Positions 1-64,000 of a DNA stretch of 64,000 bases are shown here, one piece after another. The translations under genes were made by a program, and so were the position numbers. The stretch is from contig JANQON010000016.1 in NCBI GenBank assembly GCA_028289605.1, positions 186,001 through 250,000 of the forward strand, written 5' to 3'. The stretch comes from Hyphococcus sp. Lineage in GTDB: Bacteria; Pseudomonadota; Alphaproteobacteria; Caulobacterales; Parvularculaceae. Below the pieces are notes generated by a model, which was not told the origin of the DNA, did not search any database, and saw only the letters and a program-made list of their open reading frames with translations. How positions within the stretch are numbered: position 1 is the stretch's first letter; each line of letters opens with the position of its first letter.

Positions 1-1313
1 AGTTCCTGAAACTGCCCGACGAGGTGCTCACCGCCTCCATGCGCGGGCATCAGAAGTACTTCTCGGTCAAGGATCCCAAGACAGGCCGGCTCGCCAACAA
101 ATTTGTTTGCGTCGCCAATATCGAGGCGCCGGACGGCGGCGCGGCAATGCGCACCGGATATGAGCGTGTTCTGACGGCGCGGCTGTCGGACGGCTGGTAT
201 CTTTACAATCAGGATCTCAAGACCAAACTCGAAGACCGCATCGCCGACCTCGACAAGGTGACCTTTTTCGAGGGTTTGGGATCTGTCGGCGACAAAGCGC
301 GCCGGGTTGCGGCGCTGGCGCGAGACCTTGCGCCGGCGGTCGGCGCCGACCCGGCCGCCGCGGAACGCGCCGCCATGCTCGCAAAGGCCGACCTCGTCTC
401 CGGCATGGTCTATGAGTTCCCGGAGCTTCAAGGCGTGATGGGGCGGTATTACGCGTTGGAAGAGGGTGAGCCCGCCGAGATCGCGGACGCGATCCGCGAT
501 CACTACAAACCCGCGGGCCAGGACGACGCTGTGCCGAGTGCGCCAGTCAGCGTCGCCGTAGCGCTGTCGGATAAGATTGACACGCTGACGGCGTTTTACG
601 CTATCGACAAAAAGCCAACCGGATCGAGTGATCCGTTTGCGCTTCGACGGAACGCGCTTGGCGCAATCAGCATAGCGCAAGAAACTTCAGTGCGGCTCAA
701 ACTGCGTGACGTTACTGCGAAACAGATTGAACGGTTAGAAGGTAAACTTCCCGAAGGCCGCACTCCGTTTTTGGTCTCTGCGGAACTGCTCGACTTCGTC
801 CACGATCGCTTGAAAGTCTATCTCCGCGACAAGGGCCATCGCCACGATCGAATTGATGCCATGCTGGCCGATGCAAACGGCCGGCTTGAGGATGATCTGG
901 TTTTGATTGTCTCTAAGCTTATGGCGCTCGATTCCTTCCTGAAGACCGACGACGGCGAAAACCTCGCCGCCGCGTATAAGCGTGCGGCGAACATCCTGAA
1001 AGCGGAGGAAAAGAAAAAGGCGCTGCCTGATAATCTCAGCGTTGTCGAAACGTCCCTGAAAGCGCCGGAAGAAAAGGCTCTGTTCAAGGCGCTGGAGATC
1101 GCGGAAAGCGATGCCGGTAAGGCCGTGGGCGCGGAGGATTTCGGCGGCGCCATGGCGGCGCTCGCCCAGCTGCGCGCGCCTCTCGACCAGTTTTTCGAGC
1201 ATGTCACGGTTAACGCCGAGGATGACCAGCTTCGCGCCAACCGCCTTGCGCTGCTGCAGCGGTTAATTGACGCCACGGCGACCACCGCTGATTTCTCACG
1301 GCTTGAAGGATGA
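1..1313 (+). CDS. glyS: Glycine--tRNA ligase beta subunit (5' end outside window)
   Basis: This is the C-terminal part of the beta subunit of the tetrameric glycyl-tRNA synthetase, which charges tRNA-Gly in the cytoplasm. The reading frame is open from the first complete codon at base 3 and gives about 437 residues, so roughly the first third of the usual ~690-residue protein lies upstream. The stretch LTASMRGHQKYF near the start and LSDKIDTL followed by GSSDPFALRRNALG are typical of GlyS, and the C-terminal part is the alpha-helical anticodon-binding region. The stop TGA overlaps the ATG of the next gene by four bases, so the two are probably translationally coupled. The alpha-subunit gene glyQ would be expected just upstream. 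Confidence 0.96.
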   Translation, partial: FLKLPDEVLTASMRGHQKYFSVKDPKTGRLANKFVCVANIEAPDGGAAMRTGYERVLTARLSDGWYLYNQDLKTKLEDRIADLDKVTFFEGLGSVGDKARRVAALARDLAPAVGADPAAAERAAMLAKADLVSGMVYEFPELQGVMGRYYALEEGEPAEIADAIRDHYKPAGQDDAVPSAPVSVAVALSDKIDTLTAFYAIDKKPTGSSDPFALRRNALGAISIAQETSVRLKLRDVTAKQIERLEGKLPEGRTPFLVSAELLDFVHDRLKVYLRDKGHRHDRIDAMLADANGRLEDDLVLIVSKLMALDSFLKTDDGENLAAAYKRAANILKAEEKKKALPDNLSVVETSLKAPEEKALFKALEIAESDAGKAVGAEDFGGAMAALAQLRAPLDQFFEHVTVNAEDDQLRANRLALLQRLIDATATTADFSRLEG

Positions 1314-2932
1314 GCGTTGATTCCGACGATCCGCGGCTGCGCGCTTCGATTGAGGCGTTTAATCGCGGCGATCTGAGCGGAGAGGCGTCATTTCTGGAAC
1401 CGTTGCTCGACGAACACCCCGACGATGTTCGTTTGCTGCAGCGGATGGGCGCGGTGGTTGCGCAACTCGGCGACCTCAAACGGGCGAAAGACTTTTTATC
1501 ACGGGCGCGCGACATTGATCCGGACAACATTTATGTCCTGCAGATGCTCGCTTGGATCGCCCGCAGACTGGGCGATCAGGACGAAGCCAATCGTCTCAAC
1601 GAAAGAGTCATGGCGCTCGATCCCGACAATGCGGCCCCGTACGTCGATCTCGGCCGATTCAACCTCGCGCAGGGCGAGATCGCCGCTGCGCTCGAGTGCT
1701 TCGAAAAAGCGCTTGCGATTGAACCGACCTCCGTCGACGCACTGGTCAGCCTGGCGTCCCTTTGCGAGCGGCGACACGAGTTTGAAGAAGCGCTGCGCTT
1801 TGCCGAGCGCGCCGTTGCGCTGGCGCCGGAGCACGGTCAGGCCAACATCACGCTGGCGCGGGTTGAACTGCGGTCCGGTCAGACGCAACGCGCTGTGGAG
1901 CGCATGCAGAATTTGCTGGCGACGGCGCGCATCAGCGAAGCAGACGCGGCGTCGGCGCTTTATCTAATCGGACAGGCGGTCGACAAGCTGGGCGATTTCG
2001 ATCACGCTTTTGTTGCGTTTCAATCAGCCAATAACATGTTGCATGAGCTGTATGGTCCGGCTGTGGCGTCGATGGATTCGGTCCTGGCGCCGGAGCGGTT
2101 GCAAAAGATTCACACGCATTTTGAAACCGAAGACGTCGCCGGCTGGACAACGGTCCCTGACGGGGAAAGGCCGGATCCGGTGTTTCTCGTCGGTTTCCCG
2201 CGCTCCGGGACAACGCTGTTGGACCAGGTCCTCAACGCCCACAGCGCCATCGATACGCTGGAGGAGAAAGAACACCTTATCGACGTTCGCAATGAACTGG
2301 TCAGGCCCGACGGCGGACTCGCCGGTTTAGCCGGGATGACGAAAGACGACGTCGACGCGTATCGACAAAAATACTGGTCGCGGGTGCGCGAAAACGCCGG
2401 ACGCGATCTTGCGGGCGGGATCCTGATCGACAAGATGCCGCTCAATACCATCCTGCTCGGCCTGATTTATCGCCTGTTTCCCAAAGCGAAGATCATCTTC
2501 GCGGTCCGTGATCCGCGGGATGTTGTCTTGAGCTGTTTTCAACAACGGTTCGGCGTCAATGTCGCCATGTATCAGCTGCTCAAACTCGAAACGGCCGCGG
2601 CTTACTACGATCAGGTCATGAAAATCGGCGCGGCGTGTCGGCAGCGTCTGCCGCTCGACCTTCATATTGTCCGATATGAGGACGTGGTCGGCGATATGGA
2701 ATCCACGGTTGCGGATCTGCTCGCCTTTCTGGGTCTCCCATGGGAGGCGCAAATGGCGGATTATCGCGACCAGGCCCGTCGTCGCTGGATTACGACGCCA
2801 AGCGCCGAGCAAGTGATCGAGCCGCTCTACGATACGTCGATCGGCAAGTGGCGCAGCTACCGGCGCCATATGGAGCCGGTGCTTTCCGTACTTGAGCCAT
2901 GGGTCGACGCCTTCGGCTATGAGGCGTCTTAA
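1310..2932 (+). CDS. TPR-repeat sulfotransferase family protein
   Basis: This 540-residue protein has two parts. About residues 10-260 are tetratricopeptide repeats (for example the segments ending in ALDPDN and ALAIEP), which usually bind protein partners. About residues 285-535 are a sulfotransferase domain. The PAPS-binding loop is visible as FPRSGTT at about 294-300, and the 3'-phosphate-binding motif as FAVRDPRD near 397. No signal peptide or membrane segment is seen, so it is probably cytoplasmic. The acceptor cannot be read from the sequence. It starts inside the glyS stop codon (ATGA overlap), which implies co-transcription with glyS. The family call is firm, the substrate unknown. 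Confidence 0.9.
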   Translation: MSVDSDDPRLRASIEAFNRGDLSGEASFLEPLLDEHPDDVRLLQRMGAVVAQLGDLKRAKDFLSRARDIDPDNIYVLQMLAWIARRLGDQDEANRLNERVMALDPDNAAPYVDLGRFNLAQGEIAAALECFEKALAIEPTSVDALVSLASLCERRHEFEEALRFAERAVALAPEHGQANITLARVELRSGQTQRAVERMQNLLATARISEADAASALYLIGQAVDKLGDFDHAFVAFQSANNMLHELYGPAVASMDSVLAPERLQKIHTHFETEDVAGWTTVPDGERPDPVFLVGFPRSGTTLLDQVLNAHSAIDTLEEKEHLIDVRNELVRPDGGLAGLAGMTKDDVDAYRQKYWSRVRENAGRDLAGGILIDKMPLNTILLGLIYRLFPKAKIIFAVRDPRDVVLSCFQQRFGVNVAMYQLLKLETAAAYYDQVMKIGAACRQRLPLDLHIVRYEDVVGDMESTVADLLAFLGLPWEAQMADYRDQARRRWITTPSAEQVIEPLYDTSIGKWRSYRRHMEPVLSVLEPWVDAFGYEAS

Positions 2933-2944
2933 CCGAAGGCGGCG

Positions 2945-2982
2945 CCGGTCAGCGCGCGCCAGAACAAACGCGCACTGACCGG
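2945..2982 (+). terminator. Possible hairpin terminator after the glyS operon
   Basis: An inverted repeat with 13-base arms (2945-2957 and 2970-2982, one mismatch) lies 12 bases after the sulfotransferase stop codon. No T-run follows, so it may be a processing or stabilising hairpin rather than a classical intrinsic terminator. The rest of the gap to 3098 shows nothing else. Confidence 0.4.
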
Positions 2983-3098
2983 CCGGCGGTGCTTCGGCGA
3001 CCGTGATGAAGGGGACGCCGCCGTAACCGCTGTCTGCTCGAAACCGAGAGGGCGATGGGGGGGGAGGGATCGCGCCCGGCTTCGAGAAGGGGCTTGCG

Positions 3099-3344
3099 CT
3101 AGCGTTCCTTCGGTTGCGCGGAAGCGGCCTTCCACTGGTCGAATTCGCCGCGCGAAAGTTCGCCCGAACCATCCGCGTCATAGGCGGCGAATTCTTCCGT
3201 CGAAACATTCGGCGCCGCGGCTTGCACCTCGGCGATCGACAATCCGCCGGATCCGTCGGTGTCGAGCGCGTCAAAGTCGGCGGCGTAAGCGGCGCCGGCT
3301 ATGATGCTGAGCGCGGCGGCGGCGGTGAGAATGCGAAGAGTCAT
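3099..3344 (-). CDS. Small exported EF-hand protein
   Basis: This 81-residue protein starts with a cleavable signal peptide (MTLRILTAAAALSIIAGAAYA), so it should be periplasmic or secreted. It then carries two canonical 12-residue calcium-binding loops, DTDGSGGLSIAE and DADGSGELSRGE, each with acidic or polar residues at positions 1, 3, 5 and 12. I chose the ATG at 3344 because a GGAG ribosome site sits just before it and the signal peptide begins there. An upstream in-frame start at 3395 would add 17 residues that spoil the signal. It is a single gene with no obvious operon partner. The calcium-binding call follows from the loops; the role is unknown. Confidence 0.85.
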   Translation of the reverse strand: MTLRILTAAAALSIIAGAAYAADFDALDTDGSGGLSIAEVQAAAPNVSTEEFAAYDADGSGELSRGEFDQWKAASAQPKER

Positions 3345-3533
3345 AGTGGGTCTCCTTTCAGTGATTACGAAAGGACGGCCGCTGCTCGGGTCCAAGCCGA
3401 TCCCCTCAAATACTTGTCGGAGTCGGCAACGCCGTCGAGGGAAAGATCGTGCCTGTTCCCTAAAAACACAAATAAAATACGTGTAAGGATGTATTTGAAT
3501 TCATATTAAAGTCGCGACAGAATTGAACGCCGC

Positions 3534-5108
3534 TTAAGTCGGGTCTCGCCTTGCGTGCAGCCCGAACACGCGCGACAGCAACGGTCGCGGTTCGCCATGC
3601 GGCGTGTCTTTGTATCCAGCGGCTCTCTCCGCGCTAGGAAAAAACAAATAGGCGCACATCAAAATGTAAGCCGCGTAATCCCAGGCGACCGCCAGCGCCC
3701 AGATATCAGAAAAGACATTGGCGTTTTTTAAGACAGCGTCTCGCGGCGTGATGGTCGAAAGGCCGGGAACGACCTCCGCTGTGACAACGGCCAGCGTGCG
3801 CGAAATGCGTACCTCGCCGGCGGGTTCCGCCGCCGGAGAGAACACTTCATCGAATATCCCTAGGCCGCGCGCCGGATATCGCTCAGCGTAGGATTTGATC
3901 GGAACGGGCGGTTTGGTGAGTTTCTGGCTGCGCACCAACGACTTCAGGGCCGCTTCCACTTCACTGGCGTAGCGATCGATGGCGCTGCGCTGCGCTGCGC
4001 TCATGCGGGCGCCGACCGGCTTGGGATTGGCGCGGTAAAAACTGTCGAGCTGTGCGTCAAGCAACGTTTCGATGCGCCGGTCCTGACGCCAGCGGTTGAG
4101 GACGCTGGCGAAGTCGTTGAATGCGGTTTCAAATTCGCGCGCCCACAGATCGTAATTCTCGTGGGCGTTGCGCGAAAGCATGGTTTTCAATTTGTCCGTG
4201 CGCTCGGCGCAAATGGAAGGCGCGTACGGGTCCGCGCCGGACGGATCCGCGCCGCGAACGATATCCTCAACGCTGGCGCCCAGGCTGGCGTACCACAGCG
4301 CGAGACCTTCGAAATAGTCGAACACCGCGCCGACGCCCGCAGCGCCTGACTGCGCCCCCGACTCGCGTTCGTTGCGCGCCGCGCGGGCGAGGTCGCTGAC
4401 GGATATTTTCAGATCCTGAAGAAACAGAAAGTCTTTTTGGCGATAGGCCGCGATGCCGGCGCATTCCCGCTGCAGCCGGTCGATCTCATATTGGTATGTG
4501 TGCCGGACGGCGTCGACGCCGCCGACCCCGACAACGGTCGTCCAGGTCGAAACGAAAAAAAGGATGATCGCCAAGACGGGTATGACGACGAACAGCTTCA
4601 GGCATCGTTCCAGAAAAAACGCGGCGTCTCCCACCGCGCCTTTGCCAAGATCGCGAAACCAGTCTCGATGGCGGACAAGCTCCGCGCCGCCGACCCAAAT
4701 GGCGACCGCGAGGACAAAGACGAAAACCCCGAACGCCGGCGGCAGGACAGCGTTACGCAGCAGATCCTCGTTTTCCTGAGAAGTAATCAGCGAAAAGCCG
4801 ATGGCCGAGCTCACCGCACTGAAAAAACCGGACGAGACCGCGACGACGATAAAAAGCCGATTGAAGAGAGAGGATCCCTTCAGCGGCTTCGCCGTCAAGA
4901 CAGATCCCACGACGACGCCCATGATCGCAATCACCGCAATCACGGCGCTGATGGCCGGGATCGAACCGGCGGTGACGGTTCCCGAAGTGATGGTTCCGGC
5001 GGTTACGGTTAATGCGTCCGCGGCCTTCGCCGGTTCCAGCGGCGGCAAAGCCGCGAAAAACACGATCGCGCACTTGATCGCTGGTCTGTTGGCCGAATGC
5101 CTCGCCAT
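3534..5108 (-). CDS. Unrecognised multi-pass membrane protein with large soluble domain
   Basis: I do not recognise this protein of about 524 residues. It appears to start with a signal peptide (ending around AKA-ADA). A short run of pentad repeats TVTAG/TITSG/TVTAG follows. Then come four strongly hydrophobic segments at about 50-72, 82-108, 118-140 and 165-190, a soluble region of about 270 residues that is largely helical and charged, with isolated cysteines in RECAG and SICAE, and a last hydrophobic segment near 465-495. The start is uncertain: the frame stays open to 5363, and I chose the ATG at 5108 because the signal peptide begins there. It stands alone and is divergent from ppdK. Confidence 0.7.
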   Translation of the reverse strand: MARHSANRPAIKCAIVFFAALPPLEPAKAADALTVTAGTITSGTVTAGSIPAISAVIAVIAIMGVVVGSVLTAKPLKGSSLFNRLFIVVAVSSGFFSAVSSAIGFSLITSQENEDLLRNAVLPPAFGVFVFVLAVAIWVGGAELVRHRDWFRDLGKGAVGDAAFFLERCLKLFVVIPVLAIILFFVSTWTTVVGVGGVDAVRHTYQYEIDRLQRECAGIAAYRQKDFLFLQDLKISVSDLARAARNERESGAQSGAAGVGAVFDYFEGLALWYASLGASVEDIVRGADPSGADPYAPSICAERTDKLKTMLSRNAHENYDLWAREFETAFNDFASVLNRWRQDRRIETLLDAQLDSFYRANPKPVGARMSAAQRSAIDRYASEVEAALKSLVRSQKLTKPPVPIKSYAERYPARGLGIFDEVFSPAAEPAGEVRISRTLAVVTAEVVPGLSTITPRDAVLKNANVFSDIWALAVAWDYAAYILMCAYLFFPSAERAAGYKDTPHGEPRPLLSRVFGLHARRDPT

Positions 5109-5402
5109 TCCCTTCGCGCCGTTCTGGTCCCGTTTGCGCCGTTCTGGCCGCCTCGAGCTAAGTCGCCTCGGGAATGCGCCGCCCGCTTGATACGAGACGA
5201 TATCACGCGGTGAGGGCGTCCCGAATCGAGCAAACGTCATGGGAATCTGCATTTTTGCATATGTGACGTTGCAACTGCGGCATTTTCCGTCTTGGCCAAT
5301 GGCGGGCGGCGCCCTATGCCATCCCGGCCTTTGGGAGGCGCATTTTTTGCTTGCGTTAAGCAAGAACAGCGTGTCTGCGCTGCACGGAAATGAGAGGGAT
5401 GT
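5109..5402. other. Divergent intergenic region before ppdK
   Basis: This stretch separates the unrecognised membrane protein and ppdK and should hold both promoters. I see a short inverted repeat, CTTGC-GTTAA-GCAAG, at 5350-5364 about 40 bases before ppdK, which could be an operator. Nothing else is clear. Part of the region could be coding if the membrane protein starts further upstream. Confidence 0.35.
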
Positions 5403-8078
<2,676 letters not shown>

Positions 8079-8226
8079 CGGACGCTGCGAATTGACCGTG
8101 TGACGCCCTGTTAGGATAAAGGCAGCAAAAACAACGGGTTGATTTGCATGCTGTAATCTGAAAAAGGGTTAAGGCGCCGAAATTTGAATTGCGGCTCTAG
8201 ATCGGGGGCGCCATATGACACCCCGG

Positions 8227-8260
8227 TTAAGCGCCTGATATCGGGCGCTTAATGAATTTT
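8227..8260 (+). terminator. Intrinsic terminator downstream of ppdK
   Basis: A perfect 9-bp stem (TTAAGCGCC at 8227-8235 pairing with GGCGCTTAA at 8244-8252) with an 8-base loop is followed closely by TGAATTTT. It lies about 150 bases after the ppdK stop and just before the cell wall hydrolase gene. Confidence 0.6.
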
Positions 8261-8280
8261 GGCCGGTAGTTTGCCTATTA

Positions 8281-9090
8281 TTGCGGCGAAGACCGAGGAA
8301 TTGGACGGAAGACTTGGCGAGACGTTTTGAACACAACGCCCATGAGGTGAGCTGGACGCTGCGCAGCTTGATGGCTGCGGGTCTCTTGAGCATTTGCGTG
8401 GTCGCCACCGCCATGAGCGTCTCCGTCAACGCCGATCGCGCTGAAGCGGTTCGGGAGACCGAACGCGCCGTCGCCCGCGAGGCCGCTCTTGTCGCCGATC
8501 TCGCCAACTATCTTGCGTCCGAGACCGCGGCGACGCGCAACGCCTTGACCGAGCCGCGCGTAAAGCCGGCGAAGCCGACATCGGCGTTGTTCCTTCTCGA
8601 TGACGACCCGGCGCAGAAGCTCGCCAATTTTGACTTTTCCACGCTCGCTGAAGCGCGCGTAGACGCGGCCGAGCGCACCTGCCTTGCGCAGGCAATCTAT
8701 TACGAAGCGCGATCAGAGCCGCGTATCGGTCAGGTCGCGGTTGCCGATGTGGTGCTCAATCGGGTGGCGAGCCGGCTCTATCCCGATACGATTTGCGATG
8801 TCGTCTTTCAGGGCTCCGAGCGTCGTACGGGGTGCCAGTTTTCGTTCACCTGCGACGGGTCGATGGATATCCGCCTGAACAAGCGCAAATGGGTCGCGTC
8901 TGAAGACCTTGCCGGCGCCATTCTGGCGGGCCTGCGCGCCCCGGTCAGCCGAAACGCCACGCACTATCACGCCGATTACGTCAGTCCATACTGGGCCCCC
9001 AAAATGAGCCCGACCGCGACCATCGGCACCCACAAGTTTTACCGTTTTCCAAGCCGGCGCATTAAGGAAGCCGCCCCCGCTGCGATGTAG
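8281..9090 (+). CDS. SleB-type cell wall hydrolase, membrane-anchored
   Basis: The protein (269 residues from the outermost start) has a short basic N-terminus, one hydrophobic segment (MAAGLLSICVVATAMSVSV) that should be a membrane anchor or uncleaved signal, a linker, and a C-terminal hydrolase_2/SleB domain. That domain contains CLAQAIYYEARSEP, VADVVLNRV and TGCQFSFTCDG, and in this family cleaves peptidoglycan. The glutamate in YYEARSE is the expected catalytic residue. The start is unsure: TTG at 8281 and TTG at 8314 are both possible and neither has a strong ribosome site; ATG at 8371 would begin at the hydrophobic segment. It is convergent with the tail-sheath gene, with only 24 bases between them. 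Confidence 0.85.
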   Translation: MRRRPRNWTEDLARRFEHNAHEVSWTLRSLMAAGLLSICVVATAMSVSVNADRAEAVRETERAVAREAALVADLANYLASETAATRNALTEPRVKPAKPTSALFLLDDDPAQKLANFDFSTLAEARVDAAERTCLAQAIYYEARSEPRIGQVAVADVVLNRVASRLYPDTICDVVFQGSERRTGCQFSFTCDGSMDIRLNKRKWVASEDLAGAILAGLRAPVSRNATHYHADYVSPYWAPKMSPTATIGTHKFYRFPSRRIKEAAPAAM

Positions 9091-9114
9091 CGGGCGCCGC
9101 GGTCAGAACGATTT

Positions 9115-10323
9115 CTATGCGGCCAGGGCCTTCAACGTCATTTTTATGATGACAAATTCCGCCGGCCTCAGCGGCGCAAAGCCGATCTGCAAATTCACAA
9201 CGCCGTTGTCGATGTCGGTTTGAGTCATCGTCGTTGAGCCGCATTGGACAAAGAACGCTTGGTTTGTCGATGCTCCAGGCAGGGCGCCGTCGCGAAAGAG
9301 CGTGTTCATAAAGGCTTCGACGCCGGACCGAATGCGCAGCCACAGCAGTTCTTCATTTCGCTCAAAAGCGGTCCACGTCATGGCCTTGTCAACGCTCTTT
9401 TCAATCATGTTGGAGAGCCGGCGCACGGCCACGTAACGCCATTCCGGATCCTGCGATAACGTGCGCGATCCCCAGATTACCGGTCCTGCTGACGGAAAAG
9501 TCCGAATAAGGTTGACGCTCTCGGCCGTAAGGAAGTCCTGTTCGGCATTGGTAACCGCATGCTCCGGCGCTGCGCCCAAGATGTTCGCAGAGAATCCCGC
9601 CGGCGCTTTCCAAACGCCGCCGGCCGCATCAGTGCGGGCGATCACGCCGGCGACCGCGCCGCTCGCCGCAATTGAGGGTGCAGATGATCCGGACACGGAG
9701 AGGCGCGGCGCAAACATCGCCGCGTCCCGATCGAAGAGTCCGACTGCATATCGCCAGTCGGCGACCAATGATTGCGCGTCGAAAGCGGCCTCGGTCTTGG
9801 GCGCGTCGATCAATAGCATTGCATGCTTGCGTTTGGCGGCGACGAGCGCAGCCGCGTAGGCGCGTCCCGCTGCAGATGGCGGGATGCGCGCGGCGATGGG
9901 CGCCGCGACGAGCCCGATGCCGGCGTCGCCCCGGCGGTCGATAAGATCGGCCAGGTTCGCCGATCCGTTCTCAAGATCAGCCGCTTTCACGTCGACTGTC
10001 GCCGCGCGCCGGCCGCCATTGACGAAGAAAAGCCTGATCTGTTCGCGCGCTTCCGGATCGACGGCGACGCCGGCGTGCAGCGCTGCGAACTCGCCGTAGG
10101 ACGTGAATGTTTTTTCCGACGTCATGCCGAAATCGTCGACGAAGAGCGCTCCGGAAAGTGAAACCCTTTTGATGACGCTCGGCGCAGGCGTCAGCTCCTC
10201 GACATAAACGCCGGGATAGGTGACTTGCTGCGAATGCGCCCGTGCGCCGGCGAATAGCGAAACCGCCATTGCGCCGGAACCGCTGAGAAACGCGCGGCGC
10301 CTGATGTCGCTCTGAGAACCCAT
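9115..10323 (-). CDS. Phage-tail-sheath-like protein with Tat signal peptide
   Basis: This 402-residue protein resembles sheath subunits of contractile phage tails and related injection systems. The N-terminal YPGVYVEEL, the middle LFFVNGGRRA and the C-terminal run with VIWGSRTLS, DPEWRYVAVRRL, AFFVQCGSTTMTQTDIDNG and RPAEFVIIKM follow the family along its length. Unlike ordinary sheath proteins, it starts with a twin-arginine signal: RRRAFLSG at residues 8-15, a hydrophobic stretch, and a possible cleavage site at ARA-H (27-30). It is therefore predicted to fold in the cytoplasm and be exported. The ATG at 10323 follows AGGGGAAG. No tube, baseplate, spike or AAA+ gene is in the window. It lies 63 bases downstream of nadC on the same strand. 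The family is clear from sequence; the role is unknown. Confidence 0.88.
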   Translation of the reverse strand: MGSQSDIRRRAFLSGSGAMAVSLFAGARAHSQQVTYPGVYVEELTPAPSVIKRVSLSGALFVDDFGMTSEKTFTSYGEFAALHAGVAVDPEAREQIRLFFVNGGRRAATVDVKAADLENGSANLADLIDRRGDAGIGLVAAPIAARIPPSAAGRAYAAALVAAKRKHAMLLIDAPKTEAAFDAQSLVADWRYAVGLFDRDAAMFAPRLSVSGSSAPSIAASGAVAGVIARTDAAGGVWKAPAGFSANILGAAPEHAVTNAEQDFLTAESVNLIRTFPSAGPVIWGSRTLSQDPEWRYVAVRRLSNMIEKSVDKAMTWTAFERNEELLWLRIRSGVEAFMNTLFRDGALPGASTNQAFFVQCGSTTMTQTDIDNGVVNLQIGFAPLRPAEFVIIKMTLKALAA

Positions 10324-10386
10324 GAGCGTCTTCCCCTTACCGGCAGAAGGTCGGTGGAATGGGAGAGGCTGTCAACAGGCGCTTGG

Positions 10387-11235
10387 TTAATGGACGTCCA
10401 AACCGAGATCGAGGGTCGGCGCAGAATGGGTGATCCAGCCGGACGAGATAATGTCGACGCCTGTCTCTGCGACGGCGCGGACGGTGTTCGCCGTGATGTT
10501 GCCTGACGCCTCGAGAACGGCGCGCCCCCGGTTGGCGGCGACGGCCTGTTTCATATCCTCGGCGGTCATATTGTCGAGCATAACGATATCGGCGCCGCCC
10601 GACAGCGCTTCTTCCAACTGATCGAGGCGATCGATTTCGACCTCGATTTTTACGGCGTGTCCGACCGACTGGCGCGCGGCGGAGAGAGCCTGGGCTATGC
10701 CGCCGGCGGCGGCGATATGGTTGTCCTTGATCATCACGGCGTCAAAGAGCCCAAAGCGGTGGTTGTGTCCGCCGCCGCAACGAACGGCGTACTTCTCGAA
10801 CGCCCTCAGGCCCGGTGTCGTCTTGCGCGTGCATACGATCTTCGCGCCCGTTCCCTTCACGGCTTCGACCAGCGCCGCCGTTGCGGTGGCGACGCCGGAC
10901 AAATGGCCGAGAAAATTCAGCGCGACCCTTTCCGCAGTCAGAATACCTCCGGCCGCGCCGTCGATCTTCATGACGACATCGTTTCTGGCGACCGCCGCGC
11001 CGTCGCCGCTCCGAACACTGACCTTGATGAAGGGGTCGACACGCCGAAAAGCCGCAATGGCGAGATCAACACCGCATATCACGCCTGCGGCGCGTGCGGC
11101 GATGGATGCGCTCATCTGAGCGTCGGCGGGAATGGTCGCGAGCGTCGTGATGTCGCCGGCAAGGCCTAAGTCCTCCGCCAGCGCATCCGCGACGGCTTTG
11201 TCAACCAAATGAGAAGGCAAAGCCGGCTCTGTCAT
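10387..11235 (-). CDS. nadC: Nicotinate-nucleotide pyrophosphorylase (quinolinate phosphoribosyltransferase)
   Basis: This 282-residue enzyme converts quinolinate and PRPP to nicotinate mononucleotide, the third step of de novo NAD synthesis. Family motifs are present: EDLGLAGDIT near the N-terminus, ERVALNFLGHLSG, TRKTTPGLRAFEKYAV with GGGHNHR, KDNH, and the C-terminal EASGNI and DIISSGWITHS. The length is normal. The start ATG overlaps the nadB stop by four bases (ATGA), so the two are translationally coupled. It is the last recognised NAD gene of the nadA-nadB-nadC run. Confidence 0.97.
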   Translation of the reverse strand: MTEPALPSHLVDKAVADALAEDLGLAGDITTLATIPADAQMSASIAARAAGVICGVDLAIAAFRRVDPFIKVSVRSGDGAAVARNDVVMKIDGAAGGILTAERVALNFLGHLSGVATATAALVEAVKGTGAKIVCTRKTTPGLRAFEKYAVRCGGGHNHRFGLFDAVMIKDNHIAAAGGIAQALSAARQSVGHAVKIEVEIDRLDQLEEALSGGADIVMLDNMTAEDMKQAVAANRGRAVLEASGNITANTVRAVAETGVDIISSGWITHSAPTLDLGLDVH

Positions 11236-12764
11236 TCGATATCGTCCAGTTCGGCGCAGATTTCGGTATGAAACGGCTCTTCATCCGTATCGGGAAAATC
11301 ACTGCGATAATGACTGCCGCGAGACTCTTCGCGCGCCAGGGCGCCTTGCGCAATCAGTTCCGCGGTGACAAGCGCGCTTTTGAGCCCGCTTGTCATGTCG
11401 GGATGTTCATTAAGCTCGCCAAGCGTTTCGAGAGCGGTCATCAGGCTTTCTTCCGACCGGATGATCGCGCACCCTGCAGACATCGCGTTGCGCAGCGTCG
11501 CCATCGCCTCCGCCGGCGCAGGCTTTGAGGGGACGTCCATGCGGTCGGCGGGCGCGCCCGGTTCATCCTTTGCCGTAATCTCTTTGTCGCGCAGCTGGTC
11601 CGCGATGCGGGCGCCGAAAACGACCGCTTCCAACAGAGAGTTGGAGGCGAGACGGTTGGCGCCGTGCACCCCGGTGGACGCAACCTCGCCGACGGCCCAG
11701 AGGCCGTCAACCGACGCCGCGCCGTCAAGATCGGTGAAGACCCCGCCCATGTGATAATGCGCCGCCGGTGCGACCGGCATCAACGCTTTGCGCGGATCAA
11801 TGTCTGCGCGCTGGCAGGCGGCGAAAACTGTCGGGAATTGTTCCGGAAAGCCGTCGCCGACGGCGTCGCGCGCATCAAGGCAGGCGCCGCGGCCGGCCTT
11901 GATTTCCGCCTCCACGGCGCGGGCTACAATATCGCGGGGCGCGAGGTCCTTGGCCGGGTGATAGTCCTCCATGAACGCGCGTCCGTCGCGGTTGACCAGG
12001 ACTGCGCCCTCGCCGCGCAGGGCTTCCGTCGCCAGGGGCGCCGGATCGGCGCCGATATCGAGCGCCGTTGGATGAAACTGCACAAACTCCGGATCGCGTA
12101 TCTCTGCGCCTGCGCGCGCGGCGAAGGCGAGGCCATGACCCTGGGCGCGGACCGGATTGGTGGTGACTGCGAAGAGCCCGCCGAGACCCCCGGTCGCGAG
12201 CACGGTCTCGCCGGCGTCGAAAACGGCGCGTTCTTTGGCGTCGACGTTGTAAACAAGCGCTCCGCCAACTGCGCCATTATCGTCCGTCATGAGGTCCTCG
12301 ACGACAACGCGTTCCAGGATCGTGATGTGCTCGCTGGCCGCCGCTGCTTTGATGAGCGCGTCCATGATTGCGGCGCCGGCCTGATCGCCAGTGGCGTGGA
12401 CGATGCGATTGCGGCAGTGAGCGGCCTCGCGTCCGAGGATGAGGTCGCCGTCAGGGTCCTGATCGAACGCCACCCCGAGACGCATCAGGTCTTCCACCGC
12501 CGCTTCGCCGCCATCGACCAGGATGCTGGCGGCTTCGGCGTCGACGAGCCCCGCGCCCGCCTGCATCGTGTCGGCGAAGTGGAGGTTGGGCGTGTCGTCC
12601 TGGCCGACGGCGGCGGCCATGCCCCCTTGCGCCCAGGGGGTTGCGCCGCCCTGGCCGAGCGGGCGCGCGGTGATGACGGTTACCGGGCGAGGCCCAAGCT
12701 TGAGCGCCGTATAGAGGCCGGCGACGCCGGCGCCGATGATGAGAATGTCTGGGGAATTCGCCAA
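11232..12764 (-). CDS. nadB: L-aspartate oxidase
   Basis: This 510-residue flavoprotein oxidises L-aspartate to iminoaspartate, which NadA condenses with dihydroxyacetone phosphate. The FAD-binding Rossmann motif is at the N-terminus (ILIIGAGVAGLYTAL), followed by GGATPWAQGGMAAA. Further on are AHCRNRIVHATGDQAG, PEFVQFHPTAL, AAHYHMGGV and ASTGVHGANRLASNSLLEAVVFG, all typical of NadB and the related succinate dehydrogenase flavoproteins. The C-terminal helical part (RGSHYRSDFP) is complete. The gene is coupled to nadC by an ATGA overlap and follows the small membrane-protein gene by 15 bases. Confidence 0.97.
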   Translation of the reverse strand: MANSPDILIIGAGVAGLYTALKLGPRPVTVITARPLGQGGATPWAQGGMAAAVGQDDTPNLHFADTMQAGAGLVDAEAASILVDGGEAAVEDLMRLGVAFDQDPDGDLILGREAAHCRNRIVHATGDQAGAAIMDALIKAAAASEHITILERVVVEDLMTDDNGAVGGALVYNVDAKERAVFDAGETVLATGGLGGLFAVTTNPVRAQGHGLAFAARAGAEIRDPEFVQFHPTALDIGADPAPLATEALRGEGAVLVNRDGRAFMEDYHPAKDLAPRDIVARAVEAEIKAGRGACLDARDAVGDGFPEQFPTVFAACQRADIDPRKALMPVAPAAHYHMGGVFTDLDGAASVDGLWAVGEVASTGVHGANRLASNSLLEAVVFGARIADQLRDKEITAKDEPGAPADRMDVPSKPAPAEAMATLRNAMSAGCAIIRSEESLMTALETLGELNEHPDMTSGLKSALVTAELIAQGALAREESRGSHYRSDFPDTDEEPFHTEICAELDDIE

Positions 12765-12779
12765 CAGTCGCCTTACTGA

Positions 12780-13169
12780 TTATCCGCGTTCGCCAAGGGC
12801 GTAGCGGATAACGTCCGCATAATCAAAAGCGAGCGAAATCAGAATGGTGGCGAACAAGAGCGCGATCCACTTGCCGGCGAGCGTTGTCCTTGCCCGCCAC
12901 TGGTCGCGGCGGCGCCAGAGATAGATGGCGAGCGGCGTCCAGAAAATCACATGCACGATGCCGAGAAGGCGGACATAGCCGACCTGGCTGTACAGCCACA
13001 TCATGGACGGAAAGGTGAGGGCCATCGCAACCAGCGTCCAGCGCGCTTCCGCCCGCACAAAGGCGAACGGGATCGCGAGCAGGAAAACGAGGCCCATGAA
13101 ATTGACCCACCACTCGACCCAATCGGGGCCTGCGGCGAGGTCGGCCGAAAAGGCTTCCATAACGTCCAT
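12780..13169 (-). CDS. Small membrane protein inside the nad operon
   Basis: This 129-residue protein has no family I can name. It has about four hydrophobic segments (around FMGLVFLLAIPFAFV, WTLVAMALTFPSMMWLY, LLGIVHVIFWTPLAIYLW and WIALLFATILISLAF), so it should sit in the inner membrane. It is placed between nadA (18 bases away) and nadB (15 bases away) on the same strand, so it is almost certainly co-transcribed with them. The start at 13169 has no clear ribosome site; the ATG three codons in is also possible. Context suggests a link to NAD or precursor metabolism, but that is inference only. Confidence 0.75.
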   Translation of the reverse strand: MDVMEAFSADLAAGPDWVEWWVNFMGLVFLLAIPFAFVRAEARWTLVAMALTFPSMMWLYSQVGYVRLLGIVHVIFWTPLAIYLWRRRDQWRARTTLAGKWIALLFATILISLAFDYADVIRYALGERG

Positions 13170-13187
13170 CGCTGCGCGACCGCCAGT

Positions 13188-14288
13188 CTAGACCCGCGCC
13201 TCGACGGCGGCGACCTCCGGTCGACCCTCATGAGTGTACATTGATTGCCGCTTCAGCGGCAGCGCAATCATGCGCTCAATAGCCTGACGCGCCTTGTCGA
13301 TCACCGTCGGGTCGATTTCGACCTTGTGCTCCATCGTTTGCAGCGAGCGCAAAATTTTCGGCAGGCTGATCCGCTTCATATGCGGACAGAGATTGCACGG
13401 ACGCACGAAATTCACGTTGGGGTTCTCGGCGGCGACATTGTCCGACATCGAACATTCGGTAATGAGGACCACATTCTTCGGCTGCTTGTCTTTCACATAG
13501 TTGCTCATGCCGCTGGTTGATCCGGCAAAGTCGGCTTCAGCCAGGACGTCCGGCGGACATTCCGGGTGCGCCAGTACGATCACGTCGGGATTGCCGTATC
13601 GGATTTCGCGAATGTCTTCCGCCGTAAAGCGCTCGTGGACTTCGCATGCGCCGGCCCAGGTGACGATCTTAACGTCAGTCATCGCCGCAACATTGCGAGC
13701 GAGATATTGGTCGGGAAGGAACAGAACCGTGTCGGAATTCCACTCCTTCGCGGCGTATTCGACAACTTCGACCGCATTCGACGACGTGCAGCAGATGTCC
13801 GTTTCCGCTTTTACGTCGGCGGTGGAATTGACATAGGTGACCACCGGGGCGCCCGGATATTTCTGCTTCAAGAGCCTTACGTCATCGCCGGTTATAGCCG
13901 CAGCGAGTGAGCAGCCGGCGCGCAGATCCGGGATCAGCACCGTTTTCTCCGGACACAGAATTTTTGACGTTTCCGCCATGAAATGGACGCCGGCTTGGAC
14001 GATAATGTCCGCGTCAGTGCGCGCCGCCTCTTTGGCGAGCTGCAGGGAGTCGCCCGCGAAATCGCCGACGCAGTGAAAGATCTCCGGCGTCATATAGTTG
14101 TGCGCGAGAACGACCGCGTTCTTTTCGCGTTTCAGATCGTTGATGGCGGCGATGTAGGGAGCGTGCGTCCGCCATTCGAGTTCCGGAATGAATTTGGAGA
14201 CCTTGGGATAGAGGTGGTCCGTCTTCGCACGCACCTCGTCGGTATAGGCGAGGCCGTCCGTCTCGTGTTCATGTCCAAATGCGGGCAT
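13188..14288 (-). CDS. nadA: Quinolinate synthase
   Basis: This 366-residue iron-sulfur enzyme condenses iminoaspartate with dihydroxyacetone phosphate to make quinolinate. Cys126 (RAGCSLA), Cys214 (WAGACEVH) and Cys300 (CNLCPHMKR) have the spacing of the three ligands of the [4Fe-4S] cluster. [29 protein letters not shown] and STSGM are further family signatures. I chose the ATG at 14288 because a strong AAGGAGG precedes it and homologous sequence begins there; the frame is open up to 14483 but the extra residues look non-coding. It is first in the nadA-(membrane protein)-nadB-nadC run, with a palindrome about 60 bases upstream. Confidence 0.97.
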
Positions 14289-14348
14289 CGCGATGCCTCC
14301 TTCAGCATTCACAAAGATCGCAACAACGCAGCGAACCGGGAGTTCAAT

Positions 14349-14367
14349 TATGCTCAACAGGAGCATA
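14349..14367. promoter_or_regulatory. Probable NadQ operator upstream of nadA
   Basis: A perfect 7-bp inverted repeat, TATGCTC-aacag-GAGCATA, lies 60 bases before the nadA start codon. A NadQ-like regulator is encoded 2 kb away at 16109-17122. NadQ is known to control nadABC in alphaproteobacteria, so this is the natural candidate operator. The assignment is by position and symmetry; I have not matched it to a published motif. Confidence 0.65.
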
Positions 14368-14464
14368 TATAGGGCCAAAAAACAGCCCCGCAAGGGGGAA
14401 GCCGGTATGTTCCCAAAAACCAGCCCCGCGTCAAGAAAGATACACAGAATCATTTTCCCAATCC

Positions 14465-14480
14465 GTAAGTATTGACTTAC
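14465..14480. promoter_or_regulatory. ArsR operator 1, overlapping a -35-like element
   Basis: GTAAGT-attg-ACTTAC is a perfect inverted repeat with 6-bp arms. It contains TTGACT at 14472-14477, a good -35 element for the arsR gene that starts at 14506. A near-identical repeat follows 34 bases downstream, so the pair probably forms an autoregulatory site. Confidence 0.7.
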
Positions 14481-14498
14481 CAAATATGAGTGCTATTC

Positions 14499-14514
14499 GT
14501 AAGACATGACTTAC
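14499..14514. promoter_or_regulatory. ArsR operator 2, containing the arsR start codon
   Basis: GTAAG-acatga-CTTAC repeats the arms of operator 1 with one central mismatch, 34 bases centre to centre. The ATG of the arsR gene (14506-14508) lies in its middle. No ribosome site precedes that ATG, and a promoter with -35 at 14472 and a weak -10 near 14494 would start transcription at or next to it, so the mRNA may be leaderless. Confidence 0.65.
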
Positions 14515-14811
14515 GAAATGAAATTTGAAGCCCTGTCGTCATCAACGCGGCGCGCCGTTTTCGAAAGGCTGCGCGCCGGCGGTCGTTCCGTCGGCGCATT
14601 GGCCGAAGGATTGCCGGTGTCCCGCCCCGCGGTTTCGCAGCATCTGAAGGTGCTCAAGGACGCCGGCCTCGTATCCGAACGGCGGGACGGGGTGCGGCGC
14701 ATTTATTCCATCGACCGCCAAGGGGTGTCCGACATGCGAGACTATTTTGACCGGTTTTGGGATGACGCGCTCGATTCTTACAAGCGATCGCTTGAGGGAA
14801 GCGACGGCTAA
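14506..14811 (+). CDS. ArsR-family transcriptional regulator
   Basis: This 101-residue protein is a compact winged-helix repressor. The helix-turn-helix is visible as LAEGLPVSRPAVSQHLKVLKDAGLV, followed by the wing RRDGVRRIYSID. No metal-binding cysteine pair is seen, so it belongs to the non-metal subgroup that usually sits before an AHSA1/SRPBCC gene, as here (15 bases to the next start). Two inverted repeats cover its promoter and start codon and suggest that it represses its own operon. A second ATG four codons in is an alternative start. Confidence 0.92.
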   Translation: MTYEMKFEALSSSTRRAVFERLRAGGRSVGALAEGLPVSRPAVSQHLKVLKDAGLVSERRDGVRRIYSIDRQGVSDMRDYFDRFWDDALDSYKRSLEGSDG

Positions 14812-14826
14812 GCAATGGAGAGACCC

Positions 14827-15276
14827 ATGGATGTGCAATCGCCCATAGAACCTATCGTCAAGCAGTTAGCGCTGAACGCGCCTTGTGAGGCCGCGTTCCG
14901 CCACTTCACGGACAATATTGATGTCTGGTGGCCGCTTAAATCCCATTCGCTCAGTGAAAAGAACGCCGCCGCCGTCCGCTTCGAGGCGAAAGAGGGCGGG
15001 CGCATTTACGAAATCGATTACGCAGGAAACGAACGAGAGTGGGGCCGCGTATCGGTTTGCGAGCCGCCGCGCCGTCTTGTTTTTTCATGGGTGCTGGAAG
15101 CGCCGGCGGACGCAACGGAAGTTGAAGTGTCCTTCGAGCCGACAGGAGACAACGCGTGCGCCATGACGTTGGTGCACAGAAACTGGGAAACCCACTCAAA
15201 AGGACGCGCCGTCCGCGACGGATATCATACGGGCTGGGACGGTGTTCTTGAGCGTTTTGTACAGGCGCTCGGCTAG
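14827..15276 (+). CDS. SRPBCC (AHSA1-like) domain protein
   Basis: This protein of about 149 residues has the START-like SRPBCC fold typical of AHSA1 homologues: an N-terminal strand with APCEAAFRHFTD, the WWPLKSHSL segment, a central GGRIYEI and GRVSVCEPPRRLVFSW, and a C-terminal helix with GWDGVLERFVQAL. Such proteins bind small hydrophobic ligands. I prefer the ATG at 14827 because GGAGA lies six bases before it; the ATG at 14815 would add four residues. It forms a two-gene unit with the ArsR regulator, a common arrangement. Its stop codon overlaps the stop of the convergent gene through a shared CTAG. Confidence 0.88.
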   Translation: MDVQSPIEPIVKQLALNAPCEAAFRHFTDNIDVWWPLKSHSLSEKNAAAVRFEAKEGGRIYEIDYAGNEREWGRVSVCEPPRRLVFSWVLEAPADATEVEVSFEPTGDNACAMTLVHRNWETHSKGRAVRDGYHTGWDGVLERFVQALG

Positions 15277-16085
15277 TCGTTCGACAATATCCGGGTTTCG
15301 CCGGGATCGGTGAAAAGATCGCCGCCGGCGCGTCGTCTCCATGCATCGCCATTGCCGGCGGCGCGCCGCGGCACATGAACGCCGATGGTCTGCCGGGCCT
15401 TGATGATATCATTGAGAATAAGTTCGCCGTTTCTATCGCCTACGAACCAATAGGGCGGAAAGGCGGTGGTCGTCTGTTTCCTGTTGAAATGCGATTGGTG
15501 GCGGGAAAAGTTCAGGACTTTCGGGTCCGCATCGCCGAGATGAATGACGGTTGTCTCTTCGCCGAGGGAAACGCGCCAGGCGTAATTCTGGATGTGCGGA
15601 CGGTTGCCTGCATGGGGAACGGAAACGACATCGACAACGATGTCGCCAAAGGAAAAGGTTTCGCCATTGTCTTCAGGCGATAGCGCCAGCGTGCGCACGC
15701 GCTTCATCATGGGATCGTCGGACGCGACGCCGGCCTCAATAAGCTTTTCGCGGACTTGTTCCGGCGCGAACATCACGACATCTGTCTGCGCGCGCATGTA
15801 TGCGATGGTTGGCCGAGGCGAAAAATGGTCGCCGTGAACATGACTGACGAATATGGCGTCTACGCCGTCGAAAGGCGGTTCGCCGTTCAACATTGCCTGG
15901 CTGATATCGTCCGGGACCAAGGCGTATTGGCCGAACCCGTCCGCATAGAATGCGTCGAAGAGAACTTTGGAGTCTCCGTGTGCGACCATGACGCCTTCAT
16001 TGCCAAGATAGCGGGCGGTCGAATGATCGTGTGCAGCCGCCGCCGGCGCAAGCGCAAGCGTCAACGCCGCTATGATGCGCTTCAT
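15273..16085 (-). CDS. Exported metallo-beta-lactamase-fold hydrolase
   Basis: This 270-residue protein has a signal peptide (MKRIIAALTLALAPAAAA) and a metallo-beta-lactamase fold. The metal-binding motif HVHGDH is visible, with later VPHAGN and HLGDAD providing further ligand candidates, which fits the UlaG-like branch of the superfamily. It is predicted to act in the periplasm; the substrate is unknown. I chose the ATG at 16085 because the signal peptide starts there and AGGTG precedes it. It lies just downstream of the NadQ-like gene on the same strand and may be co-transcribed. Its stop overlaps that of the SRPBCC gene on the other strand. Confidence 0.85.
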   Translation of the reverse strand: MKRIIAALTLALAPAAAAHDHSTARYLGNEGVMVAHGDSKVLFDAFYADGFGQYALVPDDISQAMLNGEPPFDGVDAIFVSHVHGDHFSPRPTIAYMRAQTDVVMFAPEQVREKLIEAGVASDDPMMKRVRTLALSPEDNGETFSFGDIVVDVVSVPHAGNRPHIQNYAWRVSLGEETTVIHLGDADPKVLNFSRHQSHFNRKQTTTAFPPYWFVGDRNGELILNDIIKARQTIGVHVPRRAAGNGDAWRRRAGGDLFTDPGETRILSND

Positions 16086-16108
16086 GGAACACCTATTTTC
16101 AGCGCCGA

Positions 16109-17122
16109 TCACCTTATCGCCTCGGCGTCTCTGCGCAAACGGGGGATTGCGAGACCGGCGGCGGCGTGTTCGCGCAGGCCCTCCCGGCTCGGGCGAAAGA
16201 GAGCGGCGGGCCGTCCGCCCGTCTGTTGCGTCGTGTCGCCCGTGCGCTCGACAAACCCGGACTTTTCTACGCTTCGCCGGAAGTTTTGTTTGTGAAACTC
16301 AAAGCCGACAATGGCTTCAACGGTCTGTTGCAATTCGAACAGCGTAAACTCCGGCGGCGTCATCTGAAAGATAATTGGTCGATATCGCAATTTTCCGCGG
16401 AGGCGACCGACGGCGGTCGCCAGAATGCGGCGATGGTCTGAAATCATCGGCGCGCCGGTTTCTCCGCCCGTCGGTTCGTCGCCTGCGGGGAGCTCAAGCC
16501 CGGCGTCGCGGCGGTCGCGCCAAGCCTCGGCGATCAGTCCCGCTTCATACATCAATTCGTATCGATCAAGCGTATGCGCTTCGTCCCATTCGGCGCCGTC
16601 CAGTCCAAAGGCCGCCGCCGCCCGCGCCCGCCTTGCCTCGCTCGCATCGCCGCCGCGCTGCGCCCACGCGGTCAACGCTGGAATGATTTTGCTGCGAAGC
16701 GCCGCCGGTTCGCCGCCGCGCCAGTCTTCCCACGGAAAGAAACTGTACCAGTCGCGCCAACCGGCGTCCTCGGCGCTGACGTCTGTCGGTCCGGGCGCCA
16801 GCGCCAGATAGCCCACGGAAACGACCCGTTCGCCGCTTCCCCCGGCGATGGCGGCCAGCGGCGCTTCGCGGCCCCTGTCCCCGAAGGTGTACAGTTGTTC
16901 AACATATCCGAGCGAGAGATGGGTCTGTTTGGTCACCCACTCGCGCACGCCGATCTCAAACGTGCGATGGCGTTCAGGGTCGAACGGGCCGTATGGCAAC
17001 CCAATCGCGCCGGACCGGCCGACGCACAGCACTTTCGGCCGCTGATCGTCGATTGCCGCCAGCACGGCGTTGAGGGTGATCGCAACATTCGCAGCGACCG
17101 GATCTGCAGACGTCTTTTGCAT
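16109..17122 (-). CDS. nadQ: NadQ-like NAD regulator (Nudix-like domain plus winged helix)
   Basis: This 337-residue protein has an N-terminal Nudix-like domain (about 1-220) without a recognisable catalytic Nudix box, and a C-terminal winged helix (about 235-337) with FQMTPPEFTLFELQQTVEAI, KQNFRRSVEKSGFV and GRPAALFRP. That C-terminal pattern is the DNA-binding domain of NrtR and of the alphaproteobacterial NAD regulator NadQ. In these families the Nudix-like domain senses an NAD-related metabolite. The start ATG follows AAGGA. Three genes separate it from nadA, whose upstream palindrome is the likely target. I am confident of the regulator family and fairly confident of the NadQ name. Confidence 0.8.
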   Translation of the reverse strand: MQKTSADPVAANVAITLNAVLAAIDDQRPKVLCVGRSGAIGLPYGPFDPERHRTFEIGVREWVTKQTHLSLGYVEQLYTFGDRGREAPLAAIAGGSGERVVSVGYLALAPGPTDVSAEDAGWRDWYSFFPWEDWRGGEPAALRSKIIPALTAWAQRGGDASEARRARAAAAFGLDGAEWDEAHTLDRYELMYEAGLIAEAWRDRRDAGLELPAGDEPTGGETGAPMISDHRRILATAVGRLRGKLRYRPIIFQMTPPEFTLFELQQTVEAIVGFEFHKQNFRRSVEKSGFVERTGDTTQQTGGRPAALFRPSREGLREHAAAGLAIPRLRRDAEAIR

Positions 17123-17141
17123 CGACGTCCTTATGCCGTTG

Positions 17142-17642
17142 TCAGGCGGCCAGCGGCAAGGTCACGATGTCGTTGCAAACGGCGCCGGAGCAGGGCTGCA
17201 TATCGAGTACGGCCTCCACCATGCGGTCGTTACGGCCGAGCAATGCGTCCGCTTCGGAAATCAGCAGCAGATTGGGGTCCGCATGGGGCGCCGCCTTGCG
17301 CAGGCGTTTTGCAATTTCCGATTCGCTCCGATCCTTCTCTACGGCGCATAATAGAATGTAGGCCGCAGCCATCGATCGCGCGACGCCCTGATGGCAGTGA
17401 ATCAGTATTGGTTCCTTGCGATCCCAGCGGGCGGCCAGGTCGACGAGTTGGCGACTCAACGACTGATTCGGGTCAGCGATTGAACAATCTCCGCACAAAT
17501 GAAAATGATTCTCTGCAGGCAGATCGTCAAAGTCCGGCGGCGGGCCCTCGTCGCTGTCCAGGATGGAAACGACAAAGCGAGGTTTGTACCTCCGAAACGC
17601 CTGTTCGGAGCTGGAAAAAGAACTCACGATAATCATCGACAC
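17142..17642 (-). CDS. Tyrosine-phosphatase-like protein
   Basis: This 166-residue protein carries the CX5R signature of cysteine-dependent phosphatases at Cys83-Arg89 (HCHQGVARS), preceded by a hydrophobic strand PILI and followed by a helix AAAYILL. It resembles a group of small bacterial dual-specificity-like proteins. It also has a cluster of other cysteines (HLCGDCS near 50 and PCSGAVC near the end), which could bind metal or form a disulfide. No signal peptide is present. It lies 19 bases upstream of the NadQ-like gene on the same strand and is probably in the same transcript. The phosphatase activity is inferred from the motif only. Confidence 0.8.
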   Translation of the reverse strand: MSMIIVSSFSSSEQAFRRYKPRFVVSILDSDEGPPPDFDDLPAENHFHLCGDCSIADPNQSLSRQLVDLAARWDRKEPILIHCHQGVARSMAAAYILLCAVEKDRSESEIAKRLRKAAPHADPNLLLISEADALLGRNDRMVEAVLDMQPCSGAVCNDIVTLPLAA

Positions 17643-17922
17643 ACGCGCCCCTTGAACTCTCCGACGGAGGCGGTCGGCGCAGACTCGTCCCTTGCGCGCT
17701 GTGCGCGGCCGAACCGCTCCACAGCCTGATCGTCCGATCGGCGGGGCGATCGCGCGGCGATATTCAATCTACTCATCTTGCAAACGCATTCTTTGCCTGA
17801 CGCGGCGTCCCGGCGCCGCGGTTTCATTTGCAGGCAAAATAGTGGGTTTCTGACCGGTCCGTAAGCCGCGCCGCTGTCACGAGGGATTGAGATCGCGGAT
17901 TTGTTACCCGTCCGCGGCGGCG
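17643..17922. other. Intergenic region without a recognised gene
   Basis: About 280 bases lie between the phosphatase-like gene and the end of the HD-hydrolase gene, both on the minus strand. A short open frame crosses it on the minus strand but its composition is arginine-rich and unlike a real protein. The region probably holds the promoter of the phosphatase/NadQ transcript. I see no clear hairpin or repeat. Confidence 0.4.
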
Positions 17923-18672
17923 TTAACCATCAAGCGCGCGCATCAGCGCTTGAAAGCGCGCCAGGTATCGTTTTTGCGATTCGACTGCGGTAAGGGTCTT
18001 TATCGTGATCGTCCCGACGCCGCGCGGCGGCCCAAAAAAGCGGCGGGCTTCGGCGGCGTCGAACCCGGCCAGCTGCGTCGCCTCAAAATACGCGGACGCG
18101 CGGTCGGCCCGCTTGATCGTTTTTTCTACTGTGTCGGGAAGGTCGGCGGGTAACGAGAACCGCAGGTGAATGGCCTGTGACAGCCGTTTTTCGATCTCTT
18201 TGTATTGGTTGCCGAGTTGCGCTTTGAACGGCGAAATCATGTCGCCGATGACAAACTCCGGCGCGTCATGGAGAAGCGCGGCGAGCCGCCATTTTACTGG
18301 CCAGCCCGGCTTTAGCAGGGCGCAGAATTCTTCGACGACAAGGGAATGCTGCGCCACGTTAAAGGGAAGATCGCCCTTGGTCTGCCCGTTCCACCGCGCG
18401 ACGCGGGCGAGCCCGTGGGCGATGTCTTCGATTTCCACATCCATCGGCGATGGGTCCAACAGGTCCAGGCGGCGGCCGGACAGCATTCGCTGCCACGCTC
18501 GCGGAGCCTCGCTCGCCGCTGTCTTTCGCACCTGCAACACCATGTCGGATCCGTTTTCGGAAACGCGACGCCTAACAGAGCGCGCCTGATCCGGCAACCA
18601 ATCGACGAAGTGCGCTTTTCCCGCGGCGGGGTCACTTGTCGCTTGCGTTGGCATGAGGGAAGTTCTGCGCAT
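17923..18672 (-). CDS. HD-domain hydrolase (YfbR-like)
   Basis: This protein of up to 249 residues has an HD metal-dependent phosphohydrolase domain. The metal ligands are seen in FNVAQHSLVV and LAALLHDAPEFVIGD, followed by SPFKAQLG and IKRADRASAY. The preceding segment, APRAWQRMLSGRRLDLLDPSP and IEDIAHGLARVARWNGQT, is typical of the YfbR-like group in alphaproteobacteria, which acts on nucleotides in other species. The start is uncertain: ATGs at 18672 and 18654 lack good ribosome sites, and homology-like sequence begins about 55 residues in. It is divergent from the next membrane-protein gene, with a 75-base gap. Confidence 0.85.
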   Translation of the reverse strand: MRRTSLMPTQATSDPAAGKAHFVDWLPDQARSVRRRVSENGSDMVLQVRKTAASEAPRAWQRMLSGRRLDLLDPSPMDVEIEDIAHGLARVARWNGQTKGDLPFNVAQHSLVVEEFCALLKPGWPVKWRLAALLHDAPEFVIGDMISPFKAQLGNQYKEIEKRLSQAIHLRFSLPADLPDTVEKTIKRADRASAYFEATQLAGFDAAEARRFFGPPRGVGTITIKTLTAVESQKRYLARFQALMRALDG

Positions 18673-18747
18673 CAGTAAAGAGTTCGTTCAGGAACCGGAA
18701 AGGAAAGGACGGGCCGTCATTCAGGCGGTTCGGCAGGGGCGATTATC

Positions 18748-19119
18748 ATGAGCACACAGGACTACGAAGAACGCAGAGGCGGCGGCGGCGGAATTGTCAT
18801 GGCGACGCTGGTCGTACTGATCTTTTTGGGCGCCGCGCTATCCGTAGCGGCTTATATATTTGGTGAGCCTGAGCTCACCGTTTTGGAATCCATCGGCGCC
18901 GGCTTCGGCGGTCTCGCCGGGATCATCATCGGCTTGTTCGGCGCCGTTATCGGCATCGTGCTTGGACTTTTCGGCGCTTTGTTGGGAATTGTCGCCGCCG
19001 GCGGCGCCGTGGCGCTCACGCTGTTCATTATCGGCTCGCCGATTATTGCGATTGTTCTCTTTGTGCTGCTGCTGCGCTCGCGCGGCGGCGCTCGCACGGA
19101 CCCGGATCCGCATAGCTGA
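18748..19119 (+). CDS. Small glycine-rich membrane protein
   Basis: This 123-residue protein has a polar, glycine-rich N-terminus (YEERRGGGGG) and three to four hydrophobic segments built from glycine, alanine and isoleucine (for example GIIIGLFGAVIGIVLGLFGALLG). The small-residue spacing favours tight helix packing. No family is recognised and no catalytic residue is visible. It is a single-gene unit with its own terminator at 19148-19186. Confidence 0.7.
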   Translation: MSTQDYEERRGGGGGIVMATLVVLIFLGAALSVAAYIFGEPELTVLESIGAGFGGLAGIIIGLFGAVIGIVLGLFGALLGIVAAGGAVALTLFIIGSPIIAIVLFVLLLRSRGGARTDPDPHS

Positions 19120-19147
19120 TTTGCAACGCACTTATCGAAATCGACAG

Positions 19148-19186
19148 ACGCCGCCCGGCAGGCATTCGCCAGGCGGCGTTTTTTTT
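19148..19186 (+). terminator. Intrinsic terminator between convergent genes
   Basis: ACGCCGCC (19148-19155) pairs with GGCGGCGT (19172-19179), followed by a run of seven to eight T. It ends the small membrane-protein gene. Its T-run touches the stop codon of the convergent AsmA gene at 19185; there is no T-run on the other side, so it should work mainly for the plus strand. Confidence 0.85.
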
Positions 19187-21263
19187 ATTCGTTGTTGTCT
19201 TCTTCTTCTGGTTCGTCTTCCCGCGCCGCGCGCCCGAACAATGCGCCGAGACCCTGACGGATCAGTTCCTCTTTGGGCGCCGCTTCCGCCGCAGCGTCTG
19301 TCGTTTCCCCGTCATTGCCCGCATCATCCGGTTGACCGAGCAGTCCCTGGATCGCTTTTGATGCCGCGTCTTCGGGCGTTGAGGGCGCGCCGCCCAGAAA
19401 GCCGCCCAGCGTGTCTTGAAGCGCGGCTTGCGCCAGTGCTTCCGCATCGACGCTGATCGAGGGCTGCGCGAAGGTGCCGCCGACCCGAACCGGCACGGAT
19501 ATGGCTTGCCCGGACGAGCCGTCGGCGGTGGTGGTTGCGCGCGGCGCAAGGCGCAGATCGATTGTTTGCGCCGCGAGATTGATTTGCCCGGCGCCGGTCA
19601 TCGTCACGAAAGGCCCGTCGAGCGATATTGTCGGAGCGTCGACAAGGCCGTCGGCGATCGAGAAATTGGAAAGAAAAGAGGAGAAATCGGTTTCCTCCCG
19701 CGGTCCGCGCGCGGTTGAGACCGCACTCGTCAGCGCCGCCGGATTAATCCCGCCGGTGCGCAGCGAATCGGCGGCCTGTGCGAGCTTAGCGATATTGAGG
19801 CCCTTGAGCGCGCCGTTGGCGAGATCAAAGCCGCCCGAGCCGTCCATCGACGACATAATCGCGGCCTGGCTGGATCCGGACGCGGTGAAATCGAGCTTGA
19901 ACGAACCAAGACCCAACAGGTTGTCATGTTTCAATATGTCGAGCGACAAGGGCTGGGCTTCCACCGCCTCCATATCAAAATTGCCGGCGAAGGAGGGGGT
20001 TGCGGTTCTGGCGTTGACAACGAGGCGGCCGGAGCCCTGTCCGCCGTACATTGACAGTTCCGGGATATCTGCCGTCATGCGGCCGTTGTCGATGTTCAGT
20101 TTCAGCCTGCTTTCGCCGACCTTGATGTCATTGAGCAGGATCTGATCCGCCGAGATATCAAAATCCGCATCAATGTTGCGGAGCCCGGTGAAGTCCATCG
20201 TCGCCTCAGACCACGCCGGAAACCCTTCCGCGCTCTCGCTCGGCGGCGGCATGTACGGCCGCAGGTCGAGTAACTCCGTAGACAGAACGCCTCCAGCGTT
20301 CGGTTTGGCGCCGCTCCAATCGAGGTTGAGCGCGCCTTCGGCGTCGATTTCGTCAAAACTGATGACAGCGCTGGAAACGCGCAACGCGCTGGGATTTCCT
20401 TCCACGTCCCCTGAAAAGGAAAGGCTGTCAAAGCCCGGCGCATCGACGAGCTCAGCGCCGGCGAGAGCGGCGAAAGCAGGAAGATCGGGAGCATCGAAAT
20501 CAATCGGTCCTTCATACGATAGGGAGTCTGCGTTGATGACGTTGACGTCGGCCCCGGCGGTCGTTGCGCCGACTTTCAAATCAAGCTTCAGGTTGGCGCT
20601 TTCGCCGGCCATCAGTTTTGACAAGTCGTTCAAAACAAGGTCGACCTGCGTCGGTTCGCCCTGGAAATTCAGCGTCCCGTCAACCTCCAGAGGCGACTTG
20701 AGCGAAGTCAGGATGACGGCGACGTTGATGTCGTCCATGGCGAACGTGCGGCCGGCTGTTTCGTCTTTGTAAGTCGCCCGCCCGTTGATCAGGCGCACAT
20801 CGCCCAGCTTAACGTCCCGCAAGGACGCGCCGGCTCCTTGCGCAGACGCATCTTCAGTAGTCGGATCAGTTGAGCTGTCGGCAAAGTTCCAGTTGATTGA
20901 TCCATCTGACTTTCGATGCAGATTGATCGCGGGTTCGGTCAGGATGAAGCGATCGACCTCGACCGATCCCCCGAGCAATGGAAACAATTTGACCCCGATT
21001 TGAGCCTCTTTGACGCGCGCGACGGCGTCGCCGTCAAATCCGTCCGCGTTTGCGATTGTCAGCTCGCTCACCTTGAACGACGTACGCGGAAAAATACGGA
21101 TCGACAGATCATCGCCGATAAAAACATCGCGGCCCAGCGCGTTGGACGCGGAGGTTTCAATTCTACTTTTGTAGGTCGCCGCCGGAATAATCCCGGGCGC
21201 GATCAACAGAACGGCGAGACAAACGCCGATGAGGGCGACGATGATAAATAGGATGCGGCTCAT
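19185..21263 (-). CDS. AsmA-family protein
   Basis: This protein of about 692 residues starts with one membrane segment (MSRILFIIVALIGVCLAVLLIAPG) and continues as a long beta-rich periplasmic region. It has the AsmA hallmarks: an N-terminal LGRDVFIGDDLSIRIFPRTSF segment, VEVDRFILTEPAINLHRKSDGSINW, and a C-terminal GxGxF-like region near GSGGFDLANGALKGLNIAKLAQ followed by IDLRLAPR. AsmA proteins are thought to bridge the periplasm and move lipids to the outer membrane. I chose the ATG at 21263 because the membrane segment starts there; the frame continues to 21383. The end is rich in Asp, Glu and Gln. It is divergent from recA. Confidence 0.9.
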   Translation of the reverse strand: MSRILFIIVALIGVCLAVLLIAPGIIPAATYKSRIETSASNALGRDVFIGDDLSIRIFPRTSFKVSELTIANADGFDGDAVARVKEAQIGVKLFPLLGGSVEVDRFILTEPAINLHRKSDGSINWNFADSSTDPTTEDASAQGAGASLRDVKLGDVRLINGRATYKDETAGRTFAMDDINVAVILTSLKSPLEVDGTLNFQGEPTQVDLVLNDLSKLMAGESANLKLDLKVGATTAGADVNVINADSLSYEGPIDFDAPDLPAFAALAGAELVDAPGFDSLSFSGDVEGNPSALRVSSAVISFDEIDAEGALNLDWSGAKPNAGGVLSTELLDLRPYMPPPSESAEGFPAWSEATMDFTGLRNIDADFDISADQILLNDIKVGESRLKLNIDNGRMTADIPELSMYGGQGSGRLVVNARTATPSFAGNFDMEAVEAQPLSLDILKHDNLLGLGSFKLDFTASGSSQAAIMSSMDGSGGFDLANGALKGLNIAKLAQAADSLRTGGINPAALTSAVSTARGPREETDFSSFLSNFSIADGLVDAPTISLDGPFVTMTGAGQINLAAQTIDLRLAPRATTTADGSSGQAISVPVRVGGTFAQPSISVDAEALAQAALQDTLGGFLGGAPSTPEDAASKAIQGLLGQPDDAGNDGETTDAAAEAAPKEELIRQGLGALFGRAAREDEPEEEDNNE

Positions 21264-21599
21264 CAGGGGGGTGATCCATGTGGTTGCTGTCGTGAGGGGG
21301 CGCCGGGATGCGCTGAGTTCAAATGCAAAATAGCGGGGCGAGCGGGCGATTTCGACCCGTGTTTTATTGCGGCAACATGACAAATTCGAGGCGTCGCCGC
21401 GCGAATCGGCAGCTGCCTCCGGCGCGCGCGCGCGCCCGTGCGCGGGCGCTGACGCCGCGTTGGTACAAAATTAGAACATACTGAAAAAATAATATACATA
21501 TCAGAGTATTATATGGTGTTGCCAGAATGGAACAAAAAGAGTACATTGGAGATCTGATTGACAGGGCGAAGCCCGGTCTGGAGAACGGAGGCGGCGGCG
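21264..21599. other. recA upstream region
   Basis: This 336-base gap separates the AsmA gene and recA and should contain both promoters. It has an alternating C/G tract around 21421-21435 that runs into a hairpin (7-bp arms 21430-21436 and 21441-21447), an AT-rich stretch at about 21470-21515, and a LexA-like box at 21530-21544. No gene is evident; the TTG-started extension of recA from 21558 is unlikely. Confidence 0.5.
21530..21544. promoter_or_regulatory. LexA-like SOS box upstream of recA
   Basis: GAAC-N7-GTAC matches the alphaproteobacterial LexA box GAAC-N7-GAAC with one difference in the second half. It sits 56 bases before the recA start codon, next to the AT-rich promoter stretch, which is where SOS control of recA is expected. 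Confidence 0.5.
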
Positions 21600-22688
21600 A
21601 TGAGCAACAATCTGAAATTGGTGGAGACGGGCGACGTGGACAAATCGAAGGCGCTTGAAGCGGCGATCTCACAAATCGACAAGGCGTTTGGCAAAGGCTC
21701 GCTGATGCGCCTTGGAGACCGCGAGGTCGTCGACATAGAGGCGATTTCGACAGGGTCGCTCGGACTTGATATCGCGCTCGGGATCGGCGGGCTCCCCAAG
21801 GGCCGCATTGTCGAGATCTACGGGCCGGAAAGCTCCGGCAAGACGACGCTGGCGCTTCATGTGGCGGCGGAAACGCAGAAAAAAGGGGGCACCGCCGCTT
21901 TTGTCGACGCTGAACATGCTTTGGATCCGGTTTACGCCCAAAAGCTCGGGGTCAATCTTGACGATCTTCTGATTTCGCAGCCTGACACCGGCGAACAGGC
22001 GCTGGAGATCGCCGATACGCTGGTGCGGTCGGGCGCCGTCGATCTTCTCATTATCGATTCGGTAGCGGCCCTCACGCCGCGCGCCGAGCTTGAAGGCGAG
22101 ATGGGGGATTCGCTTCCCGGTCTTCAGGCGCGGCTGATGAGCCAGGCGCTCAGAAAACTGACCGGGTCGATCTCGCGCTCGAACTGCCTTGTTGTCTTCA
22201 TCAATCAGATCCGCATGAAAATCGGCGTCATGTTCGGGTCGCCGGAAACGACCACCGGCGGGAACGCGTTGAAGTTTTATTCCTCCGTGCGCCTGGATAT
22301 CCGGCGGATCGGCGCCATCAAAAACCGGGATGAAGTGGTGGGCAACCAGACCCGCGTGAAAGTTGTCAAGAACAAGGTGGCGCCGCCGTTCAAACAGGTG
22401 GAGTTCGACATCATGTATGGGGAGGGCGTGTCGAAAACCGGCGAACTCCTTGATCTGGGGGTCAAGGCGAATGTGGTTGAGAAAGCCGGTTCCTGGTTTT
22501 CGTATAACTCCGAGCGCATCGGTCAGGGCCGCGAGAACGCAAAGCAGTTCCTGAAGGACAATCCGGACATGGCTGACGACATTGAACGCAAGATACGGGA
22601 GAATGCAGGGCTCGTCGCCGATGAGATGCTCGTGGGCGAAAATGCGGAAGATGACGACGACGGCGACGTCGCGGCGGAAGCTTCGTAA
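21600..22688 (+). CDS. recA: Recombinase A
   Basis: This 362-residue ATPase forms filaments on single-stranded DNA, drives strand exchange and stimulates LexA cleavage. The Walker A motif GPESSGKTT lies at about 74-82, Walker [11 protein letters not shown] near 145, and the L2 region with [22 protein letters not shown] near 200. [23 protein letters not shown] is the usual N-terminus. I chose the ATG at 21600, which has GGAGG eight bases upstream. The acidic C-terminal tail ([14 protein letters not shown]) is typical and regulates DNA binding. A LexA-like box lies upstream. Confidence 0.99.
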
Positions 22689-22715
22689 GCACAACGCTGA
22701 GCAGGGAGAAGACGA

Positions 22716-23087
22716 ATGATCGGGTATGTGACACTTGGAACGAACGACATGGAAAAGTCGGCGGCGTTCTACGACAAGTTGCTGGGCGAGATGGGCGCCA
22801 AGCGGATGATGGAAGCGGACACCTTTATCGCCTGGGCGGTGGATCCGTCGAAACCGGCGATTTCGGTTACCAAACCTCATGACGGGAAGCCCGCCACGAT
22901 CGGTAATGGGGTCATGGTCGCCATTCCTTGCGACAAACCGGAAACCGTCGACCGCCTTTACAACAAGGCGATTGAGTTGGGCGCCCAGGATGAGGGGCCG
23001 GCCGGGCCGCGCGGCGACAGTTTCTATGCGGGCTATTTCCGTGATCCGGACGGCAACAAGCTGAATTTCTTCTGCATGACCGGCTGA
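22716..23087 (+). CDS. VOC-family (glyoxalase-like) protein
   Basis: This 123-residue protein is a single vicinal-oxygen-chelate domain. The pattern YVTLGTNDMEKSAAFYDKLL at the start and AGYFRDPDGNKLNFFCM at the end is typical of small glyoxalase/dioxygenase-like proteins. The substrate is not predictable. A GGGAGAAG ribosome site precedes the ATG. It follows recA by 27 bases and could be read from the same transcript. Confidence 0.88.
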   Translation: MIGYVTLGTNDMEKSAAFYDKLLGEMGAKRMMEADTFIAWAVDPSKPAISVTKPHDGKPATIGNGVMVAIPCDKPETVDRLYNKAIELGAQDEGPAGPRGDSFYAGYFRDPDGNKLNFFCMTG

Positions 23088-23112
23088 TGCGGCGCCCTCT
23101 TTGGGACTGGCG

Positions 23113-23154
23113 GCGGGCCTGGTCGCGGGCCTGGTCGCGGGCCTGATTGCGGGA
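23113..23154 (+). repeat. Tandem 12-bp repeat upstream of alaS
   Basis: The unit GCGGGCCTGGTC occurs three and a half times in a row (23113-23124, 23125-23136, then a variant ending ATT, then GCGGGA). It lies between the VOC gene and alaS in a 219-base gap. I see no further element there. Confidence 0.75.
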
Positions 23155-23306
23155 CCGCACCGTCGGGAGGTCGACCGCGATGTCCGGGCATGGCTGGACG
23201 AGCACGGTCTGTCACCGCTAAACAACGGATACGTAGAGGTTGCGCCGGCGTGCTTTTGCGCCGGCGTTTCCTATATTGGCCTCGTTGAAAGACACGCAGA
23301 ATCGAC

Positions 23307-25967
23307 ATGACGTCATTGAAAGACATCCGCAGCGCCTTCCTGAGTTTTTTTGAGGGTCGAGGTCACGAAATCGTGCCGTCGGCGCCGCTCGTGCCCCACA
23401 ATGATCCGACCCTCCTGTTCGTCAATGCGGGGATGGTGCCGTTCAAAAACCTGTTCACCGGCGTGGAAACCCGCGACTACGTTCGCGCGGCCTCCTCGCA
23501 GAAATGCGTTCGCGCCGGGGGAAAACACAACGACCTCGATAATGTCGGCTACACGGCGCGGCATCACACATTTTTCGAAATGCTCGGCAACTTTTCCTTC
23601 GGCGACTATTTCAAGGACGAAGCGATCGACGCCGCCTGGACGCTGGTTCACGGCGAGTTCGGCCTGCCGGCGGAAAAGCTGATTGTTACGGTTTACCACA
23701 CCGACGACGAGGCGTTCGATTTGTGGAAGAAGATCGCGGGCCTTCCGGAAGAGAAAATCATTCGCATTCCCACGAGTGATAATTTCTGGGCCATGGGCGA
23801 CACCGGACCGTGCGGACCGTGCTCGGAAATATTCTACGATCACGGCGACCACATCCCGGGCGGGCCGCCGGGTTCGCCCGATGAGGACGGCGACCGGTTC
23901 GTCGAAATCTGGAACCTCGTTTTCATGCAGTTTGAGAAACACGCCGGCGGGGAACAGGCGGATTTGCCCAAACCGTCAATTGACACCGGCATGGGGCTGG
24001 AGCGGATCGCGGCGGTGCTGCAGGGCGTGCATGATAATTACGATATCGATCTGTTTCGTACACTGATTGACGTTTCTGTTGACATTACCGGTCGTCCGGC
24101 GAAGGGAGACGACGCGCCCGCCCACCGCGTCATCGCCGATCATTTGCGCGCCACCAGTTTTCTGATCGCCGACGGCGTGGCGCCGTCGAACGAGGGGCGC
24201 GGCTATGTTCTGCGGCGGATTATGCGTCGCGCCATGCGATACGCGCACGGGCTCGGGACGCAGGATCCGTTGCTGGCGCGTTTGGCGCCGGTTCTCGTCG
24301 CCGAAATGGGGGCGGCGTTTCCCGAATTGCCGCGCGCGGAAACCCTGATCGTGGAAACGCTCCGGGCGGAGGAAGAAAAATTCCGGTCCCTTCTCGATCG
24401 CGGCCTGAAGCTGCTGGAGGAGGAAACCGCAAAGCTGCCGGCGGATGCGGATCTGCCCGGCGCGGCCGCTTTCAAGCTCTACGACACCTATGGTTTTCCC
24501 CTTGACCTTACGCAGGACGCGCTGCGGCGCGACGGGCGCGGCGTTGATGTCGACGGGTTTGACGAGGCGATGGCGGCGCAAAAGGCCGCGGCGCGCGCAG
24601 CCTGGGCGGGATCCGGCGAAGCAGCGGACGACAGCGTCTGGTTCGACCTGCTCGAGCAGCATGGGGCGACGGAATTTCTCGGCTATATTCACGATGAAGC
24701 CGAGGGCGTTATTCAGGCGATTGTGAAAAACGGCGCGCCGGTCGGTAAGGCTGCGGCTGGCGATGAGATTGAGATCATCGTCAATCAGACGCCGTTTTAC
24801 GCCGAGTCCGGCGGCCAGATCGGCGACGCTGGGACTGTCCAGACCGAGTCAGGCGCGCGTTTTGTCGTTACGGATTCGAAAAAGCGCGCAGGCGCGGTTC
24901 ATGGCCACATCGGCGTCCTGGAAGCGGGCGCGCTCGCCGTCGGCGACGCGGTCAAGCTCTCCATAGATGTAGTGCGCAGAAACAAAATTCGCGCCAATCA
25001 CTCCGTCACCCACCTTGCCCACGCGGCGCTGCGAGAGGTGCTCGGCGAACATGTTCAGCAAAAAGGCTCGCGCGTTGCAGACGACGGCATGCGTTTCGAC
25101 TTCACCAACCCAAAGGCTGTCAGCGCTGAAGAGATTGCTGAAATCGAACAACGCGTAAATATGGTGATCCGCCAGAACGGACAGGTGGACACGCGCATCA
25201 TGCCCTATGACGACGCTGTGGCCGCCGGCGCCATCGCGCTCTTCGGCGAAAAATACGATGATGACGTTCGTGTGCTGACGATGGGCGAGGCGCTCGACGG
25301 CGGCGGCGTTCCGTTTTCGGTAGAGCTTTGCGGCGGCACCCACGTCAATCGTTTGGGCGACATCGCGCTTTTCAAAATCATCAGCGAGGGAGCGGTGTCC
25401 GCCGGCGTGCGCCGCATTGAGGTGCTGACCGGCGAGGCGGCCCGGCGCTTTATGGATGGCCAGGCCCGCATTGCGCGCAGCGCAGCGGACGCGCTGAAAA
25501 CGACCACGGAGGAGTTGCCGGCGCGAATCGAAGCGTTGCTTTCAGAGCGGAAAAAGCTCGAGCGTGAACTCGGGGAGGCGAAAAAAGCGCTGGCGCTCGG
25601 CGGCGGCGGCCCCGCTGAGGAAGCGGCGCGCGACATCTCCGGCGTCAAATTCTCCGGCAAGGTTGTCGACGGCGTGGCTCCGAAAGATCTCCGCGGACTT
25701 GTCGACGAAGCCAAAGCCAAGCTGGGCGAGGGCGTCGCCGCCTTTATCGGCGTTAATGACGGGAAGGTCGCTCTTGCGGTCGGGGTAACCGAAGATCTGT
25801 CCAAACGCCTTTCGGCGGTCGACCTGGTCAAAGCGGGCGCCGCGGCCGTTGGTGGAAAAGGCGGCGGCGGGCGTCCTGACATGGCGCAGGCGGGCGGTCC
25901 CGACGCCGCCAAGGCAAACGACGCGCTGACGGCTATAGAACGCGAGATCGCCGCCGCAAACCCGTAG
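23307..25967 (+). CDS. alaS: Alanine--tRNA ligase
   Basis: This 886-residue enzyme charges tRNA-Ala and edits mischarged serine and glycine. The class II catalytic core starts with [24 protein letters not shown] and includes [13 protein letters not shown] and GMGLERI. The editing domain carries the zinc ligands in [13 protein letters not shown] and [11 protein letters not shown]. The C-terminal DHHA1 oligomerisation domain is complete, ending in [12 protein letters not shown]. The length is normal. The ATG at 23307 lacks a strong ribosome site but matches the family start. Position after recA is conserved in alphaproteobacteria. Confidence 0.98.
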
Positions 25968-25978
25968 CCGGCGTTTGC

Positions 25979-25997
25979 GCGCTGTTGCAGCGCCTTT
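25979..25997 (+). terminator. Possible weak terminator after alaS
   Basis: GCGCTG-ttg-CAGCGC forms a 6-bp stem with a three-base loop 11 bases after the alaS stop, followed by CCTTTG. The T-run is poor, so read-through into the channel gene is possible. Confidence 0.3.
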
Positions 25998-26046
25998 GCG
26001 TGTTGCATAATGAACTCTGCTAACGGCAGCGGGCGAGGAGAGCGCC

Positions 26047-27300
26047 GTGGAAAAAATGACGTCGCCTGATACCGCCAGCGGCGACCGGCCCCGAATTGCG
26101 GCTTCCAAGAGAAACGCGTTGAAGGCGCAGCTTTATCGCATTCTGGAAGCGGGCCACTCCCATGACTGGCAAAGCCGTTGCTTTGAAGGCGCAATGGCGA
26201 CGCTCATCATTCTTAACGTCATCGCGTTTTCGATCGAGACCGTGCCGTCAATTCATGACCGCCACGTCTTGTTCTTTCTGATCTTCGATGTCGTTTCCAT
26301 CGCCATTTTCACCGTAGAGTATGCGGCGCGGATGTGGGTCTGCACGGAGCACCCGCCGTATCGCGGGTTGCGGCCATGGGCCATACGCTGGCGGTTCGCG
26401 CGCAGCCCGCTCATGATCGTCGATTTCTTGGCGATCGCGCCGTTTTATCTCAGCTTCCTTTTCGCCATGGACCTTCGGGTCCTGCGCATTTTGCGGCTCT
26501 TGCGATTTTTCAAGCTTGCGCGGTTCTCGCCTGCGTTTAACACAATGCTCCGGGTGCTGGCTCGCGAACGATCCGCATTGTTGGGCGTGTTGATCGTCCT
26601 GGTCGGTATGGTGATCATCGCGGCGTCATTGCTTTATCTCGCGGAAGGCGATCTTCCCAACAGCAAGTTCTCCACCGTGCCCGAGGCCATGTGGTGGGCG
26701 ATCGCAACCTTGACCACGGTTGGTTACGGCGACGTGACGCCGGCCACCGCGCTGGGCAAATTGTTGGCTGGGGTCGTCATGATTTGCGGGCTTGGATTTT
26801 TCGCCTTGCCGATCGGCATCATCGCCAGCGGCTTTATGGATGAGTACCGGCGTCAGGATTTTATCGTGACCTGGGGCATGGCGGCGCGCGCGCCGGTGTT
26901 TTCAACGCTCAGCCCGGGCGAAATCGCCGAGCTGCTGAAACTGCTGAAAGCGCGCACCGCGCCGGCGGGCTCGGTGATCGCTGCTGATGGAGAGCATCCA
27001 GGCGCGCTTTTCATGATTGGCGCCGGTTCGGTTGAGATTCGCGACGCCGACCGGGCCGAGCTGGATTCCGTCGTTTTGGAGGAGGGGGAGTACTGGGGGG
27101 CCAGTTCGTTGATGACCGGGGTTCAGGCGGAAACCGCCATAGCGACGACGACTTGCGACCTTATCGTTCTTGATCGCGAGGACTTTTCAGTTCTCGGCCG
27201 TACGCGCCCGCAATTATACGCCAAAATCCGAAGAAGCATTCAAAGCGCGCCCGACCCGTTCATGGACGGCCGCAAGGAAGATGACGCTGTTCCGATTTAA
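26047..27300 (+). CDS. Voltage-gated-type potassium channel with cyclic-nucleotide-binding domain
   Basis: This 417-residue protein has six transmembrane segments. The S4-like helix with regularly spaced arginines is DLRVLRILRLLRFFKLAR (about 142-159), and the pore carries the selectivity filter TVGYGD at residues 224-229. The C-terminal part (about 290-400) resembles a cyclic-nucleotide-binding domain (GSVIAADGEHPGALFMIGAGSVEI, GEYWGASSLMTG), as in MlotiK1-like bacterial channels. The inner-membrane channel should conduct K+. The GTG at 26047 follows GAGGAG with good spacing; the ATG at 26056 is the alternative. It is convergent with the DUF2807 gene. Confidence 0.9.
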   Translation: MEKMTSPDTASGDRPRIAASKRNALKAQLYRILEAGHSHDWQSRCFEGAMATLIILNVIAFSIETVPSIHDRHVLFFLIFDVVSIAIFTVEYAARMWVCTEHPPYRGLRPWAIRWRFARSPLMIVDFLAIAPFYLSFLFAMDLRVLRILRLLRFFKLARFSPAFNTMLRVLARERSALLGVLIVLVGMVIIAASLLYLAEGDLPNSKFSTVPEAMWWAIATLTTVGYGDVTPATALGKLLAGVVMICGLGFFALPIGIIASGFMDEYRRQDFIVTWGMAARAPVFSTLSPGEIAELLKLLKARTAPAGSVIAADGEHPGALFMIGAGSVEIRDADRAELDSVVLEEGEYWGASSLMTGVQAETAIATTTCDLIVLDREDFSVLGRTRPQLYAKIRRSIQSAPDPFMDGRKEDDAVPI

Positions 27301-27317
27301 GCGTTTGGCGGTCCGGC

Positions 27318-27989
27318 TTAGTCTTTGCCGTTTGAGTGCGCGCTCGATGCAACATGCACGCGCCCGCCGGACGACTTGTCAATGCTGACCCGTTCGGGAT
27401 TGCCGTAGACGGTAAAGTGTCCGCCGCTCGAGGCATCCGCCAGCAAGGCGCTGTTTGCAGAGATCTTGCCGAAACCGCCGGATGAGACATCGATCCGGGC
27501 CGTGTCGCAGGCGAGGTCCTTCGCATCGAGATGCGCGCCGCTGGACAGGTCGACGGTGCAGTCGTCGCACTCGCCTTCAACATTGGCGTGGGCGCCGCTC
27601 GATAAATCAATCACGAAGCGCGGCGCCGAGACATTTGAAATTTTCGCGTGAGACCCCGAAGACGCTTCAAGGCTGCGCAGGTTGGGCGTCGACACGATCA
27701 CCTTGTAGGCGGATTTCTTGCTGTGCCAGCGCAGGCGATTCCAATCGCGCGTAACATGCAGCTCGCCATTGCGCACCTGGAGGTCGAGGTCTTTGAAGTC
27801 GCCCTTGTCCGTCTTCACGATCACCGATGTCGGCTCGCCGACCTCCGCGATCAGGACAATGCCGGCCGAGACGTCGATTCGGTCGAAATTATCGACGTCA
27901 AAGCGTCTTTCCTGCTGCGCCTGCGCCGCGCCGACAATGGCGGCGCATACGGCGGCGGCCGCGCAAAAGGGTTTCAGGGCCTCGAACAT
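27318..27989 (-). CDS. Exported DUF2807 (head GIN) beta-helix protein
   Basis: This protein of about 223 residues has a signal peptide (MFEALKPFCAAAAVCAAIVGAAQAQ) and then a DUF2807 domain. The body contains six regularly spaced SSG motifs (SSGSHAKI, SSGAHANV, SSGAHLDA, SSGGFGKI, SSGGHFTV, SSGGRVHV), the rungs of a right-handed beta-helix. GECDDC holds a possible disulfide or metal site. The family is exported and of unknown function. I chose the ATG at 27989 because GGAG precedes it and the signal peptide begins there. It is a single gene, convergent with the K+ channel, whose stop is 17 bases away. Confidence 0.85.
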   Translation of the reverse strand: MFEALKPFCAAAAVCAAIVGAAQAQQERRFDVDNFDRIDVSAGIVLIAEVGEPTSVIVKTDKGDFKDLDLQVRNGELHVTRDWNRLRWHSKKSAYKVIVSTPNLRSLEASSGSHAKISNVSAPRFVIDLSSGAHANVEGECDDCTVDLSSGAHLDAKDLACDTARIDVSSGGFGKISANSALLADASSGGHFTVYGNPERVSIDKSSGGRVHVASSAHSNGKD

Positions 27990-28128
27990 GGGGCGTCTCC
28001 GATCTTCACATCGCTTAATTGGCATGGGCGCCGGCAAAATGCGAGCGATGATGCGGCGAAGCGCCTTGAATCCGGGAGGAAGGGGGCGGGCTGGTTAAGC
28101 GTTTACAAGGGGTTAGGCATATTCCGGC

Positions 28129-29976
28129 TTATTCCGCCGCGCCGCCGCGATCGCAATGGTCGCGAATAACCGCGATGAAGGCGGCTGCAAACGCCTCCTT
28201 TTTGGCGGCGCCGACCCCGAAAACGTCGCCGAACGCGGCCTCGTCCAACGGCTTTTTCCCCGCCATATCGATCAGCGTGCGGTCGGAGAAAACCACGTAA
28301 GCCGGCACGCCGCGCTCCCGCGCAAGCCCAAGTCGGCGTTCTTTTAAGGCGGCCAAAAGCGCCTGATCGGCCGGCGCGACGGCTTTGGCCGCCGCTTGCC
28401 GGCGGTCCTTGCGGCTCGCCTTCTTCGCCGGCGGTTTGCGCATCTCGTAGGCGCCGCCGTGATGAAACACGCGCGCACGGTCTCCGGGCGACAGCCCGCC
28501 ATAGACCGGGTCGGCGACGAGCAGCTTGTCGGCGGTCATCTGACGAATGAGCCTGCGCCAAAAGGGCGCCGGCTGATGCTCGCCGCGGCCATAGGCGGGC
28601 AGGGCGTCATGATTGTTCTGACGGATTTTCTCCGTATCGGCGCCGCGCAGGATATCGACGATATGGCTCGCCCCGAAGATGGCGCCGCTGTCGGCGACGG
28701 CCTCAAAAACCAGCTGCGCGTCGGCGCTTGCGTCGATCATCTCCGGCGGCTGGCGGCAGTTATCGCAATTGCCGCACGGCGCCGCTTCCTGCCCGAAATG
28801 GGCGAGCAGCGCCTGGCGGCGACAGGAAATGCTCTCGCAAAGCGTGACCAGCTCGTCCAGGCGGCGGACCTCGGCGCGGGCTGGGCCGCCGTCATTCCCG
28901 CTTGCGTCATCCCTCGAAATCATCCGCATACGGCGCGCGATATCGCTCGGAGAATACAGCATCACAGCCCGCGCCGGCGCTCCATCGCGACCTGCCCGGC
29001 CGATTTCCTGGTAATAGCCTTCGACCGACGCCGGGATGTCGTGATGAAAGACGAAACGAATGTCGGGCTTGTCGATCCCCATGCCGAAGGCGACGGTGGC
29101 GACGATGGTCAGGTCCGGTTCGGTCAGAAAGGCGTTAAGGCGTTCATTGCGGATCTCCGGGGCGAGCCCCGCATGATAGGCGGCGACGCGGAAGCCCTCC
29201 GCCGCCAGCGCCTCGGCAATGTCTTCCGTATTTTTGCGGGATAGCGCGTAGACGATCCCCTGTTGCCCGCGATGTTCGTCCATCAACGCGATCAGACGCT
29301 CCTTGCCGCGGGATTTTTCTTCGATGGCGATCTCGATATTCGGCCGGCTGAGATCGTGGATGAACACATCCGCGCCCGGGACAAGAAGGCGATCGGCGAT
29401 TTCTTTCCGCGTGCGGCCGTCCGCCGTGGCGGTAAAGGCGGCGATCTGGATGTCTGGAAAATGCGAGCGCAACTCGCCGAGCGCCATATAATCGGGTCGA
29501 AAATCATGACCCCACTGGCTGACGCAATGGGCCTCGTCAACAATGACCCGGGCGAGATCGACGCCCTTGAGCGCAGACAACATGCGCGGCGTCATCAAGC
29601 GTTCCGGCGACATATAGAGCAGACGAAGCTCGCCCGCCGCAGCGGCGCGCCAGTCCGCGACGCTGGCCTCTCTGTTGCGGCCTGAATGGATGGATCCGAC
29701 GGCTGCGCCGACGCTTTTCAGTTGCGCTACCTGGTTGTCCATTAAAGCGATCAACGGCGAGACGACGATCGTGAGCTTATCGCCTGCAAGCGCCGGAAGC
29801 TGATAACAAAGACTCTTCCCGGCGCCGGTCGGCATAATCGCCAGCGCGTCTCGCCCGGCGAGAATAGACTCGACAATCTCTTCCTGACCCGGACGAAACG
29901 TATCGAATCCGAAGACGGACTTCAGGATGTTGCGGGCGTGATCGCGTTCTTCGCCGAGCGGCAGCGCGGCCGCCAC
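28129..29976 (-). CDS. recQ: ATP-dependent DNA helicase RecQ
   Basis: This 615-residue 3'-5' helicase works in recombination and fork repair. Motifs appear in order: FGFDTFRPGQEEIV (motif 0), MPTGAGKSLCYQLPAL (Walker A), VDEAHCVSQWGHDFRPDY (DEAH box and aromatic-rich loop), FTATAD, and ATVAFGMGIDKPDIRFV with QEIGRAGRDG (motifs V-VI). The zinc-binding cysteines (CESISCRRQ and CGNCDNC) and the winged helix follow. The C-terminus (about 540-610) is an HRDC domain. The start is GTG at 29976, only six bases after the icd stop, so it is probably co-transcribed with icd. Confidence 0.96.
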   Translation of the reverse strand: MAAALPLGEERDHARNILKSVFGFDTFRPGQEEIVESILAGRDALAIMPTGAGKSLCYQLPALAGDKLTIVVSPLIALMDNQVAQLKSVGAAVGSIHSGRNREASVADWRAAAAGELRLLYMSPERLMTPRMLSALKGVDLARVIVDEAHCVSQWGHDFRPDYMALGELRSHFPDIQIAAFTATADGRTRKEIADRLLVPGADVFIHDLSRPNIEIAIEEKSRGKERLIALMDEHRGQQGIVYALSRKNTEDIAEALAAEGFRVAAYHAGLAPEIRNERLNAFLTEPDLTIVATVAFGMGIDKPDIRFVFHHDIPASVEGYYQEIGRAGRDGAPARAVMLYSPSDIARRMRMISRDDASGNDGGPARAEVRRLDELVTLCESISCRRQALLAHFGQEAAPCGNCDNCRQPPEMIDASADAQLVFEAVADSGAIFGASHIVDILRGADTEKIRQNNHDALPAYGRGEHQPAPFWRRLIRQMTADKLLVADPVYGGLSPGDRARVFHHGGAYEMRKPPAKKASRKDRRQAAAKAVAPADQALLAALKERRLGLARERGVPAYVVFSDRTLIDMAGKKPLDEAAFGDVFGVGAAKKEAFAAAFIAVIRDHCDRGGAAE

Positions 29977-29982
29977 GTCCCG

Positions 29983-31194
29983 TTAAGCCATTGCTTTCTG
30001 GAAGTTCTCGTCAACCTTGTCGATAAAGCCGGTCGTCGTCAGCCACTTCTGGTCCGCCCCGATAAGCAGCGCAAGGTCTTTCGTCATGTGACCGCTTTCG
30101 ACCGTCCTGATAATCGTCTGTTCAAGCGTTTCGGCGAATTTGATGAGTTCCTGATTGCCGTCCTGCTTGCCGCGATAGGTGAGGCCCCGCGTCCAGGCGT
30201 ACATCGACGCGATCGAGTTGGTCGACGTTTCTTCGCCCTTCTGGTGCTGGCGATAATGGCGGGTGACCGTGCCGTGCGCAGCTTCGGCTTCGACCGTCTT
30301 GCCGTCCGGCGTCATCAGCACCGACGTCATCAGGCCGAGCGAACCGAAGCCCTGGGCCACCGTATCGGACTGCACGTCGCCGTCATAGTTTTTGCACGCC
30401 CACACATAGCCGCCGGACCATTTCATGCAGGCCGCCACCATGTCGTCGATCAGGCGGTGTTCATAGGTGCCGTTGAATTCCGCGAACTTGTCTTTGAATT
30501 CCGTCTCGAAGACTTCCGCAAACAGGTCCTTGAAGCGGCCGTCATATTTTTTGAGGATGGTGTTCTTCGTCGAAAGATAGACCGGGTATTTCCGCATCAA
30601 GCCATAGTTGAAGCACGCCCTCGCAAAGTCGCGGATCGACGCGTCGAGATTGTACATGCCCATGTAAATGCCCGACGACGGCGCTTCGAAGACCTCCTCT
30701 TCAATCACGTCGCCATTATCGCCCGTCCATTTGATGGTCAGTTTGCCCTTGCCGGGAAACAGCATGTCTGTTGCGCGATATTGATCGCCAAAGGCGTGGC
30801 GGCCGATGATGATCGGCTGGGTCCAGCCGGGCACCAGGCGCGGCACGTTGGAGATGATGATCGGCTCGCGGAAAACGACGCCGCCCAGAATGTTCCGGAT
30901 CGTGCCGTTGGGCGAGCGCCACATTTTCTTCAGGCCGAACTCTTCGACGCGGGCTTCATCCGGGGTTATGGTGGCGCATTTAACGGCGACGCCGTATTTC
31001 TTGGTCGCTTCCGCCGCCTCAACCGTAATCTGGTCGTCGGTTTCGTCGCGCTTTTCGATGCCGAGGTCGAAATACTTCAGGTCGATATCGAGATAGGGGT
31101 GGATCAGTTTGTCCTTGATCATCTGCCAGATGATCCGGGTCATTTCGTCCCCGTCCATTTCAACAATCGGGTTTTCGACTTTAATCTTCGACAT
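29983..31194 (-). CDS. icd: Isocitrate dehydrogenase (NADP+)
   Basis: This 403-residue enzyme oxidises isocitrate to 2-oxoglutarate in the TCA cycle. It belongs to the eukaryotic-like homodimeric type common in alphaproteobacteria: [18 protein letters not shown] at the start, [18 protein letters not shown] (substrate loop), the [11 protein letters not shown] segment, [20 protein letters not shown], and the nucleotide-binding [17 protein letters not shown]. The ATG follows AAGGAAG. It is divergent from trmJ and upstream of recQ. The alaS-icd-trmJ neighbourhood is known from other alphaproteobacteria. Confidence 0.98.
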
Positions 31195-31329
31195 GAAGCT
31201 TCCTTGCAGGGTTGCGGACGCGAGATCAGCGGAACGCAGGCGCGGCCTATGGATGGTCGGTGCGACGGGGGCTATAGCATCGGGCGCGCGGCGGTCAAAG
31301 GGTTCCCGCGGGCGTTTGAGGGAAGACGG

Positions 31330-32112
31330 ATGGCGACGACGCGCATTAGCAGATCACGGGCGGGCGAACTGGCGGGACCTGCGCCGATATTTGTCCTTGT
31401 CGAGCCGCAAATGGGGGAAAATATCGGCGCCGCAGCGAGGGCGATGCTGAACTTCGGCGTCACCGGCTTGCGGCTGGTCAATCCCCGCGACGGTTGGCCA
31501 AACCCCAAGGCTGCGGCGATGGCGTCGGGCGCGGCGGCCGTCATTGACGGCGCCCAGGTTTTTGAGACGCTCGACGCCGCGGTCAGCGACTGCGTCTACG
31601 TCATCGCCACGACCGCCCGGCGGCGCGAGATGTCCCTTCCGGTCCTGGGTCCGGATGAGGCCGCGGCGGCGCTGAACGACCGCGTCGGCGGCGGCGACCG
31701 GTGCGCGGTGCTTTTCGGGGGCGAGCGAAACGGCTTGTCGTCCGACCAGGTGGCGCGCGCTGACGCTATTCTTTCGTTTCCGGTAAACCCTGCATTCGCT
31801 TCGCTCAATCTCGCCCAAGCTGTTTTGCTCGTGGCCTATGAGTGGTCACGAACAGGAGAAACGCCCTCAATTGCAAATCCGCTTGCTGAGGAACGCCGCG
31901 CCAGCCGGGAAGATGTCGACCGGCTTTATCTTCATCTGGAATCGCAACTTGATGAGGCCAATTACTTCTTCCCGCCCGAAATGAGGGACACGATGGCGCG
32001 CAATCTGCGGGTCTCGTTGACGCGCGCGGGTTTCACCGAGAGCGAAGTGCGCGCGCTGCGCGGCGTTGTGAAGGCGTTGTCCGGCAAAAAAGGAGGCGGC
32101 GAGAATGAGTGA
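31330..32112 (+). CDS. trmJ: tRNA (cytidine/uridine-2'-O-)-methyltransferase
   Basis: This 260-residue SPOUT-class enzyme methylates the ribose at position 32 of certain tRNAs using S-adenosylmethionine. The knotted domain signatures are [48 protein letters not shown] and [12 protein letters not shown]. The C-terminal helical extension typical of TrmJ ends in [12 protein letters not shown]. The frame is open far upstream (to 29938) because it shadows icd on the other strand; I chose the ATG at 31330, which follows GAGGGAAG and begins the family sequence. It is divergent from icd. Confidence 0.95.
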
Positions 32113-32424
32113 CGGGAAACTGTTGCCGTTATTCGGGACCTCAAAAGCCCGCTCGCGTCAGGGGGCGATCGGTTCTTTGGTTCGCGTACGGCGCAGTACG
32201 CTGTAATCGATGCAGTTTCCGTTTTGCACTCGTCTGCGCTCGACAGCTTCCGCTCTTGTGTTGGCAGGATTCTCCGGTGCGGCGTTTAGCGGAGGTCATG
32301 CGGCGCTCTTTGCAATATTATTTTAATCGCACGGGAATATAGAGAAAGCTAAAAGCGTTCAGTGCGCGAATGAAACCCTTCACACCAGCCAATTTGAATT
32401 ATCACCTATTGGAAATCTGAAAAA
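32113..32424. other. Intergenic region between trmJ and yhhQ
   Basis: This 312-base gap is richer in A+T than its surroundings. It contains a 6-bp inverted repeat GCGTAC-ggcgca-GTACGC at 32184-32201 and a possible promoter near TTGCAA/GAATAT at about 32310-32340. A short open frame of 33 codons (32105-32206) starts inside trmJ but I cannot support it. In several alphaproteobacteria murI lies at this place; it is absent here. I do not see a preQ1 riboswitch, although the next gene would be a natural target. Confidence 0.45.
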
Positions 32425-33183
32425 ATGAACTCTGAATCTGCAGAAAAAGCCCAGATTGAACGAATTGATCAGGCCGACGCCCTGACGGGGCATCGGTTCA
32501 GATATTACGACTTCGCCATGGCGGCGACCTGCGTCATCTTCGTGTGCTCCAACATCATCGGGGCGGGTAAGGTCGCGGAAATCGGAGGCTTCGCTTTCGG
32601 CGCCGGCGTCCTGTTCTTTCCACTGTCCTATGTTCTGGGCGACGTGTTGACCGAAGTCTACGGCTATGCCCGCGCGCGCAGAGTGATCTGGGCGGGATTC
32701 GTCGCCGCCGCGTTCGCCGCGGGCATGGCCGCGTTCATCACCTGGATGCCGCCGGCGCCGGGCTGGAACGTCGATCTCGGCGGCGTTGATCGGCAGACGG
32801 CGTTTGAAGCGAATTTCGGCCAGGCGCCGAGGATCGTCTTCGCCTCGATCACGGCCTTCTGGGTTGGGGAACTCGCCAACGCCTATGTCATGGCGCGCAT
32901 GAAAGTCTGGTCATCCGGAAAGCATCTCTGGCAGCGCACGATCGGCTCCACGGTGGTCGGTCAGGGGCTCGACTCGCTTATCTTTTATCCGCTCGCGTTC
33001 CTTGGCGTATGGAGCGTTGAGCTCATCATCACGGTGCTCTTCACCAACTACGCCCTGAAGGTCCTGTGGGAGGCGATGCTGACGCCGGTCACTTACAAGG
33101 TCGTTGGGGCTCTGAAAAAGGCGGAAGGCGTGGACGTTTATGACGCTGAGACTGACTTCACGCCGTTTTCTGTCAAATCCTGA
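32425..33183 (+). CDS. yhhQ: Queuosine precursor transporter (VUT/YhhQ family)
   Basis: This 252-residue inner-membrane protein belongs to the YhhQ/VUT family, which imports 7-deazaguanine precursors of the tRNA base queuosine. It has about six hydrophobic segments; family signatures are FVCSNIIGAGKVAEIGG near the start, FPLSYVLGDVLTEVYGYARAR and LWQRTIGSTVVGQGLDSLIFYPLAFLG. The start ATG at 32425 lies behind a weak AAATCTG. It is a single gene before rpsD. The family call is firm; the precise substrate (preQ0, preQ1 or queuine) is not readable. Confidence 0.92.
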   Translation: MNSESAEKAQIERIDQADALTGHRFRYYDFAMAATCVIFVCSNIIGAGKVAEIGGFAFGAGVLFFPLSYVLGDVLTEVYGYARARRVIWAGFVAAAFAAGMAAFITWMPPAPGWNVDLGGVDRQTAFEANFGQAPRIVFASITAFWVGELANAYVMARMKVWSSGKHLWQRTIGSTVVGQGLDSLIFYPLAFLGVWSVELIITVLFTNYALKVLWEAMLTPVTYKVVGALKKAEGVDVYDAETDFTPFSVKS

Positions 33184-33200
33184 GAATCCCGCCTAAGCGT

Positions 33201-33229
33201 TTGACATTCCCCGACTTCGCCCCTATACG
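33201..33229 (+). promoter_or_regulatory. Housekeeping-type promoter of rpsD
   Basis: TTGACA at 33201-33206 and TATACG at 33224-33229 are separated by exactly 17 bases. This is the best sigma-70-type promoter I see in the window and would give an rpsD leader of about 85 bases. Confidence 0.7.
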
Positions 33230-33320
33230 GCCCCGCTTTACGACGGATGGCGCGTGGACCGCCGTTGGAATTGCGCCGGGGATGGGCCCCGGGGCCGGGC
33301 CGCGCCGAGAGTGAGGAAGA

Positions 33321-33938
33321 ATGTCAAAACGCGACAGCGTTAAGCACAAGCTTGACCGCCGGGTCGGCGAAAATGTTTGGGGCCGCCCCAAATCTCCAGT
33401 CAACAAACGCGATTACGGACCCGGGATGCACGGGCAGCGCCGCAAGGGCAAGCTGTCTGACTTCGGCCTGCAGTTGATGGCCAAGCAAAAGCTCAAAGGT
33501 TATTACGGCAACATCACAGAAAAGCAGTTCTCCCGCACCTACGACGAGGCCTCAGATAAGAAAGGCAACACGGCGGAGAACCTGATCGGTCTTCTTGAAA
33601 GCCGTCTTGACGCGATCGTCTACCGCGCGAAGTTCGTGCCGACGGTGTTCGCCGCCCGACAGTTTGTGAACCACGGCCATGTGATGGTGAACGGCGTGCG
33701 CTCCAACATTCCGTCCATGCGGCTCCGACCGGGCGATGTCGTCGAGATCCGCCAGAAGTCAAAGAACATGGCGCTGGTGCTTGAAGCGCTGCAGAGCGCA
33801 GAACGCGACATTCCTGAATATGTCGACGTCGATCCGAAAAAAATGACGGCGACCTATGTTCGCATTCCGGAGTTTGCAGAGGTGCCCTATCCCTGCACCA
33901 TGGAGCCGAACCTCGTCGTCGAATTCTATTCTTCGTAA
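33321..33938 (+). CDS. rpsD: 30S ribosomal protein S4
   Basis: This 205-residue primary rRNA-binding protein organises the small-subunit 5' domain. The N-terminal [26 protein letters not shown] and [22 protein letters not shown] are typical. The S4 RNA-binding domain is [34 protein letters not shown] (about 95-128). The zinc-binding cysteines seen in some S4 proteins are absent. The ATG follows GTGAGGAAG. It has its own promoter and terminator and is probably monocistronic. Confidence 0.98.
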
Positions 33939-33960
33939 AGACACGCCGATTTCGCATTCG

Positions 33961-34001
33961 AAAAAGGCCGCATCCCGCAAGTCGGGGGCGGCCTTTTTTT
34001 T
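33961..34001. terminator. Bidirectional terminator between rpsD and mlaC
   Basis: AAAAAGGCCGC (33961-33971) pairs with GCGGCCTTTTT (33988-33998), with an inner CCCG/CGGG stem and a T-run to 34001. A matching A-run on the other side means it can end both the rpsD and the mlaC transcripts. Confidence 0.9.
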
Positions 34002-34034
34002 CGTGCGCCGGCGGCGAATGCCGAAGTCCGATCG

Positions 34035-34646
34035 TCAGCCGTCTGTTTTTTCTCTGAGGTCGTCAATCAGCGCGTCAACGCCGTCCGGCGGTCCGCCGTT
34101 GTTCGAGATAATCGACGTAAAGGTTGAGCGTTGCTCCAGGGCGAGCCAGACATTGTCCGCGCCTGCGTCGACAATGCTCAATCCGCCATCGCGGCTTCGA
34201 TAGACGCGCCAGTGAAAGACAACATCGGTCAACGGATCGCCCGGCGCCGGATTCACGACTTTGGAGTTGACGATGATGTCGCGCTCCGAACGGTCGATCG
34301 ACCCGGTGACCGCCAGCTTTTGTCCCGAATATTCTGACAGAACGTTCTGATAGACCTTGGTGGCGTATTTCCTGAACAGCGGATCGTAGGCCGTTTTTTG
34401 TTCGTCGGTGAGCCTGCGGGCAAACTGACCGAGGACAAAACGGCTGACCCGGCGCATGTCGACATATTCGTCCACAAGCTCTTCGATACCGTCGAGCCTT
34501 TCCGTTTCAGTCGGCGCGTTAAGATGGGGTTCGGCTTTGTCGAGGATTTCCTGAACAAACACTTCGGCCGCGTCGTCCGCGGCGGCCGGCCCGGTCACGG
34601 AAAGAAACAGAGCGGCAACGCCCAGGATCATTCCTGCTATTCTCAT
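34035..34646 (-). CDS. mlaC: Phospholipid-transport protein MlaC (Ttg2D family)
   Basis: This 203-residue periplasmic protein has a signal peptide (MRIAGMILGVAALFLSVTGPAAA) and a MlaC/Ttg2 domain with VDMRRVSRFVLGQFARRLT, YLVVY-like YATKVYQNVL and VVFHWRVYRSRDG. MlaC shuttles phospholipids between the outer membrane MlaA complex and the inner-membrane MlaFEDB transporter. The gene follows mlaA by 23 bases in the same direction, so the two form an operon. The genes for MlaD, MlaE and MlaF are not in this window. Confidence 0.93.
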   Translation of the reverse strand: MRIAGMILGVAALFLSVTGPAAADDAAEVFVQEILDKAEPHLNAPTETERLDGIEELVDEYVDMRRVSRFVLGQFARRLTDEQKTAYDPLFRKYATKVYQNVLSEYSGQKLAVTGSIDRSERDIIVNSKVVNPAPGDPLTDVVFHWRVYRSRDGGLSIVDAGADNVWLALEQRSTFTSIISNNGGPPDGVDALIDDLREKTDG

Positions 34647-34669
34647 CAGATCGCTCCTTTAGGGGAAAT

Positions 34670-35485
34670 CTACTCGAGATCGTCGAACTCTTCGAAATCG
34701 CCAATGTCCGGCAGGTCGTCGAAATTGGTTCGGCCGTTCGCGATTTCGCGTTTGCGGGCCTGCATGTAGAAACTGCGGAACGAGGCGTAGTAGTCAAGTG
34801 AATTCGCCCTTATCTCCTCCAGCGGTTCGATCAGCGGTTCGCGGGCCGAGATGCCGGACACGCCTGCGCGAGAATAGCGATAGAGAGCGGCGGGATTTGT
34901 GCCGATCCAGACGGCGGGATCCATGGCGATACCGACGCCGGCGCCGAAGCCGTCCCGGAAAGAACTCGGTCCGAGAAGCGGCAGCATAAGATAGGGACCG
35001 GAATCAACGCCCCAAACAGCCAGCGTCTGGCCGAAATCCTCAGAGTGCTGAGGAATGCCGATACGCTCGGCGGGGTCTCCCATGCCGCCGAATCCAACTG
35101 TTGAATTGATGACAAATCGGCTTGCGGTGTTGCCCGCGCGCTTAAATTCGCCCTGCAGGATGTCGTTGATCAGGATGACGGGCGTGCGCAGATTATCGAA
35201 GAAATTGCGGAGGCCCTTGCGCTGTTTCTTGAATGTGACGGAGCGATAGAGCTGCGCCGCGGGAACAAGGACGGCGCCGTCGACCGCGTTGTTGAAACCG
35301 AACACGCGGCGGTTGAAGCCTTCCCATGGGTCTCCCGCAGCGCCTTCTTCGGCGCTTACCGCATCGGCGTCCTCAACAATGACGTCCGGATCGACTTCAG
35401 CGATCTGAGCGCGTGCGCCCGTTGACGCCAATAGGATCGCTGCCAATAAGGGCGCCGCCCATGCGGCTGTCACACGAAAACCCAC
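34670..35485 (-). CDS. mlaA: MlaA/VacJ-family outer-membrane protein
   Basis: This protein of about 271 residues has an N-terminal signal peptide (TAAWAAPLLAAILLASTGARA) and the VacJ domain: DPWEGFNRRVFGFNNAVD, RKGLRNFFDNLRTPVILINDILQG, RFVINSTVGFGG, EDFGQTLAVWGVDSGPYLMLPLLGPSS. MlaA removes misplaced phospholipids from the outer leaflet and hands them to MlaC. I chose the GTG at 35485 because it begins the signal peptide and has GGGAG upstream; the frame stays open to 35629 with an unlikely basic extension. The signal lacks the lipobox cysteine found in enterobacterial MlaA. The tail is rich in Asp and Glu. Confidence 0.9.
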   Translation of the reverse strand: MGFRVTAAWAAPLLAAILLASTGARAQIAEVDPDVIVEDADAVSAEEGAAGDPWEGFNRRVFGFNNAVDGAVLVPAAQLYRSVTFKKQRKGLRNFFDNLRTPVILINDILQGEFKRAGNTASRFVINSTVGFGGMGDPAERIGIPQHSEDFGQTLAVWGVDSGPYLMLPLLGPSSFRDGFGAGVGIAMDPAVWIGTNPAALYRYSRAGVSGISAREPLIEPLEEIRANSLDYYASFRSFYMQARKREIANGRTNFDDLPDIGDFEEFDDLE

Positions 35486-35626
35486 TAGAACCGACTCCCG
35501 CTTTTTGCTTCGTCTTCGCCGCCGAAATTGGCGAATCGAAGTCAGGATATAGGCGCCGCGGCGGCATGAACAATCAATAGTTTGGTTAACCCCGGATTCG
35601 CGTGAGCGCTGAATTTGCTTGCTTTT

Positions 35627-35648
35627 CATATAAAGATATCTTTATATG
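35627..35648. promoter_or_regulatory. Perfect 22-bp palindrome at the start of the methionine operon
   Basis: The half CATATAAAGAT is followed directly by its exact reverse complement ATCTTTATATG. The last three bases are the ATG of the ArsR-methyltransferase gene. It is the obvious operator for that regulator and has the look of sites known for SahR-type ArsR regulators of methionine genes, though I could not check the published motif. It lies 142 bases upstream of mlaA on the other strand. Confidence 0.8.
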
Positions 35649-36686
35649 TGTTCTTCGGCCAGCTTGATTGAACCGCCCATGTCTTCGCTCGACTCCACGC
35701 TCAGTGTTTTTCGCGCCGTCGGCGAGGAAACCCGGCTGCGCATCATGGCGCTGCTGGCTCGGGGCGAGCTGACCGTCAGCGAATTGACCCAGATTCTCGG
35801 CCAAAGCCAGCCGCGGGTCAGCCGTCATCTGAAGATCTTGGCAGATGCGGCGCTTGTTGAGCGTCACCGGGAAGGGGCCTGGATGTTTTACCGGATTGCG
35901 GGCGGCGCTGAGGCGGACCCGGCGCGCGACGCCCTGGTCGCGGCGATATCGGCCATCGGCGAAGACGGAGATCGAATCGTCGCCCGCGACGCGGAGCGAT
36001 TTGCGCAAAGCCGCCAGGCCCGCGCCGACCAGGCGGCGGCCTATTTTCAGGAGAATGCAGCGGAGTGGTCTCGCCTGCGCAATCTGCATCTGCCCGAATC
36101 GGACATCGAACGACAAATCGTGGACATAGCCGGCAAGGGCTCGGTCGACGTCTTTGTCGACCTCGGCACCGGAACGGGCCGGATGCTGGAGATTTTCGCT
36201 GATCGCTTCACGCAGGGCGTCGGCTACGACTTATCTCATGAAATGCTCTCGATAGCGCGCAACAATCTGGAGCAAGCCGGCGTGACCCACGCCCAGGCGC
36301 GTCACGGCGATTTGTTTTCGCTTCCGATGGAAAACGGAGCGGCCGACATCGTCTGCATACACCACGTTTTGCACTACCTGGCGGAACCGGAGGCGGCTGT
36401 TCGAGAAGCCGCCCGCATCCTAAAGCCAGGCGGACGAATCATTATCTCGGATTTTGCGCCCCACGACCTTGAGTTCCTGCGTGAGGAGCACGCCCATCGC
36501 CGGTTAGGGTTTGCCGACGCTGAGGTGAAACAATGGTGCGCGCGCGCGAACCTGCGACTTGAGCGAACGCAAACGCTTTCACCGACCGGCGCCGGGAAAG
36601 GCGCCGCCAAGAAATTGACCGTTAAGATCTGGCTTTGCGCCGCGCCGGCGGGAGTCAAACGCCTGCGCGCGCGTAGTGCGGCGTAA
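35646..36686 (+). CDS. ArsR-family regulator fused to SAM-dependent methyltransferase
   Basis: This 346-residue protein has an N-terminal winged helix (about 15-95: EETRLRIMALLARGELTVSELTQILGQSQPRVSRHLKIL) and a C-terminal class I methyltransferase domain (about 145-330) with the SAM-binding motif VFVDLGTGTGRMLEIFAD and IVCIHHVLHYLAEPEAAVREAARILKPGGRIIISDF. Such fusions lie before metF in many alphaproteobacteria and probably sense SAM or SAH. The gene starts within a perfect palindrome, which suggests autoregulation. ATG at 35646 has no ribosome site; ATG at 35679 is the alternative. metF follows after 14 bases. Confidence 0.92.
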   Translation: MCSSASLIEPPMSSLDSTLSVFRAVGEETRLRIMALLARGELTVSELTQILGQSQPRVSRHLKILADAALVERHREGAWMFYRIAGGAEADPARDALVAAISAIGEDGDRIVARDAERFAQSRQARADQAAAYFQENAAEWSRLRNLHLPESDIERQIVDIAGKGSVDVFVDLGTGTGRMLEIFADRFTQGVGYDLSHEMLSIARNNLEQAGVTHAQARHGDLFSLPMENGAADIVCIHHVLHYLAEPEAAVREAARILKPGGRIIISDFAPHDLEFLREEHAHRRLGFADAEVKQWCARANLRLERTQTLSPTGAGKGAAKKLTVKIWLCAAPAGVKRLRARSAA

Positions 36687-36700
36687 TCAGGGGCGAGGCT

Positions 36701-37576
36701 ATGTCGAAATTGAAAGTATCGTTTGAGTTCTTCCCGCCGAAAACGGACAAGATGCAGGAGACGCTGTGGGCCTCTATTGAGAAATTGGCGCCTTTAAAAC
36801 CGGAATTTGTTTCGGTGACCTATGGCGCCGGAGGATCAACCCGTCAGCGCACCCACGACACAGTCGCACGGATCGCGCGGGAAACTGATCTGCCGGTCGC
36901 AGCGCACCTGACTTGCGTCGCAGCGGCGCGAGAGGAAGTCGACGGAGTCCTGCGGGACTATTGGGACGCGGGCGTTCGTCATATCGTTGCATTGCGCGGC
37001 GACCCGCCGGGCGGGCCGGGCGAACCCTATTCGCCCCATCCCGGCGGATACGCCAACGCCGCTGAACTTGCGGCGGGCGCCAAGGGAATAGCGGATTTTG
37101 AGATCACTGTTGGATGCTATCCGGAAAAGCACCCGGACTCGCCGACGCTTTCGGCTGATATCGATCTGCTCAAAGAAAAAATTGACGCCGGCGCAACGCG
37201 CGCCATTACGCAATTCTTTTACGACAATACGGTATATCTTCGTTACATCGAAGCGGTTCGCAAGGCGGGGGTGACGATCCCCATTGTGCCGGGGATTATG
37301 CCGGTGACCAATTTCAAAGGGCTACGCAAAATGGCGGATGTCTGCGGCGCAACGTTGCCTGGGAGACTGGTGAAGTTGTTTCAAAACCTCGATGAAGACC
37401 CGGCTACGCGGCGTCTCATCGCGGCCACGGTTGCGGCGGAACAGTGTCTGGATCTCGCCGAAAACGGCGTCGACCATTTTCACTTTTATACGTTGAATCG
37501 CGACGAAATGGCGTTTGCGTTATGCCATATGCTCGGCGTGCGGCCTAGAGTCGACGCTTCCGCATCCGCCGCTTGA
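36701..37576 (+). CDS. metF: 5,10-methylenetetrahydrofolate reductase
   Basis: This 291-residue flavoenzyme makes 5-methyltetrahydrofolate, the methyl donor for MetH. The TIM-barrel family motifs are VSFEFFPPKTDKM, FVSVTYGAGGSTRQRTHDTV, HLTCVAA, VALRGDPPGG, AGATRAITQFFYDN and VPGIMPVTN. The C-terminus HFYTLNRDEMAFALCHMLG is complete. GGGGCGAGG precedes the ATG. It lies between the ArsR-methyltransferase regulator and the PPOX protein in an operon that ends with metH. Confidence 0.97.
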   Translation: MSKLKVSFEFFPPKTDKMQETLWASIEKLAPLKPEFVSVTYGAGGSTRQRTHDTVARIARETDLPVAAHLTCVAAAREEVDGVLRDYWDAGVRHIVALRGDPPGGPGEPYSPHPGGYANAAELAAGAKGIADFEITVGCYPEKHPDSPTLSADIDLLKEKIDAGATRAITQFFYDNTVYLRYIEAVRKAGVTIPIVPGIMPVTNFKGLRKMADVCGATLPGRLVKLFQNLDEDPATRRLIAATVAAEQCLDLAENGVDHFHFYTLNRDEMAFALCHMLGVRPRVDASASAA

Positions 37577-37629
37577 ATGAACGAAACCGTCCACGCCGAT
37601 TTTCATCGGCGACAGATCAGGGAAACGTC

Positions 37630-38187
37630 ATGGGTCAGACATATGATCGGCTGGAAGACAAGCACATTGCTTTTATTGAGAACCAAAAGATGTTTTTCGT
37701 CGCGACAGCGCCGATTTCAGGCGAAGGATATGTAAACCTGTCGCCGAAAGGCTATGACAGCCTGCGCATTGTGGGCGACACATGTGTTGAATGGGTGGAC
37801 TTGGGCGGCTCCGGCATCGAAACACAGGCCCATATTCAAGAGAACGGGCGGATCACGCTCATGTTCTGCGCCTTTGACGGGCCGGCGAACATTTTGCGCA
37901 TCTATGGGAAGGGAACGGCGATCGACTTCGATCACCCCGAGTTTGAGACCGCCTTGGCGCCGTTTTCAAACTTCGACCGCGCCCGGGCTGTGATCCGGAT
38001 CGACATCACGCGCGTTTCCGACAGCTGCGGGTGGGGCGTGCCTTTCTACGAGTTCAAGGGCGAGCGCGAGCAGTTGCAAAGATGGGTCGACAATAAGCCG
38101 CTCGATGAGTGGAAGGAAAAGCGATACGCGGCGAATGCGCGTTCTATCGACGGATTGCCGGGCCTTACCGGCGCCGCGGACGGGTAA
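37630..38187 (+). CDS. Pyridoxamine 5'-phosphate oxidase-fold (PPOX) protein
   Basis: This protein of about 185 residues has the split-barrel flavin-binding fold of the PNPOx superfamily: FIENQKMFFVATAPISGEGYVNLSPKG, ITLMFCAFDGPANILRIYGKGTAI and IRIDITRVSDSCGWGVPFYEF. Members bind FMN, F420 or haem; the cofactor here cannot be told. I chose the ATG at 37630 because AGGGAAA precedes it; the frame continues to 37573 from a TTG. It lies 53 bases after metF and 12 bases before metH and so is part of the methionine operon. Its role there is unknown; a flavin-linked or cobalamin-related job is only a guess. Confidence 0.85.
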   Translation: MGQTYDRLEDKHIAFIENQKMFFVATAPISGEGYVNLSPKGYDSLRIVGDTCVEWVDLGGSGIETQAHIQENGRITLMFCAFDGPANILRIYGKGTAIDFDHPEFETALAPFSNFDRARAVIRIDITRVSDSCGWGVPFYEFKGEREQLQRWVDNKPLDEWKEKRYAANARSIDGLPGLTGAADG

Positions 38188-38199
38188 GGAACATTTTTT

Positions 38200-40851
<2,652 letters not shown>

Positions 40852-40872
40852 ATTACGATCCTTAAAGTCGCG

Positions 40873-41097
40873 TCAGGACAACAACGTCAACACGAACAAT
40901 CCGATGCTCATAAACGCGGCGCCGCAGAAGAGCCCGCTGAAAAGAACTCTCAGATCCTCAAAGTCCGGTCCCATTTTGCGCCCCTGAGAAACCGCTTCGC
41001 CCAGAACATCTCCGCGTGTAACGAAATTGTGTCCGTACAGTCTCAGTTTTGCAAATATCTCAAGCGCTTGTAGTGCGCATTGGGTGCGCCGCATCAA
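40873..41097 (-). CDS. Possible small single-pass membrane protein
   Basis: An open frame of 74 codons faces metH with only 21 bases between the stops. Its C-terminal part, DFEDLRVLFSGLFCGAAFMSIGLFVLTLL, has one convincing membrane segment. Two starts are possible: ATG at 41097 for the full length, or ATG at 40974, which follows AGGGG and gives a 33-residue protein. No family is recognised. I include it as a candidate only. Confidence 0.35.
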   Translation of the reverse strand: MMRRTQCALQALEIFAKLRLYGHNFVTRGDVLGEAVSQGRKMGPDFEDLRVLFSGLFCGAAFMSIGLFVLTLLS

Positions 41098-41118
41098 AGT
41101 TAAGGGTCAAAAACATAT

Positions 41119-41149
41119 GGAAAACTTTTTTCCGAAATAGTTTTCCACA
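41119..41149. other. Hairpin and DnaA-box-like sequence before the TerB/DnaJ gene
   Basis: GGAAAACT (41119-41126) and AGTTTTCC (41139-41146) form a perfect 8-bp inverted repeat around a T-rich loop. The right arm overlaps TTTTCCACA (41141-41149), which fits the DnaA-box pattern TTWTNCACA. It lies 70-100 bases before the next gene. Apart from the small candidate gene, this is the only structure I see in the gap from 40852 to 41219. Confidence 0.4.
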
Positions 41150-41219
41150 CTGGATCTGGTATGAGTTTCTGCGCCGCAAAAACAGCTTTCCATTGCACAA
41201 GCCGCGATCTAAACCGCCA

Positions 41220-41918
41220 ATGATGAGCTTTTGGGACAGAATTGGAGCCATTATCGAGGGCGCCCGCCAGCGGACGCTCGGCGCGGTGCTGGAAACGCTC
41301 GCGGCGCAAAAGCAGCGCCGCAATGAAGCTGCGTTTTCCATCGCGCTCATCGCCCTGTCGGCGAAAATGGCCAAGGCTGACGGTGTCGTCACCGATGATG
41401 AGGTCGCAGCGTTTCTGGACTTTTTTAAGTTTCCCGAAGAAGAGGGCGACAAGGTCCGCATGGTTTTTCAGCTCGCCCAGCAGGACGTAGCGGGATTTGA
41501 CGAGTATTTGCGAAAAGTGGCGCGCATATTTGAGGATGCGCCCGCTGTTCTTGAAGACGTATTGGATTGTCTGTTCTACGTGGCCGCCGCCGACGGCGTC
41601 GCCCATCCGCGCGAGTTGGAGTTGCTGGATAACGCCGCGAAAGCATTTTCGATCCAGGACCCCGCCTATCGCCGATTGAAGGCGGTCCATTTGGGCCTGG
41701 GCGACGACGATCCCTGGCTAATCCTGGGCGTTGACCATGAGGCGCCCGTAGGCGCAGTCAAAACCGCCTATCGCGCGCTGGTCCGCGATCATCATCCGGA
41801 TGCGCTTATCGCCCGAGGCGTGCCGGCCGATCTCGTGCGTATCGCTGAAGGCCGAATGGCGGCGATCAATACAGCCTACGAGCGAATATTAACGGAAATT
41901 GAGGCCAAGCCGGCCTAG
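41220..41918 (+). CDS. TerB-like and DnaJ-domain co-chaperone (DjlA-like)
   Basis: This 232-residue protein has an N-terminal TerB-like helical domain (about 35-150: RNEAAFSIALIALSAKMAKADGVVTDDEVAAF) and a C-terminal J domain (about 165-230) with WLILGVDHEAPVGAVKTAYRALVRDHHPD, where the HPD triad needed to stimulate DnaK is intact. This is the layout of DjlA, but the N-terminal membrane anchor of enterobacterial DjlA is missing, so it should be cytosolic or peripheral. Two ATG codons in a row (41220 and 41223) are possible starts, without a strong ribosome site. Confidence 0.9.
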   Translation: MMSFWDRIGAIIEGARQRTLGAVLETLAAQKQRRNEAAFSIALIALSAKMAKADGVVTDDEVAAFLDFFKFPEEEGDKVRMVFQLAQQDVAGFDEYLRKVARIFEDAPAVLEDVLDCLFYVAAADGVAHPRELELLDNAAKAFSIQDPAYRRLKAVHLGLGDDDPWLILGVDHEAPVGAVKTAYRALVRDHHPDALIARGVPADLVRIAEGRMAAINTAYERILTEIEAKPA

Positions 41919-42011
41919 TCTCGCCAAATTTACGGGGCATACGCTGGACGAACGGTCCGGCCTTTGCTTTGATACTTAATAACGCATCGGCGCGATCGCC
42001 CTGATGCAAAA

Positions 42012-42245
42012 GTGGTGAGTGGGTTGAGCAACGACAACAACGACGCGGCGCTGAGCGAAGATCGACAAGTCGCCATTTCAGCGCGCCTCAGCAACGCAGT
42101 GTCTTTCTGGGGTGTTATTCTGCTTTCCGCGCTCGCGCTTGTCGCGATCGCGATCATGACGCCGGTCGTATTGGTGATTTCCGGGCTGGTCGGGGTCCTG
42201 GCGGGAGACCGCGAACGGTCCACCTGGCGTCCGGCGCGCGCTTGA
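42012..42245 (+). CDS. Small membrane protein of unknown function
   Basis: This protein of about 77 residues has a polar N-terminus and a long hydrophobic hairpin (FWGVILLSALALVAIAIMTPVVLVISGLVGVLAG), probably two membrane helices, followed by a basic tail RERSTWRPARA. No family is recognised. The start is GTG at 42012; GTG at 42015 and TTG at 42024 are equally possible. It lies between the DjlA-like gene and the EamA transporter. Confidence 0.6.
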   Translation: MVSGLSNDNNDAALSEDRQVAISARLSNAVSFWGVILLSALALVAIAIMTPVVLVISGLVGVLAGDRERSTWRPARA

Positions 42246-42336
42246 TTCTTCGCCGTTTTCCAAAATTCGATTGAACACGCAGGGCGTTTCTGCTTACGCC
42301 TGCGCAAATGACAGTCTTGAGGGCAGGGAGGCGATT

Positions 42337-43248
42337 TTGAGCGCGCGCGAAATTGGCGTGCTGCTCGCCATGTGCCTTGTCTGGGGTTTCCACTTCGTCG
42401 TCATTAAGCTCGCGGTCGGCGAGCTGCCGCCAATGCTCTACGCCGCCGTCAGAATGACTCTGGTGGCCGTTGTGATGGCGCCGTTTCTCCGCTGGCGCGC
42501 TGATCAGATGCCGGCCGTGCTGTCCGCGGGGGTGTGCCTCGGCGCCCTGAACTACGCTTTGATGTTCACGGGGTTGAAATATGCCACGGCGTCCGCGGCG
42601 GCGATCGCAATGGAACTGCACGTACCGTTTGCGACGATCTTGTCTGTGATCTTTCTGAAGGATCGGGTGGGGTGGCGACGAATTCTCGGCATTTCGCTCG
42701 CTTTCCTCGGCGTGGCCGTCATTGCGCTTGGGGAAAACGGCGACGGCGCTCCGGGCTCGAACATTCCGCTTGGCGTCGCTCTTGTCGCCGGCGGCGCGTT
42801 TTCTGAATCGGTCGGCGCGATCCTCGTCAAAAAGTCGACCGGTTTCAAACCGTTTGAGCTTCTCGCCTGGTTCGCCGTCGTTGGCGCGGTCGGCCTGTGG
42901 CTCATGACATTCCTGTTTGAGACGGGACAAGGCGCAGCCTTCGCCGCCAGCGACAAATGGCTGATCGCCGGCGCTATCCTCTATTCCGCGATCGGCGCCT
43001 CGGTTTTCGGCCATTCAGCCTATTATTGGCTCTTGCAGCGGCTGCCGGTCAGCGTCGTTGCGCCCAGCGTGCTGTTGACGATGATGATTGCGGTTTTCTT
43101 CGGCGTCGTTCTGCTCGGCGATCCGTTCGGGCTCCGCATGATTGTCGGCGGCCTGATGGTGCTCGCCGGCGTCGGCGTCGTTATTTTGCGCAACACGAAG
43201 AAAAAGGACATAAAGCTGCCGATACATGAACCCGGAACCGTGTCTTGA
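42337..43248 (+). CDS. EamA-family (DMT superfamily) transporter
   Basis: This protein of about 303 residues has ten hydrophobic segments arranged as two EamA repeats, the pattern of drug/metabolite exporters in the inner membrane. Signatures are CLVWGFHFVVIKLAVGELPPMLYAAVR at the start, ALMFTGLKYATASAAAIAMELHVPF and, in the second half, YYWLLQRLPVSVVAPSVLLTM. I chose the TTG at 42337 because GGGAGG lies five bases before it; the frame runs up to 42271. The substrate is unknown. Its stop overlaps the TTG start of the amidase gene by four bases. Confidence 0.88.
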   Translation: MSAREIGVLLAMCLVWGFHFVVIKLAVGELPPMLYAAVRMTLVAVVMAPFLRWRADQMPAVLSAGVCLGALNYALMFTGLKYATASAAAIAMELHVPFATILSVIFLKDRVGWRRILGISLAFLGVAVIALGENGDGAPGSNIPLGVALVAGGAFSESVGAILVKKSTGFKPFELLAWFAVVGAVGLWLMTFLFETGQGAAFAASDKWLIAGAILYSAIGASVFGHSAYYWLLQRLPVSVVAPSVLLTMMIAVFFGVVLLGDPFGLRMIVGGLMVLAGVGVVILRNTKKKDIKLPIHEPGTVS

Positions 43249-43925
43249 ACCTGATTGACGCGCCATCTCCAAATTTCGATCAGCGCGGCCGCGCCGTCGA
43301 CATGATCGTGCTGCATTACACCGGCATGAAGACCGGCCGGGAAGCGATCGCGCGCCTGCGCGACCCGGCGGCGAAGGTCAGCGCTCATTACTGCGTTGAT
43401 GAAAACGGCGACGTCTATCGCTTAGTGGATGAGAACGATCGCGCCTGGCACGCCGGCGTCGGTTCCTGGAAGGGCGACGCGAATATCAACGCCCGCTCGA
43501 TCGGGATTGAAATTGTCAATCCGGGCCACGAATTCGGCTATCGCGATTTTCCCAGCGAGCAGATCGACACCTTGGTTGCGCTGGTCGGGGAAATCCGTAC
43601 CCGGCATAATATCGCCCCCGCACTCGTGCTCGGACATTCTGACGTTGCGCCGCGGCGAAAGGAAGATCCGGGCGAGAAATTCCCGTGGAAACGCCTTGCT
43701 GACGCGGGGCTCGCCATCGCGCCTTATAATGGAGACGGATCTGAGGGGGCGACCGTCGCCTATGAGGACGCGCTTCGAAAACTGCAGGCTATCGGTTACG
43801 ATGCGCCCGACGGCGATCACGCGGCGGCGCTGTTGGCCTTTCAGCGCCGGCATTGTCCCGCTTCCCTTGGGCAAGGATTCGACGTCCGCACTAAGGCGGC
43901 GTTGATGGCCATTGACGCGTCCTGA
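43245..43925 (+). CDS. N-acetylmuramoyl-L-alanine amidase (AmiD-like)
   Basis: This 226-residue protein has an amidase_2 domain (about 15-155) that cleaves the bond between muramic acid and L-alanine. The zinc ligands are His24 (MIVLHYTGM) and the histidine of LGHSDVAPRRKEDPGEKFPW; VSAHYCVDENGDVYRLVDE is typical. A short C-terminal peptidoglycan-binding helix domain follows (EDALRKLQAIGYD...LLAFQRRHCP). No signal peptide is visible, so it may act on imported muropeptides in the cytoplasm. It begins with TTG overlapping the EamA stop (TTGA), so the two are coupled. Confidence 0.9.
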   Translation: MNLIDAPSPNFDQRGRAVDMIVLHYTGMKTGREAIARLRDPAAKVSAHYCVDENGDVYRLVDENDRAWHAGVGSWKGDANINARSIGIEIVNPGHEFGYRDFPSEQIDTLVALVGEIRTRHNIAPALVLGHSDVAPRRKEDPGEKFPWKRLADAGLAIAPYNGDGSEGATVAYEDALRKLQAIGYDAPDGDHAAALLAFQRRHCPASLGQGFDVRTKAALMAIDAS

Positions 43926-44005
43926 TGCAATCGTGAGCAGGGCATGATTGCGTTTCAAACAATGCGCAATACGATCGGCGCAAAGACGTCTCGCTAAAAG
44001 GGGAA

Positions 44006-45799
44006 ATGACCATGTCGCCGCATACTTTCGTCGCTACGCCGCTCAGGACATTCATCGCGGGCGCGCTCGCGACTCTCTTCGCCGCGTCGCCGGCGCCGGC
44101 TCAGGACATCGGCCCCGGCGGCCGACCGGTCGGCGAGGGATGGTCGCGCAGCCCCGTAATCGCGGAACACGGCATGGCGGCGACCGCCCAACCGCTCGCC
44201 AGCCAGGTCGCCATCGACATTCTGAAACAGGGCGGCACGGCGGTGGATGCGGCCATCGCCGCGAATGCGGCGCTGGGCCTTATGGAGCCGACAGGCAACG
44301 GCATCGGCGGCGATCTTTTCGCCATTATCTGGGATCCGAAGACTGAGAAACTCTATGGACTGAATGCGTCGGGCCGCAGCCCCGCATCGCGCACGCTGGC
44401 GGATCTTGAAACCGCCCTTGGCGGCGCCGATTCCATCCCGCCGCTCGGCCATCTTCCCGTGACCGTGCCGGGCGCAGTGGATGGTTGGTTTGAGATGCAC
44501 GACCGTTTCGGAAAGCTCCCCATGCGGAAGGTTCTGGCGCCGGCGATAGACTACGCTGAGAACGGATTTCCGGTGTCGCCAGTCATCGCCTATTACTTCA
44601 AACGCAATTTCGATGCGTTTGAGCGCCGCCTGGAAATGATCGGCGAGTTCGATAACGCCCGCGCAACCTATTTCGCAAACGGTCCGGCGAAGGCCGGAGA
44701 GGTTTTCAAAAATCCGGATCTCGCCGAGACCTATCGCCAGATTGCGAAGAAAGGACGCGATGCATTCTACGAAGGCGACATCGCTGATGTGATGGACGCT
44801 TATTTCAAGCGAATCGGCGGCGATCTGACGCGCGAAGATTTCGCCGCCCATGAGAGCGAGTGGGTCGATCCGGCCTGCGTCGAATACAAAGGCCAGGTGG
44901 AGCTATGCGAACTGCCGCCTAACGGACAGGGATTCGCGGCGCTGCAGATGGTCAATATCCTGAAGAATATCGATCTCACTCAATGGGAGCGAGGCGCGCC
45001 GGAGGTGTTCCACTACATCACGGAAGCCAAACGCCTGGCGTTCGAGGATCTCGCCCGGTATTACGCTGACCCGGCGTTCGTCGATATTCCCGTCGAAGGT
45101 CTGTTGTCGGACGAATACGGCCGCCGACGGTTCGCCGAAATCGATCCGAACCAAGCCAATCCGGCGCCGGGACCGGGCGATCCCAAGCTCGAAGGCGCAG
45201 GCGACACCACCTATCTCACCGTCGCCGACAAAAGCGGCATGATGGTTTCGCTGATACAGTCCAACTATCGCGGCATGGGCTCCGGTCTCGTCGCGGACGG
45301 TCTCGGCTTCATGTTTCAGGATCGCGGCGAGCTGTTTTCTCTCGATCCCGATCATCCGAACGTCTATGCGCCCGGCAAACGCCCGTTCCAGACGATTATC
45401 CCTGCATTCGTAATGAAAGACGGCGCCCCATGGATCAGCTTCGGACTCATGGGCGGCGCGATGCAGCCGCAAGGTCACGTACAGGTGCTGATCAATATCG
45501 TCGACTACGGCATGAACCTGCAGGAAGCAGGCGATGCGGCGCGCCTCAATCACGACGGCGGGCGCAAGCCGACGGATCGGCTGGGCGAAGACGCCGCCGA
45601 TCCCCTTGGCGTGTTGAATGTGGAACCGGGAACCCCCGCCGCAACCGTCGAGGCGTTACGGGCGAAAGGCCACAATGTCGAGATTGTCGAAAACGGCGTC
45701 ATGTTCGGCGGTTACCAGGCCATCATGCGGGATCCCGAGACTGGGGTTTATTGGGGCGCTACGGAAATGCGCAAAGACGGCCTCGCCATCGGGTATTAA
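44006..45799 (+). CDS. ggt: Gamma-glutamyltransferase
   Basis: This 597-residue periplasmic enzyme transfers or hydrolyses the gamma-glutamyl group of glutathione. A signal peptide (about 1-30, ending SPAPAQ) is followed by the family motifs: LKQGGTAVDAAIAANAALGLMEPTGNGIGGDLFAI, GRSPASRT and VPGAVDGW. Autocleavage should occur before the first threonine of GDTTYLTVAD (about residue 400), which becomes the catalytic residue of the small subunit. The second part has SLIQSNYRGMGSGLV and LGLMGGAMQPQGHVQ. The length is complete. The ATG at 44006 follows AAAAGGGGAAATG-like sequence with good spacing. Confidence 0.96.
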   Translation: MTMSPHTFVATPLRTFIAGALATLFAASPAPAQDIGPGGRPVGEGWSRSPVIAEHGMAATAQPLASQVAIDILKQGGTAVDAAIAANAALGLMEPTGNGIGGDLFAIIWDPKTEKLYGLNASGRSPASRTLADLETALGGADSIPPLGHLPVTVPGAVDGWFEMHDRFGKLPMRKVLAPAIDYAENGFPVSPVIAYYFKRNFDAFERRLEMIGEFDNARATYFANGPAKAGEVFKNPDLAETYRQIAKKGRDAFYEGDIADVMDAYFKRIGGDLTREDFAAHESEWVDPACVEYKGQVELCELPPNGQGFAALQMVNILKNIDLTQWERGAPEVFHYITEAKRLAFEDLARYYADPAFVDIPVEGLLSDEYGRRRFAEIDPNQANPAPGPGDPKLEGAGDTTYLTVADKSGMMVSLIQSNYRGMGSGLVADGLGFMFQDRGELFSLDPDHPNVYAPGKRPFQTIIPAFVMKDGAPWISFGLMGGAMQPQGHVQVLINIVDYGMNLQEAGDAARLNHDGGRKPTDRLGEDAADPLGVLNVEPGTPAATVEALRAKGHNVEIVENGVMFGGYQAIMRDPETGVYWGATEMRKDGLAIGY

Positions 45800-45862
45800 C
45801 GATGGGAAAGTGATCTGAGAATCGGCGCACTCAGTATTCTAATGAAACGAGGAGCAGCGCCG

Positions 45863-46684
45863 ATGCGTATTCATGCGGTTGTAGTCGTATTTGTAATGTT
45901 GTTCTGCGCGGGGCCGGCCGATGCGCAACCGCCTCAGGACGATGACGGCTGGAGCCTGTCTCTCGGCGCCGGCGGCCTGTTTGCGCCGAGCTATGAAGGT
46001 GATGACGATTATCGGCTGTCGCTCCTGCCGAATATTCAAATCGCCTATGGCGATCGATTTTTCGCATCGGTCCAGGACGGCGTGGGATACAATCTGATCA
46101 ACAGCGACGCCTTGCGAATCGGTCCGATTGGGCGCGTCGAATTCTCGCGCGACGAAGATGGAAGCCAGCCCTTCGCAGTCACCGGAGAACGCACGTCTGA
46201 TCTTCTCGGCCTGGGAGACGTTGCGACCACTGTGGAGTTGGGCGGCTTTGTCGAAGCCGATATCGGACCGTTGGAAGCGTCGGTGCAAGCACGCCGGGGG
46301 ATCAACGGCCACGAAGGCTTCGTCATTGACGCCGGCCTGACCTATGGCGGGCGAAGCTTTGCGGTCGGCCCCCCGATTATTTACGCCTTCGGGCCGCGCA
46401 TCAAAATCGTCGGCGACAACTACAACGACGCCTATTTCAGTGTCACGCCGGTGCAATCCATCGCTTCGGGCCTGCCCGTCTACGACGCCGGCGGCGGACT
46501 GCACTCCTATGGGTTTGGCGGCGCGGTCATTTTTCCCATAACGCGAGACAACCGCATCAGCGCCGTCATGATCGGCGGCTACGACCGGCTTGCCGGCGAT
46601 GTCGGCGACGCGCCCCTGGTGCGCTTGCGGGGGTCGCGCAACCAGGCCGCGGTCGGATTTTTTCTAAGCTACAAGCTGTTTTAG
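45863..46684 (+). CDS. MipA/OmpV-family outer-membrane protein
   Basis: This protein of about 273 residues has a signal peptide (MRIHAVVVVFVMLFCAGPADA) and a beta-barrel sequence of the MipA/OmpV family: LSLGAGGLFAPSYEGDDDYRLSLLPNIQIAYGDRFFAS near the start, DNYNDAYFSVTPVQSIASGLPVYDAGGGLHSYGFG, and a C-terminal strand ending in VGFFLSYKLF, with the terminal phenylalanine expected for barrel insertion. I chose the ATG at 45863 because GAGGAGC precedes it. Family members have been linked to murein-synthase scaffolding and to adhesion; the role here is open. Confidence 0.9.
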   Translation: MRIHAVVVVFVMLFCAGPADAQPPQDDDGWSLSLGAGGLFAPSYEGDDDYRLSLLPNIQIAYGDRFFASVQDGVGYNLINSDALRIGPIGRVEFSRDEDGSQPFAVTGERTSDLLGLGDVATTVELGGFVEADIGPLEASVQARRGINGHEGFVIDAGLTYGGRSFAVGPPIIYAFGPRIKIVGDNYNDAYFSVTPVQSIASGLPVYDAGGGLHSYGFGGAVIFPITRDNRISAVMIGGYDRLAGDVGDAPLVRLRGSRNQAAVGFFLSYKLF

Positions 46685-46726
46685 GCGTCGGCTTGACCTC
46701 GCGCCTTTAAGTCTCCACATCGAACC

Positions 46727-47137
46727 GGCCAGACGGTCGGACGGTCGCTCCCCTTAAGGGAGAGGAAAGTCCGGGCTCCATGGAAACACGGCGCCGGGTA
46801 ACGCCCGGCCGGTCGACCCCCGGGTCGGCTGAGGGAAAGCGCCACAGAGACGATACCGCCCCGTTTCGGGGCAAGGGTGAAAAGGTGCGGTAAGAGCGCA
46901 CCGCCGCGCCAGCAATGGAGCGGGCAGGGCAAGCCCCGCCGGGAGCAAGACCGAATAGGGACGGTGCGTCCTGCCGACGCTGCGGCTGAGGAAGGACAGG
47001 CGGGTTTCCGCGCCTTTAGCCAGCGCGCTATGCGCCGTCCGGGTTGGTTGCTTGAGGCCGTGCGCGAGCGCGCGCCCCAGAGGAATGGCCGTCCCTTCTC
47101 TTCGAAGGACAGAACCCGGCTTACAGACCGTCTGGCT
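46727..47137 (+). ncRNA. rnpB: RNase P RNA (class A)
   Basis: This is the catalytic RNA that trims 5' leaders from tRNA precursors. The 5' end CCAGACGGTC (46729-46738) pairs with GACCGTCTGG (47126-47135) to form helix P1. The conserved GAGGAAAGTCCGGGCTCC, CACAGAGACGATACCGCC, GGTGAAAAGGTGCGGTAAGAGCGC, AGCAATGG and GGAGCAAGACCGAATAGGG elements follow in the right order, and ACAGAACCCGGCTTACAG closes the P4 pairing. A T-run follows P1. A TTGACC at 46693 is a likely -35 element. Ends are accurate to a few bases. Open frames on both strands over this gene are shadows. Confidence 0.95.
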
Positions 47138-47198
47138 TTTCATCTTCGGCGCATTCCCCTAACACCGTTCGGTCAGCCAGGCGAAAAGCGGAGTGTCC

Positions 47199-47684
47199 AT
47201 GCCTTCCTTCGACATCGTTTCCGAAATCAACGCCGCGGAGGCCGAGAACGCCGTGGCGAACGTGATGCGGGAGATTGGAACGCGCTATGATTTCAAGGGC
47301 TCCAAATCCACCGTCGAGATCGAGGACAGCGTGATCACCATCTTCGCCGACGACGACATGAAGCTGCGCCAGATGCACGAACTGCTGCAAGGGCACATGC
47401 AAAAGCGCGGCATCGAACCGGGTTCTCTCGATTATCAAAAAGAAGAACCCGCCGCCGGCCAGTCGGTGCGCCAGCGCGTGTTGTTGAAAGAAGGAATCGC
47501 TAAGGATCTCGCCAAGGATATCGTCAAGAAAATCAAGGGTGAGAAGTTCAAGGTTCAGGTCGCCATTCAGGGCGACGAACTGCGCGTGACGGGAAAAAAG
47601 CGGGATGATCTTCAGGCGGTTATCGCTTTCGTCAAAGGCATGAGCGTGGACCAGCCTTTGCAGTACAAGAATTTTCGGGATTGA
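47199..47684 (+). CDS. yajQ: YajQ-family nucleotide-binding protein
   Basis: This 161-residue protein begins MPSFDIVSEINAAEAENAV and continues with RYDFKGSKSTVEIED, LLKEGIAKDLAKDIVKKIKGEKFKVQ and VTGKKRDDLQAVI, the complete YajQ pattern with two ferredoxin-like folds. A homologue in Xanthomonas binds cyclic di-GMP and acts with a transcription factor; others bind nucleotides or RNA. The ATG at 47199 has GGAG upstream; the GTG at 47193 would add two residues. It is a single gene. Confidence 0.95.
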   Translation: MPSFDIVSEINAAEAENAVANVMREIGTRYDFKGSKSTVEIEDSVITIFADDDMKLRQMHELLQGHMQKRGIEPGSLDYQKEEPAAGQSVRQRVLLKEGIAKDLAKDIVKKIKGEKFKVQVAIQGDELRVTGKKRDDLQAVIAFVKGMSVDQPLQYKNFRD

Positions 47685-47779
47685 TGATTGAGCCGCGCCG
47701 CGCCTAGCCAGGGTTCAGCGCATCAGATAAGACGCAGAAAACTCTGCAGGAATAGCGCAAGAATACTGCACGGAGCCAA

Positions 47780-48037
47780 ATGATGACCGCCGAAATCGAA
47801 AAACCCCTGCTTGAGATCATCTCCGAACACGCCGTCGGCTTGACGGCGGCCCCAACGCGGGAAACGCCGATCGCCGACCTCGGCATCGACAGTTTTTCCA
47901 TTGTCGAAATCATCTACGAGGTCGAAGAAAAACTGGGCGTCGACGTGCCGTTCAACGCCAACGAAAATCCGTTCGGCGATATGGCGACGGTGGGCGATCT
48001 CATCGACGCCCTCGACGGTCTGATCAGCAAGAAGTAG
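47780..48037 (+). CDS. Acyl carrier protein
   Basis: This 85-residue acidic protein is an acyl carrier protein. The phosphopantetheine attachment site is Ser38 in LGIDSFSIVEIIYEVEEKLGV. The protein differs from the housekeeping AcpP (DSL is replaced by DSF), so it is a specialised carrier. It has GGAG before a double ATG (47780 and 47783). It lies six bases upstream of the ketosynthase gene and surely works with it in a dedicated acyl-chain pathway. Confidence 0.93.
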   Translation: MMTAEIEKPLLEIISEHAVGLTAAPTRETPIADLGIDSFSIVEIIYEVEEKLGVDVPFNANENPFGDMATVGDLIDALDGLISKK

Positions 48038-48043
48038 GTTTAT

Positions 48044-49252
48044 ATGTCGCGAAACGTCGTCGTCACCGGCCTCGGCGTTGTCTCGCCTATCGGTGCGGAC
48101 ATCGATTCATTTTGGGATGGTCTGGCGAATGGCCGCTGCGGCATCGCCAAGGACGCGTTTGCGATCGAGGACCTGTCCATCACGCTGCCCGGCGGCCGCA
48201 TCCGCGATATCGACGAACGCATTGATACGCTGGGACCGGCTATGAAACGCGCCGACCGCGTTTCGCAAATGGCGGTGCTCGCCGCCGAAGAGGCGATTGC
48301 GTCGGCGGGCCTGGAGTTCGACGACGAAACCGGGGCCCGCACCGCCTGCATCATCGGCTCGGGCATCGGCGGTCAGGGGTCCTTCGACAGAACCTATTAC
48401 GACATGCTGATCAAAGAGCGGCGGCCTCACCCGTTGACGATTCTGCGGGTCATTCCGAACGCGCCCGCCAGTCACGTGTCGATCCGCCATGGGCTTCGCG
48501 GACCGTCCTTCGCCGTCGCCAGCGCCTGCGCCACGGCCACCCATTCGATCGGCCTGTGCGCGGACATCATCCGCGGCGGGACCGCCGATGTTGGAATCGC
48601 CGGCGCATCGGAGGCGGTGCTGACCTTCGGCGCCATGGAAGCCTGGAACGCGATGCGCATCCTCGCCGACGAGACCTGTCGTCCGTTCTCCAAGAACCGT
48701 AACGGGTTGGCGATCGGCGAGGGCGCCGGTCTGCTTGTGCTGGAGGAAGAAGCGCATGCGAAAGCGCGAGGCGCGACAATCCTGGCGCGTCTGGCCGGCT
48801 TCGGCATGAACGCCGACGGCAAGGACATGATCAATCCGTCCATGGAGGGCGCAGCCGCCTGCATGCGCGCGGCTTTGCAGACGGTCGATGTCGGCGACCC
48901 GGCCGCACTCTACGTCAACGCCCATGGCACCGGTACGTTTCTCAACGATCCCACCGAGACAAGCGCCATACGATCGGTTTTCGGCGCCGACGCCGACGCG
49001 CTGATCGTTTCATCGACAAAATCCATGCATGGCCATTTGCTCGGCGCAGCCGGCGGCGTCGAGGCGATCGCGTCAATCCTGGCGTTGAACAACGGCGTCG
49101 TTCCCCCGACGATTAATCTCGACGAAGCGGATCCTGATTGCGATCTCGATTACGCGCCTAATGAGACGGTCGAGCGGCGCATCGACGTCGCGTTATCGAA
49201 CTCGTTCGCGTTCGGCGGGATGAATGCGGCCCTGGCGTTCACAAAGGCCTGA
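48044..49252 (+). CDS. Beta-ketoacyl-ACP synthase (KAS II-like)
   Basis: This 402-residue condensing enzyme elongates an acyl chain on ACP. The catalytic triad is Cys162 (SACATATHS), His294 (NAHGTGTFLNDPTE) and His331 (MHGHLLGAAGGVEA). VTGLGVVSPIG at the N-terminus and SNSFAFGGMNAAL at the end are typical. It has the ACP gene directly upstream, an arrangement known from FabF/NodE-like enzymes that make special fatty acids. No dehydratase or reductase is adjacent, so it must borrow these from the main pathway. The product is unknown. Confidence 0.94.
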   Translation: MSRNVVVTGLGVVSPIGADIDSFWDGLANGRCGIAKDAFAIEDLSITLPGGRIRDIDERIDTLGPAMKRADRVSQMAVLAAEEAIASAGLEFDDETGARTACIIGSGIGGQGSFDRTYYDMLIKERRPHPLTILRVIPNAPASHVSIRHGLRGPSFAVASACATATHSIGLCADIIRGGTADVGIAGASEAVLTFGAMEAWNAMRILADETCRPFSKNRNGLAIGEGAGLLVLEEEAHAKARGATILARLAGFGMNADGKDMINPSMEGAAACMRAALQTVDVGDPAALYVNAHGTGTFLNDPTETSAIRSVFGADADALIVSSTKSMHGHLLGAAGGVEAIASILALNNGVVPPTINLDEADPDCDLDYAPNETVERRIDVALSNSFAFGGMNAALAFTKA

Positions 49253-49270
49253 CTGGTCGGGGCGGTCGGG

Positions 49271-49624
49271 TTACGCGTGAGCTGCCTTGCCCGGCGCCAG
49301 TTGATGAACCCGCGTGCGCACCCATGAAAAGCCCAGGATCATGAGCACAAGGCCCATATAGCGCACAAAGTAAAAGCCAAGATCATCAACGAAGGTTTCG
49401 AAGATCGCACCAATAGATGCGTAGATGGCCTGAATATCGGCGCCCGATGCGCCCATGGCGGCGATCGGCCAAACGGTGCGATCGATCAACAATGCAAACA
49501 GGGCGTAGACCCAGACATTAGTGTCTTTGCGCGCGAACATGGCGAATAGGAAAGCGAGAATGACGGCCCGGGGCAAATCAGCGCCTGAAAAGCCGATGCT
49601 GACAATATATTCCAGATCTTCCAT
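49271..49624 (-). CDS. Small membrane protein of unknown function
   Basis: This 117-residue protein has three hydrophobic segments (around AVILAFLFAMFA, VYALFALLIDRTVWPIAAMG and FVRYMGLVLMILGFSWV) and a basic tail. No family is recognised. A good ribosome site AGGGAG precedes the ATG. It is convergent with the ketosynthase gene, with 18 bases between the stops. Confidence 0.75.
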   Translation of the reverse strand: MEDLEYIVSIGFSGADLPRAVILAFLFAMFARKDTNVWVYALFALLIDRTVWPIAAMGASGADIQAIYASIGAIFETFVDDLGFYFVRYMGLVLMILGFSWVRTRVHQLAPGKAAHA

Positions 49625-49767
49625 TTTACGCTCCCTTGCGCGGCGTCCTTAACGCCTGTGTTGGCTATATTTACGCCCCATCAGGGTTAATGGCGGGTAA
49701 AGCCCGTCTCATTTTCGGCCGCAAAAAACGGGTGTTTTGTCGCCCCGCGGGCGATTAAAGTGTGTTC

Positions 49768-50655
49768 ATGAGACAAGCATTAACAAAAGCTGAACAATTG
49801 GCGGCGCCGGTTCGTCTTGATGCGTATGAACCGGTCGCCCGCGCCCTCGACTATATCGTCGAGAATTTTGAGGACGCCCCAAGTCTTGAACAGACTGCCG
49901 CCGTCGCCGGTCTGTCGCCGGCGCATTTTCAGCGCGTCTTCAAAGCCGGGGCCGGCGTCTCGCCAAAACGGTTCTTGCAGTATCTCGCCGCCGGCGAAGC
50001 GAAAAAGGCGATGGCGCTGGGCCAAAATGTTCTCGAGGCGTCCTTCGCCGCCGGCCTGTCCGGCCCGTCGCGCCTGCATGATCTATTTCTCGTAGCCGAG
50101 GCGATGACGCCGGGCGCATACCGGAAAAAAGGCGATGGGCTCGTCATCCGATACGGCGTCGCCGACGGGCCTTTCGGCCGCGCATTGATCGGCGCCACCG
50201 ACAAGGGGATATGCTGGCTCAGCTTCTCCGGATGCAAGGACGAGAATGCGCAAGTTGCGGAATTGAAATCCGACTGGCCGGCGGCGTCCTTTGTTCGGGA
50301 TGACGCCTTCATCGCCCCGCTTGCAGGCAAGGCCTTTGCATTCGCCGCCAACCGCAGTCTCGACAAACCGCTCGGTTTGCATGTTCAGGGTACGAACTTC
50401 CAGCTCAAAGTCTGGGAGGCGCTTCTGAAAATTCCGTTTGGCGGTCTTGTCACCTATGGCGGGATCGCAGCGGATATCGGCGCCCCCAAGGCGTCGCGGG
50501 CGGTGGGCGCTGCAGTGGGCGCCAACATGATTTCTCTGCTCATTCCCTGCCACCGCGTGATTCTCTCATCCGGCGTCATTCACAATTACCGGTGGGGCGC
50601 GGAACGAAAGAAAGCCATTCTTGCGATGGAACGCGCCAACGCGGAAGCAGCCTGA
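49768..50655 (+). CDS. Ada-like methylated-DNA--protein-cysteine methyltransferase with AraC HTH
   Basis: This protein of about 295 residues has an N-terminal AraC-type helix-turn-helix (about 20-105: YIVENFEDAPSLEQTAAVAGLSPAHFQRVFKAGAGVSPKRFLQY) and a C-terminal O6-alkylguanine alkyltransferase domain. The acceptor is Cys261 in LLIPCHRVILSSG, preceded by FQLKVWEALLKIPFGGLVTYG. The N-terminal zinc domain of E. coli Ada, which senses methylphosphotriesters, is missing, so regulation by methylation may differ. The ATG at 49768 and the GTG at 49762 are both possible; no strong ribosome site is seen. It is a single gene. Confidence 0.93.
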   Translation: MRQALTKAEQLAAPVRLDAYEPVARALDYIVENFEDAPSLEQTAAVAGLSPAHFQRVFKAGAGVSPKRFLQYLAAGEAKKAMALGQNVLEASFAAGLSGPSRLHDLFLVAEAMTPGAYRKKGDGLVIRYGVADGPFGRALIGATDKGICWLSFSGCKDENAQVAELKSDWPAASFVRDDAFIAPLAGKAFAFAANRSLDKPLGLHVQGTNFQLKVWEALLKIPFGGLVTYGGIAADIGAPKASRAVGAAVGANMISLLIPCHRVILSSGVIHNYRWGAERKKAILAMERANAEAA

Positions 50656-50714
50656 TTGCGCTTTCATCGCCGGCGATGATATTGTACCGCGGCATTGGTC
50701 AGGAGATCCTTCGC

Positions 50715-51152
50715 GTGCGCATTGCGCTCTTCATCGCGTCCTTCTTTTTGTGCGCTCCAGCGCTCGCCCAGCCATCGTTTCTTTCCGACAGCGAACTCAC
50801 CGCCGCTTACGCCGGCAAAACGCATGTGAGTTTTTATCGCTATCCGGTTGAAGAATACGGCGGCATCTATTTTGAGGAGCGCTATCACGTCGACGGCGCC
50901 CTCGATTATCGGGCGGGCGACTTGACGTTGTCCGGCTTCTGGCGGGTCGCCAACGGGCGGATTTGCTTTGAATATCCCGCAACGCCGCTCAATTCGGGGT
51001 GCTTCGCCGTACAATTCGACGCCGGCTGCTACTACAGCTACCAAATCGGAGACGACGGTCGCCCGCTTGGCGTCGCCGAGGGGCGTTGGTGGATCAGGGC
51101 GAAGATCGAAGGAACAAATCCGGACTGCGCCGCGGCTGATTTAGTGTCGTAG
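50715..51152 (+). CDS. Exported protein of unknown function
   Basis: This protein of about 145 residues starts with a signal peptide (RIALFIASFFLCAPALAQ) and has a mature part rich in aromatic residues and four cysteines (GRICFEYP, NSGCFAV, DAGCYYSY and TNPDCAAAD), probably two disulfides. The pattern of FYRYPVEEYGGIYFEERYHVDG and LSGFWRVANGRICFEY resembles small periplasmic proteins of unknown function; I give no name. I chose the GTG at 50715, which follows AGGAGA; an ATG at 50676 is the alternative. Confidence 0.75.
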   Translation: MRIALFIASFFLCAPALAQPSFLSDSELTAAYAGKTHVSFYRYPVEEYGGIYFEERYHVDGALDYRAGDLTLSGFWRVANGRICFEYPATPLNSGCFAVQFDAGCYYSYQIGDDGRPLGVAEGRWWIRAKIEGTNPDCAAADLVS

Positions 51153-51215
51153 CGAAAGGTCGCGCGCTTTTCCTGCGCCCGTTCGGCGGCGGCGGACGGG
51201 AACCGCACCGAGACG

Positions 51216-52124
51216 TTAGTTCGCTTTGGTTTTTCGCCGGGTATTCTTAACGGTCCGGGACCGGGCGCTTTGCGTGAACTCTTCGACAAACCGCGTGAGC
51301 CGCATCGGACGTCCCCGTTCAGGCGCATAGGCCAGAACCAGATCCAGCGACAGGCCGGAAAGGGTTGGCGCGACGCGCACCAAAGCGCCGGTTTTCAGGT
51401 CCTCTTGGATCAGCCATTGCGGCAGCAACGCCATGCCGAGACCCGCCCGAACCGCGCGCGCGACCGCCGCAATGTTGTCTGACGCCAGAACCACGTTGAG
51501 ATCAATCAAACGCTCGCGGCCCTTTGCGTCGAACAGCGCGATTTCACGATCATAAAACGAGGACAATGCGACAGCGGGCAACGTGGTCCAGTCTTTTGTT
51601 GAATTGGCGAGTTGAGGCGTCGCAACGAGTATGCGTTTGACGCGCCCGAGCGATTTCACCACCAGGCGATCATCGGACGTTGCGCCGATGCGAATCCATA
51701 TGTCCGCCTCGCCGGCAATGATGTCGATCGGATCATCCGTCAGTTTCCAGTCAATGCGCACCGCGGGGTAGCGTTTCAAAAACGCGGCGGCTTCATCGAT
51801 CAGCCAGGACTGGCCCAGACCAACGGGCGCTGCGATCGTCAATCGTCCTTGCGGTTCCTTGTCGCGAAGCGCATCGATCGCCTCGTCCCACTTTTCCAGC
51901 ATCTCCCGGGCGACCGGAAGAAGCATTCGCCCTTCCTCGGTCAGTTGCAGGAAATGGGTCGTCCGGTGAATGAGTTTGACGCCGGTGATCGTTTCCAGCG
52001 CCTTGATGCGGCGACTGACGCTCGGTTGGCTGAGACCTTGCGCGACGGCCGCCCGGCTCAAGGCCCCGGTCTCTGCGACACGCAGAAATGTCTCCAGCAA
52101 GTCGAGGCGGTCGGGTTGTGTCAT
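51216..52124 (-). CDS. LysR-family transcriptional regulator
   Basis: This 302-residue regulator has an N-terminal winged helix (about 6-65: LDLLETFLRVAETGALSRAAVAQGLSQPSVSRRIKALE) and a LysR substrate-binding domain from about 95 on (GRLTIAAPVGLGQSWL). It is of the CrgA-like subgroup by its LETF and RLTR segments. It is divergent from a VOC-family gene, the usual layout for a LysR protein and its target. A perfect 14-bp palindrome ends three bases before the start codon and may be its own operator. The effector is unknown. Confidence 0.93.
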   Translation of the reverse strand: MTQPDRLDLLETFLRVAETGALSRAAVAQGLSQPSVSRRIKALETITGVKLIHRTTHFLQLTEEGRMLLPVAREMLEKWDEAIDALRDKEPQGRLTIAAPVGLGQSWLIDEAAAFLKRYPAVRIDWKLTDDPIDIIAGEADIWIRIGATSDDRLVVKSLGRVKRILVATPQLANSTKDWTTLPAVALSSFYDREIALFDAKGRERLIDLNVVLASDNIAAVARAVRAGLGMALLPQWLIQEDLKTGALVRVAPTLSGLSLDLVLAYAPERGRPMRLTRFVEEFTQSARSRTVKNTRRKTKAN

Positions 52125-52126
52125 AC

Positions 52127-52140
52127 GTTATACGTATAAC
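52127..52140. promoter_or_regulatory. Palindrome at the LysR start, shared intergenic region
   Basis: GTTATAC followed by its reverse complement GTATAAC forms a perfect 14-bp palindrome. It lies immediately upstream of the LysR start codon and 95 bases before the divergent VOC gene. It is a probable LysR binding site, and its position suggests strong autorepression or a very short leader. Confidence 0.6.
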
Positions 52141-52235
52141 AATATTGCAATCAATAACACTACCCGTATGACCGTGATTTTGCCACTTTCCCCCTTGCGG
52201 GCGGCGCGGGCCGCCGCCAACCAAGGAAACTGAAA

Positions 52236-52772
52236 ATGCTGAAATCATTTGTCGCCGCCGCCGCCGCCGTCGTCGCTTTCGTTGGGTCGGACGTCACGGC
52301 CTGGGCGGGCCAATCGAACACCGATGCGGTTTCGGAAATGGCGTTTGATCATATGTCAATCAACGTCCGAGATTTTGATGGCGCCGTTGCCTGGTACACC
52401 GAAAAGCTCGGCTTTGAGGTGGATGTGGCGTGGCGCGTCGAGGCGCTTAACGGCAAGCGGCTCGCCTATTTGTCGCTCGGCGAAACCGTGATCGAATTGG
52501 TAGCCGCCGACGAAGGCGGCGCTGGACTCCTTCCGCCGGACTCGTTCGCGGATCATTTCGCTCGCACGGGGTACGGGCATTTGTGTTTTGTCGTCGCGAA
52601 TGTCGACGAAACGCTTAAGACGCTTGAGGCGGGCGGCGTACCGACGTTCGTTGCCGCCGAGACCTATGCTCTCGATGGGACGCCCTATGAACGACGGGTT
52701 GGATTTGTCAAAGATCCTGAAGGAAACGTCATTGAATTCGCCGAACCGCTTCAAGCACGAAAAATGCGCTGA
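52236..52772 (+). CDS. Exported VOC-family protein
   Basis: This 178-residue protein has a signal peptide (about 1-25, ending WAGQ) followed by a VOC/glyoxalase domain: FDHMSINVRDFDGAVAWYTEKLGFEV, YGHLCFVVANVDETLKTLEAGGV and GFVKDPEGNVIEFAEPL. His39, the glutamate in TVIELV, His in GHLCF and Glu in NVIEF fit a metal site. VOC proteins are normally cytosolic, so periplasmic location is unusual. The ATG follows CCAAGGAAA. It is probably controlled by the divergent LysR gene. Confidence 0.88.
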   Translation: MLKSFVAAAAAVVAFVGSDVTAWAGQSNTDAVSEMAFDHMSINVRDFDGAVAWYTEKLGFEVDVAWRVEALNGKRLAYLSLGETVIELVAADEGGAGLLPPDSFADHFARTGYGHLCFVVANVDETLKTLEAGGVPTFVAAETYALDGTPYERRVGFVKDPEGNVIEFAEPLQARKMR

Positions 52773-52846
52773 CCGGATTATTGACGAAGATTTCCAACGC
52801 GCGGCGCATTATTCTGAGACGCCTACCTGCGCTACGCCGTCCCAAC

Positions 52847-52877
52847 AAAAAACCCCCGCACGCGGCGGGGGTTTTTT
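52847..52877. terminator. Bidirectional terminator between the VOC gene and ctrA
   Basis: A 13-bp perfect stem (52847-52859, A-run then CCCCCGC; 52865-52877, GCGGGGG then T-run) has a loop of five bases. A- and T-runs on both sides let it end both the VOC and ctrA transcripts. Confidence 0.92.
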
Positions 52878-52903
52878 CTGAGAAGCAGGGTCGTCTGGAA
52901 GGA

Positions 52904-53605
52904 TTAAGCGACTTCCGCGCTTTGGTTTTCCTGTGGGTCGCGCAGCACATAACCGCGGCCCCAGACCGTTTCGATGTAATGTTCGCCTTCCGTCGCCGAC
53001 GCGAGTTTCTTGCGCAGCTTACAGATGAAGACGTCGATGATTTTGAGTTCCGGCTCGTCCATGCCGCCGTAAAGATGGTTGAGGAACATCTCTTTGGTCA
53101 GCGTCGTGCCCTTGCGAAGCGAGAGCAGCTCCAGCATCTGGTATTCTTTGCCGGTGAGGTGGACGCGTTGCCCGGCGACTTCCACCGTTTTTGCGTCGAG
53201 ATTGACGACCAGCTTGCCCGTCGTAATGACCGACTGCGAATGGCCTTTCGAGCGGCGGACGATGGCGTGAATGCGTGCAACCAGCTCGTCCTTGTGGAAC
53301 GGCTTGGTCATATAGTCGTCGGCGCCGAAGCCGAGACCGCGCACTTTGGTTTCAATGTCGCCCTGGCCGGTCAAGATCAGGATGGGCGTGTTCACTTTTG
53401 AAACACGCAGCGACTTCAACACGTCAAAACCGGTCATGTCCGGCAGGTTGAGGTCGAGAAGAATGATGTCGTAGTCGTACACTTTGCCGAGATCGACGCC
53501 TTCTTCACCGAGATCGGTCGTGTACACATTAAATCCGTCTGACTTCAGCATCAGCTCAATGCTCTGGGCCGTGGCGCCGTCGTCCTCGATGAGCAAAACC
53601 CGCAT
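52904..53605 (-). CDS. ctrA: Cell-cycle response regulator CtrA
   Basis: This 233-residue OmpR-type response regulator controls DNA replication, division and flagellar genes in alphaproteobacteria. The receiver domain starts [20 protein letters not shown], with the phosphorylated Asp51 in [13 protein letters not shown] and Lys in [10 protein letters not shown]. The DNA-binding winged helix (about 125-225) includes [37 protein letters not shown] and FICKLRKKL, as in Caulobacter CtrA. The C-terminus ends in AEVA, compatible with ClpXP degradation. AGGAG precedes the ATG. A GANTC methylation site lies 37 bases upstream. Confidence 0.98.
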
Positions 53606-53932
53606 GGTCGGTCTCCTGTCAGGCGCGCGGCGTCCCCTTAAGAATCATGAACCGCGCATTTTTGTTTTGTAGCGCCGATGCTAACGACGATATGCTTTCA
53701 CAATCGTTAATACAGAAGAATGGATTGCGCCGATCTGATGCTTTTTTTAATCGGGCGACAATCTCTCTTACTGCCTACACCGCATAAACGCTTGATTTGC
53801 GGGCGTTGTCATTAAGCAATTTCGACTTTTTCAACATTTCAGAATTGCGCAGTTTACGCGAGCTTAAAGTCTTGGCCGTTAAGAATGCCCGCATAGTGGA
53901 TTAGCTGACGGCGCACAGGGCGTTAACGACTG
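53606..53932. other. Divergent regulatory region between ctrA and fliI
   Basis: This 327-base gap should carry both promoters. A single GANTC site (GAATC, 53642-53646), the target of the cell-cycle methylase CcrM, is close to ctrA. Several TTAA half-sites occur (for example near 53638, 53707, 53813, 53866 and 53879), but I see no perfect TTAA-N7-TTAA CtrA box. A run of T occurs near 53742. No gene is evident. Confidence 0.5.
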
Positions 53933-55270
53933 ATGGCGGCGATACCTCAAAGACAGGCCGGAGACTTATTGCGCCGTTTCGATCCCGTTTCGATTGCGGG
54001 CGATGTTGTGGGCGTGTCCGGGATCAGCGTCGACATTTCCGACAGGTTGGCGGCGCTGAAAATTGGCGCGCGCGTGATGATCGATACGGTTTCGGGTCCG
54101 CTGCTCGCCGAAATCATAGGCTTGAGCGAAGGGCGCGCCGTCGCGCTGCCGTTCGGCCCGCTGACGGGCGTCGCCCGCGGCGCAAGAGCGGACTTTCTGA
54201 GACCGGCTGAAGGACCGGCGCCGACAACAGGATGGCTCGGCCGGGTTGTGAACGGTCTTGGCGAGCCGATTGACGGAAAGGGGCCTTTGCCGTCCGGCCC
54301 CGTCCCGCGCGCCGTCCGCGCAGCGCCGCCGCCGGCGGCGCTCAGGGCCCGGCTCGGGCCGCCGATCGAATTTGGCGTGAAAGCGATCGACGCCTTCGCG
54401 CCGGCGCGTCAGGGGCAAAGGCTTGGAATCTTTTCCGGCGCCGGGGTCGGAAAGTCCGCGCTGTTGGGCATGATCGCCCGCAACACCGATTGCGATGTCT
54501 CCATTGTCGCGCTCATTGGGGAGCGCGGCCGCGAAGTCCGCGAGTTTCTAGAAGACCATTTGGGACCGGATGGTCTTTCCCGCTCCATCGTCGTTGTTGC
54601 AACATCGGACGAGCCGGCGATGATGCGCCGCGAAGCCGGTTATCTTGCACTGACCCTGGCGGAGTTTTTTCGCGACGAGGGCGCCCACGTTCTGTGCCTG
54701 ATGGATTCGCTGACCCGTATCGCACAGGCGCAGCGCGAAATCGGTCTGGCCGCCGGGGAGCCGCCGACAGCCAAAGGCTACACGCCGTCGGTCTTCGCCC
54801 TTTTGCCAAGCCTGATCGAAAGAGCCGGGCCGGGACTCGACGGCGCCGGCGTCATCAGCGCGGTGTTCTCCGTGCTGGTCGAAAGCGACGATCACGACGA
54901 GCCTATCGCTGACGCCGCGCGCGCGACGCTCGACGGGCACATTGTGCTCGAGCGCGCCATCGCCGAACGCGGACGGCTGCCCGCCGTCAACATTTTGCGA
55001 TCGGTTTCTCGGGCCATGCCCGGGGCGTTGTCTGACGAAAACACTGAAATCGTCCGCGAAATCAAAAGCCTTGCGGCCGCCTATGACGATATGCGCGAAC
55101 TTGTGCGGATCGGCGCTTATCGCGCCGGCGCCGACCCGGCGCTCGACCGGGCGATTGCCATTCATGACGAACTGGAGGAGTTCTTGACCCAACCCTTGAG
55201 CGGTCGGTGTTCCTCCGAAGAGACGTTTCGGGCGCTTGCCGCCCTTCTTGAAAGGGAAGATCATTCGTGA
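53933..55270 (+). CDS. fliI: Flagellum-specific ATP synthase FliI
   Basis: This 445-residue ATPase powers export of flagellar subunits through the type III apparatus. The Walker A motif is FSGAGVGKSALLG (about 165), followed by IVALIGERGREVREFLED and the Walker B region VLCLMDSLTRIAQAQREIGLAAGEPPTAKGYTPSVF, all shared with FliI/YscN and F1-beta. The N-terminal beta-barrel (DVVGVSGISVDISDRL) and C-terminal helices are complete. It overlaps fliJ by four bases and is divergent from ctrA, which is likely to control it. Confidence 0.97.
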   Translation: MAAIPQRQAGDLLRRFDPVSIAGDVVGVSGISVDISDRLAALKIGARVMIDTVSGPLLAEIIGLSEGRAVALPFGPLTGVARGARADFLRPAEGPAPTTGWLGRVVNGLGEPIDGKGPLPSGPVPRAVRAAPPPAALRARLGPPIEFGVKAIDAFAPARQGQRLGIFSGAGVGKSALLGMIARNTDCDVSIVALIGERGREVREFLEDHLGPDGLSRSIVVVATSDEPAMMRREAGYLALTLAEFFRDEGAHVLCLMDSLTRIAQAQREIGLAAGEPPTAKGYTPSVFALLPSLIERAGPGLDGAGVISAVFSVLVESDDHDEPIADAARATLDGHIVLERAIAERGRLPAVNILRSVSRAMPGALSDENTEIVREIKSLAAAYDDMRELVRIGAYRAGADPALDRAIAIHDELEEFLTQPLSGRCSSEETFRALAALLEREDHS

Positions 55271-55695
55271 CCGGTACATTTCGCGGCGCCAAGAGCGTCG
55301 AAAAACTCCTCAAAATCGCACGTCTCGATGTTGAGGCGCTGCGCGTCGATTTGGCTGACATCGAGCGCGCCCAGGAGACCTCCAAGCGCGCCTTGGAAGA
55401 TATTCTGCAATCGGTCCGCCGGGAGGCGAAGACGGCGGAGGACGCTCAGGCGATGGCCGCGTACGAAGACGCGATGCGCGAGCGGCGCGTCAACATTCGC
55501 AAAACGCTGAATGCGCTGGAATCGGCGGCGGACACAGCCCGCGACAAGCTCAACGCTGCGGTCGCGGAAATGGCGAAGCTCGAACACCTTGCCGACGTCA
55601 ATGCCCGTCAGGCCGCTCATGCGTCGCGTCGCCGCGAGGCGCGCACGGCGTCGGAACAACCTTCGCCGACAGCGCGCATCCGATATTCCGGCTGA
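55267..55695 (+). CDS. fliJ: Flagellar export protein FliJ
   Basis: This 142-residue protein is almost entirely charged coiled coil (for example LLKIARLDVEALRVDLADIERAQETSKRALEDILQ and ALESAADTARDKLNAAVAEMAKLEHL), the character of FliJ, the central stalk that fits into the FliI ring. The sequence itself is poorly conserved in the family, so the call rests on size, coiled coil and position after fliI. It starts with GTG overlapping the fliI stop (GTGA). Confidence 0.85.
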   Translation: MTGTFRGAKSVEKLLKIARLDVEALRVDLADIERAQETSKRALEDILQSVRREAKTAEDAQAMAAYEDAMRERRVNIRKTLNALESAADTARDKLNAAVAEMAKLEHLADVNARQAAHASRRREARTASEQPSPTARIRYSG

Positions 55696-55850
55696 TTGAA
55701 TCCGGCCAGCCGCGCCGCGTTCCTGACAGGGGGACCTCCGGCGGCCGCCGCGTCTTTGACGCGCATGTTCCGTTTCCGTTCCGGAACAGCCGTCAAATCT
55801 GGCGAAGATTCCAGCTCTGAGGGCCTTAATTCCTTTGCGTACCAGTAAAT

Positions 55851-55875
55851 CCCATGCTATCCCAGCTCTTGCCCA
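55851..55875. promoter_or_regulatory. Possible MraZ box upstream of the dcw cluster
   Basis: Three CCCA elements start at 55851, 55861 and 55872, i.e. TGGG repeats on the minus strand at 10- and 11-base spacing. MraZ binds TGGG-type direct repeats of 10-base period before mraZ in other bacteria. The position 80-105 bases before mraZ fits; the reverse orientation and the uneven last gap are reservations. Confidence 0.45.
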
Positions 55876-55955
55876 TTTTTGGTCGGGCAGGGGCTGCGTC
55901 GCGTTGGAGTCGAGCGACGTACCCGTTCGGCGTTGGCGAGCGGAGATCAGGCGGC

Positions 55956-56426
55956 ATGAGGCGGGACGCCGAGACCCTTTTTCTGGGGTCGTTTACGAAC
56001 AAGATTGACGCAAAAGGCCGGCTGGCGACCCCGGCCCGGTTTCGCCGCGTCCTGGAGCAGGAAAAGTCGAACACCATCTATGTCATCCCGTCGCCTGACG
56101 AGCCGTGTCTGGAGGCGGGCGGGCCGGCCTATATCGAAAATCTGACGCGGTCGATCCTGTCGCTGCCGCGATTTTCCGACGAGCGAAAGCTGCTGCAAAA
56201 GCGTCTGTCCGGCAAAACCCTCTCATTGTCGATGGACGCAGAAGGCAGAATTGTATTGCCGCAAGCGTTTCGGGACCACGCCAATCTAAACGGCGAGGCG
56301 GTCTTTTCCGGGCAGATCGACTTCTTTCAGATTTGGAACCCGCACGCGCTGGACGCGTCCATGGGCGATGACGACGCGGTCGCACAGGCGCGAAAGACGC
56401 TTCCCAACGCGCCGGAAGGTTTGTGA
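55956..56426 (+). CDS. mraZ: Transcriptional regulator MraZ
   Basis: This 156-residue protein is the first gene of the division and cell-wall cluster and represses it in other bacteria. It has two AbrB-like repeats, with the signatures FLGSFTNKIDAKGRLATPARFR and LSLSMDAEGRIVLPQAFRDHA, each carrying the DxKGR/DAEGR core. I chose the ATG at 55956 because GGAGA lies upstream and the family start is there; the frame continues to 55854. It is co-transcribed with rsmH, which it overlaps by one base. Confidence 0.93.
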   Translation: MRRDAETLFLGSFTNKIDAKGRLATPARFRRVLEQEKSNTIYVIPSPDEPCLEAGGPAYIENLTRSILSLPRFSDERKLLQKRLSGKTLSLSMDAEGRIVLPQAFRDHANLNGEAVFSGQIDFFQIWNPHALDASMGDDDAVAQARKTLPNAPEGL

Positions 56427-57436
56427 TGGGCGCTGATCGTCACGTTTCAGTTATGCTGTGCGAAGCGGTCGGCGCGCTCAATGTCCGCGACAACGGCGTT
56501 TACGTTGACGCAACGCTTGGCGACGGCGGCTACACGAGAGCGATTCTGGAGGCGGCCGACACCGCATGCGTATACGCCTTCGATCGCGACCCGACGGCGA
56601 TAGCGGCGGCTGAGCGCTGGGCGGTCGGTTACGGCGAGCGCCTGCGTCTGATCAATCGGCCGTTTGCGGATATGGAAGCGGCGCTCGCCGGGTTCGACGT
56701 CACCGAAGTTGACGGCGTTGCGTTCGATATCGGCGTGTCATCCATGCATCTTGATGACGCGGAGCGCGGATTTTCGTTCCTCAAAGACGGCCCGCTTTCC
56801 ATGCGTATGGACGGAGGGCGCCCCGACGCTGCCGACGTTGTTGCGCAGGAAGACGACAAGGCGCTGGCGGCGGTGTTCCAGGCCTACGGTGAAGAGCGCC
56901 ATGCCGGCCGCATTGCGCGCGCCATTGTAAAGGCGCGAGAACATGCGCCGATTGAAACAACGCTGGCGCTCGCAAAAATCGTCGAGGACGCGACGCCCGG
57001 CGCCAAGGGATCAAAGATCCACCCCGCGACCCGCGTCTTTCAGGCGCTGCGCATCTTTGTCAATGACGAGCTCGGCCAGCTTGTGGCGGGGCTTCGCGCC
57101 GCTGAGCGCCTGCTGAAGCCCGCGGGGCGGTTGGTTGTCGTTACCTTTCACTCGCTCGAAGACAGAATTGTCAAAAGATTTTTTGCATCCCGGTCGGCGG
57201 TCCGCGCCGGGGGATCGCGCCATCAGCCGGAACCGCAACTGTCCCCCGCGACGTTTGCTATGGCGCATTCAGGGGCGCTTGCGCCCACTGAGGCGGAGAT
57301 CGCACGCAACCCGAGAGCGCGCTCAGCCAAATTGCGCGCTGGCGAGCGCCTGACCGGTCCCGCTTTTTCAGGGGAAGATGATCTTGGGATTCCCCGCCGT
57401 CGAAATATGCCCAGTCTGCAAGGAGTGATGTCTTAA
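56426..57436 (+). CDS. rsmH: 16S rRNA (cytosine(1402)-N(4))-methyltransferase
   Basis: This 336-residue enzyme (MraW) methylates C1402 in the decoding centre of 16S rRNA. The motifs are HVSVMLCEAVGAL, VYVDATLGDGGYTRAIL (SAM binding), GVAFDIGVSSMHLDDAERGFSF, HPATRVFQALRIFVNDEL and RLVVVTFHSLEDRIVKRFF. The ATG at 56426 overlaps the mraZ stop by one base; GTG at 56423 is an equal alternative. It is the second gene of the dcw cluster. Confidence 0.97.
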   Translation: MGADRHVSVMLCEAVGALNVRDNGVYVDATLGDGGYTRAILEAADTACVYAFDRDPTAIAAAERWAVGYGERLRLINRPFADMEAALAGFDVTEVDGVAFDIGVSSMHLDDAERGFSFLKDGPLSMRMDGGRPDAADVVAQEDDKALAAVFQAYGEERHAGRIARAIVKAREHAPIETTLALAKIVEDATPGAKGSKIHPATRVFQALRIFVNDELGQLVAGLRAAERLLKPAGRLVVVTFHSLEDRIVKRFFASRSAVRAGGSRHQPEPQLSPATFAMAHSGALAPTEAEIARNPRARSAKLRAGERLTGPAFSGEDDLGIPRRRNMPSLQGVMS

Positions 57437-57813
57437 TGTTCCGTATCACAACGATATTCTTGTGTGTTCTGTTTCTGGCGGCGGTCGCCGGTCGGTACAG
57501 CGCCGAAGAGTCCGTGCGCGCCGCACAGCAGGAATTGGAGCGCCTTGAGGCGGAGCGGTTGGAGGAGGCGCGACAGGTTCAGATGTTGCGTGCGGAAGTG
57601 GCCTATCTGGAAAGCCCTGACAGGCTCGCCAAGGTTGCTCGCGCGACAACGGACCTACGCCCGCCGCAAACGACGGAGATTCTGAACGCACATCAATTCA
57701 AGAGCGCCATGACCGGGCGGGGCGACGGCGAGGATCTTCAAACGCCGCCGCCGCTGAACAATGAAATCATCGCGAACGCCATTGCTATGGCGCAGCTTGC
57801 GGAAGGCGAATAG
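57436..57813 (+). CDS. ftsL: Cell division protein FtsL
   Basis: This 125-residue protein has one N-terminal membrane helix (ITTIFLCVLFLAAVAG) and a periplasmic coiled coil (SVRAAQQELERLEAERLEEARQVQMLRAEVAYLESPDRLAKVAR), the build of FtsL. FtsL joins FtsB and FtsQ to activate FtsWI at the septum. Sequence conservation is low; the call rests on topology and its place between rsmH and ftsI. The ATG shares its A with the rsmH stop TAA. The tail after residue 85 is unstructured. Confidence 0.88.
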   Translation: MFRITTIFLCVLFLAAVAGRYSAEESVRAAQQELERLEAERLEEARQVQMLRAEVAYLESPDRLAKVARATTDLRPPQTTEILNAHQFKSAMTGRGDGEDLQTPPPLNNEIIANAIAMAQLAEGE

Positions 57814-57841
57814 GGACAACGCGGAAAACAGGCGACCGTCA

Positions 57842-59608
57842 ATGCTGAGGAAGAAGCAACACCAAAATTCGCCGACGGCATACTTGATTGACGAGTCGGC
57901 CCCTTCGCCGGCGCCCAGCAATACGGTCTATGTTCGCGCATCGAGCGCGCGGGCGCGCATGGCGGCGCGGGCCAGGATTCGTATCGCCATGTGCGCGGTC
58001 GTTTTCGCTTTTGTGTTCGCCGCGCTCGGCGTGCGCATGGCGTTCATCACATTTGGCCGGATCGCGCCGCCGCCCATGCTTGCGTCCGTTGAGGCGGCGC
58101 ATGCGCCGCGGCCGGAAATCATTGATCGCAACGGCGCGCTGCTGGCCACTGATCTGCCCATGATCGCGCTCGAAATTTGGGGCCGAGAGGTATGGGATCC
58201 TGAAGAGACGGCCGACAAGATCGCAGCGCTGATCCCGAATGTCGACGCCGCCGCCCTTGAGCAAAAGCTGGCCGCCGGACAGTATGTTGAGGTGCGCGCA
58301 GACCTGTCTCCCGCCGAACGCCAAGCGATTTTCGAGCTGGGCTTACCCGGCGTTCGCTTTGCGTCGCGCGCCAAGCGGTTTTATCCGCAAGCCGATCTCG
58401 CAGCCCATGTGATTGGTCACGGCGAACCCGGCAAGGGCGGCGTGATGGGGCTTGAAAAAGCAGTGAGCGACGGAAAGGTCTTGTCCCCGGCGGCCGAGCC
58501 GTTGCGCGCTTCGATCGATATTCGCGTACAGCAAATCCTGGAGGAGGAGCTGGCCTCCGGAATCGAAGAATTTACCGCCAAGGCGGCCTGGGGCGGGGTT
58601 ATTGATGTTGAAACCGGAGAGGTGATCGCCCTCGCGAGCCTGCCGGACTTCGATCCAAACAAGCCGGGCGCATTCGCGGCTGAATTCCGCCGCAATCGCG
58701 CCGTTTACGATCGCTATGAGCTTGGTTCAGCGTTTAAAGCCATCACCGCGGCGGCCGCCCTCGAGGCGGGGGTCGCCGTCGAGACGCAGACCTATGACGC
58801 GCGCGGAAGCTATCAAGTCGCAGACAGGCGAATATCGGACTTCCACGGAGAAAACCGGATACTCACCTTGTCGGAAGTCGTTCAGCATTCGTCCAATATC
58901 GGCATCGTCCAGGTCGCACAGGATTTGGGGCCGGCCAAACAAAAAGAGTTTCTCAAAAAGCTGGGCCTGTTCGAGCCGCTGCCGATCGCCCTGGCGGAAA
59001 ACCGTGCGCCGGAGTTGCCGCGTCAATGGGGACCCGTTGAAACGGCCACCGTCTCCTACGGTCACGGCATATCTGTTACGCCGCTGCATCTCTTGGCCGC
59101 GTATGCGGCGGTTGTGAATGGCGGGGTATGGCGCGCGCCGGTGTTCGCTGAAGGCTCGGCGCAGAAAACGCAAACTGTGTTTTCGCCGAAGACAAGCGCG
59201 ATCATGCGCCGAATCTTGCGTCAGGTGATCGCCGACGGAACGGCGGGATACGCTGAGGTCGAAGGATATTTCCCAATCGGAAAGACGGCCACGGCGGATA
59301 AACCGAAAGCGGGCGGTTATGATCGCAACACGCGTATTTCCAGTTTTGTCGGGGCCGTTCCCGGCTTCGCGCCCCGATACGCCGTACTCATCTCGTACGA
59401 TGAGCCAAACCCGACGCCGGATTCCTTCGGCTACGCCACAGCCGGCTGGAACGCAGCGCCGACATTCTCGAAATTTTTGACCCGCGCGGCGCCGCTGTTG
59501 GGGCTTCATCCGGTGAGCGAGCCGGAGGCGACGGCCGCGTTCGCATCAGGGGAATTTGTCGGCGTGCGTGAAGCCCGGGCGACCATGGCGGAGAGCGAGG
59601 CGCGATGA
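57842..59608 (+). CDS. ftsI: Septal peptidoglycan transpeptidase FtsI (PBP3)
   Basis: This 588-residue class B penicillin-binding protein crosslinks septal peptidoglycan with FtsW. A basic cytoplasmic tail and one membrane helix (MCAVVFAFVFAALGVRMAF) are followed by the dimerisation domain (PRPEIIDRNGALLATDLP) and the transpeptidase domain. The catalytic motif is Ser296-Ala-Phe-Lys299 and the second motif is Ser350-Ser-Asn352. The third motif reads Lys481-Thr-Ala483 instead of the usual KTG. I chose the ATG at 57842, 28 bases after the ftsL stop; the ribosome site is weak. Its stop overlaps murE by four bases. Confidence 0.96.
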   Translation: MLRKKQHQNSPTAYLIDESAPSPAPSNTVYVRASSARARMAARARIRIAMCAVVFAFVFAALGVRMAFITFGRIAPPPMLASVEAAHAPRPEIIDRNGALLATDLPMIALEIWGREVWDPEETADKIAALIPNVDAAALEQKLAAGQYVEVRADLSPAERQAIFELGLPGVRFASRAKRFYPQADLAAHVIGHGEPGKGGVMGLEKAVSDGKVLSPAAEPLRASIDIRVQQILEEELASGIEEFTAKAAWGGVIDVETGEVIALASLPDFDPNKPGAFAAEFRRNRAVYDRYELGSAFKAITAAAALEAGVAVETQTYDARGSYQVADRRISDFHGENRILTLSEVVQHSSNIGIVQVAQDLGPAKQKEFLKKLGLFEPLPIALAENRAPELPRQWGPVETATVSYGHGISVTPLHLLAAYAAVVNGGVWRAPVFAEGSAQKTQTVFSPKTSAIMRRILRQVIADGTAGYAEVEGYFPIGKTATADKPKAGGYDRNTRISSFVGAVPGFAPRYAVLISYDEPNPTPDSFGYATAGWNAAPTFSKFLTRAAPLLGLHPVSEPEATAAFASGEFVGVREARATMAESEAR

Positions 59609-61053
59609 AGCTTTCCGTTCTCGCCGGGGAAGCGTTTGCCGCTGATCCTGAAATCACCGGGCTGACCGCTGACAGCCGCGCTGTTTCAAGCGGGTTTCTG
59701 TTCGCCGCCCTGCCGGGTGAGAACAGCGACGGCGCGACATTTATTCCGCAAGCGGAAGAAAAAGGTGCGGCGGCAATTCTCGCCTGCCCGGGCGTCCAGA
59801 CGCGGTTACCGCTTATCGCCGACGAGAATCCGCGAAGACGGCTTTCCAGCGTGGCGGCGCGATTTTTCCCGCGCCAGCCTGAACTGGTCGCCGGCGTCAC
59901 AGGCACCAACGGCAAGACGTCGACGGCGCATTTTGCATCCGAGTTGTGGTCGCTCAGCGGTCGCAGCGGCGGCTCGATCGGCACATTGGGCGCTCGCGGC
60001 AAAGGCGTTTCGATCGACACAGGTCTGACAACGCCGGAGCCCATTACGCTCCATCGCGTTCTCGATGAACTGACGCGCACCGGCGTCGATCGTCTCGCCA
60101 TGGAAGTTTCCAGTCACGCGCTCGCGCAAGCGCGCGCCGACAGCGTTCGGTACAATATCGCTGCGTTCACCAACATCACGCAAGATCATCTTGATTACCA
60201 TGCGGATTTTGAGGCCTATTTCGCCGCCAAGGCGCGGCTGTTCAACGAACTCTTGCCCGCCGACGGCGTCGCGGTGGTGAACGCCGACGGCGACGGGGCC
60301 CAGCGGATCATCACAGCGGCGACGGATCGCGGCGTTCGCGTATTGACGACGGGGGCCGGCGGCGATGACGTGAAACTGATTTCTGCTTCGCCGACGCTCA
60401 CCGGCATCGACGCCGTTGTAAAAGCGAAAGGCGAGACCTACCGCGTTCGGCTGCCGCTCGTCGGTCTGTTTCAAGCAGAAAACGCGCTTCTGGCGGCGGG
60501 TGTCGTCATGGCGTCCGGCGAGCGCGCTAGTGATGTCATTCCACGTCTTGAGGGGTTAACCGCTGTGCCGGGCCGCATGCAGCTGGCCGCCGACGTGAAC
60601 GGCGCGGGCGTTTATGTTGACTACGCCCACACGCCCGACGCGGTGGTCACGGCGCTGAAAGCGGTTCGGGACCACGCGGCCGCCCGCGTCATTGCAATTA
60701 TCGGCGCCGGGGGCGACCGCGACAAAGACAAGCGGCCGCTCATGGGCGGAGCGGCGGCGGACAATGCCGACATCGTCATTGTTACTGATGATAATCCGCG
60801 CTCTGAGGACCCCGCAGAAATTAGGCGACAGGTGTTGCAGGGCGCGCCGAAGGCGCACGACATCGGCGACCGGGCCGAGGCGATTGCGCGCGGGATCGCG
60901 ATGTTGGAGCCGGGGGATCTATTGCTCGTGGCCGGAAAGGGGCACGAAACCGGTCAGGATCTGGGGGGTGAAATCTTGCCGTTCAATGACGTTGACGTAG
61001 TGCGACGCGTAGCCGACGAACGGCGTGCAAGTGCGGAAAATCGCGATGGATGA
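59605..61053 (+). CDS. murE: UDP-N-acetylmuramoyl-L-alanyl-D-glutamate--2,6-diaminopimelate ligase
   Basis: This 482-residue cytoplasmic Mur ligase adds meso-diaminopimelate to the peptidoglycan precursor. The ATP-binding GVTGTNGKTSTAHF is at about residue 100, TTPEPITLH and MEVSSHAL follow, and the C-terminal domain carries Asp395-Asp-Asn-Pro-Arg399, the DNPR motif that selects meso-diaminopimelate over lysine. FNDVDVVRRV closes the protein. The ATG overlaps the ftsI stop (ATGA). Confidence 0.97.
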   Translation: MKLSVLAGEAFAADPEITGLTADSRAVSSGFLFAALPGENSDGATFIPQAEEKGAAAILACPGVQTRLPLIADENPRRRLSSVAARFFPRQPELVAGVTGTNGKTSTAHFASELWSLSGRSGGSIGTLGARGKGVSIDTGLTTPEPITLHRVLDELTRTGVDRLAMEVSSHALAQARADSVRYNIAAFTNITQDHLDYHADFEAYFAAKARLFNELLPADGVAVVNADGDGAQRIITAATDRGVRVLTTGAGGDDVKLISASPTLTGIDAVVKAKGETYRVRLPLVGLFQAENALLAAGVVMASGERASDVIPRLEGLTAVPGRMQLAADVNGAGVYVDYAHTPDAVVTALKAVRDHAAARVIAIIGAGGDRDKDKRPLMGGAAADNADIVIVTDDNPRSEDPAEIRRQVLQGAPKAHDIGDRAEAIARGIAMLEPGDLLLVAGKGHETGQDLGGEILPFNDVDVVRRVADERRASAENRDG

Positions 61054-62482
61054 AGCCAATTTGTGGACTGCGTTTGAGGCCGCCGCCGCCACTGGCGGCG
61101 CGTTATGTTCCCGCGGCGGCGATGCGCAAAGCTGGCCGGCCGAAGAATGGTCTGCGGCGGGCGTATCGATCGATACGCGCAGTTTGAAGCCTGGCGATAT
61201 TTTCGTCGCTCTGCGCGATGCGCGCGACGGGCATGAGTTCCTCAAAAACGCGTTTGACGCAGGCGCGTCGGCGGCGCTGGTCGCGCGCGCGCCGGAAGAC
61301 GCGCCGGAAGGGGCGCCGCTGTTGGTGGTCGGCGACACGCTGCAGGGCCTGCGCGATCTTGCGCTCGCAGCGCGGCTGCGGAATTTCGGCAAGCGCATCG
61401 GCGTCACGGGCAGCGCCGGCAAGACCTCCACAAAGGAAATTCTGCGTGCGGTGCTTCGGGCCAACGGCGGCGTTCACGCCGCCGACAAGAGCTTTAACAA
61501 TCACTGGGGCGTTCCGCTGTCGCTGGCGCGCTTGCCGATGCATGCTGACTACGGCGTTTTTGAAATCGGCATGAATCACGCCGGCGAAATTACGCCGCTG
61601 TCGGCGTTGGTGCGCCCCCATGCGGCGATCGTAACGACTGTCGCTGAAGCGCATTTGGAGTTTTTTGATTCTGTGGAAGGCATCGCCGAGGCCAAGGCGG
61701 AAATCTTTACGGGTCTCGCGCCGGGCGGCGTTGCGGTGTTGCCGATTGATAACGAATACTATCCGTTACTGAAAAAGCGCGCCGAAGAAGCCGGGGCCGC
61801 CAGCTTCGTAACGTTTGGAGAAAGCGACGGCGCGGTGTTTCGACTGCATGAATACGCGCCCGACGGCGCCGGCGCCCGCCTGGCTGTTTCCATTCGCGGA
61901 AAACGCCGCGACATCGCGGTGGGGGTTCCCGGCAAACATCAAGCGCTGAACATGCTCGCCGCCCTCGCCGCAGCGGAGGCCGTGGGCGCGGATCTTGAAA
62001 AATGCATCGACGCGCTCGCCGGACTCGAGCCTGCGCAGGGACGCGGCGAGCGGGCGACCATTCGCGTTGGCGACGGTGAGGCGACGCTGATCGACGAAAG
62101 CTACAACGCCAATCCGGCGTCCATGGCCGCGGCGATCGCGTTGCTGGCCGCCGCGCCCGTAAAGGGGGATGGCCGGCGACTTGCGGTTCTTGGCGAAATG
62201 CTTGAGCTCGGGCCCGACGCGCCGGCGCTTCATGCAGCGCTTGCGCAATCGCTTCTTGCAGCGAAGGTAGACCGGGTTTATGCGGCGGGAGACCTCATGC
62301 GCCATCTGTGGGATCGGTTGCCGCCGGAGATGCAAGGCGTCTGGGCGGGTTCGGCGGTTGGTCTGATCGGGGCTGTGGAAGACGCGGTCGGACCGGGCGA
62401 TGTTGTGATGGTAAAAGGCTCGAACGCCTCTAAGGTCAGCGCCGTCGCCAAGGCGCTGAAAAGTCGCTCGACAACAGAATGA
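61046..62482 (+). CDS. murF: UDP-N-acetylmuramoyl-tripeptide--D-alanyl-D-alanine ligase
   Basis: This 478-residue Mur ligase attaches the D-Ala-D-Ala dipeptide. The motifs are VSIDTRSLKPGDIFVAL at the N-terminus, GVTGSAGKTSTKEIL (ATP binding), KSFNNHWGVPLSLARLP, FEIGMNHAGEI and LIDESYNANPASMAAAI. I chose the ATG at 61046, which overlaps the murE end by eight bases and follows GGAAAA; GTG at 61025 is the outer alternative. mraY follows after 20 bases. Confidence 0.96.
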   Translation: MDEANLWTAFEAAAATGGALCSRGGDAQSWPAEEWSAAGVSIDTRSLKPGDIFVALRDARDGHEFLKNAFDAGASAALVARAPEDAPEGAPLLVVGDTLQGLRDLALAARLRNFGKRIGVTGSAGKTSTKEILRAVLRANGGVHAADKSFNNHWGVPLSLARLPMHADYGVFEIGMNHAGEITPLSALVRPHAAIVTTVAEAHLEFFDSVEGIAEAKAEIFTGLAPGGVAVLPIDNEYYPLLKKRAEEAGAASFVTFGESDGAVFRLHEYAPDGAGARLAVSIRGKRRDIAVGVPGKHQALNMLAALAAAEAVGADLEKCIDALAGLEPAQGRGERATIRVGDGEATLIDESYNANPASMAAAIALLAAAPVKGDGRRLAVLGEMLELGPDAPALHAALAQSLLAAKVDRVYAAGDLMRHLWDRLPPEMQGVWAGSAVGLIGAVEDAVGPGDVVMVKGSNASKVSAVAKALKSRSTTE

Positions 62483-62502
62483 ACGCGTAAAAGAAAGACC
62501 TG

Positions 62503-63636
62503 ATGCTCTACCACCTGTTAACGCCCTTTGCGGATGACTTTCAGCTTTTCAACGTATTCCGCTATCTGACGTTCCGCACCGGCGGCGCGGTCATGACGGC
62601 GTTGATCATTTCCTTTCTCATGGGCCCGTCGCTGATCCGCTGGATGCGGCGCAAGCAAGGTCGCGGTCAGCCCATTCGCGACGACGGTCCCCAAACCCAC
62701 ATCATTGAAAAAGCAGGAACGCCGACGATGGGGGGCGTGCTGATTTTGCTGTCCATGACGGTAGCCACGTTTTTGTGGGCGAGGCTCGACAACATCTATG
62801 TCTGGATCGTCATGGGCGTCACCTTGTCCTTCGGCGTGCTCGGTTTCATCGACGACTATCTGAAAGTGACCAAGCAACAGGCCGACGGCGTTGTCGGCAG
62901 TTTGAAATTGCTTGTTCAGTTTGCGGTCGCGCTGCTGGCCGGTTACTTCTGCATGACGGCGCTTCAAGCCGCGCCCGATGCGCCGCAGAATATCGCCACC
63001 TCGGTGGGCGTTCCCTTCTTTCCCATTCGGCTGTTTGAGGAGTGGTTCAACGCCCCGGGCGTGCCGCTCGGCCTGTTCATCATCCCCTTCGCCGCCTTCG
63101 TGATTGTCGGCGCGTCAAACACGGTGAATTTGACCGACGGCCTCGACGGGCTCGCCACCGTGCCGGTGATGATTGCGGCCGCGACCTATGCGTTGATCGC
63201 TTATCTCGTCGGGAACATCATCTATGCGGAATATCTTGGCGTGCCTTACGTTCCCGGCGTGGGCGAATTGGCGATCATTTGCGGCGCCATCATGGGCGCA
63301 GGCCTCGGCTTTCTCTGGTTCAATGCGCCGCCGGCGGCGATTTTTATGGGCGACACCGGCTCCCTTGCACTGGGCGGCGCCATCGGCGCCATCGCGGTCG
63401 CCTCCAAACACGAGATTGTTCTGGCGATCGTGGGCGGCCTGTTCGTGCTCGAAGGGCTGTCGGTGATGATCCAGATCGCCTCCTTCAAACTGACCGGCAA
63501 GCGCGTTTTTCGTATGGCGCCGATTCACCACCATTTCGAACATATGGGCTGGAAGGAATCGACCATCGTGATTCGCTTCTGGATTATTGCGGTGGTGCTC
63601 GCCTTGATCGGCCTCGCCACGTTGAAGCTCCGGTAG
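62503..63636 (+). CDS. mraY: Phospho-N-acetylmuramoyl-pentapeptide-transferase
   Basis: This 377-residue integral membrane enzyme transfers the precursor to undecaprenyl phosphate, giving lipid I. About ten membrane helices are seen. Signatures are [22 protein letters not shown] (the aspartates that bind Mg2+), [29 protein letters not shown] and the cytoplasmic [11 protein letters not shown] loop. All are intact. It lies between murF and murD as in most dcw clusters. Confidence 0.98.
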
Positions 63637-63644
63637 TCGCTGTC

Positions 63645-64000
63645 ATGATACTCCTTCCGGACATGAAAAAGAAAAATGTCGGCGTCTTCGGCCTCGGCCT
63701 GAGCGGCCTGGCGACCTGCGAAGCGTTGGCGGCGTCCGGAGCGAGCGTCTACAGTTTCGACGAAAAGGCGGAAGCCCGCGAAAAGACGATGGATACGGAG
63801 TATCGCGCCGAGCACCCGAAGAACTGGCCCTGGCGCGAGCTGGAAGCGGTTGTGATCAGTCCCGGCGTCCCGCTCACGCATCCGAAGCCGCATCCGATTG
63901 TCAAAAAGGCTCGGATGGAAAAAAAGCCGGTTATCGGCGATACGGAACTCTTTGCGCGCGCCATCAACGCATTACCGGACCGCGAGCGGCCGCGCATCGC
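63645..64000 (+). CDS. murD: UDP-N-acetylmuramoylalanine--D-glutamate ligase (3' end outside window)
   Basis: The first 118 codons of MurD are present; the frame is open to the window end. The enzyme adds D-glutamate to UDP-MurNAc-L-alanine. The start has KKNVGVFGLGLSGLATCEALAASGASVYSFDE, the N-terminal Rossmann domain of MurD, and then VVISPGVPLTHP and IGDTELFARAI. The ATG at 63645 lies eight bases after the mraY stop; an ATG six codons further in is an alternative start. Confidence 0.95.
   Translation, partial: MILLPDMKKKNVGVFGLGLSGLATCEALAASGASVYSFDEKAEAREKTMDTEYRAEHPKNWPWRELEAVVISPGVPLTHPKPHPIVKKARMEKKPVIGDTELFARAINALPDRERPRI

Follow-up and report, generated by a model that had tools for sequence, protein, structure and literature searches.

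The 64,000-nucleotide stretch of Hyphococcus sp. DNA analysed here (the window) carries, at 9115..10323 on the minus strand, a gene for a contractile-tail sheath protein of 402 amino acids that begins with a twin-arginine (Tat)-type export signal, as judged from its open reading frame, Pfam matches and fold comparison. We propose that a sheath subunit like those of extracellular contractile injection systems (eCIS) was domesticated and now serves outside the cytoplasm, and we assign this reading a probability of about 0.6.

The end-to-end sheath match claimed in the original prediction held, and every motif quoted there is present in the translation. Two sheath domains (PF04984 and PF17482) scored above their curated cut-offs, Phage_sheath_1C with 49.9 bits (cut-off 26.9) and Phage_sheath_1 with 32.8 bits (cut-off 31.4). 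NCBIfam had no family for the protein. The predicted model is a confident sheath fold, and comparison of the structure model and of a profile with known sheaths found the arm and the C-terminal strands as well. The mature protein (codons 30-402; 9118..10236, minus strand) thus corresponds to a minimal sheath of arm, core and C-terminal strands.

The N-terminus of the window sheath reads MGSQSDIRRRAFLSGSGAMAVSLFAGARA up to the presumed cleavage site and HSQQVTYPGVYVEE after it, with an arginine pair, an uncharged core and an A-R-A site, in line with the signal that had been described from the sequence alone. The signal occupies codons 1-29 (10237..10323, minus strand; cleavage after A-R-A placed by eye), and its twin-arginine motif, RRAFLS, codons 9-14 (10282..10299, minus strand; from the alignment of exported sheaths). 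A seven-residue linker then leads to the YPGVYVEE arm. By eye, an SD-like sequence, AAGGGGAAG (10330..10338, minus strand), lies a few bases 5' of the annotated ATG, and the sole alternative start codon between the arginine pair and the arm, ATG19, falls inside the signal core; on these grounds an internal start was rejected. A profile built from seven exported sheaths was compared with solved sheaths: in the nine of 22 matches whose best stretch extends to the N-terminus, profile positions 36-42 align to chain residues 3-6, so that the signal is an addition ahead of a whole sheath.

In the alignment of seven exported sheaths R9, R10 and L13 are invariant, and RRxxL is kept in all ten sheaths of the order that have a signal. 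A Tat-like rule of our own matched these ten, 1 of 102 other sheaths and 3 of 54 open reading frames of the window, one of the three being the window sheath, which has the RR motif, uncharged core, A-x-A-like site and sound start of a Tat substrate. The 102 were obtained from 176 BLAST hits by filtering out near-copies and unsuitable lengths and subtracting the ten; the PG landmark is missing in 20 of them, and the single match among them is an artefact, read from an internal leucine. From these sequence comparisons, a predicted Tat signal is conserved in the relatives of the window sheath, and the window sheath is very probably exported from the cytoplasm. The distance between the presumed cleavage site and the arm is 20 residues in G022, 25 in G025 and 28 in G693 (our genome identifiers), and 5-14 residues in the other exported sheaths, with 7 in the window's. 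Between G022 and G025, codons 1-27 have a dN/dS of 0.088 (24 of 27 residues kept), which favours the proposal; against it count the ratio of 0.40 in the same pair for the 46 codons ahead of the arm, variable linker included, and that of 0.45, at a dS of 1.16, between the window sheath and the one of G022.

A sheath match was obtained in 31 of 398 genomes of the same order: ten with a Tat-type signal, 19 without, a fragment in G700 and a scrap of 36 profile positions in G754. The ten exported-sheath genomes span six genera and three families. Seven have short sheaths of 395-419 amino acids (the window's genome, G000, and G022, G025, G041, G059, G188 and G592) and three have long ones of 529-563 amino acids (G045, G728 and G693). 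The gene is missing from most of the listed genomes of the same genus, so the sheath is dispensable. At least one sheath from each of the 19 genomes was put through the Tat-like rule, and their signal-less sheaths are of other types or lie in ordinary systems. The observation named beforehand as fatal to the export reading, homologues lacking the signal together with an internal start, was not borne out, the window gene having no usable internal start. Short signal-less sheaths were also seen among non-phage genes in G114, G174 and G142 (L050:8441-9553, L051:6588-7739 and L052:6162-7355) and in G237, G460 and G364 (L075-L077), the last three missing the PGVY arm as read. The G700 fragment (L136:2714-3079), near a contig end, has by eye a Sec-like, not Tat-like, start.

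Outside the order, the tests used found no signal-bearing sheath in a class sample (sheath match in 31 of 385 genomes, the window's own included) or a phylum sample (41 of 374). The two samples share genomes with one another and with the order set. Each search contributed no more than 30 loci, its further matches being judged solely by their start position on the profile. The class-sample match extending furthest toward the signal, in G427, begins without one, and G895 of the phylum sample starts with RRAF and has no hydrophobic core. None of 61 readable N-termini from viral contigs was Tat-like (144 relatives, 80 kept). Sheath matches occurred in 123 plasmid and 624 phage records; among the matches listed, the names of 40 plasmid and 20 phage entries were sheath or phage-tail names or none.

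In a quick tree with long branches, made from 70 of the 112 distinct sheaths after removal of near-duplicates and distant phage-type entries, the three long exported sheaths fall within a clade of eCIS-type sheaths, apart from the short ones; many members of that clade start with PGVYxxExxxFPNSVV. A single clade of all ten exported sheaths was rejected (p-AU 5.5e-5), and the data are compatible with one clade for the seven short (p 0.634) and one for the three long sheaths (p 0.35). Export gained at least twice is the simplest reading of these sequences; a single gain followed by several losses is a possible alternative history.

The neighbours of the window sheath gene that match Pfam are nadA, nadB, nadC, ppdK, a cell-wall hydrolase, a regulator and other non-phage genes, and 2 of 10 have no match. 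The nadC (QRPTase) gene (10387..11235, minus strand) lies 63 bp upstream; the same order of nadC and sheath gene is found in G022 and G025, with gaps of 67 and 45 bp. The sheath gene may be the last of the nad cluster and co-transcribed with it; a promoter scan found no promoter, and terminator-like sites numbered 4 vs 2.3 expected by chance. G188 and G592 share a different locus, and the sheath neighbours vary between genera. In G022 and G025 the sheath gene has a DUF2490 gene on its downstream side (L045:11339-12073 and L046:10628-11383), in G022 with a metallo-beta-lactamase-fold gene in between; none lies there in the window. Tail to tail with the window sheath gene is a Cell Wall Hydrolase gene (PF07486, Hydrolase_2; 8281..9090, plus strand), and the tube gene described below likewise faces a cell-wall enzyme gene (SLT; L044:10062-11789), a pairing that is possibly due to chance.

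The original prediction described the sheath as having no partners, which is correct for the neighbourhood. Genome-wide it is not: one gp19-family (tube) gene, the only one of the genome, lies on contig C1 (G000:C1:79109-79528), adjoining no sheath gene. Its product (L002:1297-1956, also L044:9406-10065; 219 amino acids, 105.8 bits) starts with MAARQIGLACAATFVATMATAQ, by eye a Sec-type signal, behind GGAGGGAG. With the domain above the cut-off and a tube fold it belongs to the gp19 family (PF06841); structure prediction gives its core the fold of an eCIS tube (pLDDT 70.5 overall; TMt 0.73 to an AlgoCIS tube). Tube matches were found in 16 of the 398 order genomes, and full-length signal-bearing tubes in three, all of them among the ten exported-sheath genomes: the window's (Sec-type), G045, where the signal is Tat-type (MKDQTRRGFVQSG...), and G059, with a tandem pair of Sec-type tubes, so that two of the nine other exported-sheath genomes also have one. 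The probability of this co-occurrence, 1.15e-5, was calculated after the fact, ignores kinship and leaves out G012. In the remaining seven exported-sheath genomes no tube was detected, even at E <= 10, which speaks against a strict pairing of sheath and tube.

The exported tubes differ from other gp19-family tubes in their Sec- or Tat-type signals, in lacking an adjoining sheath gene, and in a pair of cysteines, noticed before counting, at positions 177 and 204 (three of four exported tubes vs 1 of 160 others), which by our reading of the strands would sit opposite one another in the model's final hairpin. The other tubes of the order have no signal-like stretch, except the exported protein of G012, with a partial gp19 domain. 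The window tube pairs with one of the G059 tubes (SH-aLRT 93), and around them lie tubes from systems in G292, G401, G276, G134 and G170 that have sheaths rather close to the short exported ones; this fits a shared source. Divergence is too great for the remaining two exported tubes to be placed. Signal-bearing proteins with a long linker and a partial gp19 domain were seen in G012, G019, G006 and G026 of the same genus (L065-L068, L157 and L189), and G016 has a weak match to the same part. In G045 (L140:9683-10826) the gene after that of the Tat-type tube encodes a signal-less protein of 142 amino acids that weakly resembles gp19 (20.5 bits, below the cut-off) and might travel through Tat with its partner.

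Beyond the presence of the export signal, what the sheath does is what we infer. The protein would fold in the cytoplasm, as the modelled sheath fold suggests, and the twin-arginine signal, for which the sequence evidence is strong, would send the folded monomer through Tat and then be cut after A-R-A. Once in the periplasm or further out, copies of the mature sheath could self-assemble, giving a polymer shaped as a tube or a patch. The T4 sheath protein alone polymerises into polysheaths, as described in PMC9230969; given this, and the arms kept here, the protein would naturally be expected to self-assemble with no baseplate. In three genomes, the window's included, the co-occurring exported gp19-type tube might line or nucleate the polymer. 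Extra N-terminal residues made an AlgoCIS sheath non-contractile (PMC13314943), and together with the long stretches between cleavage site and arm in G022, G025 and G693 this suggests that contraction would not be required. The new job is probably structural, and for a polymeric structure the odds seem to us even. More tentatively, we envisage a two-part extracytoplasmic nanotube, for which bacteria of this one alphaproteobacterial order would more than once have co-opted a contractile injection system's sheath, in some lineages its tube too, equipped each part with an export signal and lost the baseplate; the sheath polymer or sheathed tube would serve as an envelope structure in the periplasm or at the surface.

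An exported protein that does not polymerise, acting in the periplasm as a scaffold, binding partner or decoy, whether soluble or attached to the wall, and owing its sheath fold to ancestry alone, is unlikely but has evidence in its favour. Besides the seven genomes without a tube and the changing neighbours, the window and G022 share 44% identity in the sheath, with 73% in nadC and 78% in nadB, so the sheath evolves faster than these neighbours. Against it, the protein is still a complete sheath with arm, core and C-terminal strands, the lone T4 protein does polymerise, and exported tubes accompany the sheath in three genomes.

A machine with unrecognised parts, still contractile and built extracytoplasmically from the sheath, the tube and a diverged baseplate, is improbable. 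The window's genome (completeness 100, 19 contigs, one sheath) has no Baseplate_J gene, a search that rang in 3 of 14 control genomes, and gp25 was found in none of the ten exported-sheath genomes vs 11 of 13 order genomes with signal-less sheaths, the 13 being our own choice from the 19 (G114, G148, G636, G672, G676 and G729 left out). The gene order of an eCIS was not found either: the tube gene lies on C1 and the sheath gene on C10. In addition, ATP-driven assembly is not expected outside the cytoplasm. The full set of tube and baseplate genes elsewhere in the genome, foreseen as a possible objection, did not appear as far as we searched (Baseplate_J and gp25), and a complete machine elsewhere was rejected within that scope. 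Since no baseplate gene of these two families was found, the sheath is, on sequence grounds, predicted not to be part of an injection machine.

Still less probable is that the gene is the degrading remnant of an injection system or prophage and has an N-terminus resembling a signal by accident. The gene does stand alone among housekeeping genes and its distribution is patchy; however, the frame is intact, the locus is common to three genomes, the signal is retained in ten, and we rejected this reading on dN/dS, which is 0.22 for the whole gene between G022 and G025. An ordinary cytoplasmic sheath with a misassigned start, serving a system elsewhere in the genome, can be dismissed as far as the searches reach: nothing was found in its favour, there is no usable internal start and no other sheath, Baseplate_J or gp25 gene in the genome, and the only tube is itself signal-bearing.

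To our knowledge, all known sheaths assemble in the cytoplasm, around a tube and on a baseplate. The eCIS sheaths (Afp2, Pvc2 and those of the Streptomyces and Algoriphagus systems), whose solved chains lack an export signal, are encoded in clusters with tube and baseplate genes, unlike the domesticated sheath proposed here. The R-type pyocin sheath differs in being part of a full particle that is released by lysis. T4 gp18 polysheaths form incidentally from a phage protein, in the cytoplasm or in vitro, whereas the window sheath is a predicted exported cellular protein. The PMC literature searched, which takes in few subscription papers and no preprints, yielded no exported or Tat-borne sheath. 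Crescentin, a cytoplasmic protein, corresponds to a tail part other than the sheath. It clusters with tape-measure proteins of phages, although its position among them has low support (PMC12700997). By analogy, crescentin would be a precedent for the taming of tail parts in Caulobacterales, a phage-tail relative turned cell-structure protein, as we propose for the structural role of the window sheath.

If the proposal is correct, the contractile-tail fold would have been reused as an extracytoplasmic building block, and sheath and tube would be separable from the injection machine. The conserved signal would have been gained repeatedly, or else retained here while it was lost several times elsewhere, and this would bear on how phage parts turn into cell parts.
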